43,967 nt of DNA from Phycisphaerales bacterium (GTDB lineage: Bacteria > Bacteroidota > Bacteroidia > Chitinophagales > Chitinophagaceae): the NCBI GenBank assembly GCA_030054025.1, contig JASGCQ010000012.1:1-43967 (forward strand). The letters run 5' to 3'. The notes beneath the pieces were generated by a model, which saw nothing but the letters and a program-made list of their open reading frames with translations, had not been told where the DNA came from and searched no databases. The position numbers and the translations under genes were made by a program. Position 1 is the first letter of the stretch, and every line of letters starts with the position of its first letter. Below are positions 1 to 43,967 of this stretch, piece by piece.

Positions 1-54
1 GCCACCATTGGCGGTAATTTCTTTGTCGGTGAATTCTATTTTTAGGCCACTCAT
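1..54 (-). CDS. IS1380-family transposase, N-terminal 18 codons (cut by window edge)
   Basis: An ATG on the minus strand at 54-52 opens a frame that runs off the left edge. It encodes MSGLKIEFTDKEITANGG. The pattern K(I/V)EFTDK-x-(I/L)T-x-x-GG is how IS1380-family DDE transposases begin, so this is inferred to be the 5' end of such a gene, with the insertion sequence lying mostly outside the window. The identification rests on 18 residues and family memory. The neighbouring recombinase remnant agrees with a mobile-element region. Confidence 0.5.
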   Translation of the reverse strand, partial: MSGLKIEFTDKEITANGG

Positions 55-288
55 GAGGGAAATTTTTCTTACGGCTAATTTACAACTTTTTGGTTTATCA
101 GTATGCAATACAACAGAAAGATAATCAAGTACTTATAACCAGTAATTCCTAATGACCGTCATTGGGAGTTAAGGCTCTAATGAACTTTTTGGGTTAAACT
201 ACCTGCTAATTTTTGGATAAGCTGCCCCAAAACCTCCTTTTTTGAAGATTTTATTGTTGATTGTTTGTGAAAGACCCGCTTTGAGTAA
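55..288. other. Non-coding flank between transposase start and recombinase remnant
   Basis: No convincing gene is seen. If the IS1380 call is right, this stretch should include the element's upstream end. A short perfect palindrome, AATGACCGTCATT, lies at 151-163 and could be part of a terminal repeat, but the other end is outside the window, so the boundary cannot be fixed. Confidence 0.4.
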
Positions 289-600
289 CACCTCAATTTG
301 GTAGCTTTGGGAATCAGGAACAAGCTAGTAACTCAAACAGCAACTTTAGAGGAAAAGAAATCGAAAGCACAAACCTTAGTTGAGGATTATCAGAAATGTT
401 TGAACAAGGGAATACCTTTACTCAAAAATATTGGGAAAGCCTTTATAGAAGCGGATTACAATCAAAAGCAAAATTTAGCTAGCTCGATATTTAAAGAAAA
501 ACTGATTTTTGAAGAAAATAATTAACGAATCGTAGAGCCAAATCCAATCCTAACTCTGATAAACAAAACAGGCAAGGGCTTTTTAACAACAAGAATGGTC
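289..600 (+). pseudogene. C-terminal remnant of a large serine recombinase
   Basis: After an in-frame stop at 286-288 a frame runs to a stop at 523-525. It encodes about 78 residues that look like the tail of Bacteroidota site-specific serine recombinases: a Lys/Glu-rich helical stretch, then the motif SSIFKEKLIFEEN, which resembles the (G/S)SIFPEKLIF motif of that family. The same frame continues past the TAA with RIVEPNPILTLINKTGKGF, which again resembles the end of these recombinases, up to about 600. The catalytic resolvase domain and most of the recombinase domain are missing, there is no ATG, and at least one in-frame stop interrupts the frame. It is therefore a relic of an integrated element, placed next to a tRNA gene where integrations are common. 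Confidence 0.6.
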
Positions 601-624
601 TGAAAAATCCCGACCATTCTTGTT
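588..624. repeat. 13-bp perfect inverted repeat beyond the tRNA 3' end
   Basis: The arms AACAAGAATGGTC (588-600) and GACCATTCTTGTT (612-624) are exactly complementary with an 11-nt loop. It lies 3 bp past the mature 3' end of the minus-strand tRNA. No clear T-run follows on either strand, so it is not a textbook Rho-independent terminator. It may be a processing or termination stem for the tRNA, or the end of the decayed mobile element. Confidence 0.55.
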
Positions 625-627
625 GGG

Positions 628-700
<73 letters not shown>

Positions 701-1071
701 ATTTTGTGTTTTATTCTATTCAGAAATCTTTTCGAAAAACAGAACAGCAAACAATGTTAGCGTGCTAAAATCGTAAGCGATGCAAACATAAAATATAGCT
801 CGGTCTAAAACAAATTTATTCTCTTCAATTTTCTAAATTCAATTTTCTATCTCTTGCTGTGCCTTAATTTTTTGCAGGGTAAAAGGGCATTTTGTTTTTG
901 TTTTTTTGCAACTAATAGAGCTTCATTTTTTCGAAAAAAATCGAAATGTTGGTCTTTTTTTTTGTGCAGCGTGCGCCCAAATTGTTTCGAAACACAATAT
1001 AGAGTTGTTCACATCTTTTCAACATCGAAAAAAAAATTGCTACAATAATTTTTTTGCCGAATAATTATCTT
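701..1071. other. Gene-poor AT-rich stretch with a 12-bp palindrome
   Basis: No supported coding region. The DNA is rich in T runs and TTCGAAA words. A perfect 12-bp palindrome, TGTTTCGAAACA, lies at 983-994 inside a longer imperfect dyad (ATTGTTTCGAAACACAAT), a shape typical of a dimeric regulator site. No regulator or target gene can be assigned. Confidence 0.35.
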
Positions 1072-1153
1072 TAATATTGTGCAAGGATTGAACTTACTAA
1101 CCCATCCTTATATAAAAAGCCCGAAAGTCCACAACGCTCTTCGGGCTTTTTTT
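1072..1153 (+). ncRNA. Possible small RNA with two hairpins and its own terminator
   Basis: This stretch holds a small stem (AAGGAT 1083-1088 with ATCCTT 1104-1109). It is followed by a strong stem AAAAAGCCCGAA (1114-1125) / TTCGGGCTTTTT (1140-1151) with a T-run, which is a Rho-independent terminator for plus-strand transcription. No plus-strand gene precedes it; the nearest plus-strand frame is the recombinase relic that ends near 600. A weak -7-like element, TAATATTG, sits at 1072-1079, with TTTG at 1053-1056. A short RNA starting near 1085 is the simplest reading. A leader attenuator for rluE, which starts only 49 bp after the terminator, is the alternative. Confidence 0.4.
1114..1153 (+). 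terminator. Rho-independent terminator
   Basis: A 12-bp stem (AAAAAGCCCGAA / TTCGGGCTTTTT) with a 14-nt loop and a run of seven T residues at 1147-1153. It is immediately upstream of rluE and therefore ends an upstream transcript or attenuates this one. Confidence 0.75.
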
Positions 1154-1201
1154 ATTGCTGAAAATACTGCCAATAAAGGGTTTTAGCCACTGCTGTTATT
1201 T

Positions 1202-1786
1202 ATGTTTAGCTACTTTTTATTTTACAAACCATTTCAAGTGTTATCTCAATTTTCTCCTGAAGGAGGTAAAAAAACTTTGGCAAACTATTTTAAAAATATT
1301 GCGAAAGACATTTATCCTGTCGGAAGATTGGATTATGACAGTGAAGGATTATTGTTGTTGACCAATGATAAGAAATTATCGCAACGACTTCTTTCACCTC
1401 AAAACAAACACCCAAGAACTTATTATGTACAAGTCGAAGGAAGCGCAAATAAAACAACCATTAAAAAGTTGGAAATAGGAGTTGAAATTAATGTAGATGG
1501 AAAATTATATCAAACACTTCTCGCGCAAGCTCACCTTTTAAATGAAGTGCCCAATCTCCCGGATAGAAATCCTCCAATTCGATTCCGAAAAAATATTCCG
1601 ACTACCTGGATATCGCTCACATTGATAGAAGGAAAAAATAGGCAAGTTAGAAAGATGACTGCCGCAATCGGCTTCCCAACATTACGTTTGGTAAGATTTA
1701 AAATCGGAAGTATCACAGCCGAAAATATGCTTTCTGGCGACTATATAGAGATTTCTCAAAACGAAATCGCTCAATTGTTCAGCTAA
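1202..1786 (+). CDS. rluE: 23S rRNA pseudouridine synthase, RluE/RsuA family
   Basis: This 194-residue enzyme isomerises uridine to pseudouridine in large-subunit rRNA (U2457 in E. coli for RluE). The catalytic Asp lies in GRLDYDSEGLLLLTND (about residues 41-56). Other family landmarks are YYVQVEG, the loop NPPIRFRKNIPTTW that is characteristic of RluE rather than RsuA or RluB, and the C-terminal EGKNRQVRKMTAAIGFPTLRL. The ATG at 1202 was chosen because the peptide that follows, FYKPFQVLSQF, matches the conserved N-terminal strand LYKPYGVLSQF. There is no S4 domain, as usual for RluE. The gene stands alone between a terminator and the adk promoter. Confidence 0.9.
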   Translation: MFSYFLFYKPFQVLSQFSPEGGKKTLANYFKNIAKDIYPVGRLDYDSEGLLLLTNDKKLSQRLLSPQNKHPRTYYVQVEGSANKTTIKKLEIGVEINVDGKLYQTLLAQAHLLNEVPNLPDRNPPIRFRKNIPTTWISLTLIEGKNRQVRKMTAAIGFPTLRLVRFKIGSITAENMLSGDYIEISQNEIAQLFS

Positions 1787-1902
1787 AGAAATAGGTAGTC
1801 TTATTAGTCCTGAATACTCTAAAATGAATATTGAGAATGCGGCAATTCCGTTAATCTTAGTGTTTTGGTATAAAAAAAATCCTTTATTGCAGTTGGGATG
1901 CT

Positions 1903-1910
1903 TATTTTTG
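1903..1910 (+). promoter_or_regulatory. Bacteroidota -7 promoter element before adk
   Basis: TATTTTTG is an exact match to the TAnnTTTG -7 consensus and lies 26 bp before the adk ATG. The -33 partner is weak (TTTA near 1883-1886). It would drive adk-obgE. Confidence 0.45.
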
Positions 1911-1936
1911 CACCCAATACTTTTTTAAGCTAGTCT

Positions 1937-2518
1937 ATGTTTAATTTGATACTTTTTGGACCTCCCGGTAGTGGGAAAGGAACCCAGTCCGCAAACCTTT
2001 TGAATAAATACAAACTCCAACATATTTCAACCGGCGATTTATTGCGCGATGAAGTAACCCGTATGACACCCCTCGGATCGGAAGCCAAAAAATTTATGGA
2101 TCAAGGGATGTTAGTGCCAGATGAAGTCGTTATTGGTATGATTAGTTCTAAAATAGACGAAACAGAAAATGCCAGAGGTTTTATTTTTGATGGTTTCCCT
2201 CGTACTAAGCAACAAGCCATAGCTTTAGACAATCTGCTTGACTTTAAAAACACCCCAATCAATTTGGTATTGGCTCTTGAGGTTCCGGATGAAGAGTTGA
2301 CCAAAAGAATTTTGAATCGTGCGCTGACCTCGGGTAGGGTAGATGATACCGAAGAAGTGATTAAAAAGAGGGTAGAAGAGTATCGTGCAAAAACCGAAAT
2401 CGTAGCGTCGCATTACGAGGATATGGATAAAGTAGAACGCATCAATGGAGAGGGTACAGTCGAAGAAATATTTGCACTGCTCTGTTCCGAAATAGATAAA
2501 GTCATCTTGCCAGAATAA
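1937..2518 (+). CDS. adk: Adenylate kinase
   Basis: This 193-residue cytosolic enzyme interconverts ATP + AMP and 2 ADP. The P-loop is GPPGSGKGTQ (about residues 8-17). The AMP-binding motifs are STGDLLRDEV (about 31-40) and FDGFPRTKQQA, and the Arg residues in NRALTSGRVDD and KKRVEEYRAKT belong to the catalytic core. The LID segment is short and lacks the four-Cys zinc site, as is usual for Bacteroidota Adk. The length is normal and the ATG follows a good -7 element. obgE begins 6 bp after its stop, so the two are almost certainly co-transcribed. Confidence 0.96.
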   Translation: MFNLILFGPPGSGKGTQSANLLNKYKLQHISTGDLLRDEVTRMTPLGSEAKKFMDQGMLVPDEVVIGMISSKIDETENARGFIFDGFPRTKQQAIALDNLLDFKNTPINLVLALEVPDEELTKRILNRALTSGRVDDTEEVIKKRVEEYRAKTEIVASHYEDMDKVERINGEGTVEEIFALLCSEIDKVILPE

Positions 2519-2524
2519 TTATTA

Positions 2525-3520
2525 GTGGAAAAAGCAAATTTTGTTGATTATATCCGTGTCTATTGTAAATCGGGCAAGGGCGGTGCAGGCTGCTCGCATT
2601 TTGCGCGTACCAAATACAATGCACAGGCAGGTGTAGATGGTGGCGATGGTGGTCGTGGTGCGCATGTGATACTAAGAGGGAGTTCGCAGTTATGGACTTT
2701 ATTACATCTTCGATATCATAAAAATGTATTGGCAGAAGATGGGGAAAAAGGTGGCAAAAACAATATAACGGGTAGAGACGGTAAGGATATCTATATAGAT
2801 GTGCCACTAGGTACTATTGTCTATGATGAAGAAACTGGTGAAGTAGAAGCAGAGGTTTTAGAAGATGGTCAAGAAATTGTTTGGCTCAAAGGGGGCAGGG
2901 GTGGTTTGGGGAATGCAAATTTTGCAACACCGACCAATCAAGCTCCAGACTATGCCCAGCCTGGAGAACCTGGTATAGAAGGTTGGAAATATCTTGAACT
3001 TAAGGTATTGGCAGATGTGGGACTTGTTGGTTTTCCTAATGCTGGTAAAAGTACACTTCTGTCTACTATTAGTGCAGCAAAACCTAAAATTGCGGATTAT
3101 GCATTTACTACCCTCACACCTCAGTTAGGCATTGTTCCTTATCGCGATGATAAATCTTTTTGTATGGCCGATTTGCCCGGTATTATTGAAGGAGCAGCAG
3201 AGGGCAAGGGGCTTGGGCATAGATTTTTACGACACATAGAACGTAACTCTGTATTGCTCTTTATGATTCCTGCAGATTGTGCAGACCATAGTGAACAATT
3301 TGATATTCTTATGAATGAGCTAGAGGAGTTTAATCCCGAATTGCTTCACAAAACCATTATCTTGGCTATCAGCAAAAGCGATATGCTCGACGACGAACTA
3401 CAAACCGAAATTGCTAAAACATTACCCGAAGGTATTACTCATTATTTTATATCCTCGGCTAGCGGTAAAGGCATAGTAGCCCTCAAAGATGCACTCTGGG
3501 CTGCTTTGAACGAAGGATAG
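2525..3520 (+). CDS. obgE: Obg-family GTPase (ribosome assembly)
   Basis: This 331-residue GTPase takes part in late 50S assembly and growth control. The N-terminal Obg fold is Gly-rich ([39 protein letters not shown], about residues 17-145). The G domain follows: G1 [10 protein letters not shown]2 region [13 protein letters not shown]3 [10 protein letters not shown]4 SKSD and G5 SSASGKG. The start is GTG at 2525, since no ATG fits the conserved N-terminus ([17 protein letters not shown]). No extra C-terminal OCT domain is present. The 6-bp spacing from adk implies an operon. Confidence 0.95.
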
Positions 3521-3569
3521 GCTATGTTTGACAAAAAGTTGTTAGTCATTACATTGCTAAGGTTTAAAG

Positions 3570-3806
3570 TTGGACAAGTACTTAATTAGTCGCAACTACC
3601 TCAACGGTTTTGGATTATTTATGATGCCATTTATTGGGCTCGGTCTTGTAGTAGTTCTTGTGAGTACAATTTCAGCGATATTAAATGAAACTACTCAACC
3701 CAATAATTACCCAACAAAAGAAAAAGTATTTCCAAATTTGTTATTAATTTCATCAATGCAATATTCCCTCACTGCGCTTGATGATAGAGAGAATACAAAA
3801 CTCTAA
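3570..3806 (+). CDS. Doubtful small membrane protein
   Basis: An open frame of 78 codons starting at TTG, with one clear hydrophobic helix (about residues 14-38, FGLFMMPFIGLGLVVVLVST) and a polar C-terminus. I do not recognise it. There is no ATG, no visible promoter and no operon context; it lies 49 bp after obgE. It may be chance, a decayed gene or a real small membrane protein. The rest of 3521-3888 shows nothing else. Confidence 0.2.
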   Translation: MDKYLISRNYLNGFGLFMMPFIGLGLVVVLVSTISAILNETTQPNNYPTKEKVFPNLLLISSMQYSLTALDDRENTKL

Positions 3807-3888
3807 TACCCCTTTCCGCATTTGGCTTTGAGTGTTGTCTATATGCTCGTTTCTTGATTATAACGACACAAAGTCATTAAATATTTTT

Positions 3889-3928
3889 AAAAAAGAAGCA
3901 AAAAAGAGCTACAACTCGAAGTTGTAGC
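3889..3928 (-). terminator. Rho-independent terminator of the acyl-CoA dehydrogenase gene
   Basis: The stem is GCTACAACT (3908-3916) / AGTTGTAGC (3920-3928) with a 3-nt loop. On the minus strand it is followed by a long T-rich tract (3906 down to 3889). It lies 17 bp past the stop codon. Confidence 0.85.
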
Positions 3929-3944
3929 ATTTAGAGGGTTGTAA

Positions 3945-5087
3945 TTAGGCTTTCAATACATTGCGGCTAATGACAATTTTCTGAACTTCTGATGTTCCTT
4001 CATAAATCTGTGTGATTTTGGCATCGCGCATCAATCGTTCTACATGGAATTCTTTCACATAGCCATATCCACCGTGGATTTGAACTGCTTCATTGGTTAC
4101 CCATTGTGCTATTTCAGAGGCATACAATTTAGCCATAGCCGCAGCTTGTTCATAATCTTGATGAGCATCTTTTAGCCAAGCAGCCTTGAGGCACAATAAA
4201 CGTGCGCCTTCAATAGCTGTAGCCATATCTGCCAATTTAAAAGCAATAGCTTGATGGTTCATGATTTCTTTGCCAAAAGCTTTGCGCTCTTTTGAATATT
4301 TAAGTGCCAATTCGTAAGCACCACTAGCAATCCCCAATGCTTGAGAAGCAATGCCAATACGCCCTCCGGCTAATGTTTTCATCGCAAATTTGAAACCAAA
4401 ACCATCTTCGCCAATACGGTCGGCTTTGGGTACTTTCACATCTTGAAACATAATGCTGTGCGTATCACTACCACGGATACCCATTTTATTTTCTTTGGCG
4501 CCCACTACTACACCTGGTGTGTTTTTAGGGATAATCAATGCATTGATACCACGGTGCCCTTTGTCAATATCTGTCTGAGCAATGACTAAATAATAGGTGG
4601 CAGAATTACCATTGGTAATCCAGTTCTTGATACCATTAACCAAGTAATGGTCGCCCATGTCAATGGCGGTTGTACGCTGAGAGGTAGCGTCAGAACCCGC
4701 TTCAGGCTCACTTAATAAAAAAGCACCAATCGCCTTTCCCGAAGCAATTTCGGTAAGGTATTTTTGTTTTTGTTCCTCGTTACCATAAGTTTCGAGTCCC
4801 CAACATACCAATGAATTATTTACACTCATGCATACTGAGGCAGAAGCATCTACTTTAGAGATTTCTTCCATAGCCAATACATAGGAAACGGCATCCATAC
4901 CCGAACCACCGTATTTTGAATCAACCATCATACCCATAAAACCCAATTCGCCTAATTTGGCAATTTGTTCGGCAGGAAATTTTTGATGCTCGTCGCGCTC
5001 AATTACGCCAGGTAACAATTCTGTTTTTGCAAATTCGCGTGCGGCTGATTGTACGGCCAATTGCTCTTCGGAAAGTTCAAAATTCAT
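3945..5087 (-). CDS. Acyl-CoA dehydrogenase (short/medium-chain type)
   Basis: This 380-residue FAD flavoenzyme oxidises acyl-CoA to trans-2-enoyl-CoA in beta-oxidation or branched-chain amino-acid breakdown, passing electrons to electron-transfer flavoprotein. The N-terminal helical domain starts MNFELSEEQLAVQSAAREFA. The FAD/substrate middle domain contains LSEPEAGSDA and KNWITNG. The C-terminal domain contains RIGIASQALGIA and the catalytic Glu in QIYEGTSEVQKIVISR. Length and motifs are complete. The closest functional class is probably butyryl-CoA dehydrogenase, but chain length cannot be read from sequence alone. It lies 76 bp after truB on the same strand and ends in a good terminator. 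Confidence 0.92.
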   Translation of the reverse strand: MNFELSEEQLAVQSAAREFAKTELLPGVIERDEHQKFPAEQIAKLGELGFMGMMVDSKYGGSGMDAVSYVLAMEEISKVDASASVCMSVNNSLVCWGLETYGNEEQKQKYLTEIASGKAIGAFLLSEPEAGSDATSQRTTAIDMGDHYLVNGIKNWITNGNSATYYLVIAQTDIDKGHRGINALIIPKNTPGVVVGAKENKMGIRGSDTHSIMFQDVKVPKADRIGEDGFGFKFAMKTLAGGRIGIASQALGIASGAYELALKYSKERKAFGKEIMNHQAIAFKLADMATAIEGARLLCLKAAWLKDAHQDYEQAAAMAKLYASEIAQWVTNEAVQIHGGYGYVKEFHVERLMRDAKITQIYEGTSEVQKIVISRNVLKA

Positions 5088-5163
5088 AAGGAAAGAAAAA
5101 TTTATTTGTGAGTGCGAAATTACAGCTTAAAAGTAGAAATTGAAATAGTTTTTGATAATCCCT

Positions 5164-5862
5164 TTATTTTAGTATCTGAAGGCTTTGCTCCTTTAAGTAT
5201 GCTATCCATGCTTCTGGGCTATGGGCATTTTCTACCTTATAATTGCCAATTTTGGTTCTGCGCAATTCTTGTAAGTAGCCACCGCAACCTAATGCTTGTC
5301 CGTAATCCTGCACTAAAGAGCGAATATAAGTACCAGTGCTGCATGTTACTCGAAAATGCACTTCGGGTAGCGCAATCTTGGTCAATTCAAATTCACCAAT
5401 AGTGATAGGACGTGCTGAAAGGTTGACTTCCTTGCCTGCCCTTGCCAATTCATAGGCGCGTTTTCCATCTTTTTTTATCGCAGAATGTGCAGGAGGCATT
5501 TGTAAAATATCGCCAATAAAGGCTTGGGTAGCTTCTGTCAATTGAGCTTCTGTCAAATGCTCAAAGGGTTTAAAATCTTTAGGGTCGCTTTCTAAATCAT
5601 AGGTTGGTGTTGTAGCCCCCAAATGAATAATACCTGTATATTCTTTGGGTAGCATTTGATAGGTGCTTATTTTTTTGGTAAAAGCACCCGTACAGCAAAT
5701 CAGCAATCCTGTAGCCAAAGGGTCGAGTGTGCCGGCATGACCGATTTTTGCCTGAATGGGCTTGCGCAACTTGTGTACGACATCGAAAGAAGTCCAACGG
5801 TAAGGTTTGTCCACCAAAATCACCGTTCCTTCTTGTAATTGTTTTAGCGTAGGTTTTTTCAT
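5164..5862 (-). CDS. truB: tRNA pseudouridine(55) synthase
   Basis: This 232-residue enzyme makes the universal pseudouridine-55 in the T-loop of tRNAs. Motif I with its flanking Lys is GTVILVDKPYRWTSFDVV. The catalytic Asp is in GHAGTLDPLATGLLI (about residues 42-56). Later motifs are KEYTGIIHLG and RVTCSTGTYIRSLVQDYG. The protein ends soon after the catalytic domain with no PUA domain, which is the usual compact form in Bacteroidota. The ATG at 5862 places the conserved start correctly. The acyl-CoA dehydrogenase gene follows on the same strand. Confidence 0.95.
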   Translation of the reverse strand: MKKPTLKQLQEGTVILVDKPYRWTSFDVVHKLRKPIQAKIGHAGTLDPLATGLLICCTGAFTKKISTYQMLPKEYTGIIHLGATTPTYDLESDPKDFKPFEHLTEAQLTEATQAFIGDILQMPPAHSAIKKDGKRAYELARAGKEVNLSARPITIGEFELTKIALPEVHFRVTCSTGTYIRSLVQDYGQALGCGGYLQELRRTKIGNYKVENAHSPEAWIAYLKEQSLQILK

Positions 5863-5963
5863 TTACTGTTTTTTGAAAATAATGCTGCAAGTATTTGATT
5901 AGGTATTACCATAATCGTTTTGGAGCTGCAAAGTTGCGATTATTATGAGTGAAATTCTGAAAA

Positions 5964-5994
5964 TTGTTGCGTAACCCTACAATTGTTACCTTTG
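5964..5994 (+). promoter_or_regulatory. Bacteroidota-type promoter for the DUF3822-rsmD-coaD operon
   Basis: A -33-like TTG (5964-5966) and an exact -7 element TACCTTTG (5987-5994) are separated by 20 nt, the spacing expected for the primary sigma factor of Bacteroidota. Transcription would start near 6001, leaving a leader of about 75 nt before the ATG at 6077. Confidence 0.6.
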
Positions 5995-6076
5995 CAAGGA
6001 TTAATAGTATCAGTGATTAGACCACATTATCTTTTTAGATTAATACTAAAGCAAATTTATTTTATTATTCCTAAGT

Positions 6077-6916
6077 ATGTCATCAGATATTATTAACAAT
6101 ATACTACGCCGTCAATATACAGCACACAAAGGATATGATTTACTGAGCCAAGTACATCGTGTAATTTGTATCGTTACTCCTGATGGCTTTGTATCAGCCG
6201 GTTTTCATCCGTCTGGCGAGATATTGATTGTTAATAGTAGCCAACTACAGGCAGCTCATTGGAGTCCTTCCTTTATTGAGTACGAAGTATTAAATGACAA
6301 TTTGCTTGCTGCTCCCGAAATGATAAAAAGTATCTTCGTTGCAGCAGTGAAAAATGTTATTATACCCGAAGCTCTATATACAGACGAAGCCACTGCATTT
6401 CAATGGCTACAATCTATTTTTCATTGCGAAAAAGATGAGCAATACAGCGTTTGTGCTTTAGGCAAGAGTAAGGTCTATAATTGTTACTCTTATCCCCAAA
6501 GTATTCAGGACATTTTTGCCAAATACACAGCAGATGTCGTTATTCGTCCTCTAAATTTTATTCATTTTAAAAATAGCAATGATGTAGAAAATTTGTTGCA
6601 ATGCACCATTACAGATGGTTATGTATTGGCAACATTGCATTACCAAAAGAAATTGCATTGGCACCAAACCTTCGAATTTCACAATACCGAAGATATCCTC
6701 TATAAGCTTACTGCGGCCTGTCAGTACTATGGTATTGATGTACACGATTTCGAATTGAGCTGTACAACAACTAGTATTGATCAATATACTCTGCTAAAAA
6801 AACTGCAGCATTTTATTCCTGCACTACAAAACAAAAAGACAGGCATTTCGGACATCATCTCGCCAGAATGGTCGCCATCAATTCATTTATTTCAACAGCT
6901 TTATTTATGCGAATAA
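6077..6916 (+). CDS. DUF3822 family protein
   Basis: This 279-residue soluble protein of unknown function, with no signal peptide or membrane segment, matches the Bacteroidota-restricted DUF3822 family. In other Bacteroidota these genes commonly sit directly before an RsmD-type methyltransferase gene, as here. The two halves look internally similar in layout (short strands, then a mixed segment). An actin-like or ATPase-like fold has been suspected for the family, but I see no catalytic motif. Its last 10 bp overlap rsmD, so the two are probably translationally coupled. A well-formed promoter precedes it. Confidence 0.75.
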   Translation: MSSDIINNILRRQYTAHKGYDLLSQVHRVICIVTPDGFVSAGFHPSGEILIVNSSQLQAAHWSPSFIEYEVLNDNLLAAPEMIKSIFVAAVKNVIIPEALYTDEATAFQWLQSIFHCEKDEQYSVCALGKSKVYNCYSYPQSIQDIFAKYTADVVIRPLNFIHFKNSNDVENLLQCTITDGYVLATLHYQKKLHWHQTFEFHNTEDILYKLTAACQYYGIDVHDFELSCTTTSIDQYTLLKKLQHFIPALQNKKTGISDIISPEWSPSIHLFQQLYLCE

Positions 6917-7452
6917 TTGGAGGTGAACATGGTGGGCGCAGAATCAATCCGCCCAGCAAAATGCCTTATACGCGTCCTACCACAGACATTGCTAAAGAAG
7001 GCTTATTCAACATGTTGCAAAACATGCTCGATTTCGAATCGCTGAAAACGCTTGATTTGTTTGGCGGAACGGGTGCCATTAGTTACGAATTGGCTTCGCG
7101 GGGAGTCCAAGAGTTGACGATTGTAGAAAAAAATGAACAAATGTGTTCCTTCATTAAAAAAAATATTGACGCACTTCGTATTGCGAATCTCAAGGCGGTG
7201 AAGATGGATGTGTTTAAGTATATGTTGATATGTAAGGAACAGCACGATTTTATATTTGCCGGACCGCCTTATGCCCTAACGGCAATTGATGATTTACCTA
7301 AATTTGTGTTTGAAAAAAACTTATTGAAACCCGAAGGGATTTTCGTTTTGGAGCATACCCCTCGCAATGATTATCAAGCACATCCCAATTTTTATCGAAT
7401 TAAAAATTACGGCACCACCGTATTTACATTCTTTCTTCAACCAGCAAAATGA
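6907..7452 (+). CDS. rsmD: RsmD-family rRNA methyltransferase, with altered DPPY motif
   Basis: This 181-residue SAM-dependent methyltransferase of the family that makes m2G966 in 16S rRNA starts MRIIGGEHGGRRI. The ATG at 6907 was preferred over an upstream one because family members begin with this motif. The SAM-binding loop is LDLFGGTGAISYELASRG (about residues 49-66) and the next strand is LTIVEKNEQ. The catalytic motif IV should read (D/N)PP(Y/F), but here it is FAGPPY (codons GCC GGA CCG CCT TAT), so the acidic residue is Gly. That may reduce or abolish activity or be a sequencing error. It overlaps DUF3822 by 10 bp and coaD starts 7 bp after its stop. Confidence 0.88.
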   Translation: MRIIGGEHGGRRINPPSKMPYTRPTTDIAKEGLFNMLQNMLDFESLKTLDLFGGTGAISYELASRGVQELTIVEKNEQMCSFIKKNIDALRIANLKAVKMDVFKYMLICKEQHDFIFAGPPYALTAIDDLPKFVFEKNLLKPEGIFVLEHTPRNDYQAHPNFYRIKNYGTTVFTFFLQPAK

Positions 7453-7459
7453 ATTGCTT

Positions 7460-7921
7460 ATGTCTGCACGTATTTGTTTGTTTCCAGGTTCCTTCGATCC
7501 CATTACTTTAGGGCATGTCAATATCATTCAGCGTGCGCTGGGTCTGTTCGATAAATTGGTAATAGGCATTGGAACAAATGCTTCTAAGCAAGCCATGTTT
7601 AGTATAGAGCAAAGAAAACAATGGATTCAAGCGATATTTATAAATGAACCAAAAATTGAAGTACAACCTTATGAAGGCTTGACGATTGAATTTTGCAAAA
7701 AAATAAATGCTCAATATATTTTGAGAGGTATCAGATTTGTCAGCGATTTTGAATATGAGCGTGCGATAGCCGATATGAATCATAGCCTTGCTCCTGGCAT
7801 AGAATCCATTTTCCTTACTTCTGCTGCCGAACACTCTTCTATTTCATCTACATTGGTTCGGGATGTGATACGCCATGGTGGCACTGCTCGGCAATTTTTG
7901 CCAGAAGAAGTTCGATACTAA
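7460..7921 (+). CDS. coaD: Pantetheine-phosphate adenylyltransferase
   Basis: This 153-residue cytosolic enzyme converts 4'-phosphopantetheine and ATP to dephospho-CoA, the penultimate step of CoA synthesis. The ATG at 7460 gives the family start MSARICLFPGSFDPITLGH, which includes the nucleotidyltransferase TxGH motif (TLGH). RGIRFVSDFEYE and the C-terminal HSSISSTLVRDV (ISST motif) are present. The length is typical. It is the last gene of the DUF3822-rsmD-coaD operon, 7 bp after rsmD. Confidence 0.96.
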   Translation: MSARICLFPGSFDPITLGHVNIIQRALGLFDKLVIGIGTNASKQAMFSIEQRKQWIQAIFINEPKIEVQPYEGLTIEFCKKINAQYILRGIRFVSDFEYERAIADMNHSLAPGIESIFLTSAAEHSSISSTLVRDVIRHGGTARQFLPEEVRY

Positions 7922-7946
7922 AACAGGAAAGTATCTTATCAACTTT

Positions 7947-7981
7947 CTCCCCCATTTAGGGGAAGTGCCCGAATGGGGGAG
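7947..7981. repeat. GC-rich hairpin between convergent genes
   Basis: CTCCCCCATT (7947-7956) pairs exactly with AATGGGGGAG (7972-7981), with an inner GGGG/CCC pairing in the loop. It sits between coaD (plus) and the ACMSD gene (minus). Such C/G-block hairpins recur between genes in Bacteroidota genomes. There is no T-run, so it is either a weak bidirectional terminator or a dispersed intergenic palindrome. Confidence 0.5.
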
Positions 7982-7992
7982 GGGTCAATCAA

Positions 7993-8994
7993 TCATTTTC
8001 CATACAACCAAGTCATTGCATTTTCATGCAGTAATTTGTTTTTCAAGTCTTGGCTATAAGGCATCGTTTCAATCAATTTTCCAGGATGATGCTCCCCGAG
8101 TGGGAATGGATAATCGCTTCCCATACATACTTTTTCTTGCCCCATGGCATCAATGACATAGTCGAGGGCTTTAGGGTCATGCACTAAGGCATCTATCCAA
8201 AATTTGCCCAAGTAAGTGCGTGGATTTTCTTTGTTGTCTATAGCACATAAATCGGGTCGCACATTAAAGCCATGCTCTATCCTGCCTATGGTAAAAGGGA
8301 AACTACCCCCTCCGTGTGCAAAAGCTACACGCAGTTTCGGGAACTTTGTAAATACACCTCCAAAAATCATGGAGGCGATAGCACGAGCCGTTTCGGCAGG
8401 CATGCCTACTAGCCAAGGCAGCCAGTATTTTGTCATATCATTTTCGCCCATCATTTCCCATGGATGGACCAACAGCGAGCAACCCAATTCTTCGGCGGCT
8501 TGCCAAAAAGGATGAAAATAGGGGGCGCTTAAGTTTTTCCCATTGATGTTAGACCCTATTTCGATCCCTGGCATTTTTAATTCCTTCACACAACGTTCCA
8601 TCTCTCGGATGGCAAGGTCTATATTTTGCAAGGGAATAGTACCTAAGCCAATAAAACGCTCGGAGTGGTAGGCACAAGATTGTGCAATATGGTCGTTAAA
8701 AAAACGAGCCGTTTCTAATCCATGCTCTGGCTTTGCCCAATAATTAAACAAAACAGGAATAGTAGAAAGCACTTGAACTCCTACTTCCGTCATATCCATT
8801 TCTTTCATCCTCGTAGCGGTGTCCCAACAATTTTTTTCTACTTCACGAAAAATTTTATCTCCTTTAATCATGCGCGCGCAACCCGAGCAGTGATGATCCA
8901 GATGAATAAATTCGCCATAGCCAAACTTTTGAAAATAGTTGGGAATATGCTCGGGGATGATGTGTGTATGAATATCTATCTTGGAGAAAACCAT
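7993..8994 (-). CDS. Amidohydrolase-superfamily decarboxylase (ACMSD type)
   Basis: This 333-residue protein resembles 2-amino-3-carboxymuconate-6-semialdehyde decarboxylase, a zinc enzyme of the kynurenine pathway that diverts tryptophan breakdown away from quinolinate. The metal-binding IDIHTHIIPE is at the N-terminus. Further landmarks are SLLVHPWEMMG, FAHGGGSFPFTIGRIEHG, FWIDALVHDP and the C-terminal metal Asp in GSDYPFPLGE. The last four are typical of ACMSD within the superfamily. No other kynurenine genes are nearby, so the pathway must be encoded elsewhere. A related decarboxylase of another aromatic substrate is the main alternative. Confidence 0.82.
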   Translation of the reverse strand: MVFSKIDIHTHIIPEHIPNYFQKFGYGEFIHLDHHCSGCARMIKGDKIFREVEKNCWDTATRMKEMDMTEVGVQVLSTIPVLFNYWAKPEHGLETARFFNDHIAQSCAYHSERFIGLGTIPLQNIDLAIREMERCVKELKMPGIEIGSNINGKNLSAPYFHPFWQAAEELGCSLLVHPWEMMGENDMTKYWLPWLVGMPAETARAIASMIFGGVFTKFPKLRVAFAHGGGSFPFTIGRIEHGFNVRPDLCAIDNKENPRTYLGKFWIDALVHDPKALDYVIDAMGQEKVCMGSDYPFPLGEHHPGKLIETMPYSQDLKNKLLHENAMTWLYGK

Positions 8995-9069
8995 AATGGA
9001 GTTTTATTGTCCTTGCAAAATTGCAGTTTTTTTGCTGAAGTTTTAATAGCAAATAGCGCCGAAATTAAG

Positions 9070-9097
9070 AACACTCGACTGTTGAAGGTCGAGTGTT
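9070..9097 (-). terminator. Probable terminator hairpin after the small exported-protein gene
   Basis: A perfect 10-bp stem AACACTCGAC (9070-9079) / GTCGAGTGTT (9088-9097) with an 8-nt loop, 28 bp past the stop of the gene ending at 9125. The minus-strand tail (CTTAATTTC) is only moderately T-rich. Confidence 0.55.
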
Positions 9098-9124
9098 TCA
9101 TTAAAATGGTTATTGTTGTGGTGC

Positions 9125-9511
9125 TTACTGAAGGTTGAACTCTAGAGCTTCTTCTTTACGCAATTTACCTCTTTTTTCGGATTGTATATGTTGTAGTTTT
9201 AACACCGATTTTGGAGTGCCGAATTGTTTAATCGCCTCTATCATTTCAGGAGTGAATTTCGCTCCCATCGCCATAAAGAGTCCTGATGTATTCACGCCAT
9301 CAAGAGTGATAGTAAGCTCAAAACTCTGAATTTGAATTTCTTTGTCTTGAACAACGAGCATTGGGTAATCAACAATTTGAGGAATGGAGATAAGGCTCTT
9401 GTTGCTATTCCCTCCCAAAGTAATTTCCTCGTTTTTTGGCGTATTCGTTTGTGCTACTACAGACATAGTCAGAGCAATAAAACTGCACAGCATTAATACT
9501 ATTTTTTGCAT
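9125..9511 (-). CDS. Small exported protein, weakly GldM C-terminal-like
   Basis: 128 residues from the ATG at 9511 (a longer TTG-started frame begins at 9532). The N-terminus MQKIVLMLCSFIALTMSVVAQ is a clear Sec signal peptide. The mature part contains FELTITLDGV, then GAKFTPEMIEAIKQFG, a pattern that faintly recalls the C-terminal repeats of the gliding/T9SS protein GldM (strand, 'G-x-x-(L/F)-x-x-x-x-I' helix, closing strands). That similarity is an impression and not established. It lies 39 bp downstream of uppP on the same strand and is followed by a hairpin. Function unknown. Confidence 0.6.
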   Translation of the reverse strand: MQKIVLMLCSFIALTMSVVAQTNTPKNEEITLGGNSNKSLISIPQIVDYPMLVVQDKEIQIQSFELTITLDGVNTSGLFMAMGAKFTPEMIEAIKQFGTPKSVLKLQHIQSEKRGKLRKEEALEFNLQ

Positions 9512-9550
9512 AGAATTTGTTGTTTGAATCAAAAATACAAAATAATTAGA

Positions 9551-10345
9551 TTAAATAATCTGCAAACTATGACCGTTCCTCAACAGAGCTAAAATGATAC
9601 AACCAACAATAATACGGTAAATGCCGAATGCTTTGAAGCCATATTGGGTAACAAATGAAATGAAGGATTTGATGGCAATGACGGCAACTACAAAGCCAAC
9701 CACATTGCCTATTGCCAATAAACTCCATTCTTGCGACGAAATGCTATGCCCGTCTTTATAAAAGTCTAACAATTTTTTAGCCGTTGCGGCAAACATGGTG
9801 GGTACTGCCAAGAAGAACGAAAATTCCGCAGCTGCTTTGCGTGTGAGCTTTTGCTGCATACCTCCAATAATCGTTGCCGCAGACCTTGATACACCTGGTA
9901 TCATTGCCAAACATTGAAACAAACCAATAGTAAACGCAGAGGGGTATTTGATGTTGTTTGAATCATCATTGGTATTATATTTCCAAATTTTATCGACGAA
10001 TAATAATACAATACCACCTAAAACCAAAGCTATGGCAACTGTTTGAGGACTTTCTAAAAGCGCATCAATTTTGTCGGAGAGTAGTACACCAAATATTGCA
10101 GCAGGCACGAAGGCTGTAATTAATTTGAGGTAAAAATTGATACTTTTGAAAAAACGTTTGAAGTATAAAACCACCACCGAAAGTATGGTGCCGAGTTGTA
10201 TAGCCACCGTAAATAATTTTACAAAATCATCCGACTGGATGCCCATCAAAGCGCTGCCAATAATCATGTGGCCAGTAGAGGATACTGGTAAAAATTCGGT
10301 AAGGCCTTCAATAATACCTAGAATGATGGCTTCGAGTGTTGTCAT
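9551..10345 (-). CDS. uppP: Undecaprenyl-diphosphatase
   Basis: This 264-residue integral inner-membrane enzyme recycles undecaprenyl pyrophosphate to the monophosphate carrier for peptidoglycan and O-antigen synthesis; overexpression confers bacitracin resistance in other bacteria. The two active-site motifs are present: [16 protein letters not shown] (about residues 11-26) and [13 protein letters not shown]. Multiple hydrophobic helices span the protein. The ATG at 10345 was chosen because the family start [14 protein letters not shown] follows it. It begins 11 bp after queE, implying co-transcription. Confidence 0.95.
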
Positions 10346-10356
10346 AGAAAATAAAA

Positions 10357-10980
10357 TTAGGGAATATTGAGGTATTTGTGTGTTTGCATCGAAAGCTGCC
10401 AACGAGGATTCTGTTGAATAAAATCAATAATGAGACTACTCATTTCTTCTCGCTTATCCCATTCGGTTTGTAAGTATAATTTACAAGAATCTTTGACCAA
10501 ATCTGCATACTCTTCAGCCCATTTGAAATCCGACTTGTTGAAAATAATAATCTTCAACTCATCTGCCCAAGCCATATTTTCGACTAGGGGAGATTTGAAT
10601 TTTTTGGGTGAAAGTGTTATCCAATCCCAATCGCCACTCAAGGGATGTGGTGCAGCCGTTTCGATATGCGTGCGAAAACCTGCATTGTGTAGCGCATCTG
10701 TAAGTGGCTGTAAGTTGTGTATCGAAGGTTCGCCTCCAGTCACAACGGCAATTCGTCCCGGATATTGCCGTGCAGTAGCTACAATTGCTTGTGCCGTCAA
10801 TTTAGGATGCACATTGGCATCCCAGCTTTCTTTTACATCGCACCATACACAACCTACATCACATCCGCCCAAGCGAATGAAATAAGCAGCCTGACCTGCA
10901 AAAGCACCCTCGCCTTGCAGCGTATAAAAATGCTCCATGACAGGGTAGTGAAACTCGGTATCTTTAGCTGATTGCAACAA
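10357..10980 (-). CDS. queE: 7-carboxy-7-deazaguanine synthase (radical SAM)
   Basis: QueE converts 6-carboxytetrahydropterin to 7-carboxy-7-deazaguanine on the way to preQ0 and queuosine. The radical-SAM cluster motif is CDVGCVWCD (CxxxCxxC), preceded by [32 protein letters not shown] and LSPKKFKSP are also family features. The start is uncertain: the first ATG (10938) leaves only three codons before the conserved FYTLQGEG, and relatives carry a dozen or so residues before it. A TTG at 10980 or 10977, just after the folD stop, is therefore preferred. It sits between folD (14 bp) and uppP (11 bp), and queA is at 19604-20656. Confidence 0.9.
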
Positions 10981-10994
10981 AATAAAAATAAGGA

Positions 10995-11870
10995 TTAATG
11001 CTTTATTTGAGAGGCTTTCAAAGTGTTTTTCATCAAGCCGCAAATGGTCATTGGTCCTACACCTTTTGGTACAGGAGTGATATAACTACTTTTCGGAGCG
11101 ACGCTGTCAAAATCTACATCACCTACCAAACGCGAACCACTCTTGCGTGTAGCATCGTCAATACGATTGATACCCACATCTATAATGATGGCCCCTTCTT
11201 TGACCATATCTCCTGTCAAGAAACGAGCTTTGCCAATAGCAGCAATAATCACGTCTGCTTGCAAAGTGAATGATTTTAAATCTTGGGTACGACTATGCGT
11301 CAGGGTTACCGTAGCATTGCCCGGATTGGTATTGCGTGCTAACAGCACACTCATGGGTGAGCCCACAATATTGCTGCGACCTATCACCACACAATGCTTG
11401 CCTGTAATATCAATATTATAATGCGCCAACATCAATAAAATGCCATAAGGGGTTGCAGGTAAAAAAGTATCTTGACCCAGCAACATTTTTCCTTGCGATA
11501 TAGGGTGAAAACCATCCACATCCTTATTCGGATGAATGGCATTAATCACCGCATTTTCCGAAATATGCTTGGGTAGCGGCAATTGTACCAAAATGCCGTC
11601 AATATCTTGATTGTCATTTAGGTTTTGCACTTCAGCAAGCAAAAAATCTTCAGTAATATCTGTATCAAAACGCAATAGGGTAGAACCAAAACCCAGTTCT
11701 TGGCAAGTTTTTACTTTATTGCCTACATATGCTTCGCTTGCAGGATTGTTCCCTACCAAAATAGCTGCTAAATGAGGTGTTTTACCCCCATTCTGTTTGA
11801 TTGTAGCTACTTCTGTTTTGATTTGCTCTTTAATATGTGCGGAGACTGCTCGACCGTCAAGAATTTGCAT
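10995..11870 (-). CDS. folD: Methylenetetrahydrofolate dehydrogenase / cyclohydrolase
   Basis: This 291-residue bifunctional enzyme of one-carbon metabolism oxidises 5,10-methylene-THF and hydrolyses the methenyl form to 10-formyl-THF. The start MQILDGRAVSAHIKEQIK includes the conserved DG. The motif YVGNKVKTCQELGF carries the catalytic Lys. GILVQLPLPKHI, KDVDGFHPIS, VIGRSNIVGSPM (dinucleotide loop) and TPVPKGVGPMT are all present. The ATG at 11870 is preferred over an upstream TTG because it puts the conserved QILDG at the N-terminus. It heads a tight folD-queE-uppP run and follows porQ by 112 bp. Confidence 0.96.
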   Translation of the reverse strand: MQILDGRAVSAHIKEQIKTEVATIKQNGGKTPHLAAILVGNNPASEAYVGNKVKTCQELGFGSTLLRFDTDITEDFLLAEVQNLNDNQDIDGILVQLPLPKHISENAVINAIHPNKDVDGFHPISQGKMLLGQDTFLPATPYGILLMLAHYNIDITGKHCVVIGRSNIVGSPMSVLLARNTNPGNATVTLTHSRTQDLKSFTLQADVIIAAIGKARFLTGDMVKEGAIIIDVGINRIDDATRKSGSRLVGDVDFDSVAPKSSYITPVPKGVGPMTICGLMKNTLKASQIKH

Positions 11871-11982
11871 GGCGCAAAGGTAAGGCAAATGGCATAATGA
11901 GCAGAACTGCAGCCATGAAGATTTTGAGAATTAAATTTTTCGTTTTAGCCCCTATTTGTTTGAGGGCGACAATCTTGTTATA

Positions 11983-13077
11983 CTACTTCTCCCAATTAGG
12001 GTATTCTGCCTTCCATATAGTGCCGCCCCCTACAAATTTATTGAGGGCTACATTGATGCCAATTTCATTGTAAGGACCGGCAATGCTGTAATAAGAACGT
12101 GCAAAATGGACTTGGAATTTATTGAGATACAGACTAGCTCCAAAAGAATAGCCCACACTGCCTTTCTTGTCTTCTATGGCCATTTCTTTTCGACGCATGT
12201 GGTTGTAGGCTACCGTAATAGCGAGCCTTTTTGCCAGAGTGATTTCTCCACCAAAGAGAAAATGACGAAATAAATTATCACTAAAACTCTTGCTTACAGT
12301 GGTATCTGCAGAGCCAAAAACACTGGTTGTTGTCTTATCTGAAGGATTGTTGTAGCGCACATCCCACTCATACAAATGATGTATCGTAGTGAAGAGGCGC
12401 AGCGGTAAATGTTTGAAACGTTTCGAAATGCCCAATTGCAAATCGAAAGGCATCGGCTCATTGTTGTTTTTGCCCGGGGTATATTGTTGAACCATTTTAC
12501 CCATATTCTTTGCCACAGCACCGATTGTCAAGAAATTGGCGGTGTCTTCATAAGCAATACCTACATCCAACAACAGGGCTGTAGCACTCACCTCTGCCAA
12601 TCGGCTCTGTGCCATTTTGAGCGTGGCACCATAACGCCAACGCTCTTTGTATTGTTTCGACGCAGCAAGTGAAAAAGAATAATCATTTGCTTTGAAATTC
12701 CCTATATCGTTCCCTATATTATCTGTTTGGGTAAAAGAACCATAGCTCAAGTATTGCATCCCTATGGCAAATGCGGTTTTTAATTTAGGTGCATAATAAC
12801 CATAAGCCAGATTCGAGTTGCTGATGCCTGAGTAAAAGCTATTGTAATTTAAAGAAAGCTGATTGTGCAGCGAAGGGCGCATCAATGCAGGATTTTGCAA
12901 GGCAAGCGCAATGTCGTTGCTTGGATTCGCTACATTAAAACCACCTAAAGCAGTGACATGTGGCGAATTAGGCAATCTTAAATATTCAAAGGCAAACTGT
13001 GCACCATTTACTTGTGCTTTTGCACCAAAGCACAAAAAAACAGATAAAAAGGCAGTAGAAATTTTTTTATACACCAT
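11983..13077 (-). CDS. porQ: Type IX secretion system protein PorQ
   Basis: This 364-residue protein has an N-terminal signal peptide (MVYKKISTAFLSVFLCFGAKA) and the PorQ start LRLPNSPHVTALGGFNVANP with DIALALQNPALM. It is a PorV/FadL-like outer-membrane beta-barrel, here with alternating strands throughout. In the type IX secretion system PorQ helps anchor substrates and belongs to the attachment complex with PorU, PorV and PorZ. It lies between fabI (42 bp upstream) and folD, away from other T9SS genes, which is normal because T9SS genes are scattered. PorV2/PorU2 paralogues lie at 33259-39550. Confidence 0.88.
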   Translation of the reverse strand: MVYKKISTAFLSVFLCFGAKAQVNGAQFAFEYLRLPNSPHVTALGGFNVANPSNDIALALQNPALMRPSLHNQLSLNYNSFYSGISNSNLAYGYYAPKLKTAFAIGMQYLSYGSFTQTDNIGNDIGNFKANDYSFSLAASKQYKERWRYGATLKMAQSRLAEVSATALLLDVGIAYEDTANFLTIGAVAKNMGKMVQQYTPGKNNNEPMPFDLQLGISKRFKHLPLRLFTTIHHLYEWDVRYNNPSDKTTTSVFGSADTTVSKSFSDNLFRHFLFGGEITLAKRLAITVAYNHMRRKEMAIEDKKGSVGYSFGASLYLNKFQVHFARSYYSIAGPYNEIGINVALNKFVGGGTIWKAEYPNWEK

Positions 13078-13119
13078 GCAAATAGAAACGTAATAGGGCT
13101 AAAAATATTGTTTGCAATT

Positions 13120-13947
13120 CTATTGTCCGTTCAATCGGCTGAGGTCTTCAATCAATAAATGACTCACGCCTGTATTTGAGAATCCGCCATCGTGGAAAAG
13201 ATTTTGCATGGTAACCATACGGGTATAATCGCTAAATAAAGAGATGCAATATTGAGCGCACTGGTCGGCATCTGCATTGCCCAATGGCGACATTTTTTCG
13301 GCATAGTCAATAAAGGCATTGAACCCCGATACGCCTGAACCAGCAGTGGTTACCGTAGGCGATTGAGATATAGTATTCACCCTTACTTTTTTGGCAAAAC
13401 CATATTGATAACCAAAGCTACGAGCGATGCTTTCCAATACCGATTTGGCATCAGCCATATCATTGTATCCGGGGAAGGTGCGTTGTGCTGCAATGTAAGA
13501 AAGAGCTACTACCGAACCCCATTCGTTAATCGCATCTAATTTCTTAGCAGTTTGTAATACTTTATGGAAGGAAAGCGCAGAAATATCAAGCGTTTTCAAG
13601 AAATTATCATAGTTCGTATCGTCATAAGGAATAGCCTTGCGTACATTGGGAGACATACCGATGGAGTGCAACACGAAATCAAATTTCCCGCCTACATGCT
13701 CCATTCCTTTTGTTATCAAGTTTTCCAAATCTGCAATTGAAGTAGCATCGGCAGGAATAACAGGCGCATTGTTGCATAAAGTAGCCAATTCATTGATTTT
13801 GCCCATGCGCATAGCAATTGGGGCATTTGTCAATACGATTTGTGCGCCCTCTGCAACCGCATTTAAAGCCACTTTCCAAGCAATAGAACGCTCGTCTAAT
13901 GCTCCAAATATGATTCCTTTCTTTCCTTTTAATAATTGATGTGCCAT
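13120..13947 (-). CDS. fabI: Enoyl-ACP reductase (NADH)
   Basis: This 275-residue short-chain dehydrogenase-type enzyme reduces trans-2-enoyl-ACP in the last step of fatty-acid elongation and is the triclosan target in other bacteria. The modified cofactor loop is KKGIIFGALDERSIAW (FabI style, not GxxxGxG). The active-site pair is Tyr-x6-Lys in GYNDMADAKSVLESIAR. RVNTISQSPTVTTAGSGV is the substrate-loop region. Length is typical and the ATG is unambiguous. It is the first gene of a minus-strand run that continues with porQ and folD. Confidence 0.95.
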   Translation of the reverse strand: MAHQLLKGKKGIIFGALDERSIAWKVALNAVAEGAQIVLTNAPIAMRMGKINELATLCNNAPVIPADATSIADLENLITKGMEHVGGKFDFVLHSIGMSPNVRKAIPYDDTNYDNFLKTLDISALSFHKVLQTAKKLDAINEWGSVVALSYIAAQRTFPGYNDMADAKSVLESIARSFGYQYGFAKKVRVNTISQSPTVTTAGSGVSGFNAFIDYAEKMSPLGNADADQCAQYCISLFSDYTRMVTMQNLFHDGGFSNTGVSHLLIEDLSRLNGQ

Positions 13948-14266
13948 TCATTCTTGATTTTGAGAGTAAAGATAATAGTGGGTAAAAGTAAGATTTTTTG
14001 TTTAGTAGCGATATGCCTCATTGAGAAGGGATAATCTTTAATAGAGAAATTAATATGCAATCTCATTTTTTCTTATTACTTCTGCCAATTTTGGCAATTA
14101 CTCAAAGGAGTTTTGTCCAATCAGATGTTGTTCGTTTCGAAATCACAATTAATAATTCCTCAGCCATTATTGGGCTTATGCCAAACGGTTTACCAATATT
14201 TAGCTGTAGTACTCTAAATTACACAATAAACATTTAAACAATTTAAAATAGAGCAACTAAACTATT
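13948..14266. other. Intergenic region between helicase and fabI
   Basis: A 60-codon plus-strand frame at 14055-14237 starts with a hydrophobic stretch, but it has no family signature or context and I do not accept it as a gene. The minus strand carries a -7-like element (TATCTTTA) about 20 bp before the fabI ATG that may serve that gene. Confidence 0.35.
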
Positions 14267-14311
14267 GTCAAAAAAAAACAAAACGTCCAATCCTCTTTCG
14301 AAAATTGGACG
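14267..14311 (-). terminator. Rho-independent terminator of the DEAD-box helicase gene
   Basis: The stem is CGTCCAAT (14284-14291) / ATTGGACG (14304-14311) with a 12-nt loop. On the minus strand TTTTG and then nine T residues follow. It lies 30 bp after the helicase stop codon. Confidence 0.85.
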
Positions 14312-14340
14312 CTTTTTATCTGTCAGTACAATACTGAATT

Positions 14341-16215
14341 TTATCTTTTGGGTTTGAAGTAGCCCCCTCTTTCGGAAGTTCCACCGCCATCACTTTTACG
14401 TTTGAATTCGGGCTTTTCGCTAAAGCGTCTGCCACCTTGCTCACGGTCGCTGTTGCTGCGCCAACCGCCGCTAAAACCACGCCCTTCGCTACTGCCACCA
14501 CTACGTCCACCTCCCGATCGTCCGCCATAAGATGAAGAACCATTGTTGCCGCCACGGTATCCGCCACCGCCACTCGGACGACCGCCGCCACCACCACCAC
14601 GGCTTTGCTCAGCATCTTCTACGCGCACTTTGCGTGTTTTGTATTTTTTGCTCGATAAGGATGTTTGAATAAAATCTGCCGCATCGGCACGCACATTGAA
14701 AAAGCTACTCATATCGCGCACGGTTATGCGCTCAATCATGTTTTTTTCTACATCGGTGCTTTCGTGGATGAAATCAAGCAAACGATCGGTGTTCAATCCG
14801 TCTTTTTCACCCAAATTGATGAAGAGGCGTTTCCAACCTGCACCAGCCGAAGCAGGACCGCGACTTGCGCCGGTGCCTGCTGCTCCAAATCCTGCATTCA
14901 AATCGTTACTTTCACTATAGTTTTCCATAGTGTCTTTGAGTTGGAGCCATATCAATCTGCGGATTAATTCGTCTTTTCCAATCTCGTCGAAACGCTCATG
15001 GATAATGGTCTGATACGTTTCAGCAAAATCTGCTTTGGGTTCGATGGTAGCAATTTGGTCTAAAAAGAAGAACAATTTTTTGCGTACTACATCACCACCG
15101 TCGGGAATATCTGTTTTGTTGAATTTTTGTTTTACGATACGCTCAATGTTACGAATGTTCGAAATCTCGCGTGGAGTAACGATAGACATACAAATACCAG
15201 ATTTACCAGCACGAGCTGTACGACCACTTCTGTGGGTATATACCTCGGGGTCATCGGGCAATTCGTAATTGATAACGTGAGTAATGTCATTAACATCAAT
15301 ACCACGTGCTGCCACATCGGTTGCTACAATCGCTTGCAATTGCTTGCTTTTAAAGCGATCCATTACTTTGCTGCGCATTTTTTGGTCCATATCTCCATGG
15401 AGCGGGCTCACATGATAGCCTTGCTTCATCAGCTTTTCAGCGATTTCTTGGCAATCATTTTTGGTACGCGTAAAGATGATACCATAGATGCCGGGTGCAA
15501 AATCCAACAAGCGTTGCAAAGTCTCGAAACGATTGTGATGATTGGTAACATAGTATTGATGGTCAATATTTTCATTGGTGGTATTGGCAACAGTTACCGA
15601 TAGTTCTTGCCATTCTTTCATGAAGCGTTTGGCAATGCCACGCACTTCATTACTCATGGTTGCCGAAAACAACCACGTGTGTTCGCGGGAAGGGGTGGTT
15701 TTGAGGATAACGTCAATGTCTTCACGGAAACCCATGTTGAGCATTTCGTCCGCTTCATCAAGCACTACAAATTTTACCTCATCAAGGTTGAGTGCTTTAC
15801 GCTCCAACAAATCCATCAAACGACCGGGCGTTGCCACAATTACTTGAGGCTTAGATTTGATTTCGCGGATTTGACCCATAATAGGCACACCTCCGTACAC
15901 AGCTACGGATTGAAACCCGTTGATGTGTTGTCCGTATTTGGCAAATTCGTTTTGAATTTGCATACATAGTTCGCGCGTAGGGCTCAAAACTAGTGCTTGT
16001 ACATGCTTTACGCTTGTATCAATGTAGTGCAATAGTGGAAGTCCAAAAGCTGCTGTTTTACCGGTGCCCGTTTGAGCGAGACCAATGATGTCAGAAGGTT
16101 GAGATAAAAGTATGGGGATTACTTTTTGTTGGATTGGAGTGGGTGTTTCGAAACCCATATCCGTTACTGCACGTGTCAGTTCTTCCCGCATGGGGAAGTC
16201 AGTGAATAAACTCAT
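14341..16215 (-). CDS. DEAD-box RNA helicase with DbpA-type RNA-binding domain and RGG tail
   Basis: This 624-residue ATP-dependent RNA helicase is of the CsdA/DeaD class, probably acting in ribosome assembly and cold-stress RNA unwinding. Core motifs in order are Q-motif TPIQQKVIP, Walker A AQTGTGKT (about residues 43-50), PTREL, TPGRLMD, DEAD box VLDEADEML, SAT (LFSATM), IIFTRTK, ATDVAARGIDV and HRSGRTARAG. A DbpA-type RNA-binding domain (about 455-535, KRLFINLGEKDGLN) follows. The last 80 residues or so are a low-complexity Gly/Arg/Ser tail (RGGGGGGRPSGGGGYRGG and similar), expected to be disordered and RNA-binding. It is a single-gene transcript with its own terminator. Confidence 0.95.
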   Translation of the reverse strand: MSLFTDFPMREELTRAVTDMGFETPTPIQQKVIPILLSQPSDIIGLAQTGTGKTAAFGLPLLHYIDTSVKHVQALVLSPTRELCMQIQNEFAKYGQHINGFQSVAVYGGVPIMGQIREIKSKPQVIVATPGRLMDLLERKALNLDEVKFVVLDEADEMLNMGFREDIDVILKTTPSREHTWLFSATMSNEVRGIAKRFMKEWQELSVTVANTTNENIDHQYYVTNHHNRFETLQRLLDFAPGIYGIIFTRTKNDCQEIAEKLMKQGYHVSPLHGDMDQKMRSKVMDRFKSKQLQAIVATDVAARGIDVNDITHVINYELPDDPEVYTHRSGRTARAGKSGICMSIVTPREISNIRNIERIVKQKFNKTDIPDGGDVVRKKLFFFLDQIATIEPKADFAETYQTIIHERFDEIGKDELIRRLIWLQLKDTMENYSESNDLNAGFGAAGTGASRGPASAGAGWKRLFINLGEKDGLNTDRLLDFIHESTDVEKNMIERITVRDMSSFFNVRADAADFIQTSLSSKKYKTRKVRVEDAEQSRGGGGGGRPSGGGGYRGGNNGSSSYGGRSGGGRSGGSSEGRGFSGGWRSNSDREQGGRRFSEKPEFKRKSDGGGTSERGGYFKPKR

Positions 16216-16241
16216 TATATTAAGAACTTGTAATTAAGCCG

Positions 16242-16249
16242 CAAAAGTA
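16242..16249 (-). promoter_or_regulatory. -7 promoter element of the helicase gene
   Basis: Read on the minus strand this is TACTTTTG, an exact TAnnTTTG match, 26 bp before the helicase ATG. A -33-like TTTA occurs about 16 nt further upstream. Confidence 0.45.
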
Positions 16250-16322
16250 CGACATTCTCCGTTGCTAAACGTTAAATAATAAGCAAGACCTCTATAAAGC
16301 ATTAAAATTTCGTTTAGCGAAT

Positions 16323-17378
16323 AACCTGAGTTCGGTTTGAGCAGTGGGAAAAAATTGAGTAATTGAATTGAACTGTTGAATGTCCACAAAATTAGGTTCT
16401 TCAATATCCCTTTTGATGGAAAGGCTTTTTAGGGAAGAGGGGGTATGCAGCGATAGCATTCACCAGGTTGAGCAGAAAACCGTTCAAAGTACGATGCCTT
16501 GCATCCTCTACTTGGCAAATATTTTTGCGTTCATCATCGACTGTTTCAATAACCGAACGTTTATGCAGCAAGCGTTTTTTTCATTGCTTAGTGCTTTACT
16601 GTTCCTATTGCTTCTTACTGCCGTAATGAGTTGAATTCCATTACCAAAAAGCATATCGTTAAAGCTTTAAAAATGTAGCCTTTATCACCAAAAGGTTTGC
16701 CAAAGAGTTGGGTAATTGTTTGGACATTTCTATCGTCCACATTGGCTTTGCTGAGGTAAAAGGCAGCATTTCACCTTTGTTCTTGATGACCAAATGTAGT
16801 ATGAACCCATAAAACCAACCCATGGAGCTTTTGCCAACAGTAGTAATATCTTCGAAGTTTTTTTACGCTTAATACGCTTGTTGTGGCATACCCGAAGCGC
16901 CGTGCTATCAATAAAAGAAATACCTGTACACGCACCCTTGCAACCATATTGCAAGAATAGCATAAAGGCTACTGCACAGCGACGACTCAATTCAATAAAT
17001 CTGTTGTAAGATAATAGCCCTATAAAGTTCTCACGCAGATGCACACAAACATACTGGGTATTGAAAAACTTAAAATTCCTGAACCCACCACTTTGAAAAG
17101 TTATGAGTAGGGCTATGATTTCGGAGTCGCAAAGACCAGTATTTCTGTTCCTGCTTTTGGAGCTGGAAGCTTCAGCAAGTAATGTTTGTTTGATTGATTT
17201 TTCAAATTCTAAGCAAAAGTCATCTACTGAAACGAAAAATTCTATAAGTTTTTGTTTGAAAAGTGGGCGGTTTATATTGGTATATGTATTAGATTTACAA
17301 CTTATCGTATATAAAAAAATAATATTTCTTTTAGCCCCACCCCCTTTTTTTAAGTATTTCTTATCCCGAACTTAGATT
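16323..17378. mobile_element. Decayed IS982-family insertion sequence
   Basis: The element is bounded by imperfect inverted ends: AACCTGAGTTCGG at 16323-16335 and CCGAACTTAGATT at 17366-17378 (11 of 13 positions match when inverted). The span of about 1.05 kb is normal for IS982. The interior carries a broken minus-strand transposase gene. The ends have drifted and the transposase is frameshifted, so it is immobile unless helped in trans. It separates the helicase gene from mlaF and has cut the front off a membrane-protein gene. Confidence 0.7.
16401..17290 (-). pseudogene. IS982-family transposase, broken by frameshifts
   Basis: Reading the minus strand from about 17290, the first open segment gives FVSVDDFCLEFEKSIKQ, CDSEIIALLITFQSGGFRNF and HLRENFIGLLSYNRFIEL, then GKCTGISFIDST-like (ACTGISFIDSTALRVCHNKR). 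A frameshift near 16867 is needed to continue into GKSSMGWFYGFILHLVIKNK. A further shift recovers NVDDRNVQTITQLFGKPFGDKGY, and another gives KRSVIETVDDERKNICQVED and ARHRTLNGFLLNLVNAIAAY before the stop at 16401-16403. These match the whole IS982 (DDE) transposase in order. At least three frame disruptions show it is dead. Confidence 0.8.
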
Positions 17379-17379
17379 A

Positions 17380-17547
17380 ATAAATTTGTGTCGTGGACGT
17401 GTCGCTAATATTTTGTTGCTAAGTATAGCCGCAATATCTGTGCTGTGTTTTTTTAACCAATTATTTCCCTCAATAAATAATATCGCCAAATTGACATTGC
17501 TCCTTTATCTTTACATCAGCTTCGCTATTGGGTATATAATAGAATGA
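17380..17547 (+). pseudogene. C-terminal fragment of a membrane protein truncated by the IS
   Basis: Starting right at the IS982 end, an open plus-strand frame of about 55 codons without its own start runs to TGA at 17545-17547. It contains two hydrophobic segments, ILLLSIAAISVLCFFNQLF and LTLLLYLYISFAIGYII. Its stop overlaps the mlaF start as ATGA (17544-17547), the classic arrangement of translationally coupled operon genes. I infer that it is the tail of a gene that once preceded mlaF. The N-terminal part is not found left of the IS, so it was deleted. It does not look like the C-terminus of an MlaE permease, so its identity is open. Confidence 0.45.
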
Positions 17548-18317
17548 TTGAAATAAAAAACATCAGCAAAAGTTTTGGCGAAAAAAGTGTACTTAAAGAT
17601 GTAAGTGCTATCATGATGCCTGGCAAAACCAATTTAATTATTGGGGCGAGCGGCAGCGGAAAAACGGTACTCATAAAGATTATGGTAGGCTTGATGACAC
17701 CGGACACTGGAGGTGTACGCTACGAAGGCAAAGACATCATCAATATAGACCTTAAACAGCTTAAAGAAATTCGGACACAAATTGGTATGCTTTTTCAAGG
17801 CTCTGCCCTCTTTGACAGCCAAACGGTGGAGCAAAATGTCATGTTCCCCTTAGATATGTTTACCAAGCAAACACGAAAAGAAAAATTGATGCGTGCCAAT
17901 GAAGTCTTGGAGCGTGTGAACCTTCAAGGAGCTAATCAAAAATACCCTTCCGAAATTAGTGGCGGAATGAAGAAAAGGGTAGCCTTGGCTCGTGCTATCG
18001 TACTCAATCCAAAATATCTTTTTTGTGACGAACCTAATTCGGGGCTAGACCCCAAAACTTCTATTGTGATTGATGAGTTGATTGACGATATCACTAAAGA
18101 ATACAACATAACGACTATCATTAACACGCACGATATGAATACCGTAATGGAGCGTGGCGACCATATTGTCTATATGCACCAAGGATATAAAAAATGGGAA
18201 GGAACGAAAGAAGAAATTATTTTTAGCAAAGACGAGGACCTTAATGATTTTATATTTGCTTCGGGATTTTTGAAGCACACCAAAGAGATATTGATGCGAG
18301 AACATGCAAAAAAATAA
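17544..18317 (+). CDS. ABC transporter ATP-binding protein, MlaF-like
   Basis: This 257-residue cytosolic ATPase is of the MlaF/Mce type, which powers lipid trafficking between inner and outer membranes with an MlaE permease and an MCE protein. Walker A is GASGSGKT (about residues 34-41), the Q-loop is in IGMLFQGSALFDS, the signature is ISGGMKKR, Walker B is YLFCDEPNSGLDP and the switch His is in IINTHDMN. The FQGSALFDS and ISGGMKKRVALARAI forms are typical of MlaF. No permease or MCE gene adjoins it: upstream are the truncated membrane-protein fragment and an IS, downstream a convergent gene. Confidence 0.88.
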   Translation: MIEIKNISKSFGEKSVLKDVSAIMMPGKTNLIIGASGSGKTVLIKIMVGLMTPDTGGVRYEGKDIINIDLKQLKEIRTQIGMLFQGSALFDSQTVEQNVMFPLDMFTKQTRKEKLMRANEVLERVNLQGANQKYPSEISGGMKKRVALARAIVLNPKYLFCDEPNSGLDPKTSIVIDELIDDITKEYNITTIINTHDMNTVMERGDHIVYMHQGYKKWEGTKEEIIFSKDEDLNDFIFASGFLKHTKEILMREHAKK

Positions 18318-18346
18318 GAGGTTCAAATCTGAACCTCTTATTTTTT
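18315..18346. terminator. Bidirectional terminator overlapping the mlaF-type gene stop
   Basis: A perfect 11-bp stem TAAGAGGTTCA (18315-18325) / TGAACCTCTTA (18330-18340) with a 4-nt loop. T residues follow on the plus strand (18341-18346), and TATTTTTTT follows on the minus strand. The stem begins with the mlaF stop codon, and its T-run reaches the stop codon of the convergent gmhB gene, so both genes share one hairpin. Confidence 0.88.
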
Positions 18347-18923
18347 AATTCAGCGTAGCCATTTCTTGTAATTTTAAACTATCGGCCCATTCTTTGAGCG
18401 AATTGTGTTGTTCATCTATCAAATCGTGAGGCAATTCGAATGGCTCATTAGTAGTACTCAAAAATACTGTGTGCATAGACACTCTTTTACCAAAAAGCAT
18501 GTCACTCAAATTGTTGCCGACCATCACACTTTTTTTAAAGTCAATGCTTTCAAAATGTTCTTTTGCTTGCAATGCCATACCTGTATTGGGTTTTCGGTTC
18601 ACATCATCACCGTGTATAGAAGTACAAGCATAAATCTTGTCTATACGCCCTCCATTAATGCTTATTTGGTCTTGCATATTATTATGAATCGATTTCAAAT
18701 CATCTGAGTGCATAATACCACGCCCTACACCTCTTTGGTTGGTTACAATAATTAATTTGCCAAAAACATTACTTAATGCTGCTATGGCTTCTATGCTTCC
18801 CTCATAAAATTTAAACTCATTCCAATTGGTAACATAGGCGCCCTGAAGCTCTTCATTGATAACGCCATCTCTATCAAGAAAAAGCGACCATTCTTTGTTA
18901 TACTTCGTACTCTCTGAATTCAT
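18345..18923 (-). CDS. gmhB: HAD-family phosphatase, GmhB-like
   Basis: 192 residues from the ATG at 18923. A HAD-IIIA phosphatase predicted to remove the 7-phosphate of D-glycero-D-manno-heptose 1,7-bisphosphate in LPS core heptose synthesis. HAD motif I is LFLDRDGVINEE, motif II is IIVTNQRGVGRG, motif III includes RKPNTGMALQA, and VMVGNNLSDM is motif IV. The Cys/His zinc loop of E. coli GmhB is largely missing: after CTSIHGDDVN there is no CxC. It directly follows gmhA (29 bp), which strongly supports the role. A general sugar phosphatase is the alternative. Confidence 0.8.
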   Translation of the reverse strand: MNSESTKYNKEWSLFLDRDGVINEELQGAYVTNWNEFKFYEGSIEAIAALSNVFGKLIIVTNQRGVGRGIMHSDDLKSIHNNMQDQISINGGRIDKIYACTSIHGDDVNRKPNTGMALQAKEHFESIDFKKSVMVGNNLSDMLFGKRVSMHTVFLSTTNEPFELPHDLIDEQHNSLKEWADSLKLQEMATLN

Positions 18924-18952
18924 TTTGATGATCAGTAGTGTGAATAATTTTT

Positions 18953-19522
18953 TTAGAACAAATTGGCTTCTACCAATTGGCAAATGATATGCCCAATCAT
19001 GATGTGTGATTCTTGAATACGCGGTGTATCGGAAGAAGGAACATTGATGAGGTGCTGGGCAACATCTTTCATTTTGCCACCCGAAGCCCCTGTAAGCGCA
19101 ATGGTGGTCATACCCATTTCATTGGCTTGAACAAAAGCATTGATGATATTAATTGAATTACCTGACGTACTTAAACCAATCAATACATCTTCTCGCTTGC
19201 CTACTCCTTTTACGATACGGCTATACACTAAATCATAACCATAATCATTGGCTACTGCGGTAAGATAACTTGTATTGCAATGCAAAGCCTCTGAGGGTAA
19301 GGGATTCCGATCGCTATAAAAGCGACCGCTAAACTCTGCCGATAAATGTTGGGCATCTGCAGCACTACCGCCATTGCCACAAAACAATACTTTATTCCCA
19401 TTTTGAAACGCTTGGGTAACCAATAAAGTAAGTTCATCTATTTTGGCAACCAATACTTCATTTTGAAGAATCTGTTGTTTTACGCCAATGGAAGCCGCAA
19501 TAATTTGTTGAATCTGGTTCAT
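18953..19522 (-). CDS. gmhA: Sedoheptulose-7-phosphate isomerase
   Basis: This 189-residue SIS-domain enzyme converts sedoheptulose 7-phosphate to D-glycero-D-manno-heptose 7-phosphate, the first step of heptose synthesis for LPS or surface glycans. CGNGGSAADAQHLSAEFSGR holds the substrate-binding loop, TAVANDYGYDLVYSR is a GmhA landmark, GLSTSGNSINII is the SIS phosphate loop, and ESHIMIGHIICQLVE carries the conserved Glu/His of the active site. The start is ATG 19522, not the upstream GTG. gmhB follows in the same transcript. The kinase/adenylyltransferase step (hldE or hddA/hddC) is not in the window. Confidence 0.93.
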   Translation of the reverse strand: MNQIQQIIAASIGVKQQILQNEVLVAKIDELTLLVTQAFQNGNKVLFCGNGGSAADAQHLSAEFSGRFYSDRNPLPSEALHCNTSYLTAVANDYGYDLVYSRIVKGVGKREDVLIGLSTSGNSINIINAFVQANEMGMTTIALTGASGGKMKDVAQHLINVPSSDTPRIQESHIMIGHIICQLVEANLF

Positions 19523-19544
19523 CGTGTTTTGTGCTTGGAATGCC

Positions 19545-19580
19545 CAAAAATACAAACAGCGCACGAATAATGGTGCGCTG
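19545..19580 (-). promoter_or_regulatory. queA terminator merged with a gmhA promoter element
   Basis: On the minus strand, after the queA stop, a perfect 8-bp stem (CAGCGCAC 19557-19564 / GTGCGCTG 19573-19580) is followed by TTTGTATTTTTG. That tail serves as a T-rich terminator tract and also contains TATTTTTG (19552-19545), an exact -7 promoter match 22 bp before the gmhA ATG. Confidence 0.45.
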
Positions 19581-19603
19581 TCTATACGAAATACGTTAAA
19601 TTT

Positions 19604-20656
19604 TTAATCAATCACCATCATGGCATCGCCATAGCTGAAGAAACGATATTTTTCTTTAATAGCTGTATGATAAGCCTCCATAGCCAAATCGTAACCGGCA
19701 AAAGCACAAGTCATAATCATAAGACTAGTCTTAGGCACGTGAAAGTTGGTAACTAAAGAAGTTGCGATAGAAAAATCGTGCGGCGGATGGATAAACATAT
19801 TTGTCCATCCGTCTGCAGGCTTGAGTAAGCCTTGAGCAGTTACCGAGCTTTCTAATGCACGCAAGGTAGTAGTACCGATAGCGCATATTTGGCGACCTTC
19901 TTCTTTGGCTTTATTCACAAGGTTGGTAGAATATTCGTCTATGGCAAAATATTCGGCATCCATTTTATGTTTAGAAAGGTCTTCCACTTCTATTTGGCGG
20001 AAGGTACCCAAACCGATATGCAATGTAGTTTCTGCAAATTTCACCCCAACAATTTCCAAACGCTTGATTAGCTCACGACTAAAGTGCATACCTGCTGTAG
20101 GAGCAGCAACTGCACCTTCGTGTTTTGCATATACTGTTTGGTAACGCTCTTTATCTTCGGCATCAGGCTTGCGTTTGATGTATTTAGGCAAAGGTGTTTC
20201 GCCCAACAAATCAAGCATGGCACGAAATTCATGATCTTCACCATCGAATAAAAAACGTATGGTGCGACCACGAGAGGTTGTATTGTCTATTACTTCCGCC
20301 ACCAATTCATCATTATCGCCAAAGTACAATTTATTACCCACGCGAATTTTACGAGCAGGATCAACAATTACATCCCATAGACGATTTGCTTTGTGCAATT
20401 CTCTCAGCAAAAACACTTCTATTTTAGCCCCTGTTTTTTCTTTTTTACCATAGAGGCGTGCTGAAAAAACTTTAGTATTATTCACCACCATTACATCCTT
20501 GTCGTGGAAGTATTTTTTGATGTCGTGAAATACTTTGTGTTCTATTTTTCCTGTTTTACGATGCACAACCATCAAACGACTTTCTTCACGTTGTTTGGTA
20601 GGGTTTTGCGCAATAAGGCTAAGTGGAAGGTCGAACTTAAATTGCGATAATTTCAT
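19604..20656 (-). CDS. queA: S-adenosylmethionine:tRNA ribosyltransferase-isomerase
   Basis: This 350-residue enzyme transfers the ribosyl part of SAM to preQ1 in tRNA, giving epoxyqueuosine. The start [20 protein letters not shown] at ATG 20656 is the family N-terminus; the frame extends further upstream but without similarity. [62 protein letters not shown] and TTTLRALES are all conserved QueA blocks. It belongs to the queuosine pathway with queE at 10.4-11 kb, though not in the same operon. Confidence 0.96.
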
Positions 20657-20688
20657 ATCGGATATGTAATATTTTTTGAAAGAGTGTG

Positions 20689-20696
20689 CGAAGGTA
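20689..20696 (-). promoter_or_regulatory. -7 promoter element of queA
   Basis: On the minus strand TACCTTCG (consensus TAnnTTTG with one mismatch) lies 32 bp before the queA ATG. The -33 region is T-rich but not an exact TTTG at the ideal distance. Confidence 0.35.
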
Positions 20697-20756
20697 CGAA
20701 ATCGGCAAAAAGAAAAGAAATATGATTTTGGATCTATAAAACCCAAAAAAGCTTAA

Positions 20757-23700
20757 CTAAAAATCGGTCCCAATTGACCAGTAGATAATCGGTGTTTTTA
20801 TCCCTTCTCTATTCCATGCTGCATCAACACGAAATTGATACCCAGAAATGGCCATCCTCATACCCAATCCATATCCCATCGCAATACCCTGCGTATTGGG
20901 CGATTGTATGGTTACTGTTACTGGAGATCTGCCGAGCACATAATTTTTACTAATATTTCTATCGTTAGGGATAAGGCCATTCCATGCCAATCCTGCATCT
21001 ACAAATGCTACCATCTGAAGACTGCGCAACATTTTGGATTGTATGGGGCGGTGTACAAAAGTAGTCAAAATAGGGCATCTCAATTCTGAACTGCATAAAG
21101 CAAAGCTATTGCCGTTTCGTGCATTTTGTTTGTACCCACGCAGGGTGTTTGCTAGAGTTTGAAAACCATAGGTTTCTTGATTGACAGGCGTTACAGGACT
21201 TGCTTGCTGAGGAAGAAGCCAATTATCTACCCCACCCAAGAAGTATAATATTTTTTGTTGTCCTCCACTATGCGCTGCGGAAACCCTGAAAGCCCAAATT
21301 AAATTTTTGTAGAGTTTTTGGTAGGCACGAAAATCGAAACCGAAATTATATACACCTCCCAAATTACCGTTCATCTGGTACATATACTCGCCAAAAACTT
21401 TGTAACGTGTACCGTTCATAATGTTGGTCATGATAGACTTCGTGTTGTCGTAAACATATTCGATACGACTCATAGTCCAATATTTACGATTAGGTGCCAC
21501 AATTAGTGTGAAAGTATCAATAGACTTAAAATTGAGCAAATCTTGCCGCAAACCTAGCTGCATACGCAGGCTACGCATACGATCTAATGGATAAGAGGCT
21601 GTACCCTGTACCAAAGTTGTTACTGTTTTGCCAATACCTAATGTGCTGAATAGGGGTGTGCCTATAGAATCTGTAAAGGTCAAATTATATTGTTGAGAAT
21701 TGGCACTGCGCAATAAAGCTACATTCCAATCTAATCTTCTTTTTACGTTCTCGAATTGTACAAAATAGGTAGAGCCTGCAGCGCCGAATGGCAAACGAAA
21801 ACCACCCGTAAAACGATAATTTTCCATTACGTCATCAAGAGTCATAGTAATTAATCCGCCTGTTGAGGGATTAGCGTATTGATTTCCATTTTGGCTTGCG
21901 GACTGATAACGAGAAAACAGCAAGCTATTATCTAAACTTACCGAAAAATCATTGGGTTTGAACCCTACTCTATAAGGCAATGATTTCATTTTGATAAAAC
22001 TGCTATCAGGTTGATTGATTTGTGCCGTATCGGCTTCGTTGGATACAACACCTTTTGTCACGACTGTTTTTTGCTGCTCTTCAGTGGGCTGCTTGCTAAC
22101 AAACTCAGACTGAAAAGTATTACCTGATTTGAAAGGGACGGGTTTTGTATTCTGTTCCACATCTTTTATATACCTTCTTCTTTTTTTCTTTTCTTCAGTC
22201 ATAAGGCTTATACCCATTTTTTGGCTTTCTTCTTCTACCAATATGGCGGGTTTTACGCTAGGCGAAGGGAAATCTATATCGGGTATTTGCAGGGGTTTGA
22301 TATACACATTGAAGAAACCATCTTGCTGAATCACTTCCGCCACTAGGTTGCCGGCAGGATTGTATTGTTGGCTATTCAAACTGTGCGATAGATTAGTAGC
22401 GGCTGTCCAATAAGCTGAGTCTCTATTACTTTTATCTCTTCCAAACACGACTACATATTTATTACGAACGCCTTTGGCATCGGTAATATAAGCAAAATTA
22501 TCGGGCCCATACTGAACTGGTTGGGTAATGTTAGTCCCCTGTGCTGCATTCGAGCATTGAAAGAGCACAGGACTTTTTGTTTTGGTATCATAAAAGTAAA
22601 CGTTCATCGGACCTGAGGGCAGTTCGTTGGCTTCAGAAGCTACGTTCATATTTGCTTTTGGGCGGTTAGACAGGAACATAATTCCTCTTTTGCGGCCTCC
22701 AGTAACAAATGCGGGTTGTACATCATCCCAAACATCGTTGGTGAGGTTGCGCATTTTTGATCCTTTTGTTGCAAAATAATAAAGGTCTGTTTGGCTTTTA
22801 CGAATAGCCGAGAGAATAATGCCATTATTATCTTCATCTATAGCCATTCCTAATGCTCTGTCAAAGCGGTTGTTGGGTACAACGAAAGTGCTTATACTAC
22901 TTCTTGTTGCATCATAAATGCGCAAACGCATACCTGAACCTTTTTTGTATAAAATAGCCAATTTATATCCTGTATTGCTCCATGACATCAACGGATAATT
23001 AGGATCTTCGGGTTCGTTATAATTTTTTTCACCGCCTTCTAATATCACAGATTCTTCCTGTGATCCAACTGTATGTTTCAAACAAACTTTAAACTCGCCT
23101 TCTTTCCATTTTACATAGGCTACATCTGCACCTCTTGGAGATATTCTAATGTTTCGGATGGTGGTATTGTCTTTAGGAACTTCTATTTTTACAACTGCTG
23201 TTTTCGTATCTCTTAGCTCTTTGTCGGCCGCATCTCTATTGAATGCGTCTTTATAATAGGCCAAACATGAATCGAATACTTTGACCACGTTCATTTGATA
23301 TTTGTTGAGCAAAGCCTTGTTTATATTGCTTTTGCTCTTCATCTTGATGAGCAATTCTTTGGGTTCTTTTTTACCATATCGTTCGGCTATATATTTCCAA
23401 AATGCTTGCCCTGCAAGTGTACCCTCATTTATCTCTGTAAAATCGTAAAATTTCTTTTTAGGATTCGCTTCTATCATTCCTTTCCAAGCTTTATCAGTTT
23501 GTTCGTTCCATCCGTTTGAAGCGTATTGTACATATCCATTTTGTAACCATTCAGGAATGTTGAGTTTAGCAGAGTTCACTGTCATGGATTGTAACGAACC
23601 GCCTTTCATTTTTTTCTGAAGTATGATATTAGAAACTCCATCGCGAATTTGCGTTCTCAATTCAGTGTGCACTCCAGTAAAAAATACTACGAATTTATCT

Positions 23701-24092
23701 TCGGGCATATCAACTGTTCCGCTTTGGGTAGAACGAAATTGCGAGGCATTGTTTTTTCTGCCAACGTTGGATTGACGATATTCGTCGTAATTGTTATACA
23801 CTATGATACTGAACTTATCGTTGAGATTGGTGCTATTGTTTTTTTCAAAGACCGAAATGTCATTCTCAGCTTGTTCGGCAACATATCTTGCCAAATCTTT
23901 TCCTGATCGATCGTAGTGATACACTCTGAAATGGGTAGTTTCAAAAACTTTCCAATCGAATTTTCGATACTGAACTCGGTTTTGACCAAATGTTTCGAGA
24001 TACGATTGTGCTGATGAAGTAGTTGAAAATTGCAACAACATTATACAGTTCAGTATAATGAATAGAATTGGGCGATTTTTTTGAACGTTCAT
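20757..24092 (-). CDS. Large outer-membrane protein: peptidase-MA-like domain, TolB-like propeller, beta-barrel
   Basis: 1111 residues. Residues 1-29 form a signal peptide ending SSAQ. Residues about 40-290 resemble the peptidase-MA-like domain of surface proteins (FETTHFRVYHYDRSGKDLARYV; LNIPEWLQNGYVQY), but the HExxH zinc motif expected before PEWLQNG is absent. About 310-640 are WD40/TolB-like propeller blades (ISPRGADVAYVKW, LMSWSNTGYKLAILY, VWDDVQPAFVTGGRKRGIMFLSN). A charged linker (about 660-720) is followed by amphipathic strands to the C-terminal Phe, as in outer-membrane beta-barrels. The architecture is conserved in Bacteroidota but its function is unknown. Probably a periplasm-spanning outer-membrane assembly or surface protein. 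Confidence 0.75.
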   Translation of the reverse strand: MNVQKNRPILFIILNCIMLLQFSTTSSAQSYLETFGQNRVQYRKFDWKVFETTHFRVYHYDRSGKDLARYVAEQAENDISVFEKNNSTNLNDKFSIIVYNNYDEYRQSNVGRKNNASQFRSTQSGTVDMPEDKFVVFFTGVHTELRTQIRDGVSNIILQKKMKGGSLQSMTVNSAKLNIPEWLQNGYVQYASNGWNEQTDKAWKGMIEANPKKKFYDFTEINEGTLAGQAFWKYIAERYGKKEPKELLIKMKSKSNINKALLNKYQMNVVKVFDSCLAYYKDAFNRDAADKELRDTKTAVVKIEVPKDNTTIRNIRISPRGADVAYVKWKEGEFKVCLKHTVGSQEESVILEGGEKNYNEPEDPNYPLMSWSNTGYKLAILYKKGSGMRLRIYDATRSSISTFVVPNNRFDRALGMAIDEDNNGIILSAIRKSQTDLYYFATKGSKMRNLTNDVWDDVQPAFVTGGRKRGIMFLSNRPKANMNVASEANELPSGPMNVYFYDTKTKSPVLFQCSNAAQGTNITQPVQYGPDNFAYITDAKGVRNKYVVVFGRDKSNRDSAYWTAATNLSHSLNSQQYNPAGNLVAEVIQQDGFFNVYIKPLQIPDIDFPSPSVKPAILVEEESQKMGISLMTEEKKKRRRYIKDVEQNTKPVPFKSGNTFQSEFVSKQPTEEQQKTVVTKGVVSNEADTAQINQPDSSFIKMKSLPYRVGFKPNDFSVSLDNSLLFSRYQSASQNGNQYANPSTGGLITMTLDDVMENYRFTGGFRLPFGAAGSTYFVQFENVKRRLDWNVALLRSANSQQYNLTFTDSIGTPLFSTLGIGKTVTTLVQGTASYPLDRMRSLRMQLGLRQDLLNFKSIDTFTLIVAPNRKYWTMSRIEYVYDNTKSIMTNIMNGTRYKVFGEYMYQMNGNLGGVYNFGFDFRAYQKLYKNLIWAFRVSAAHSGGQQKILYFLGGVDNWLLPQQASPVTPVNQETYGFQTLANTLRGYKQNARNGNSFALCSSELRCPILTTFVHRPIQSKMLRSLQMVAFVDAGLAWNGLIPNDRNISKNYVLGRSPVTVTIQSPNTQGIAMGYGLGMRMAISGYQFRVDAAWNREGIKTPIIYWSIGTDF

Positions 24093-24276
24093 TCCTAAAA
24101 GATATTTTCTCTCTTTCTGATTAAAGAATTGTGTGGAGCTAAGGTCTGTAAATTACTGAATTATCTTAATAGTATGGACAAATGGAGGAATAGAACATTT
24201 ATTTTCTATATTCTATAATCATTGTGTAAGAATTTTTAATTATAAATTCAGCACCAAAAGAAAGAGATTGTTTACA

Positions 24277-24960
24277 TTATTGAGCATTCGTGGATTCTTT
24301 ATCTGTGTTACTTTCTGCAAGTCGTTCAATTCGTTGGTTGCGTATATGCACTATCCTGTCTTCAATAATCAATCTGATAGTTGAGCCTATAATGTTCATA
24401 TCCAACCAAAAACTTTGGTTATTGACATATTTAAGGTCAATAATAGTACGGGCTTTTACGTCTTGTATAGTATTGATATGCCCTTTGTAGCCATTAATTT
24501 GTGCAAGCCCTGTAATTCCGGGCTTAACAAGATGACGATTTTGATAATTAGTGGCAATTTTATCAAATTTTTCACTGTCGCTAATCATGTGGGGACGTGG
24601 ACCTACTACACTCATATCTCCTATCAAAACGTTTAAAAACTGAGGCAATTCGTCAATACTACTATTGCGCAAGAATTTACCTACACGGGTAATACGTTCA
24701 TCATTGTCTATTGCGGCTTGAGTATCAGCATATTTATTCTGTATCATAGTTCTAAATTTGATACAGTTAAATATTTTGTTGTGTAAACCATTTCGTTTTT
24801 GAACAAAGAATATTGGTCCTTTACTCTCCAATTTAATGATAATAAATACTATAGGAAAAATTATGGGGAAAATGAGTAAAATAACAAGCAAGGAAAATAC
24901 AACGTCAAACAAACGTTTTGCCATTTGATGTATTTTAAGAAGCGTCATTTTAGGTGGCAA
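24277..24960 (-). CDS. Undecaprenyl-phosphate sugar phosphotransferase (polysaccharide initiation)
   Basis: This 227-residue membrane enzyme of the bacterial sugar transferase family (WcaJ/PglC type) moves a sugar-1-phosphate to undecaprenyl phosphate to start an exopolysaccharide, capsule or O-antigen unit. MAKRLFDVVFSLLVILLIFP is the reentrant membrane helix. Landmarks are GPIFFVQKRNG, KFRTM, RVGKFLRNSSIDELPQFLNV (with the catalytic Asp-Glu), GDMSVVGPRPHM and VKPGITGLAQINGY. Only the catalytic part is present, without the N-terminal four-helix and CoA-binding-like domain of long WcaJ proteins. It follows the glycosyltransferase gene at 25070-26191 by 109 bp on the same strand. Confidence 0.9.
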   Translation of the reverse strand: MPPKMTLLKIHQMAKRLFDVVFSLLVILLIFPIIFPIVFIIIKLESKGPIFFVQKRNGLHNKIFNCIKFRTMIQNKYADTQAAIDNDERITRVGKFLRNSSIDELPQFLNVLIGDMSVVGPRPHMISDSEKFDKIATNYQNRHLVKPGITGLAQINGYKGHINTIQDVKARTIIDLKYVNNQSFWLDMNIIGSTIRLIIEDRIVHIRNQRIERLAESNTDKESTNAQ

Positions 24961-25069
24961 TAGTAGGTTTTTAGCACAGATTAAGGTCTAAATAAACGTA
25001 ATGTATATTGAATTTATATCAACAAATTGTTAGTTTAACAACTAATTTATAGGAGTTGCGAAGTTAATA

Positions 25070-26191
25070 CTAAATAGTGAGAACATCATTTTTTTTTAAT
25101 AATTGCCAATCAATTAGTTTTTCCTTAAGGGTTTCAAAAATAGATGCCTCCGAAAATACGGTACAGATTTTTTCTAAATTGGCTTCTATTGCATGATTAA
25201 AAAAAGCAGTTTGAATTTCAAATTCATTTATTTGCTGATAAAGCATTGTAGCATTATCAAAAAACAGGGCATTTTGCCCCAAAACACTTCTATTAAAAAT
25301 ATTGTTATGCGCCAATATAGGACAGGAACAGGCCATGGCTTCTAATAATGATGGATTTGTACCCCCTACGCTATGTCCATGAAAATACATTTTGGCATAA
25401 TGACGAATACTGTCCAATGTTTCCATTTGATAAACGCCTCCTATGAACTTCACATGAGGAAATTGAGCATACTTTTTAACCATCATTTGCCCATAATGAT
25501 TTTCTATTTTCCCGATTACAACGATAGGGAAATTCATATTATTTATGGTATGAGCTTCCAATATTATATCAATATTATTTTCAGGTTCCATGCGGGCTAC
25601 TAAAAGATTGTATTGCTTGGGGACAAGCAAATAAGGCTTTAGTAAGTCTGCTGAATATCCTATTGGAACTTGAGCAGTATAGGCGGAATAAAACGAATTG
25701 GTCTTATACTTTTTATCCAAATATTCTTTAATCCCGAAGGAATCCGCTACCAAAAAATCGCTCCGTTTGACAGCTATTTTTTCAGAATACATCAAAAATC
25801 TTTGGACATATTTGTTGTATTTACTTCGTTTCCACTCCATCCCATCCATATTGGTGACGATGGTAGTCTGTTTAGGGAAAAGAAAATTGAAAATCGCACT
25901 ACTGGTATAGCCTAATTGATACACCAAATCGAAGTTTTGCTTACGAATATCCAAAATACAATTGAGGTCGTAGATAAACTGCCCTACTGTACCCATTTTG
26001 GTTTCGGGATCGTATATATGCTTAATAGTAACCCCTTTATAATCAGTGCTTTGAAAAGGATGATTATGTGAATTATATACCGTTACGTTCCAGCCCTTAT
26101 TTGCCAAAAAGGCGGCAAACAATTCGGCATATTTTTCAAATCCTCCATAATGATTGGGAATACCGCGTGTACCCAAAATGGCTATTTTCAT
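25070..26191 (-). CDS. Glycosyltransferase family 4 protein with DUF1972 domain
   Basis: This 373-residue GT-B fold glycosyltransferase is of the rhamnosyl-type DUF1972 group. The N-terminal motif MKIAILGTRGIPNHYGGFEK (residues 1-20) is diagnostic. The acceptor domain continues to about residue 190 (TNMDGMEWKRSKY). The donor domain shows YNLLVARMEPENNIDIILEA, FIGGVYQMETL and HGHSVGGTNPSLLEAMAC, with the conserved Glu of the EX7E-type motif. It has no signal or membrane segment and should act at the inner face of the membrane. With the initiating sugar transferase downstream it forms a small surface-polysaccharide pair. Confidence 0.88.
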   Translation of the reverse strand: MKIAILGTRGIPNHYGGFEKYAELFAAFLANKGWNVTVYNSHNHPFQSTDYKGVTIKHIYDPETKMGTVGQFIYDLNCILDIRKQNFDLVYQLGYTSSAIFNFLFPKQTTIVTNMDGMEWKRSKYNKYVQRFLMYSEKIAVKRSDFLVADSFGIKEYLDKKYKTNSFYSAYTAQVPIGYSADLLKPYLLVPKQYNLLVARMEPENNIDIILEAHTINNMNFPIVVIGKIENHYGQMMVKKYAQFPHVKFIGGVYQMETLDSIRHYAKMYFHGHSVGGTNPSLLEAMACSCPILAHNNIFNRSVLGQNALFFDNATMLYQQINEFEIQTAFFNHAIEANLEKICTVFSEASIFETLKEKLIDWQLLKKNDVLTI

Positions 26192-26549
26192 CAGGCTGTA
26201 TGGATTGTTCGATTCGCTTTGTTGGTGTAATAAGCATTATAGCCCAACAGAGTATTAAAAATTAAAGTAAAATATACCCTTGTTGTCATGCTGAGTTCAA
26301 GCTTGAAGCGCAACAGGTTGTAAAAATAGTTTAATTGGCGAAAAATAGTTTAGTTTTTTTCTAGTTCTAGTCATAAAATGGGTTCTATAGGTGAATAGTG
26401 ATAAGGTCGAAATACACCTAAAAATATACCTTTTGCGAAGCAAACAAAACACTCTGCCGCTCTTGAGCGAGTTGCGATTTTTATTCAAAAAGAAAGGTGT
26501 ATGAATGATAAATCATACACCTAAACGCATTAAATTATTTTTTCGAAAA
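26192..26549. other. Intergenic region holding a dispersed repeat
   Basis: No gene is seen. The middle part carries repeat copy A (26290-26364). The remainder is AT-rich, with no clear terminator for the lipoprotein gene that ends at 26550. Confidence 0.4.
26290..26364 (+). repeat. Dispersed palindromic repeat, copy A
   Basis: This 75-bp unit starts GCTGAGTTCAAGCTTGAAGC, which contains the perfect palindrome TTCAAGCTTGAA. It continues through CAACAGGTTGTAAAAATAG and TTTAATTGGCGAAAAATAG, and ends with a T-run and CTAG. The same order of blocks is found inverted at 33018-33103. Both copies are intergenic. Confidence 0.7.
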
Positions 26550-26960
26550 TTATTTTTTCAAAGATTCTTTAGCATCTTTTGCAACATTTTCTACTTTTTG
26601 AGCTGCTTTCACAGCATTAGCTTTAGCAGCATCGGCAGCCTTTGTAGCAGCCGCATCTACTTTTGCGGCAGCTTTATTTGCTTCGGCTTTCACTGCGGTG
26701 GCGGCATCTTTAGCACCTTTTTTAGCATCGTCCACAGCTTTTTCTGTTGTGGCTTTGACCTCAGTAGCAGCTTGTTCTGCTTTTGCTTTAGCAGAATCGG
26801 CTACTGCATCAAGAGCAGCACCGGCTTCTTGTGCAGGCCCTATTGTTGGTGCAACAGTTTCGGTTGCAGGAGTTTCTTCTGTTTTTGTTTCTGCATTGTT
26901 GCTACATGAAGCCATCAAGAGCATGCTGCCTGCGGCAAAAAATAAATTTAGCTTATTCAT
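26550..26960 (-). CDS. Ala/Lys-rich lipoprotein with helical repeats
   Basis: 136 residues. A lipoprotein signal peptide ends in the lipobox LLMASC (Cys at about residue 19), followed by SNNAETKTEETPATET. From about residue 45 the chain is almost entirely Ala, Lys, Asp, Glu, Val and Thr in amphipathic helical register (ADSAKAKAEQAATEVKATTE, AANKAAAKVDAAATKAADAA), like LEA-type or apolipoprotein-like 11-residue repeats. It should be a periplasm-facing or surface lipid-anchored helical rod. Function unknown; stress protection or membrane association are guesses. It is a single gene, and TACCTTCG on the minus strand about 25 bp upstream may be its -7 element. Confidence 0.7.
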   Translation of the reverse strand: MNKLNLFFAAGSMLLMASCSNNAETKTEETPATETVAPTIGPAQEAGAALDAVADSAKAKAEQAATEVKATTEKAVDDAKKGAKDAATAVKAEANKAAAKVDAAATKAADAAKANAVKAAQKVENVAKDAKESLKK

Positions 26961-27052
26961 AATTGTTTTAATTTTGAAAACGAAGGTAGCAGATTCTATT
27001 TCTTCTAAACGTTAGCAGGGTTATAAAATTATTTGTCCCCCACATCAATATT

Positions 27053-27586
27053 ATGCAAGTAGAACAACATATTTATCCCATCGGAAAAATGAGCATTCCC
27101 GACATCTTTTCTATGGAAGAGCTACAAGATGCACTTCAAGACATTGCGGTATTGCCACGCATCTTAGATAATTGTATTGAGAATTTAGACGCCCACCAAT
27201 TAGCAATGTCTTATAGAGAAAATGGGTGGACTATTCATCAAATCATTCACCATATTGCCGATAGCCACATGAACGCATTTATTCGCACAAAACTGGCACT
27301 GGCAGAAAACAATCCTACTATAAAACCCTACAATCAAGATGCTTGGGTAATAATGGAAGATGTAATGGGCATCCCCATTAATTATTACAGTACATTAATA
27401 CATGCTTTACATTATCGTTGGTTTAGATTATTTGAATCATTGAATGAAGAGCAATTGATGCGTACTTTCTATCATCCTGAGTATAATACGACTACTGCCA
27501 TTTGGCAACAAATACACAGTTATGCATGGCATGGTAAGCATCATGCAGAGCAGATTATACAATTGAGAATCCGAAAAGGTTGGTAA
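27053..27586 (+). CDS. DinB-fold metal-dependent protein, YfiT/BstA family
   Basis: This 177-residue four-helix DinB/YfiT-like protein belongs to a family that includes bacillithiol S-transferases and is annotated as a putative metal-dependent hydrolase. The start region YPIGKMSIPDIFSMEELQDA is typical. The three metal-ligand His positions are visible in WTIHQIIHHIADSHMN (about residues 59-74) and HSYAWHGKHHAEQI near the C-terminus. It is cytosolic. It converges on tyrS with only 5 bp between stop codons. Confidence 0.85.
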   Translation: MQVEQHIYPIGKMSIPDIFSMEELQDALQDIAVLPRILDNCIENLDAHQLAMSYRENGWTIHQIIHHIADSHMNAFIRTKLALAENNPTIKPYNQDAWVIMEDVMGIPINYYSTLIHALHYRWFRLFESLNEEQLMRTFYHPEYNTTTAIWQQIHSYAWHGKHHAEQIIQLRIRKGW

Positions 27587-27591
27587 TGGGT

Positions 27592-28872
27592 TTATTCGAA
27601 AATAGCGAGTGTATAATTGGATTTGCCTTTTTGAATCAAAACATATTTACCGTTCAATAAATGTTGTGTTTGCAAACTAAAATCTTGACCCAAAACTTTT
27701 TCTTTATTGATGCTCACTGCATTGCCTTGTAGGGCTTTGCGTGCTTCTCCTTTTGAAGGATAAATATTTTTTTCTGCCAAAAAACCGATGAGGTCGGCAC
27801 CATTACCATCGAGTACATTTTTGGCTACCAGCACTTGCGGTACGCCTTCCATTACCTCAAGCAGTTGCTGTTCATTCAGCGATTTTAATGCTTCGATTGC
27901 CGAGTTGCTGAATAAAATTTCAGCAGCTTTTTGAGCAAATTGCAAATCTTCTTCACTGTGCACCATAGTCGTCATTTCTGCGGCAAGTGCTTTTTGCAAA
28001 AGTCGTAAATGCGGTGCAGCCTGATGTGCTGCAATCAGTGTTTTTATTTCGCCGATACTTTTAAATGAAAAAATAAGCGACATCTTTTCCGCTTCTGCGT
28101 CTGACAGCTTCAACCAAAATTGATAAAATTGGTAGGGAGAAGTAAGTTTAGCATCCAACCATATATTACCACCTTCTGATTTGCCAAATTTTGTGCCATC
28201 AGATTTTGTAATCAGTGGGCTGGTGAAGGCATAAGCCTCGCCACCACATTTTTTGCGAATAAGCTCTGTACCTGTGGTGATATTGCCCCACTGATCGGCC
28301 CCACCCATTTGCAATTGCACCTGATGTGCTTGGAAAAGGTGTAAAAAATCGTAACCTTGTATCAGTTGATAGCTAAATTCGGTAAATGAAATACCTGTTT
28401 CTAATCGTTTTTTTACCGAATCTTTCGCCTTCATATAATTTACGGTAATCAACTTGCCCGCATCACGAATAAAATCTAAAAAAGAAAAGTTCTTAAACCA
28501 ATCATAGTTGTTCACCAGTACCGCTGCATTTGCTTTTCCTTCAGAAAAGTCTATGAATTTACTCAACTGATTGCGAATACCCGCACAATTTTTTTCAATG
28601 GTCGCCATATCCAACAAGTTGCGTTCGGTAGATTTGCCCGAAGGGTCGCCAATCATACCTGTAGCACCACCTACAAGCGCATAAGGCTTATGACCTGCAC
28701 GTTGTAAACGCATCAATAGGGTAATCGGTAATAGGCTTCCTACATGAAGGCTTTCGGCAGTGGGGTCAAAACCAATATAAGCTGCAATCATCCCTTTTTC
28801 CAATAGTTCTTCTGTACCTGGCATTATATCTTGTACTAGACCTCGCTCTTGCAGCTCTTTGATAAAACTCAT
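27592..28872 (-). CDS. tyrS: Tyrosyl-tRNA synthetase
   Basis: This 426-residue class I aminoacyl-tRNA synthetase charges tRNA-Tyr. The start MSFIKELQERGLVQDIMPGT at ATG 28872 matches the family; the longer upstream frame has no similarity and would start in the promoter. AYIGFDPTAESLHVGSLLPI contains the HIGH-equivalent HVGS. GGATGMIGDPSGKSTER, QMGGADQWGNITTGTELIRK and the KMSKS-equivalent KFGKS in DGTKFGKSEGGNIWLD follow. The C-terminal 70 residues or so form an S4 RNA-binding domain (IYPSKGEARKALQGNAVSIN). Confidence 0.97.
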   Translation of the reverse strand: MSFIKELQERGLVQDIMPGTEELLEKGMIAAYIGFDPTAESLHVGSLLPITLLMRLQRAGHKPYALVGGATGMIGDPSGKSTERNLLDMATIEKNCAGIRNQLSKFIDFSEGKANAAVLVNNYDWFKNFSFLDFIRDAGKLITVNYMKAKDSVKKRLETGISFTEFSYQLIQGYDFLHLFQAHQVQLQMGGADQWGNITTGTELIRKKCGGEAYAFTSPLITKSDGTKFGKSEGGNIWLDAKLTSPYQFYQFWLKLSDAEAEKMSLIFSFKSIGEIKTLIAAHQAAPHLRLLQKALAAEMTTMVHSEEDLQFAQKAAEILFSNSAIEALKSLNEQQLLEVMEGVPQVLVAKNVLDGNGADLIGFLAEKNIYPSKGEARKALQGNAVSINKEKVLGQDFSLQTQHLLNGKYVLIQKGKSNYTLAIFE

Positions 28873-28896
28873 AGCTTTTTTGAAATTTAAGAACTG

Positions 28897-28904
28897 CAAA
28901 GGTA
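28897..28904 (-). promoter_or_regulatory. -7 promoter element of tyrS
   Basis: On the minus strand TACCTTTG is an exact TAnnTTTG match, 24 bp before the tyrS ATG. The -33 region shows no perfect TTTG at the right distance. Confidence 0.45.
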
Positions 28905-29006
28905 ATTTTTGATTTTGTATTTTGGGCTTTGGAATTTCAAGTACGAGCCTTTTATAATAAAACGACACTAATTTATGGTGTATATTTACAACCGAAAAAA
29001 CGAAAA

Positions 29007-29459
29007 ATGATGAACGTATTTAATGCTCAAGATTGTGCTACAATCATCAGCCGTATCAATCAGTTGAAATCAACTACGCCTGCCCAATGGGGCAAAATGA
29101 ACGTTGCACAAATGCTGGCACATTGCAATGTGACTTATGAGATGGTTTTTGAAGATAAGCATCCTAAGCCCAACCCCATTATGAAATGGGTACTGAAAAC
29201 AATGGTGAAGAAAAAAGTGCTTACAGAGGTGCCTTACCCCAAAAACAGCCCGACAGCACCCGCATTTATGATAAAAGGTGATAAAGATTTTCAGAACGAA
29301 AAAACACGCCTCATAGATTTTATCAACAAGACCCAACAATTGGGCGAATCTTATTTTGACGGAAAAGAATCTCACTCTTTTGGAAAATTGAATAAGGTAG
29401 AATGGAATTGCATGTTTGCAAAGCATCTTGATCATCATCTCAGTCAATTTGGAGCTTAA
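29007..29459 (+). CDS. DUF1569 family protein (DinB-like fold)
   Basis: 150 residues from ATG 29007 (the next codon is also ATG). It matches the DUF1569 family of small cytosolic helical-bundle proteins related to DinB. Conserved features are WGKMNVAQMLAHCNVTYEM near the N-terminus and the closing HLDHHLSQFG with metal-ligand-like His residues. Function is unknown; metal-dependent transferase or hydrolase activity is a guess from the fold. A longer frame reaching back to 28929 begins with TTG inside the tyrS promoter region and is not preferred. A -7-like TATATTTA lies 24 bp upstream. Confidence 0.8.
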   Translation: MMNVFNAQDCATIISRINQLKSTTPAQWGKMNVAQMLAHCNVTYEMVFEDKHPKPNPIMKWVLKTMVKKKVLTEVPYPKNSPTAPAFMIKGDKDFQNEKTRLIDFINKTQQLGESYFDGKESHSFGKLNKVEWNCMFAKHLDHHLSQFGA

Positions 29460-29509
29460 TTAAATTATAGCATAATCATTTTTCGAATGACCAATATCGC
29501 TCCACTTAG

Positions 29510-29700
29510 CATAGCCGATTTTTAGTAACCGCAGATAATCATAATTCTGTAAATGCCTACCCAAATACAGACAATAAATTAGGTAAAATGAGAGGGGCAG
29601 TAAGAACATCGGTAGGTATTGCTACTACGGCTGCTGACATTGATACGTTTATTGGTTTTGTAAAAGGATTTGTCAATACCACCTTATCTGTAGCGAATTA
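29510..29700 (+). pseudogene. Deletion remnant of a class V aminotransferase / cysteine desulfurase-like gene
   Basis: After a stop at 29507-29509 a frame runs to TAA at 29698-29700. Its first part, FLVTADNHNSVNAYP, resembles the 'DNHNSVN' region of PLP-dependent class V aminotransferases, which lies in the N-terminal third of the intact protein. Its end, GKMRGAVRTSVGIATTAADI, resembles the extreme C-terminal block (RGAVRxSVGIATxxADIxxF). Only about 15 codons separate the two where some hundreds would be expected, so a large internal deletion is inferred. No good start codon is in frame. A shifted frame from 29487 (MTNIAPLSIADF) may be another piece. It cannot be functional. Confidence 0.5.
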
Positions 29701-31119
29701 AACTACTGGTTCAAACCCCATCTCTGCCGCCTTCTCAATCATATACTGGTAGGCTGCATCATACTCATTCGGTATAATGCCATCCAATATGGCTTCGCGT
29801 ACTGCCGTTTTGATAAAACCTACTTCGCGAGAAGGGGGCAATTTGAAGATACGCATAACATCTGCACCGTCAATAGGTGGTTGCCAATTGCGGATTTTAT
29901 CTTTCTCTTCTACAATTTTGAGCCTTTGTTTTACCAACTCAAAATTTTCTAAAAAGTGGCGAACTTTTAGTTTGTTTTTAGAAGTAATATCGCTTTCACA
30001 AAGCATCATCAAATCTTCCAAGTCTTCTCCTGCATCAAATAATAATCGGCGCATTGCCGAATCAGTAATTTCCTCTTTGCTCAAACTGATCGGGCGCAGG
30101 TGTAAGGCTACCAATTTGCCTACATATTTCAAATGCTCGTTGAGCGGTAATTTTAGTTGACGGAAAATGGTGGTACACATTTTTTTGCCCAAGGCATCGT
30201 GTCCGTGAAAAGTCCAACCATGACCTTGTTCAAAACGTTTAGTAGCTGGTTTCGCAATGTCATGCAATATGGCGGCCCACCGAAGCCATAGATTATTGCT
30301 GCGATAGGCAACATTATCCAATACCTGAAGGGTGTGGTAAAAATTATCTTTATGCCCCTTACCTTCAATAATTTCTACACCTGCCAATGTCACCATTTGA
30401 GGAAAGAAAATTTCTAAAAGTCCTGTTTGGTACAGTAAATCAAGACCTATCGAAGGCGTTTTCGCTGCAATGATTTTATTGAGTTCATCCGTAATCCGTT
30501 CTTGCGAAATAATTTTAAGCCGCTCTTTATTGCTTTTGATTGCAGCAAGCGTTTCTGCTTCAATTACGAAATTTAATTGTGTTGCAAAACGTATGGCACG
30601 CATCATGCGCAAAGGGTCGTCGGAGAAAGTAATATCGGCGTCTAAAGGGGTGCGGATGATTTTCAATTCTAAATCGTTGATGCCGTTAAATGGGTCAATC
30701 AATGTTCCATAATCCGATGGACAAAGGCTTATGGCCATTGCATTGATGGTAAAATCTCGGCGGTTTTGGTCATCCACCAAACTCCCATTTTGCACTTCGG
30801 GCTTACGCGAATGCGCTACATAGGATTCTTTGCGGGCACCTACAAATTCTACTTCAAAGCCATTGGGCAGCTTGAATTGAGCAGTACCAAAATTTTTGAA
30901 AAAACTTACATTTAATTTCGGACTAAAACTAGCCGCTACCGCTTCTGCCAATATAATACCATCGCCTAGGCAAACAATATCTGCATCCTTGCTGTTTCTG
31001 CCTAAAAGCTTGTCGCGTACAAATCCACCTATCAAGTAACAGGGCATTTGTAAGGATTTTGCTACTTGAGCAATACGTTCTAATATCAGTCTTTCTTCTT
31101 TGGTACAATTTATATCCAT
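29698..31119 (-). CDS. cca: tRNA CCA-adding enzyme / poly(A) polymerase family with HD domain
   Basis: This 473-residue class II nucleotidyltransferase adds CCA to tRNA 3' ends. The N-terminal catalytic head is LIGGFVRDKLLGRNSKDADI (about residues 24-43), with the metal-binding Asp pair in DADI. DDQNRRDFTINAMAIS, ITFSDDPLRMMRAIRFATQL and ERITDELNKIIA are family motifs. An HD phosphohydrolase-type domain follows (WAAILHDIAKPATKRF; FHGHDALGKKM). The tRNA-Ala in this window does not encode CCA, consistent with need for the enzyme. Its stop codon shares 3 bp with the pseudogene stop on the other strand (TTAA). Confidence 0.92.
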   Translation of the reverse strand: MDINCTKEERLILERIAQVAKSLQMPCYLIGGFVRDKLLGRNSKDADIVCLGDGIILAEAVAASFSPKLNVSFFKNFGTAQFKLPNGFEVEFVGARKESYVAHSRKPEVQNGSLVDDQNRRDFTINAMAISLCPSDYGTLIDPFNGINDLELKIIRTPLDADITFSDDPLRMMRAIRFATQLNFVIEAETLAAIKSNKERLKIISQERITDELNKIIAAKTPSIGLDLLYQTGLLEIFFPQMVTLAGVEIIEGKGHKDNFYHTLQVLDNVAYRSNNLWLRWAAILHDIAKPATKRFEQGHGWTFHGHDALGKKMCTTIFRQLKLPLNEHLKYVGKLVALHLRPISLSKEEITDSAMRRLLFDAGEDLEDLMMLCESDITSKNKLKVRHFLENFELVKQRLKIVEEKDKIRNWQPPIDGADVMRIFKLPPSREVGFIKTAVREAILDGIIPNEYDAAYQYMIEKAAEMGFEPVV

Positions 31120-31306
31120 CGTGCTGCAAAATTAATATAAAAAATACTGAGGCTTTTTGAATCCTTGCTTTATGATATTATACCACTAGTTTTATTATCT
31201 TCGTAGTTCTTAATTACTGCTTATTCCGCAGTTATTAACCACTGTATAACTACCAAAACATAATGCCTCTGCTATATTTGCTAGTAGTTTTAAATAGGAG
31301 AATACC

Positions 31307-31804
31307 ATGAAACAATTATTGACTTTAAGCATTGTATTTGTATTGGGTACATTGTCGAGTGTTGCACAGAATCCGGCCAGCTTTACAAACATACGTCAAG
31401 AGCGTAGAGCCAATACTATAGTTCCACCAAAGCCAATAGAGAAGACAACTTTTGCAGAGTTTCAATTTTTGGAAACAGACTTTACCCACGATTTTGGTTC
31501 CATTCCCGAAGGTCCTAAAGTGAAATATGAGTTTAAATTTTTTAACGTAGGTACTGAGCCACTCATCATTACAAATGCACAAGCATCTTGTGGCTGCACA
31601 TCTCCAGTTTTTTCTAAAGAACCCGTATTGCCAGGTAAGATGGGGACGATAATGGTAGAATATACTACTGAAGGTCACTTGGGTAATTTTAATAAGAGCA
31701 TCTATCTTACTTCAAACGCAAAAGTGCCTAATGGACTGCCTACTTTCGAACTTTTTGTAAAAGGCATTGTGTTGGCATCAAGAAAAGATGAAAGAAAACC
31801 CTAA
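31307..31804 (+). CDS. Exported DUF1573 protein, first of three tandem paralogues
   Basis: 165 residues. Signal peptide MKQLLTLSIVFVLGTLSSVAQ, then a DUF1573 domain with an Ig-like (ASH/MSP-type) beta-sandwich. Motifs are FTHDFGSIPEGPKVKYEFKF, PLIITNAQASCGCTSPVFSK, PVLPGKMGTIMVEYTTEGHLG and the closing ELFVKGIV. The conserved CGC pair could form a disulfide or bind metal, but this is unproven. A TAGGAG sequence 6 bp before the ATG is one of the few Shine-Dalgarno-like sites here. Function unknown; a periplasmic or surface adaptor is plausible. Confidence 0.82.
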   Translation: MKQLLTLSIVFVLGTLSSVAQNPASFTNIRQERRANTIVPPKPIEKTTFAEFQFLETDFTHDFGSIPEGPKVKYEFKFFNVGTEPLIITNAQASCGCTSPVFSKEPVLPGKMGTIMVEYTTEGHLGNFNKSIYLTSNAKVPNGLPTFELFVKGIVLASRKDERKP

Positions 31805-31884
31805 ATTGCACCTATTTTAACGCTCAAATAACAGCGAAGACGGCGATTCTACCTATTTTTGTACTCTATAAAATTCAAAAACCT

Positions 31885-32379
31885 ATGAAAAAAATTATTG
31901 TAACGATTTCAGCCCTCATTATTGCAGGAGTTGCGATGGCTCAAAATGCTCCAAAACCCACGGCTGATGAGCCCGGAAAGCTAGTTTCTATCGAAGCTAC
32001 AGCACCCAAAACGACTACCTTGACTACAGAGAATATGTACTTCAAATTTCCTGTTCACGATTTCGGCACTATACAAGAAGGCCCTGCCGCTGAACATGAA
32101 TTTGAATTTACCAATACTGGCAAGGAGCCAATTATTATTTCAAATGTAAGTGCCTCTTGTGGATGTACAACACCTTCTTACTCAAAAGACCCAGTATTGC
32201 CTGGTAAAAAAGGTACAATCAAAGCATCTTATAATACTCAAGGTCGTGTTGATCCGTTTACAAAAACCATTACCATTACTTCTAATGCGGGTATTAAGGT
32301 ATTGACCATTAAAGGTGAGGTAGAAAAAGCACCCTCAGGCTCTGTGCCAGAAAATAACTCTATGATGAAAACGCATTAA
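31885..32379 (+). CDS. Exported DUF1573 protein, second tandem paralogue
   Basis: 164 residues. Signal peptide MKKIIVTISALIIAGVAMAQ, then an unstructured Thr/Pro-rich spacer (residues about 21-50) and the DUF1573 domain: HDFGTIQEGPAAEHEFEFTN, PIIISNVSASCGCTTPSYSK, PVLPGKKGTIKASYNTQGRV and IKVLTIKGEV. It ends with a short polar tail. It is closer to the third copy than to the first in the core (both have AEHxFEFxNTGK and YNTQGRV). The gap to the first copy is 80 bp, with TATTTTTG (31854-31861) that may be a separate promoter. Confidence 0.82.
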   Translation: MKKIIVTISALIIAGVAMAQNAPKPTADEPGKLVSIEATAPKTTTLTTENMYFKFPVHDFGTIQEGPAAEHEFEFTNTGKEPIIISNVSASCGCTTPSYSKDPVLPGKKGTIKASYNTQGRVDPFTKTITITSNAGIKVLTIKGEVEKAPSGSVPENNSMMKTH

Positions 32380-32450
32380 AATCTAGTGTAAAAACCTATC
32401 CAATTGAAAATTTGAATTTTTAAAAACTCACAAAAAAACAAATAGAACAA

Positions 32451-32912
32451 ATGAAAAAAGTACTCCTTGCCTTGTGCATCTTGATTGGTTTGGCAAATGT
32501 TGCTACTGCACAAAACCCTGTAACGGCTTCTGAAGTCAAAGTGGTCAATAAAAATGCCCCTAAGTTCCAATTTATGGACAAAAATGACACCTACGACTTT
32601 GGTAAAGTGCCTGAAGGTCCAGTAGCAGAACATGTTTTTGAATTTAAAAATACAGGAAAACAACCATTGATTATCAGCAATTGCAATGCCTCGTGTGGTT
32701 GTACTACCCCCGAGTGGAACAAAGAACCGATTCTACCGGGCAAAAAAGGAAAAATCACTGTGCGTTATAATACGCAAGGTCGTGTGGGGCCTATTGCCAA
32801 GTCTGTATATGTTACCTCAAATGCAGCACTTGAAGATGGCAAAGATCGTTATGAATTATATATCAAAGGAGAAGTAGTAACTGCACCAAGTGCCGATGCT
32901 CCTAAGAATTAA
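32451..32912 (+). CDS. Exported DUF1573 protein, third tandem paralogue
   Basis: 153 residues. Signal peptide MKKVLLALCILIGLANVATAQ, then DUF1573: TYDFGKVPEGPVAEHVFEFK, PLIISNCNASCGCTTPEWNK, PILPGKKGKITVRYNTQGRV and a closing YELYIKGEV. It has an extra Cys (ISNCNASCGC) compared with the other two. It is 71 bp after the second copy and followed by a clear terminator, so copies 1-3 probably form one unit. Three adjacent diverged copies suggest duplication followed by specialisation. Confidence 0.83.
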   Translation: MKKVLLALCILIGLANVATAQNPVTASEVKVVNKNAPKFQFMDKNDTYDFGKVPEGPVAEHVFEFKNTGKQPLIISNCNASCGCTTPEWNKEPILPGKKGKITVRYNTQGRVGPIAKSVYVTSNAALEDGKDRYELYIKGEVVTAPSADAPKN

Positions 32913-32942
32913 TCATTTACTTCAGTATAGTTTTATGAGAAA

Positions 32943-32968
32943 AGTGACCAATCTTGGTCGCTTTTTTT
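32943..32968 (+). terminator. Rho-independent terminator after the DUF1573 cluster
   Basis: The stem is AGTGACCAA (32943-32951) / TTGGTCGCT (32954-32962) with one G-U pair and a tight loop, followed by T residues to 32968. It lies 30 bp past the third DUF1573 stop. Confidence 0.85.
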
Positions 32969-33258
32969 ATGTATCGCAACAATTGACTGGAATGCTTAAT
33001 TTTGTATGTGGTCAGGTCTAGAAAAAAAAACTAAACTACTTTTCGCCAATTAAACTATTTGAATTATTTTTACAACTCGTTGTACTTCGAGATTGAATTC
33101 AGCGAATAGATTATAAGAGTGTCTAAAAACAAATAGCCGCAATTTATAAAGAGAATTACGCCAATCAATTAGTACAATGCGTTTTACTTACTACAATAGT
33201 ATGGCATCATTTTTGAACCAATGTTTGATAGGAACTAATACCCAATATATCCCAAGGA
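32969..33258. other. Intergenic region before porV2, holding a dispersed repeat
   Basis: No gene is seen. It contains repeat copy B (33018-33103) and about 150 bp of AT-rich leader before porV2. No convincing TAnnTTTG promoter was located. Confidence 0.4.
33018..33103 (-). repeat. Dispersed palindromic repeat, copy B (inverted)
   Basis: Read on the minus strand from 33103 to 33018 it gives GCTGAATTCAATCTCGAAG, then TACAACGAGTTGTA (a 6-bp stem with a 2-nt loop), AAAATAATTCAAATAG, TTTAATTGGCGAAAAGTAG, a T-run and CTAG. The block order is that of copy A at 26290-26364, with one short insertion (around AATTCAAATA) and several substitutions. The segment ATAGTTTAATTGGCGAAAA is identical in both. 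Confidence 0.7.
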
Positions 33259-34425
33259 ATGAGTAAAAAGATATTTTTTTTAGGAGTGTTTATGATTGCT
33301 GTTGCTAAAGGTTTCGCACAGGCAAAAATATATGTCAACGAATATCTCAATATTGGTGTGGGTGCAAGGGGTTTAGCAATGGGAGGAGCTGTTACGGCTT
33401 CTAGCAATGATGCCAATAGCAGTTATTGGAATCCTGCGGGGCTTACTGGACTTGAACAAGCCCAATTTGCTTTTATGCATGCCGAATACTTTTCGGGTAA
33501 TGCAAAGTATGATTTTTTGGCTATTGCCAAACCCTCGAAAGACCATAAAAGAATTTTTGCATTTTCGGCACTACGCTTCGCAACGGATGATATACCCTAC
33601 ACGATAGACTATGTGCAGCCAGATGGCTCTCTTGACGAAAGTAAATTAAAATCAATTTCTGCAGGAGACTATGCCTTTTTACTTTCCTACGCTTTTCAAT
33701 TAAAAGTATTTAAAAATCCTAATGTAAAATCGAGCTTAGGGGTAAATGCAAAGATAATTTACCGAAATATTGGATCCATGGCAAATGCGTGGGGTGGAGG
33801 CATTGATGTAGGGTGGAAGTTGTCTGGTAGGCATTGGTTGTTGGGCATCGCAGCCAAAGACATTACAACAACCTATACCACATGGAGTTTTAATTTGACA
33901 GACAAAGAAAAAGAAGTATTTGGTCAGACGGGTAATGAAATACCTGTAAAATCTTATGAGGTGATGAATCCAAGATTTAATGTTGGTTTAGGATACAACT
34001 TTATGAAAGCAACAAAAAAGCTGCAGTTGCTTGCAGAATTGAATACCGATATCACGACGGATGGTAAAAGAAATACCCTCATTAAATCGAATACCCTTAG
34101 TATTGACCCAAGGATCGGTTTAGAATTAGGGTACAATAAAACTATTTTTTTTAGAGCGGGTGTTTGTAATATTCAAAAGGTGTTGGACGATAAGGATAGT
34201 ATCAATAAGCGCTATTATACCATTTTTCAGCCTTCAATGGGATTGGGACTTAAAATAGGCTCGCTGAGTGTAGATTATGCTTACACTAGTTTGCAAACAC
34301 AAAATAATCCATTGCTCTCTCATATTATTTCTGCTAAATGGGAATTTTATAGGAAAAAGAAAAAAGAAGTTGAAAAAATAGAGAAACTCGTCAATGATGA
34401 GTCGAAAGCAAGTACCAACAAGTAA
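33259..34425 (+). CDS. porV2: PorV2-type outer-membrane protein (PorV/PorQ family)
   Basis: 388 residues. Signal peptide MSKKIFFLGVFMIAVAKGFAQ, then the PorV-family start YLNIGVGARGLAMGGAVTAS with SNDANSSYWNPAGLTGLEQA, and a FadL-like transmembrane beta-barrel. In the type IX secretion system PorV shuttles cargo to the PorU sortase. PorV2 names a paralogue found next to a PorU2 gene, exactly the arrangement here. An unusual C-terminal tail is charged (about the last 25 residues, YRKKKKEVEKIEKLVNDESK). Only 10 bp separate it from the preferred porU2 start, so the two are co-translated partners. Confidence 0.85.
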   Translation: MSKKIFFLGVFMIAVAKGFAQAKIYVNEYLNIGVGARGLAMGGAVTASSNDANSSYWNPAGLTGLEQAQFAFMHAEYFSGNAKYDFLAIAKPSKDHKRIFAFSALRFATDDIPYTIDYVQPDGSLDESKLKSISAGDYAFLLSYAFQLKVFKNPNVKSSLGVNAKIIYRNIGSMANAWGGGIDVGWKLSGRHWLLGIAAKDITTTYTTWSFNLTDKEKEVFGQTGNEIPVKSYEVMNPRFNVGLGYNFMKATKKLQLLAELNTDITTDGKRNTLIKSNTLSIDPRIGLELGYNKTIFFRAGVCNIQKVLDDKDSINKRYYTIFQPSMGLGLKIGSLSVDYAYTSLQTQNNPLLSHIISAKWEFYRKKKKEVEKIEKLVNDESKASTNK

Positions 34426-34435
34426 ATCTAAGCGT

Positions 34436-37400
34436 ATGCGACAATACTGTTACCTAATTATTTTTGTATTCACTACAATATTATCTTTGAAGAGTTATCA
34501 AACGAATGCTCAATATGGTAATGAATGGATTGATTATTCGAAAACCTATTGGAAATTTAAAGTAGGAACCGAAGGTATATTTCGAATCTCCAAATCAACA
34601 TTAGATGCTATAGGAATTCCGAGTGGCGCAAACGGTAAAGATTTTGTGCTGTATAGAGATGGTAAGGAGATTACGCTTTATACAACAACTAATGGCGTGC
34701 TTGGGATAGGCGATTACATTGAATTTTTTGCTACCGCTAACGATGGGCAATTAGATAAAGAACTATATATCACTGCGGATAAGCATGCAAACCCAAATGC
34801 GAGCTTGTTCTATGATACGGCTACCTATTTTCTAACACTCGACAATCTAAATGCTCATCTTAGATATACCGAAATTACGACACCAATACCCAGCATCCCC
34901 CCAAGCCCATTATCTTATTGTTGGGCTACGGTGATGAACAATACTCGTGGCGCTTTTTCGGAAGGCAAAACAAATGCACCGGTTCAAATAGATTATGGGG
35001 GGATTAAGGAGTTGTACTCTTCCCAATTCGATCAAGGGGAGGGTTTTCTAATTGGTTGGAATGCCAGCATAAATCCTGCCAATATTAGCATCGCGACTCC
35101 GAATTTTGTTAGCGGTTCGATGAATGCTCGTTTGAAAACAGCAAGTATAGCAGAATCTCGCGATTCTATTCACAGGCTTAAGTTGTATTTCAATGGCCTA
35201 TTAAAAGCCGATGAAACCTATGGTAAAAGCGATATCAAGCATTTTGACCTCAGCATTCCCAGCACTGAATTGTCTAACGCCAACACCCTTAATTTTAGCC
35301 ATTACTATACTGGTATTGCCGATATTTTTGGCTTACCATATTGGCAACTAGAGTATCCGAGAGATTGGAATTTTAATGGTCTTGATTATAGCACGTTTAA
35401 AGTAAGTGCCAGCACCAATGCACAGTATATTGAGATTAATAATTTTAATCATGGTGGAGTTGCTCCGAGGTTATATGATATTACCAACAACAAATGGTAT
35501 GCAGGTAATATTAGCGTGTTGGGCAAAACAAGGTTTTATATTGACGCATCCCTAAAGGATATGAATATGGTGCTCTATGCCGCTACCAGCCCCAAGATAT
35601 TCAATCTTACCACTGCTCAACAAAGACTATTTACCGATTATAACAATACTGAAAATCAAGGAAATTACATGATTATCTCGCACAAAAATTTGATGCGTGC
35701 AGTAGGCGGTAAAAATTATATTCAAGAGTATAAAAATTATAGGAGTTCTGTAGCGGGAGGCGGCTACACTGTTACTGTTGCAGACATTGAAGAATTGTAC
35801 GACCAATTTGCATATGGTATTAATACACACCCTAGTTCAATAAGACGCTTTATAGATTTTGGTTTATCAAAATGGACAACAAAACCTAAATATGTATTCT
35901 TGATTGGTAAAGGGGTAACTTATGAATACTATCGAAATTTTATCGCATCAAGTTCTGCAGGCAATTTTGAAGGAATTGTACCAACCTATGGATCTCCAGG
36001 TTCTGATATTGCTTTTGTGACAGACAGGGAAAATTGGAAAATGAAATTAAATATCGGTCGTTTGTCGGCATGGAATACCGATGAAGTAAGAGATTACTTA
36101 AACAAAATCAAATCCTATGAGGCCGCATTGACCCCCTCGCCATTTCCCACTCCAACGACTGAGTTGTGGAAAAAACAAGTACTTCATATTGCAGGCGGAG
36201 ATGGCCCCAACCTAGATTTACAAACACTCACATTGCTGCCTGGCTTAAACAGCGGAAAGGTGCTGATTGAGCAACCCAATACCGGAGGCGTAGTAACAAC
36301 TATTGCAAAAAGTACAAAAGGCCTGCCCACTACAACACAAGACAAAAAAATAGATAGTCTTATTAGTAGCGGCTTGTCTCTGATAACCTACTATGGTCAT
36401 GGGTCGGCTTTTGCGCTAGACTATAATATCAAAGAGCCCTCCGAATTTAATAGTGCACCTAGACTTCCTATCTTCAGCGCCTTTGGTTGTGATATTTCTA
36501 GTATTTATAAAACTGATACTGCCAAAACAATCACCGAAAGGTTCATTGCGGCACCCGTTAGTGGGGCGATAGTCGCCATAGCATCTAATAATTTGGGGTA
36601 TGTCCATATCCATAGCAGATATATCCCTACACTATATAGCGCAATAGCACAAGAATCCTATGGTCAGACTATTGGCGATCAATTTCGTACAGCAAATGAT
36701 AATTTCATGGCTTCGAGTCCGCCAACTGCCTACAGTACTTCTTTAGAGCAAACGCACATGGAATCTCTTATTTTGCAAGGCGATCCTGCCTCGAAATCAA
36801 GTTTTTCTGCCCCTAAACCAGATTATTATGTTGGACCAGAAACCGTTGCTACTATTCCATCTACCATCACTACTTCTTTAGATTCTTTCCAGTTGAGGGT
36901 CACTACATACAACTTAGGTCGTGCCATTACGGACACTATACAAGTTAAAATAGAACATACCAACCCATCTGGCAAGTTAAGCCTGACAAAGACCTATCAG
37001 ATTATCAAACTAAACAATACGAATACCATAACAGTAAAACTTCCTATTGACAAAATAAAAGATTTGGGTATCAATAAATATAAAATTACGGTTGACTATG
37101 ATGGTCATTATGATGAACTATCAGAAGCTAACAATACCACAACACTAGAAGTATTTGTCTTGTCCGACAATATTGTTCCAATATATCCTTTCGATTTTAG
37201 TATAGTGTATAATAATGATCTTACACTCAAAGCTTCGACCCTCAATCCTTTCAAAGAGCTGAGAAAATATCGTTTTGAAATGGATACTACAGAATTATTC
37301 AATAGTCCATTAAAACTACAAACTATCATTTCAGGTAGCGGTGGTGTGGTAAAATGGAAACCCAACATTGTGCTGCAAGACAGTATGGTGTATTATTGGC

Positions 37401-39550
37401 GTACAAGCATTGATAGCAGCTTGAGTGGTGGGAATTTTATTTGGCAAAACAGTTCTTTTGTTTATTTAAAAAATGGCTCTGCGGGATGGAATCAATCTCA
37501 TTATTACCAATACAAGTACAATAATATGGAGGGTTCGATTTATGATGAGAGTCGGAGATTTTCGTATGGCAAATTGAATGTGTTGCTACAGGTAAAGAAT
37601 ACAATAACAGGATTGTCTTCTCCTTACACTAAGTACGATAATCCAGACTACAACAAAGTACTTAGAAATGGTAATGATTTGCAGCGTTATGATTGTTATC
37701 CTCCTATTTCAATTCAAATTATGGTATTCGATACTACCTTAGGAAATGCTTGGGCTAATCCACCCGGCGGTATGTCAGGATCGAAGCCTAGTTGTCCTCC
37801 TCTCTTCGCACGAAATATTAATTGTTTTAGCTTCAATTTGAATACTGCTGCAAGTAGAAATAACGCACGAAAATTTTTGGATAGCATACCCAATGGGTAT
37901 TATATTTTGATCAAGAACTGTATTGCTTACAATATTTGGGAGAATTATTTTGTAGATACTTGGAAAAGTGATACTGCTACTTACGGTAGTGGCAAATCAC
38001 TTTATCATTCTATGCGTAACCTTGGTTTTAATCGAATAGATTCATTTTATCAAACCAGGGCGTTTTCCATGATTTGTAAAAAAGGTGCTACAGATTATCC
38101 TGTCCAACAGAACTTTGCTACAGGAATTAATGATATTCTAGATACAACCTATGTTATCCCGATTAGCGATGTAAGCGGCAATATGAACAGTGTGGTTGTA
38201 GGGCCTGCAAGTAATTGGAAAACACTTAAATGGAGAACATCTTTATTTGTTGATACATTTAGTAGTGCCGATAGTTCTTCCGTAAAAATTACAGGTATTG
38301 ATAAGTTTAATAACGAAGCTTTTCTTTATGAAGGTCCTGCTCGTGATACTAATTTGAATTTTATCAATGCCACAAACTACCCCAAGTTAAAATTGAAATG
38401 GTATAGTAGGGATACCTTATACCACACCTCTCCACAGCTTGATTATTGGAGAATTTTGTACGACCCCTTACCCGAAGCCGCGCTCAATCCCTCTGCATAT
38501 TATGCGTTTACCGATAGTCTAAATGTGGGACAAATGATGAATCTGGAAACGACTGTAGAGACCCTCACCGAATTACCTATGGATAGTATGCTTGTTCGTT
38601 ATAAAGTAATTGATGCAAATGGAGTCAATCATCTGCTTGCAGATAAAAAATATCGAAAATTAAGTGGAAATGATACCCTGCATATAGGGGTCAGCTTCGA
38701 TCCCAAATCTTATCCTGGAAAAAACTTCTTATTCATCGAAGCTAATCCGGACAATACGCAGCCTGAACAATATCATCCAAACAATTTGGGTTATATCCCA
38801 TTCACGATTAAGTCGGATGTACACAACCCTGTTTTAGATGTTACATTTGATGGAACGCATATCTTGGATAAAGACATAGTTTCTGCCAAGCCCTTCATTA
38901 AGGTATTGCTCCGCGACGAAAATAAATATCTTGCCTTAAACGATACCTCTTCGATGCAACTCTCTATTCGTTACCCGAGCGACGCTATAAATACAAAACG
39001 TACAATCAATTTTGATGGCAGTACCTGTAAGTTTGTTCCTGCGGATATGAGTGCAGGGAAAAATGAGGCCTTCATTGAATACCGACCCAACTTTACGGAA
39101 GATGGTATTTACCAGCTTTTCGCAAAAGGAAAAGATGTTTCGGGTAATGATGCCGGTGCAAGCCAAGAATATTCTATCTCCTTCGAAGTGGTGAATAAAT
39201 CTACTATTTCTAACTTGGTCAATTATCCCAATCCATTCTCTACTTCCACAGCATTTGTGTTTACGATTACTGGATGGCAATTGCCCTCTCAATTCAAAAT
39301 TCAAATCCTCAGTGTGAGTGGTAAAGTAGTGCGTGAAATTACGAAGCAAGAATTGGGTAATATTCATATCGGAAGAAACATTACAGAGTACAAGTGGGAT
39401 GGTAAAGACCAGTATGGACAATTGTTGGGCAATGGGGTTTATCTCTATCGTGTGGTCACCTCTATTAATGGCGATGATATAGAACATCGTAATAGTGGGG
39501 TAGATAAATTTTACAAAAATGGCTTTAGTAAAATGTATATCATGCGCTAA
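34436..39550 (+). CDS. porU2: PorU2-type giant cell-surface C25 peptidase (putative T9SS sortase)
   Basis: 1704 residues from ATG 34436; an earlier ATG at 34394 overlaps porV2 but would put a polar stretch before the signal peptide (MRQYCYLIIFVFTTILSLKS, ending TNAQ). The central domain (about 400-790) is a gingipain/C25-like peptidase with candidate catalytic His655 in TYYGHGSAFALDYN and Cys685 in FSAFGCDISSIY. Ig/CARDB-like domains (about 800-1550) follow. The last 100 residues are a FlgD-Ig/T9SS sorting-type domain (NLVNYPNPF; VSGKVVREI; WDGKDQYGQLLGNGVYLYRV). PorU removes C-terminal sorting domains and attaches cargo to A-LPS; PorU2 is a longer paralogue, here paired with porV2. Its own substrates are unknown. 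Confidence 0.85.
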   Translation: MRQYCYLIIFVFTTILSLKSYQTNAQYGNEWIDYSKTYWKFKVGTEGIFRISKSTLDAIGIPSGANGKDFVLYRDGKEITLYTTTNGVLGIGDYIEFFATANDGQLDKELYITADKHANPNASLFYDTATYFLTLDNLNAHLRYTEITTPIPSIPPSPLSYCWATVMNNTRGAFSEGKTNAPVQIDYGGIKELYSSQFDQGEGFLIGWNASINPANISIATPNFVSGSMNARLKTASIAESRDSIHRLKLYFNGLLKADETYGKSDIKHFDLSIPSTELSNANTLNFSHYYTGIADIFGLPYWQLEYPRDWNFNGLDYSTFKVSASTNAQYIEINNFNHGGVAPRLYDITNNKWYAGNISVLGKTRFYIDASLKDMNMVLYAATSPKIFNLTTAQQRLFTDYNNTENQGNYMIISHKNLMRAVGGKNYIQEYKNYRSSVAGGGYTVTVADIEELYDQFAYGINTHPSSIRRFIDFGLSKWTTKPKYVFLIGKGVTYEYYRNFIASSSAGNFEGIVPTYGSPGSDIAFVTDRENWKMKLNIGRLSAWNTDEVRDYLNKIKSYEAALTPSPFPTPTTELWKKQVLHIAGGDGPNLDLQTLTLLPGLNSGKVLIEQPNTGGVVTTIAKSTKGLPTTTQDKKIDSLISSGLSLITYYGHGSAFALDYNIKEPSEFNSAPRLPIFSAFGCDISSIYKTDTAKTITERFIAAPVSGAIVAIASNNLGYVHIHSRYIPTLYSAIAQESYGQTIGDQFRTANDNFMASSPPTAYSTSLEQTHMESLILQGDPASKSSFSAPKPDYYVGPETVATIPSTITTSLDSFQLRVTTYNLGRAITDTIQVKIEHTNPSGKLSLTKTYQIIKLNNTNTITVKLPIDKIKDLGINKYKITVDYDGHYDELSEANNTTTLEVFVLSDNIVPIYPFDFSIVYNNDLTLKASTLNPFKELRKYRFEMDTTELFNSPLKLQTIISGSGGVVKWKPNIVLQDSMVYYWRTSIDSSLSGGNFIWQNSSFVYLKNGSAGWNQSHYYQYKYNNMEGSIYDESRRFSYGKLNVLLQVKNTITGLSSPYTKYDNPDYNKVLRNGNDLQRYDCYPPISIQIMVFDTTLGNAWANPPGGMSGSKPSCPPLFARNINCFSFNLNTAASRNNARKFLDSIPNGYYILIKNCIAYNIWENYFVDTWKSDTATYGSGKSLYHSMRNLGFNRIDSFYQTRAFSMICKKGATDYPVQQNFATGINDILDTTYVIPISDVSGNMNSVVVGPASNWKTLKWRTSLFVDTFSSADSSSVKITGIDKFNNEAFLYEGPARDTNLNFINATNYPKLKLKWYSRDTLYHTSPQLDYWRILYDPLPEAALNPSAYYAFTDSLNVGQMMNLETTVETLTELPMDSMLVRYKVIDANGVNHLLADKKYRKLSGNDTLHIGVSFDPKSYPGKNFLFIEANPDNTQPEQYHPNNLGYIPFTIKSDVHNPVLDVTFDGTHILDKDIVSAKPFIKVLLRDENKYLALNDTSSMQLSIRYPSDAINTKRTINFDGSTCKFVPADMSAGKNEAFIEYRPNFTEDGIYQLFAKGKDVSGNDAGASQEYSISFEVVNKSTISNLVNYPNPFSTSTAFVFTITGWQLPSQFKIQILSVSGKVVREITKQELGNIHIGRNITEYKWDGKDQYGQLLGNGVYLYRVVTSINGDDIEHRNSGVDKFYKNGFSKMYIMR

Positions 39551-39577
39551 TCAACAATCTCTTTTTTTTTGAATTGA

Positions 39578-39614
39578 GCGAGTGTTTTACTGTAATCGTA
39601 ACACTCGCTTTTTT
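39578..39614 (+). terminator. porU2 terminator lying inside the 3' end of the convergent gene
   Basis: The stem GCGAGTGTT (39578-39586) / AACACTCGC (39600-39608) is followed by TTTTTTC. It is 27 bp past the porU2 stop and overlaps the last codons and stop of the minus-strand DUF3810 gene (ends 39587), so that gene's C-terminus is partly dictated by terminator sequence. Confidence 0.85.
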
Positions 39615-40633
39615 CTTTCCCAACAAATGGCAGCATAAACTACATTGCGGTAACTGCCGATACCATCTGGTTGGTGTCCTATCTTTAGATAATGATCAAA
39701 AATATAGCTACTCCAATCGTCGAGAAAAGTATGGTGTTGTAAGCTCAATTGGCGCAAGCTGTCCAATTGGGTTAAGCTCGTAGTATTCAGGTCGCTTTTC
39801 AAACTATTGGCAATAGTACTGTCAATTTTTTTGACATGTCTGTGTGTATAGAGCCATAGATTGAAATAGGCAGAATATTGTAAGTTGGTATTGCCACTTG
39901 TTACACAGATAATATAAGCTTGCAAATTGGCATCATCTTCGGCAGCTATGCCTGATTGATGAGCCATCTCGTGAGCGATGATAAAGCCTTGCATGAAATG
40001 CGGACTTTGCTTATTTACTTGCGCTTCGCCAGTGAAAGGATTGAAGTATCCTTCGATGCCCAAATAGTCCAAAGCACTGGCAAAAAGTGAAGCCTTAGCT
40101 GATAGCTCAATAGTACTCTTTTCGGATTGATATGCTGCACTAGCTATATCATTCAAAAGTTCGAAGTGAAGGGTTTTGTATTGCGATTGAAGTCCATTCA
40201 TACGCACTATGAGTAAAGAGTCAAAAGCAATCAAGTCGGCATAGCTTACAGAGTCTATTGTATTTAAGGAAATCCTTTTCTCCAATTTTGGCTGAACATA
40301 TCGAATACCCCAAAGTACAAATAAGAACAAATAGACCAGCAGCAAGATTCTTATGTTTTTGAGTAAGAGTATAAAAATATCCTGCTTGCTACGGATGGCA
40401 TAATTGCGTAAAAATTTGATGGAGGCAATTAGTAGATAAACAAAAATAATGATATAAATTAAGTCTCCTACACTAAAGGGGATAAACTTGGTAATCCCGC
40501 AACGCAATTGCTGTAAGGGAATAAAAATAGATTGCAGATATAGACCAAAAGTACTATCGCTGCAATAATCCAATAACAGGACAATAGCGAAGATTAATAA
40601 ATTACTAAGAACTAATTTTTTGCGTTTACGCAT
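39587..40633 (-). CDS. DUF3810 membrane zinc-metalloprotease-like protein
   Basis: 348 residues from ATG 40633 (the frame extends to a TTG at 40687). Three hydrophobic helices occupy the N-terminal 110 residues or so (LVLSNLLIFAIVLLL; LIYIIIFVYLLIASI; ILLLVYLFLFVLWGI). A soluble domain follows with the zinc motif HEMAHQ in QGFIIAHEMAHQSGIAAEDD; the downstream acidic residues fit a gluzincin-like third ligand. This matches the Bacteroidota family DUF3810, whose substrate is unknown. It may be a membrane-anchored protease facing the periplasm. It is convergent with porU2. Confidence 0.82.
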   Translation of the reverse strand: MRKRKKLVLSNLLIFAIVLLLDYCSDSTFGLYLQSIFIPLQQLRCGITKFIPFSVGDLIYIIIFVYLLIASIKFLRNYAIRSKQDIFILLLKNIRILLLVYLFLFVLWGIRYVQPKLEKRISLNTIDSVSYADLIAFDSLLIVRMNGLQSQYKTLHFELLNDIASAAYQSEKSTIELSAKASLFASALDYLGIEGYFNPFTGEAQVNKQSPHFMQGFIIAHEMAHQSGIAAEDDANLQAYIICVTSGNTNLQYSAYFNLWLYTHRHVKKIDSTIANSLKSDLNTTSLTQLDSLRQLSLQHHTFLDDWSSYIFDHYLKIGHQPDGIGSYRNVVYAAICWERKKRVLRLQ

Positions 40634-40933
40634 TAATTTTATTAAGTAGTCGAGCCTTAAAATGGCAAATTGAGTAGTACTAAACAAACTATTTTGGATA
40701 TACGCTTACCCAAAATAAATTTCACATAAAAAGCGGCTATTGGACCACCACACCTCAACTTTGCTGCAAGTAAATAAACAATATTGATACGGGTAAAGTG
40801 GCCATCATAGAAACACATAAACAGAAAACAAAACTGAATATTGCAACCAAAAAGCACCGCCTCTTTTCAAACCCCTATTAACTATTATAGCAATAGCCTT
40901 GCTTTAAAATGTGCTTGCAAAATGTGTTTGGGT
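40634..40933. other. Intergenic boundary before the ABC-3C cassette
   Basis: About 300 bp between DUF3810 and the stop of the DUF2326 gene. A 66-codon minus-strand frame (40657-40857) exists but has no family signature. No tRNA, direct repeat or integrase is visible that would mark an attachment site. No clear terminator for the cassette was found. Confidence 0.35.
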
Positions 40934-42646
40934 CTATATATTCTCAACTCTAAATAGCTTATCTGATTGAGAAAGTTTTACAACAAAATATTTCTCGTCA
41001 TTCAATTCCTCGGGGAGTTTGTCTTTTAAAATAGAAGCTACAAATTGAATGTTGTTTTTATTTACGAAGTCTGCAATTTTTACTAATTGATTGTCGTGCA
41101 TTAACTCCTTTTTGTCATTGAGCAAAAAATGTAAACAAGGAATATTTTCTTCATCAGCAAACAAGGTATAAGCTATATCAAAACATGATATTTCTCCTTG
41201 CTTTTTGCCCGAACTTAGATTTGTATTAAAAGTATCGAATTTATATAATCTTTGGTTCTTACTATTAATTTTAATTACATAGTTCAAAGCATATTGCTCT
41301 CCGTATAAATTATTTGAAATAGCAGCAAAATGTTTATTGAATTTATTTCTTTGATTCTTTACAACTTGTTCAAAATCATCAGAAAAAAGTTTATCATCAA
41401 TTTCGGTCAATTGTTTGTTGTAATCCTTCATATTGCTTTCAACCTCTTCTAATTGTTGAATAATATTTTCGTACTCGCCTTTTTTTCTAAATTTCTCATT
41501 CATTTCAATAATAAGCAGTTCAAGTTCTTCAAACGATTCACTTTTAGAAATAACCGATGCTAGTTTATTTTCATCTGATAATAACTTCTTTAACAATTTG
41601 TTTTTCTCAGCAATACTATTCTCCAAACTTGGTAATTCTTTTGTGATAAATTTTGCCTTTTCTACAATCATTTGATTGTGGTAAGTTACTAAATCATCAA
41701 ATGTTTTTTGAATACCCGTAATTTGGCTCGTTGCCTGTTGATATATAAGTTCTAGTTGTTTAATATCAATATTTGAAACACTATCGTTTAACTCTTGTTC
41801 TGTTTCTTTAATTAAATTTATTTTGATGTTAAGTCTTCCAATATTAGCACTAACCTTATTTATTTCGTATTTTAAATGATTCAATTTATCTAAATCAGCT
41901 TCAAAATTTTCATTCAAATTAAAAGTGGATTTCCTTTTATTTAATTCTTCTATATCGTTATTAATTAATGCGAGTGTGGTCTCGTATGCTGTTTTTGTTT
42001 GATTTTTTTCAAGACGACTTCGATATGTATCTTCCTGTTTTAATTTTGCTAAAATTTCTTGTTTGCTATTTCCTTTTGTATAATCGCAGCCAAACAGGAA
42101 CAGATAAAGTGTTTCGTATTCTGCATCCGTTGTAAAACCATCAAGCGTTTTTAAAGTGTTATTAATGCTTTGGTCTTTATAACGTATGTTGTGAGATATG
42201 ATTTGCCTAAATGTAGGTTTTTCGGAAAGATGATTTGGAAAAATCAATTTACCAAGTTGTATTTCAAATTCTTCTTCTGTAAACGCCTCTCCATTTATTT
42301 TTCTAATAATGCCTTTTCGGGATAAAAAATTTCTTTCAATTACAATTTCCTCTGCTTTGGGGTTATTAAGGTCTTGTGTTAATACTAGAGTGATTAAAAC
42401 TTTTTGATTAATAAGAAAGTCTTTTACAAGCTTGTATTCTTGACGTTTAGTTTCGGGGTCTACATAGATATTTTTAGGGTTTGCACCTAAGCAAAAATCT
42501 ATAAGTTTAAGAACTGTAGTTTTCCCAACGCTATTACCTGTAATTTGTGCATCACTTTCATCAACAATTAAATTAAGTCCACTATGAAATTCAATTTCAC
42601 GGATAACTTTACTTTCGCTTGATATAGTTAATGTTTTTAAGAACAT
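40934..42646 (-). CDS. DUF2326 coiled-coil ABC-type ATPase (ABC-3C system ATPase)
   Basis: 570 residues. The N-terminal ATP-binding lobe has Walker A GNSVGKTT (residues 37-44). A long central region (about 210-430) is predicted coiled coil, Lys/Glu/Asn/Leu rich, as in SMC/Rad50-like ATPases. The C-terminal lobe has an ABC-signature-like LSSGKKQG (477-484) and a degenerate Walker-B-like FLLND (507-511). This is the DUF2326 architecture, the ATPase of predicted ABC-three-component conflict systems. It should sense or load on nucleic acid and control the effector. Its start overlaps the middle-component gene by 10 bp. AT-rich codon use (AAA, AAT, TTA) sets it apart from the core genes. Confidence 0.85.
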   Translation of the reverse strand: MFLKTLTISSESKVIREIEFHSGLNLIVDESDAQITGNSVGKTTVLKLIDFCLGANPKNIYVDPETKRQEYKLVKDFLINQKVLITLVLTQDLNNPKAEEIVIERNFLSRKGIIRKINGEAFTEEEFEIQLGKLIFPNHLSEKPTFRQIISHNIRYKDQSINNTLKTLDGFTTDAEYETLYLFLFGCDYTKGNSKQEILAKLKQEDTYRSRLEKNQTKTAYETTLALINNDIEELNKRKSTFNLNENFEADLDKLNHLKYEINKVSANIGRLNIKINLIKETEQELNDSVSNIDIKQLELIYQQATSQITGIQKTFDDLVTYHNQMIVEKAKFITKELPSLENSIAEKNKLLKKLLSDENKLASVISKSESFEELELLIIEMNEKFRKKGEYENIIQQLEEVESNMKDYNKQLTEIDDKLFSDDFEQVVKNQRNKFNKHFAAISNNLYGEQYALNYVIKINSKNQRLYKFDTFNTNLSSGKKQGEISCFDIAYTLFADEENIPCLHFLLNDKKELMHDNQLVKIADFVNKNNIQFVASILKDKLPEELNDEKYFVVKLSQSDKLFRVENI

Positions 42647-42864
42647 AAAATCACTTCTCCTTTAGTATTTAATTGGGCAACATTCAATAAATATAACCAG
42701 TCCAGGCATAGAACAAAAACAGAAAAGGACATATTTCTTTTCGTTTTTACAGTTTGGTATAAATCGAGAATGCTTTGAGAAGATTGTTTTTGCAAAACTT
42801 CCAAAACAAACGCACCGTTGTAATAAATGCTATTTTCGGGATGTATATTATCAGGTAGTAGCAT
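42637..42864 (-). CDS. ABC-3C system small middle component
   Basis: 75 residues from ATG 42864, chosen over an upstream TTG because this family begins MLLPD. The core FVLEVLQKQSSQSILDLYQT and FSVFVLCLDWLYLLNVAQLN fits a small winged-helix-like adaptor, like the 'middle component 6' proteins found between the effector and ATPase genes of ABC-3C systems. It overlaps the SMEK gene by 14 bp and the ATPase gene by 10 bp, so all three are translationally coupled. It probably bridges the ATPase and the SMEK protein. Confidence 0.72.
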   Translation of the reverse strand: MLLPDNIHPENSIYYNGAFVLEVLQKQSSQSILDLYQTVKTKRNMSFSVFVLCLDWLYLLNVAQLNTKGEVILCS

Positions 42865-43819
42865 AGTTGTAATTTTTAGGGTTTTCAAAAATTTTGCAAC
42901 GAATAAAAGCGTCTACAACCAATATATTGACACACAATTCTAACTCATCAATAGGAATTTGTACATAATTTGCACTTGTCTGAATTTTTTCTTTAACTTT
43001 TTGAATGATTTCAAAAAACAAACTATCATCATTTAAAATGCCTTTTGCTTTAATGTATTCTTTTCTAATATTTCCTAAAACGGAACTACTTTTATTCAAA
43101 CCTAAAGCATCAAATTCGGTATAAATCTTATCCACTCGACCATAGTGCATACAGTAATCATCAATTATGAGTTTTGAATTAACCAAATTATTATGATTGA
43201 TTTTACGGTCAATTTCAAAACTATTAATTTGATTAGGATTTTCTGTATTATCCCAATCTTCTTTGGATAGAATGTTTATGACTGATGCTAAATTAGAATC
43301 TAATTTGACAATATCAATTTCGTTTCCTAATTCTTCTTGTATAAACTGATAAACTTGTTTTTGTTTTACAACATTTAAAGAAATTATATCATTTAGAATT
43401 GAAGCCGTATCGTAAATATCATCCTTGGGAACAAATGCTAAATTATGAGGATTAGTAAAGGTTAATTTTCTTAAATTCGTTGCATCCTTTGAGATTGAAA
43501 CAAACTTGAAGTGATAAGCGGTATATTTTTTAAGAACATTTTTACTTAAAGCAGATTCAATTTTCGTTTTAGTATTTGTTGCTGAAATTTGGATTATAAG
43601 CTTGTTTGTATGGTCAATTAAATCAATAGCTTCTACATTTTGTTGACTTTTGTTTAAGTTTTCGAGTTTCCAACCAAATAGCTCATTGAAAAAATGGAGG
43701 TAGAAATTTTCGGAATGAACGTGAAGATTAAGAATATTCAACTTTCCTCTTGCATTAATTCTCACTGCAAGGAGATTTAAATTTTCTTCTATATAATCAA
43801 AATATGGTGTCCTGTTCAT
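42851..43819 (-). CDS. SMEK-domain protein of an ABC-3C system
   Basis: 322 residues from ATG 43819 (a TTG lies six codons earlier). The N-terminal SMEK domain (about 1-140) starts FDYIEENLNLLAVRINARGK and continues HSENFYLHFFNELFGWKLEN, then AIDLIDHTNKLIIQISATNT. The acidic Asp66/Asp69 and the Gln77 strand recall the D...(E/Q)xK layout of restriction-endonuclease-like folds, though the usual Lys is not evident. The C-terminal half (about 210-322) is helical and fits the ABC-3C C-terminal interaction domain. It is inferred to be the sensor/effector module. It is the first gene of the overlapping cassette, with only 35 bp to the upstream gene on the same strand. Confidence 0.75.
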   Translation of the reverse strand: MNRTPYFDYIEENLNLLAVRINARGKLNILNLHVHSENFYLHFFNELFGWKLENLNKSQQNVEAIDLIDHTNKLIIQISATNTKTKIESALSKNVLKKYTAYHFKFVSISKDATNLRKLTFTNPHNLAFVPKDDIYDTASILNDIISLNVVKQKQVYQFIQEELGNEIDIVKLDSNLASVINILSKEDWDNTENPNQINSFEIDRKINHNNLVNSKLIIDDYCMHYGRVDKIYTEFDALGLNKSSSVLGNIRKEYIKAKGILNDDSLFFEIIQKVKEKIQTSANYVQIPIDELELCVNILVVDAFIRCKIFENPKNYNYATT

Positions 43820-43854
43820 TTCTAATATTATTGGCAAATTTAATCAAAAAAATG

Positions 43855-43967
43855 CTATGATTTAGGCTTCTTTTCCTTTTTCGATTTCCCCTTTGTAAAC
43901 AAATTGGCTGTGTATTTTTCGTAGAGTTCAAATAAAAATTCCATACGCTTTGCTTCACTTGTAAATG
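43855..43967 (-). CDS. Unidentified protein, C-terminal 36 residues (runs off window)
   Basis: On the minus strand a frame open at the right edge ends at TAG (43857-43855). The visible end reads TSEAKRMEFLFELYEKYTAN, followed by a Lys-rich tail. I do not recognise the family. A helical segment followed by a basic tail would suit a nucleic-acid-associated protein, but that is only an impression. It stops 35 bp before the SMEK gene on the same strand, so it may belong to the same defence-type operon. Confidence 0.55.
   Translation of the reverse strand, partial: FTSEAKRMEFLFELYEKYTANLFTKGKSKKEKKPKS

Follow-up and report, generated by a model that had tools for sequence, protein, structure and literature searches.

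The window, the whole 43,967-nucleotide stretch of DNA that was analysed, carries two adjoining genes on its forward strand, where all features described below lie unless stated otherwise. The first, porV2 (33259–34425), encodes a PorV/PorQ-family 14-stranded outer-membrane barrel of 388 aa with a signal peptide, and the second, porU2 (34436–39550), encodes a 1704-aa C25 peptidase. The longest open reading frame of porU2 (34394–39550) gives 1718 aa from its first ATG and would overlap porV2; the ATG at 34436 lies before a typical Sec signal peptide. Counted from ATG 34436, the two genes are separated by 10 bp. The ORF coordinates, Pfam and NCBIfam all agreed with the original prediction of a PorV-family barrel and a 1704-residue C25 peptidase with a 10-bp gap. 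PorU2 can be numbered from ATG 34436 (1704 residues) or ATG 34394 (1718 residues), so that His655 and Cys685 of the former are 669 and 699 of the latter. PorV2 was encoded immediately upstream of PorU2 in nearly all loci with both genes complete, indicating that the adjacency is not due to chance, and the arrangement is conserved in members of Chitinophagales, Flavobacteriales and Cytophagales. The two genes do not always occur together: PorV2 is found without PorU2 in Flavobacteriaceae, as in Flavobacterium, and PorU2 without PorV2 in five genomes (G049, G146, G186, G190 and G249), so the pairing is not obligatory.

PorV2 scored 419.5 bits against the NCBIfam PorV2 model NF052325 (cut-off 325) and 100.7 bits, also above cut-off, against NF033709. 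It fell far short of canonical PorV (NF033710, 37 bits against a cut-off of 250) and of PorQ (NF033711, 55 bits against 220). The AlphaFold2 model of PorV2 (pLDDT 88.9) found its best PDB folds in PorV of the type IX secretion system (T9SS) translocon (8gl6_F and 6h3i_F). PorU2 scored 684 bits against the NCBIfam PorU2 model NF052324 (cut-off 450) over residues 23–914, a region (34460–37135) holding PorU-like N-terminal domains and the C25 domain; against canonical PorU (NF033707) it reached 163 bits, below the cut-off of 420. The C25 catalytic domain (35666–36793, residues 425–800 of 1718) matched PF01364 Peptidase_C25 above cut-off (185 bits, E=1e-52). The His655 (CAT, 36398–36400) and Cys685 (TGT, 36488–36490) proposed as catalytic residues lie within a GHG...GCD motif, and both were invariant in 57/57 homologues. 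In a quick IQ-TREE phylogeny (LG+G4), all 21 PorU proteins formed one clade and the 27 Bacteroidia PorU2 proteins another (SH-aLRT 100 each), which places PorU2 outside canonical PorU. The pair itself is not new: NCBIfam already names it "putative type IX secretion system sortase PorU2" (NF052324) and "putative type IX sorting system protein PorV2" (NF052325), with no structural difference from the pair described here, and the window adds one more member to families of putative function. Our literature search found no paper on PorU2 or PorV2; the one T9SS paper that it returned (PMC10994853) makes no mention of PorU and is not about a PorV2 protein.

PorU2 shares with canonical PorU the N-terminal domains, the C25 His/Cys dyad, Ig domains and an apparently uncleaved CTD-type C-terminus, and adds about 550 residues between the catalytic and C-terminal parts. 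HMMs and the AlphaFold2 model placed this addition at 36821–38470 (edges approximate), with Ig/CARDB-like, FAM3/POMGNT1-stem-like and beta domains. HMMs of its segments matched none of the 21 PorU proteins and 53–57 of the 57 PorU2 proteins. The added Ig/CARDB-like domains of the original prediction were located in a region undetected in PorU, with Pfam CARDB (E=0.0039) below its cut-off. The FAM3 (ILEI)/POMGNT1-stem-like lectin-fold domain (37568–38170, residues 1059–1259) has the same fold as the POMGNT1 stem and FAM3, aligning with 5ggj_B in VIA-align (Z 16.3, rmsd 2.4, 146 residues), and Pfam ILEI matched it in 13/43 PorU2 members (best E 4.8e-6). Sugar binding by the POMGNT1 stem involves Arg/Asp/Arg residues, including Arg207 (PMC9802357). 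Glycan binding by the PorU2 domain was considered but not established: the fold fits, but Arg207, the only key residue that could be placed, and this by sequence position rather than structure, is Arg in only 17/43 members.

The two Ig-like domains common to PorU follow at 38471–39196. They matched residues 791–1051 of PorU in 6za2 with Z 9.8 and rmsd 14.0 over 208 residues, so that the two domains resemble those of PorU only loosely in their arrangement, and the similarity is weak by sequence, their HMM matching 2 of the PorU set. The C-terminal FlgD_ig/CTD-type domain (39212–39547) aligned with the PDB PorU C-terminus, and its HMM matched all 21 PorU proteins. A FlgD-Ig/sorting-type end had been predicted, and the CTD-type end found here is PorU-like and apparently uncleaved, with Pfam FlgD_ig (E=1.2e-4) below cut-off. 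Against the type A CTD model TIGR04183 it scored 20.1 bits by hmmscan (cut-off 23) and 26 bits in the genome search, and canonical PorU of the host genome scored 22.7–24.5 bits. Conservation within PorU2 is highest over the C-terminal ~110 residues (74% versus 40% for the rest outside the SprA-less genus described below, and 86% versus 54% within it), as would be expected of a domain that docks on PorV2. A partial Mantel test of PorV2 against PorU2 gave 0.31 for the C-terminal domain (0/500 permutations), 0.41 for the catalytic domain and 0.27 for the N-terminus; since the catalytic domain exceeded the C-terminal domain, the signal is not specific to the latter and was dropped as evidence of docking.

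The host genome carries a T9SS: SprA (C8:6553–13812), canonical PorU and PorV (both on C126) and PorQ were found, together with about 70 matches to the type A CTD. The porQ gene of the canonical attachment complex lies elsewhere in the window, on the reverse strand (11983–13077; NF033711, 321 bits against a cut-off of 220). The host PorU is 1268 aa long, much shorter than PorU2 as had been claimed, and its gene also adjoins that of PorV, in the order porU-porV versus porV2-porU2. The genome holds two separate pairs, in keeping with the original prediction, and neither outcome named there as refuting it (a genome lacking the other T9SS parts, or a place for PorU2 inside canonical PorU) was observed. 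PorU2 differs from canonical PorU in clade, in the extra arm and in its occurrence in SprA-less genomes.

That occurrence concerns one genus (g10). SprA and PorU were absent in 5/5 sampled species; one of its genomes (G269) also lacked PorV and PorQ and had a single weak CTD match. PorU2 was nevertheless intact in four of the five species, beside PorV2 in each, and the fifth had lost PorU2, so the gene is not confined to genomes with SprA. No relaxed selection on PorU2 was seen in these genomes: the PorU2/TyrRS distance ratio was 2.4–2.6 in three of the four species, within the 1.6–3.0 of SprA-positive relatives (dN/dS was unusable, with synonymous sites saturated). The case probably represents a single loss event in one genus. 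Because the pair is intact in a genus without the T9SS secretion pore, it may not simply be a T9SS spare part.

These results suggest, at a probability of roughly 50%, that PorU2 is an active, PorU-like peptidase/transpeptidase, anchored by PorV2, with a task that can outlive the T9SS translocon. PorV2 and PorU2 would form a two-protein outer-membrane unit, in which PorV2, as a FadL/PorV-type barrel, would anchor PorU2 by the uncleaved C-terminal domain of PorU2 itself, as PorV does with PorU. PorU2 would be an active cysteine peptidase/transpeptidase of clan CD, cutting proteins and possibly re-attaching them in the manner of PorU. The extra arm between the catalytic and anchoring parts may set its reach and choice of partner. 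The job would be PorU-like in chemistry, tied neither to canonical PorU nor strictly to SprA, in which case the proteins it acts on could be other than T9SS type A cargo.

We consider it possible, as a tentative reading, that the pair works independently of the T9SS as a sortase-like enzyme docked on its own barrel, an outer-membrane machine for processing or conjugation that has only its ancestry in common with the T9SS and acts on non-T9SS substrates, such as lipoproteins or further proteins of the outer membrane. Against the main reading, six other SprA-less genomes (G002, G230, G238, G010, G402 and G522) all lacked PorU2, which shows that PorU2 does normally go with the T9SS. Porphyromonas gingivalis PorU with a damaged CTD builds up in the periplasm (PMC11285876), and without SprA PorU2 has no known route across the outer membrane, which is a further point against the main reading. 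Predicted CTD proteins are reported to be missing from species without T9SS genes (PMC11285876); PorU2 with its CTD-type C-terminus in a SprA-less genus would be an exception to this pattern.

It is rather doubtful that the pair is a second T9SS attachment complex, with PorV2 as shuttle and PorU2 as sortase for a distinct, SprA-fed class of cargo. The host's SprA, PorU, PorV, PorQ and type A CTD matches and the presence of SprA in nearly all PorU2-positive genomes fit this view, and PorP/SprF paralogues, FadL-type T9SS barrels each with its own partner, serve as dedicated shuttles for type B cargo (PMC12618676, PMC9143113). PorP/SprF belong to other families, however, and their type B partners are adhesin-like cargo rather than C25 peptidases. 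The second-sortase claim of the original prediction stands as to a separate pair with its dyad kept in a T9SS genome, but not as to a strict tie to the system, given the genus without SprA and PorU. The orphan PorV2 of Flavobacteriaceae also argues against it, and the proposed distinct cargo gained no support, no cargo class or CTD type having been found that tracks PorU2.

Replacement of PorU by PorU2 on ordinary type A cargo, the two being interchangeable, is unlikely. Among 241 good SprA-positive genomes of the host family, 72 had PorU2 without PorU, 49 the reverse, 108 both and 12 neither, and two PorU2-only genomes carried 52 (G091) and 96 (G126) type A CTD matches. The apparent complementarity (Fisher p=0.005) vanished and was dropped at one genome per genus (40/24/19/8, p=0.63), where the two genes occur independently, and since 108 genomes keep both and 12 have SprA with neither, PorU and PorU2 are each not strictly required. 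The many T9SS genomes with PorU2 as sole PorU-type sortase candidate, together with the genus that kept the pair after SprA loss, constitute a natural experiment, by which the substrates of PorU2 and its need for the T9SS can be put to a direct test in bacteria that grow in culture. A gingipain-like surface protease merely anchored by PorV2 is quite improbable: C25 includes gingipains, and G126 has a PorU2 paralogue that gained a bona fide type A CTD and resembles secreted cargo, but PorU2 proper has PorU-type N-terminal and C-terminal domains, a dedicated barrel partner and a conserved housekeeping locus.

No function-revealing neighbour gene was found at the PorU2 loci. The gene tyrS (27592–28968, reverse strand) is the upstream syntenic marker, its family standing at −2 in 20 loci; in relatives it lies next to porV2 in divergent orientation, and in this window it is five predicted genes away. 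The only recurring neighbours are tyrS in Chitinophagales and lptB/pssA in Flavobacteriales, where some loci also carry an Lnb-domain gene.

The porV2 (positions 33259-34425, 388 aa) and porU2 (34436-39550, 1704 aa) ORFs lie on the forward strand of the window, with a gap of 10 bp counted from the porU2 start at 34436; an alternative in-frame porU2 ATG upstream, at 34394, would give a 1718-aa protein overlapping porV2. Pfam places PorU2 among the C25 peptidases (E = 1e-52); its CARDB, ILEI and FlgD_ig matches are all sub-threshold. NCBIfam assigns the smaller protein to NF052325 ("putative type IX sorting system protein PorV2"; 419.5 bits against a cut-off of 325) and the larger to NF052324 ("putative type IX secretion system sortase PorU2"; 684 bits against 450). 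Both score far under the cut-offs of the canonical PorU, PorV and PorQ models. These data confirmed the original prediction of a PorV-family barrel and a 1704-residue C25 peptidase 10 bp apart. Since both proteins are named in NCBIfam, the names it used are existing family names; its reading as a second sortase-like module of the type IX secretion system (T9SS) is supported in part, and the pair is of a kind already named. A full-text search of 5.39 million open-access papers found no work on PorU2 or PorV2.

The host genome (2.49 Mb; Chitinophagales-like, judged from its nearest relatives) carries T9SS components, on whose presence that reading depended: the translocon SprA (C8:6553-13812), canonical PorQ (window 11983-13077), a second C25 protein that is canonical PorU (1268 aa, 1181 bits) with the PorV gene next after it, and about 70 matches above the type A C-terminal domain (CTD) cut-off. 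Beside a third PorV/PorQ-family barrel (L037 in contig C110, 4465-9747; NF033709, 123 bits, no equivalog model above cut-off) lie two further proteins, one of 1353 aa whose end is weakly CTD-like and one of 1256 aa that resembles a TonB receptor. In a quick, unrooted IQ-TREE phylogeny of subsampled sequences over the common N-terminal and C25 region, separate branches set off canonical PorU (21 sequences) and the PorU2 of Bacteroidia (27 sequences), each with SH-aLRT 100; the host's own PorU fell in the former group and the window protein in the latter, not inside canonical PorU. The predicted catalytic His655 and Cys685 (669 and 699 in the 1718-aa numbering) were invariant in 57/57 aligned homologues, SprA-less genomes included. 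Longer PorU/PorU2-like proteins (about 1500-2000 aa; L136-L149) from other classes of the phylum fell near or between the two clades.

Separate searches for SprA, PorU2 and canonical PorU covered 294 genomes from the family to which the window belongs; 248 of them are of good quality. Among 241 good SprA-positive genomes, 108 had both PorU and PorU2, 49 PorU only, 72 PorU2 only and 12 neither. The apparent anticorrelation (p = 0.005) vanished with one genome per genus (40 both, 24 PorU2 only, 19 PorU only, 8 neither; p = 0.63), so the two genes behave independently of each other. Genomes with PorU2 alone can be rich in type A CTD matches (52 in G091, 96 in G126). The 12 genomes with neither protein (G301, G308, G309, G343, G348, G382, G400 and five others) indicate that the translocon need not be accompanied by a recognised C25 sortase. 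A PorU2 paralogue in G126 (L156, 5942-10846) carries a genuine type A CTD, scoring 53.7 bits, and resembles a secreted cargo protein; another, in G091 (L155, 7957-12750), stands in tandem with porV2-porU2 and has no detectable CTD. G115 keeps canonical PorU, and its PorU2 is broken by two stop codons, TGA and TAG (C3:277109-279757).

One genus, g10, was represented by three single-contig genomes (G269, G405, G522) and two that are 99-100% complete (G474, G562); in profile searches, SprA over cut-off and canonical PorU were absent in 5/5 species. Full-length PorU2 (1684-1694 aa) with PorV2 beside it is retained in G269, G405, G474 and G562. In G269, PorV2 is the sole PorV/PorQ-family protein, and the only CTD match in the genome is weak (E = 2.2e-4) and probably the C-terminus of PorU2 itself (17.8 bits). 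The g10 PorU2 proteins have drifted apart to 52-63% identity and show no decay, their rate scaled to TyrRS (2.4-2.6 in three species) lies within that of SprA-positive relatives (1.6-3.0), and their final 110 residues, homologous to the domain for export and holding in PorU-type proteins, are 86% identical versus 54% elsewhere; the pair was thus kept under selection after translocon loss. G522 has lost PorU2 too, and the SprA-less genomes found outside g10, apart from G426, lack it, so that PorU2 as a rule depends on the T9SS and g10, probably through one loss event, is the exception. G426 is related to the window and 92% complete; it has both PorU and PorU2, and its lack of SprA may be an assembly gap.

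As part of the PorU-PorV-PorQ-PorZ attachment complex, PorU cuts off type A CTDs and joins the cargo to anionic LPS; it keeps its own CTD, and PorU with a damaged C-terminus stays in the periplasm (PMC11285876, PMC8545088). By homology, PorU2 would be an active peptidase, possibly a transpeptidase, docking on PorV2 through its C-terminal domain. It may act on cargo at the surface of T9SS-bearing cells, alone or alongside PorU; in g10 it would have to use another route to the surface or act on the inner, periplasmic face of that membrane. This independence from SprA and a FAM3-like domain in the PorU2-specific arm are the points that merit specialist attention.

That arm separates two PorU-aligned blocks (residues about 31-770 and the final 220 or so) and is largely PorU2-specific. 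In window-protein numbering, HMMs of segments 810-1024 (Ig/CARDB), 1059-1259 and 1261-1359 matched 57/57, 53/57 and 53/57 PorU2 and none of 21 PorU, whereas the C-terminal segment HMM matched 21/21 PorU. When residues 810-1718 were modelled with AlphaFold2 (pLDDT 87.6, pTM 0.62), the POMGNT1 stem domain fitted 1061-1259 (Z 16.3, rmsd 2.4 over 146 residues) and a CARDB domain fitted 1355-1475 (Z 14.2); residues 1361-1601 match PorU 791-1051, with the two domains taken together agreeing only loosely (Z 9.8, rmsd 14.0). Pfam ILEI (FAM3 family, the fold of the POMGNT1 stem) matched 13/43 PorU2 members. GlcNAc is among the sugars that POMGNT1 and FAM3 domains bind, and in POMGNT1 Arg129, Asp179 and Arg207 take part (PMC9802357). 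At the PorU2 position that best corresponds to Arg207, only 17/43 members have Arg, so glycan binding by PorU2 is no more than a possibility. The model of PorV2 is a 14-stranded barrel (pLDDT 88.9), and its best matches among solved structures are PorV within the T9SS translocon (8gl6_F, 6h3i_F).

Forty-eight examined loci, ranging from Chitinophagales to Flavobacteriales and Cyclobacteriaceae, have porV2 directly before porU2. The recurrence of tyrS as divergent neighbour across Chitinophagales (20 loci, the SprA-less genus included; five predicted genes away in the window) indicates vertical descent. Flavobacteriales MAGs have the order lptB-pssA-porV2-porU2, followed by an Lnb-domain gene in L058 (6890-14370) and L084; at the equivalent site, Flavobacterium and a relative have lptB-pssA-porV2-Lnb without porU2 (L165, 8544-10782; L166, 8409-10672), in agreement with PorV2 above cut-off in Flavobacteriaceae without PorU2. 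Conversely, G049, G146, G186, G190 and G249 have PorU2 without PorV2 above cut-off. Upstream of porV2 (window 31307-32912), three secreted paralogues, each about 160 aa long, lie in tandem (DUF1573 confirmed for the first); they were seen only in the window and its closest relatives. In several genomes, porU2 neighbours a lasso-peptide-like cluster of nucleotidyltransferase, ABC transporter, transglutaminase-like and asparagine synthase genes (L150, 14667-20000; L151, 926-6525; L052, 6990-13786; Pfam on L150 only).
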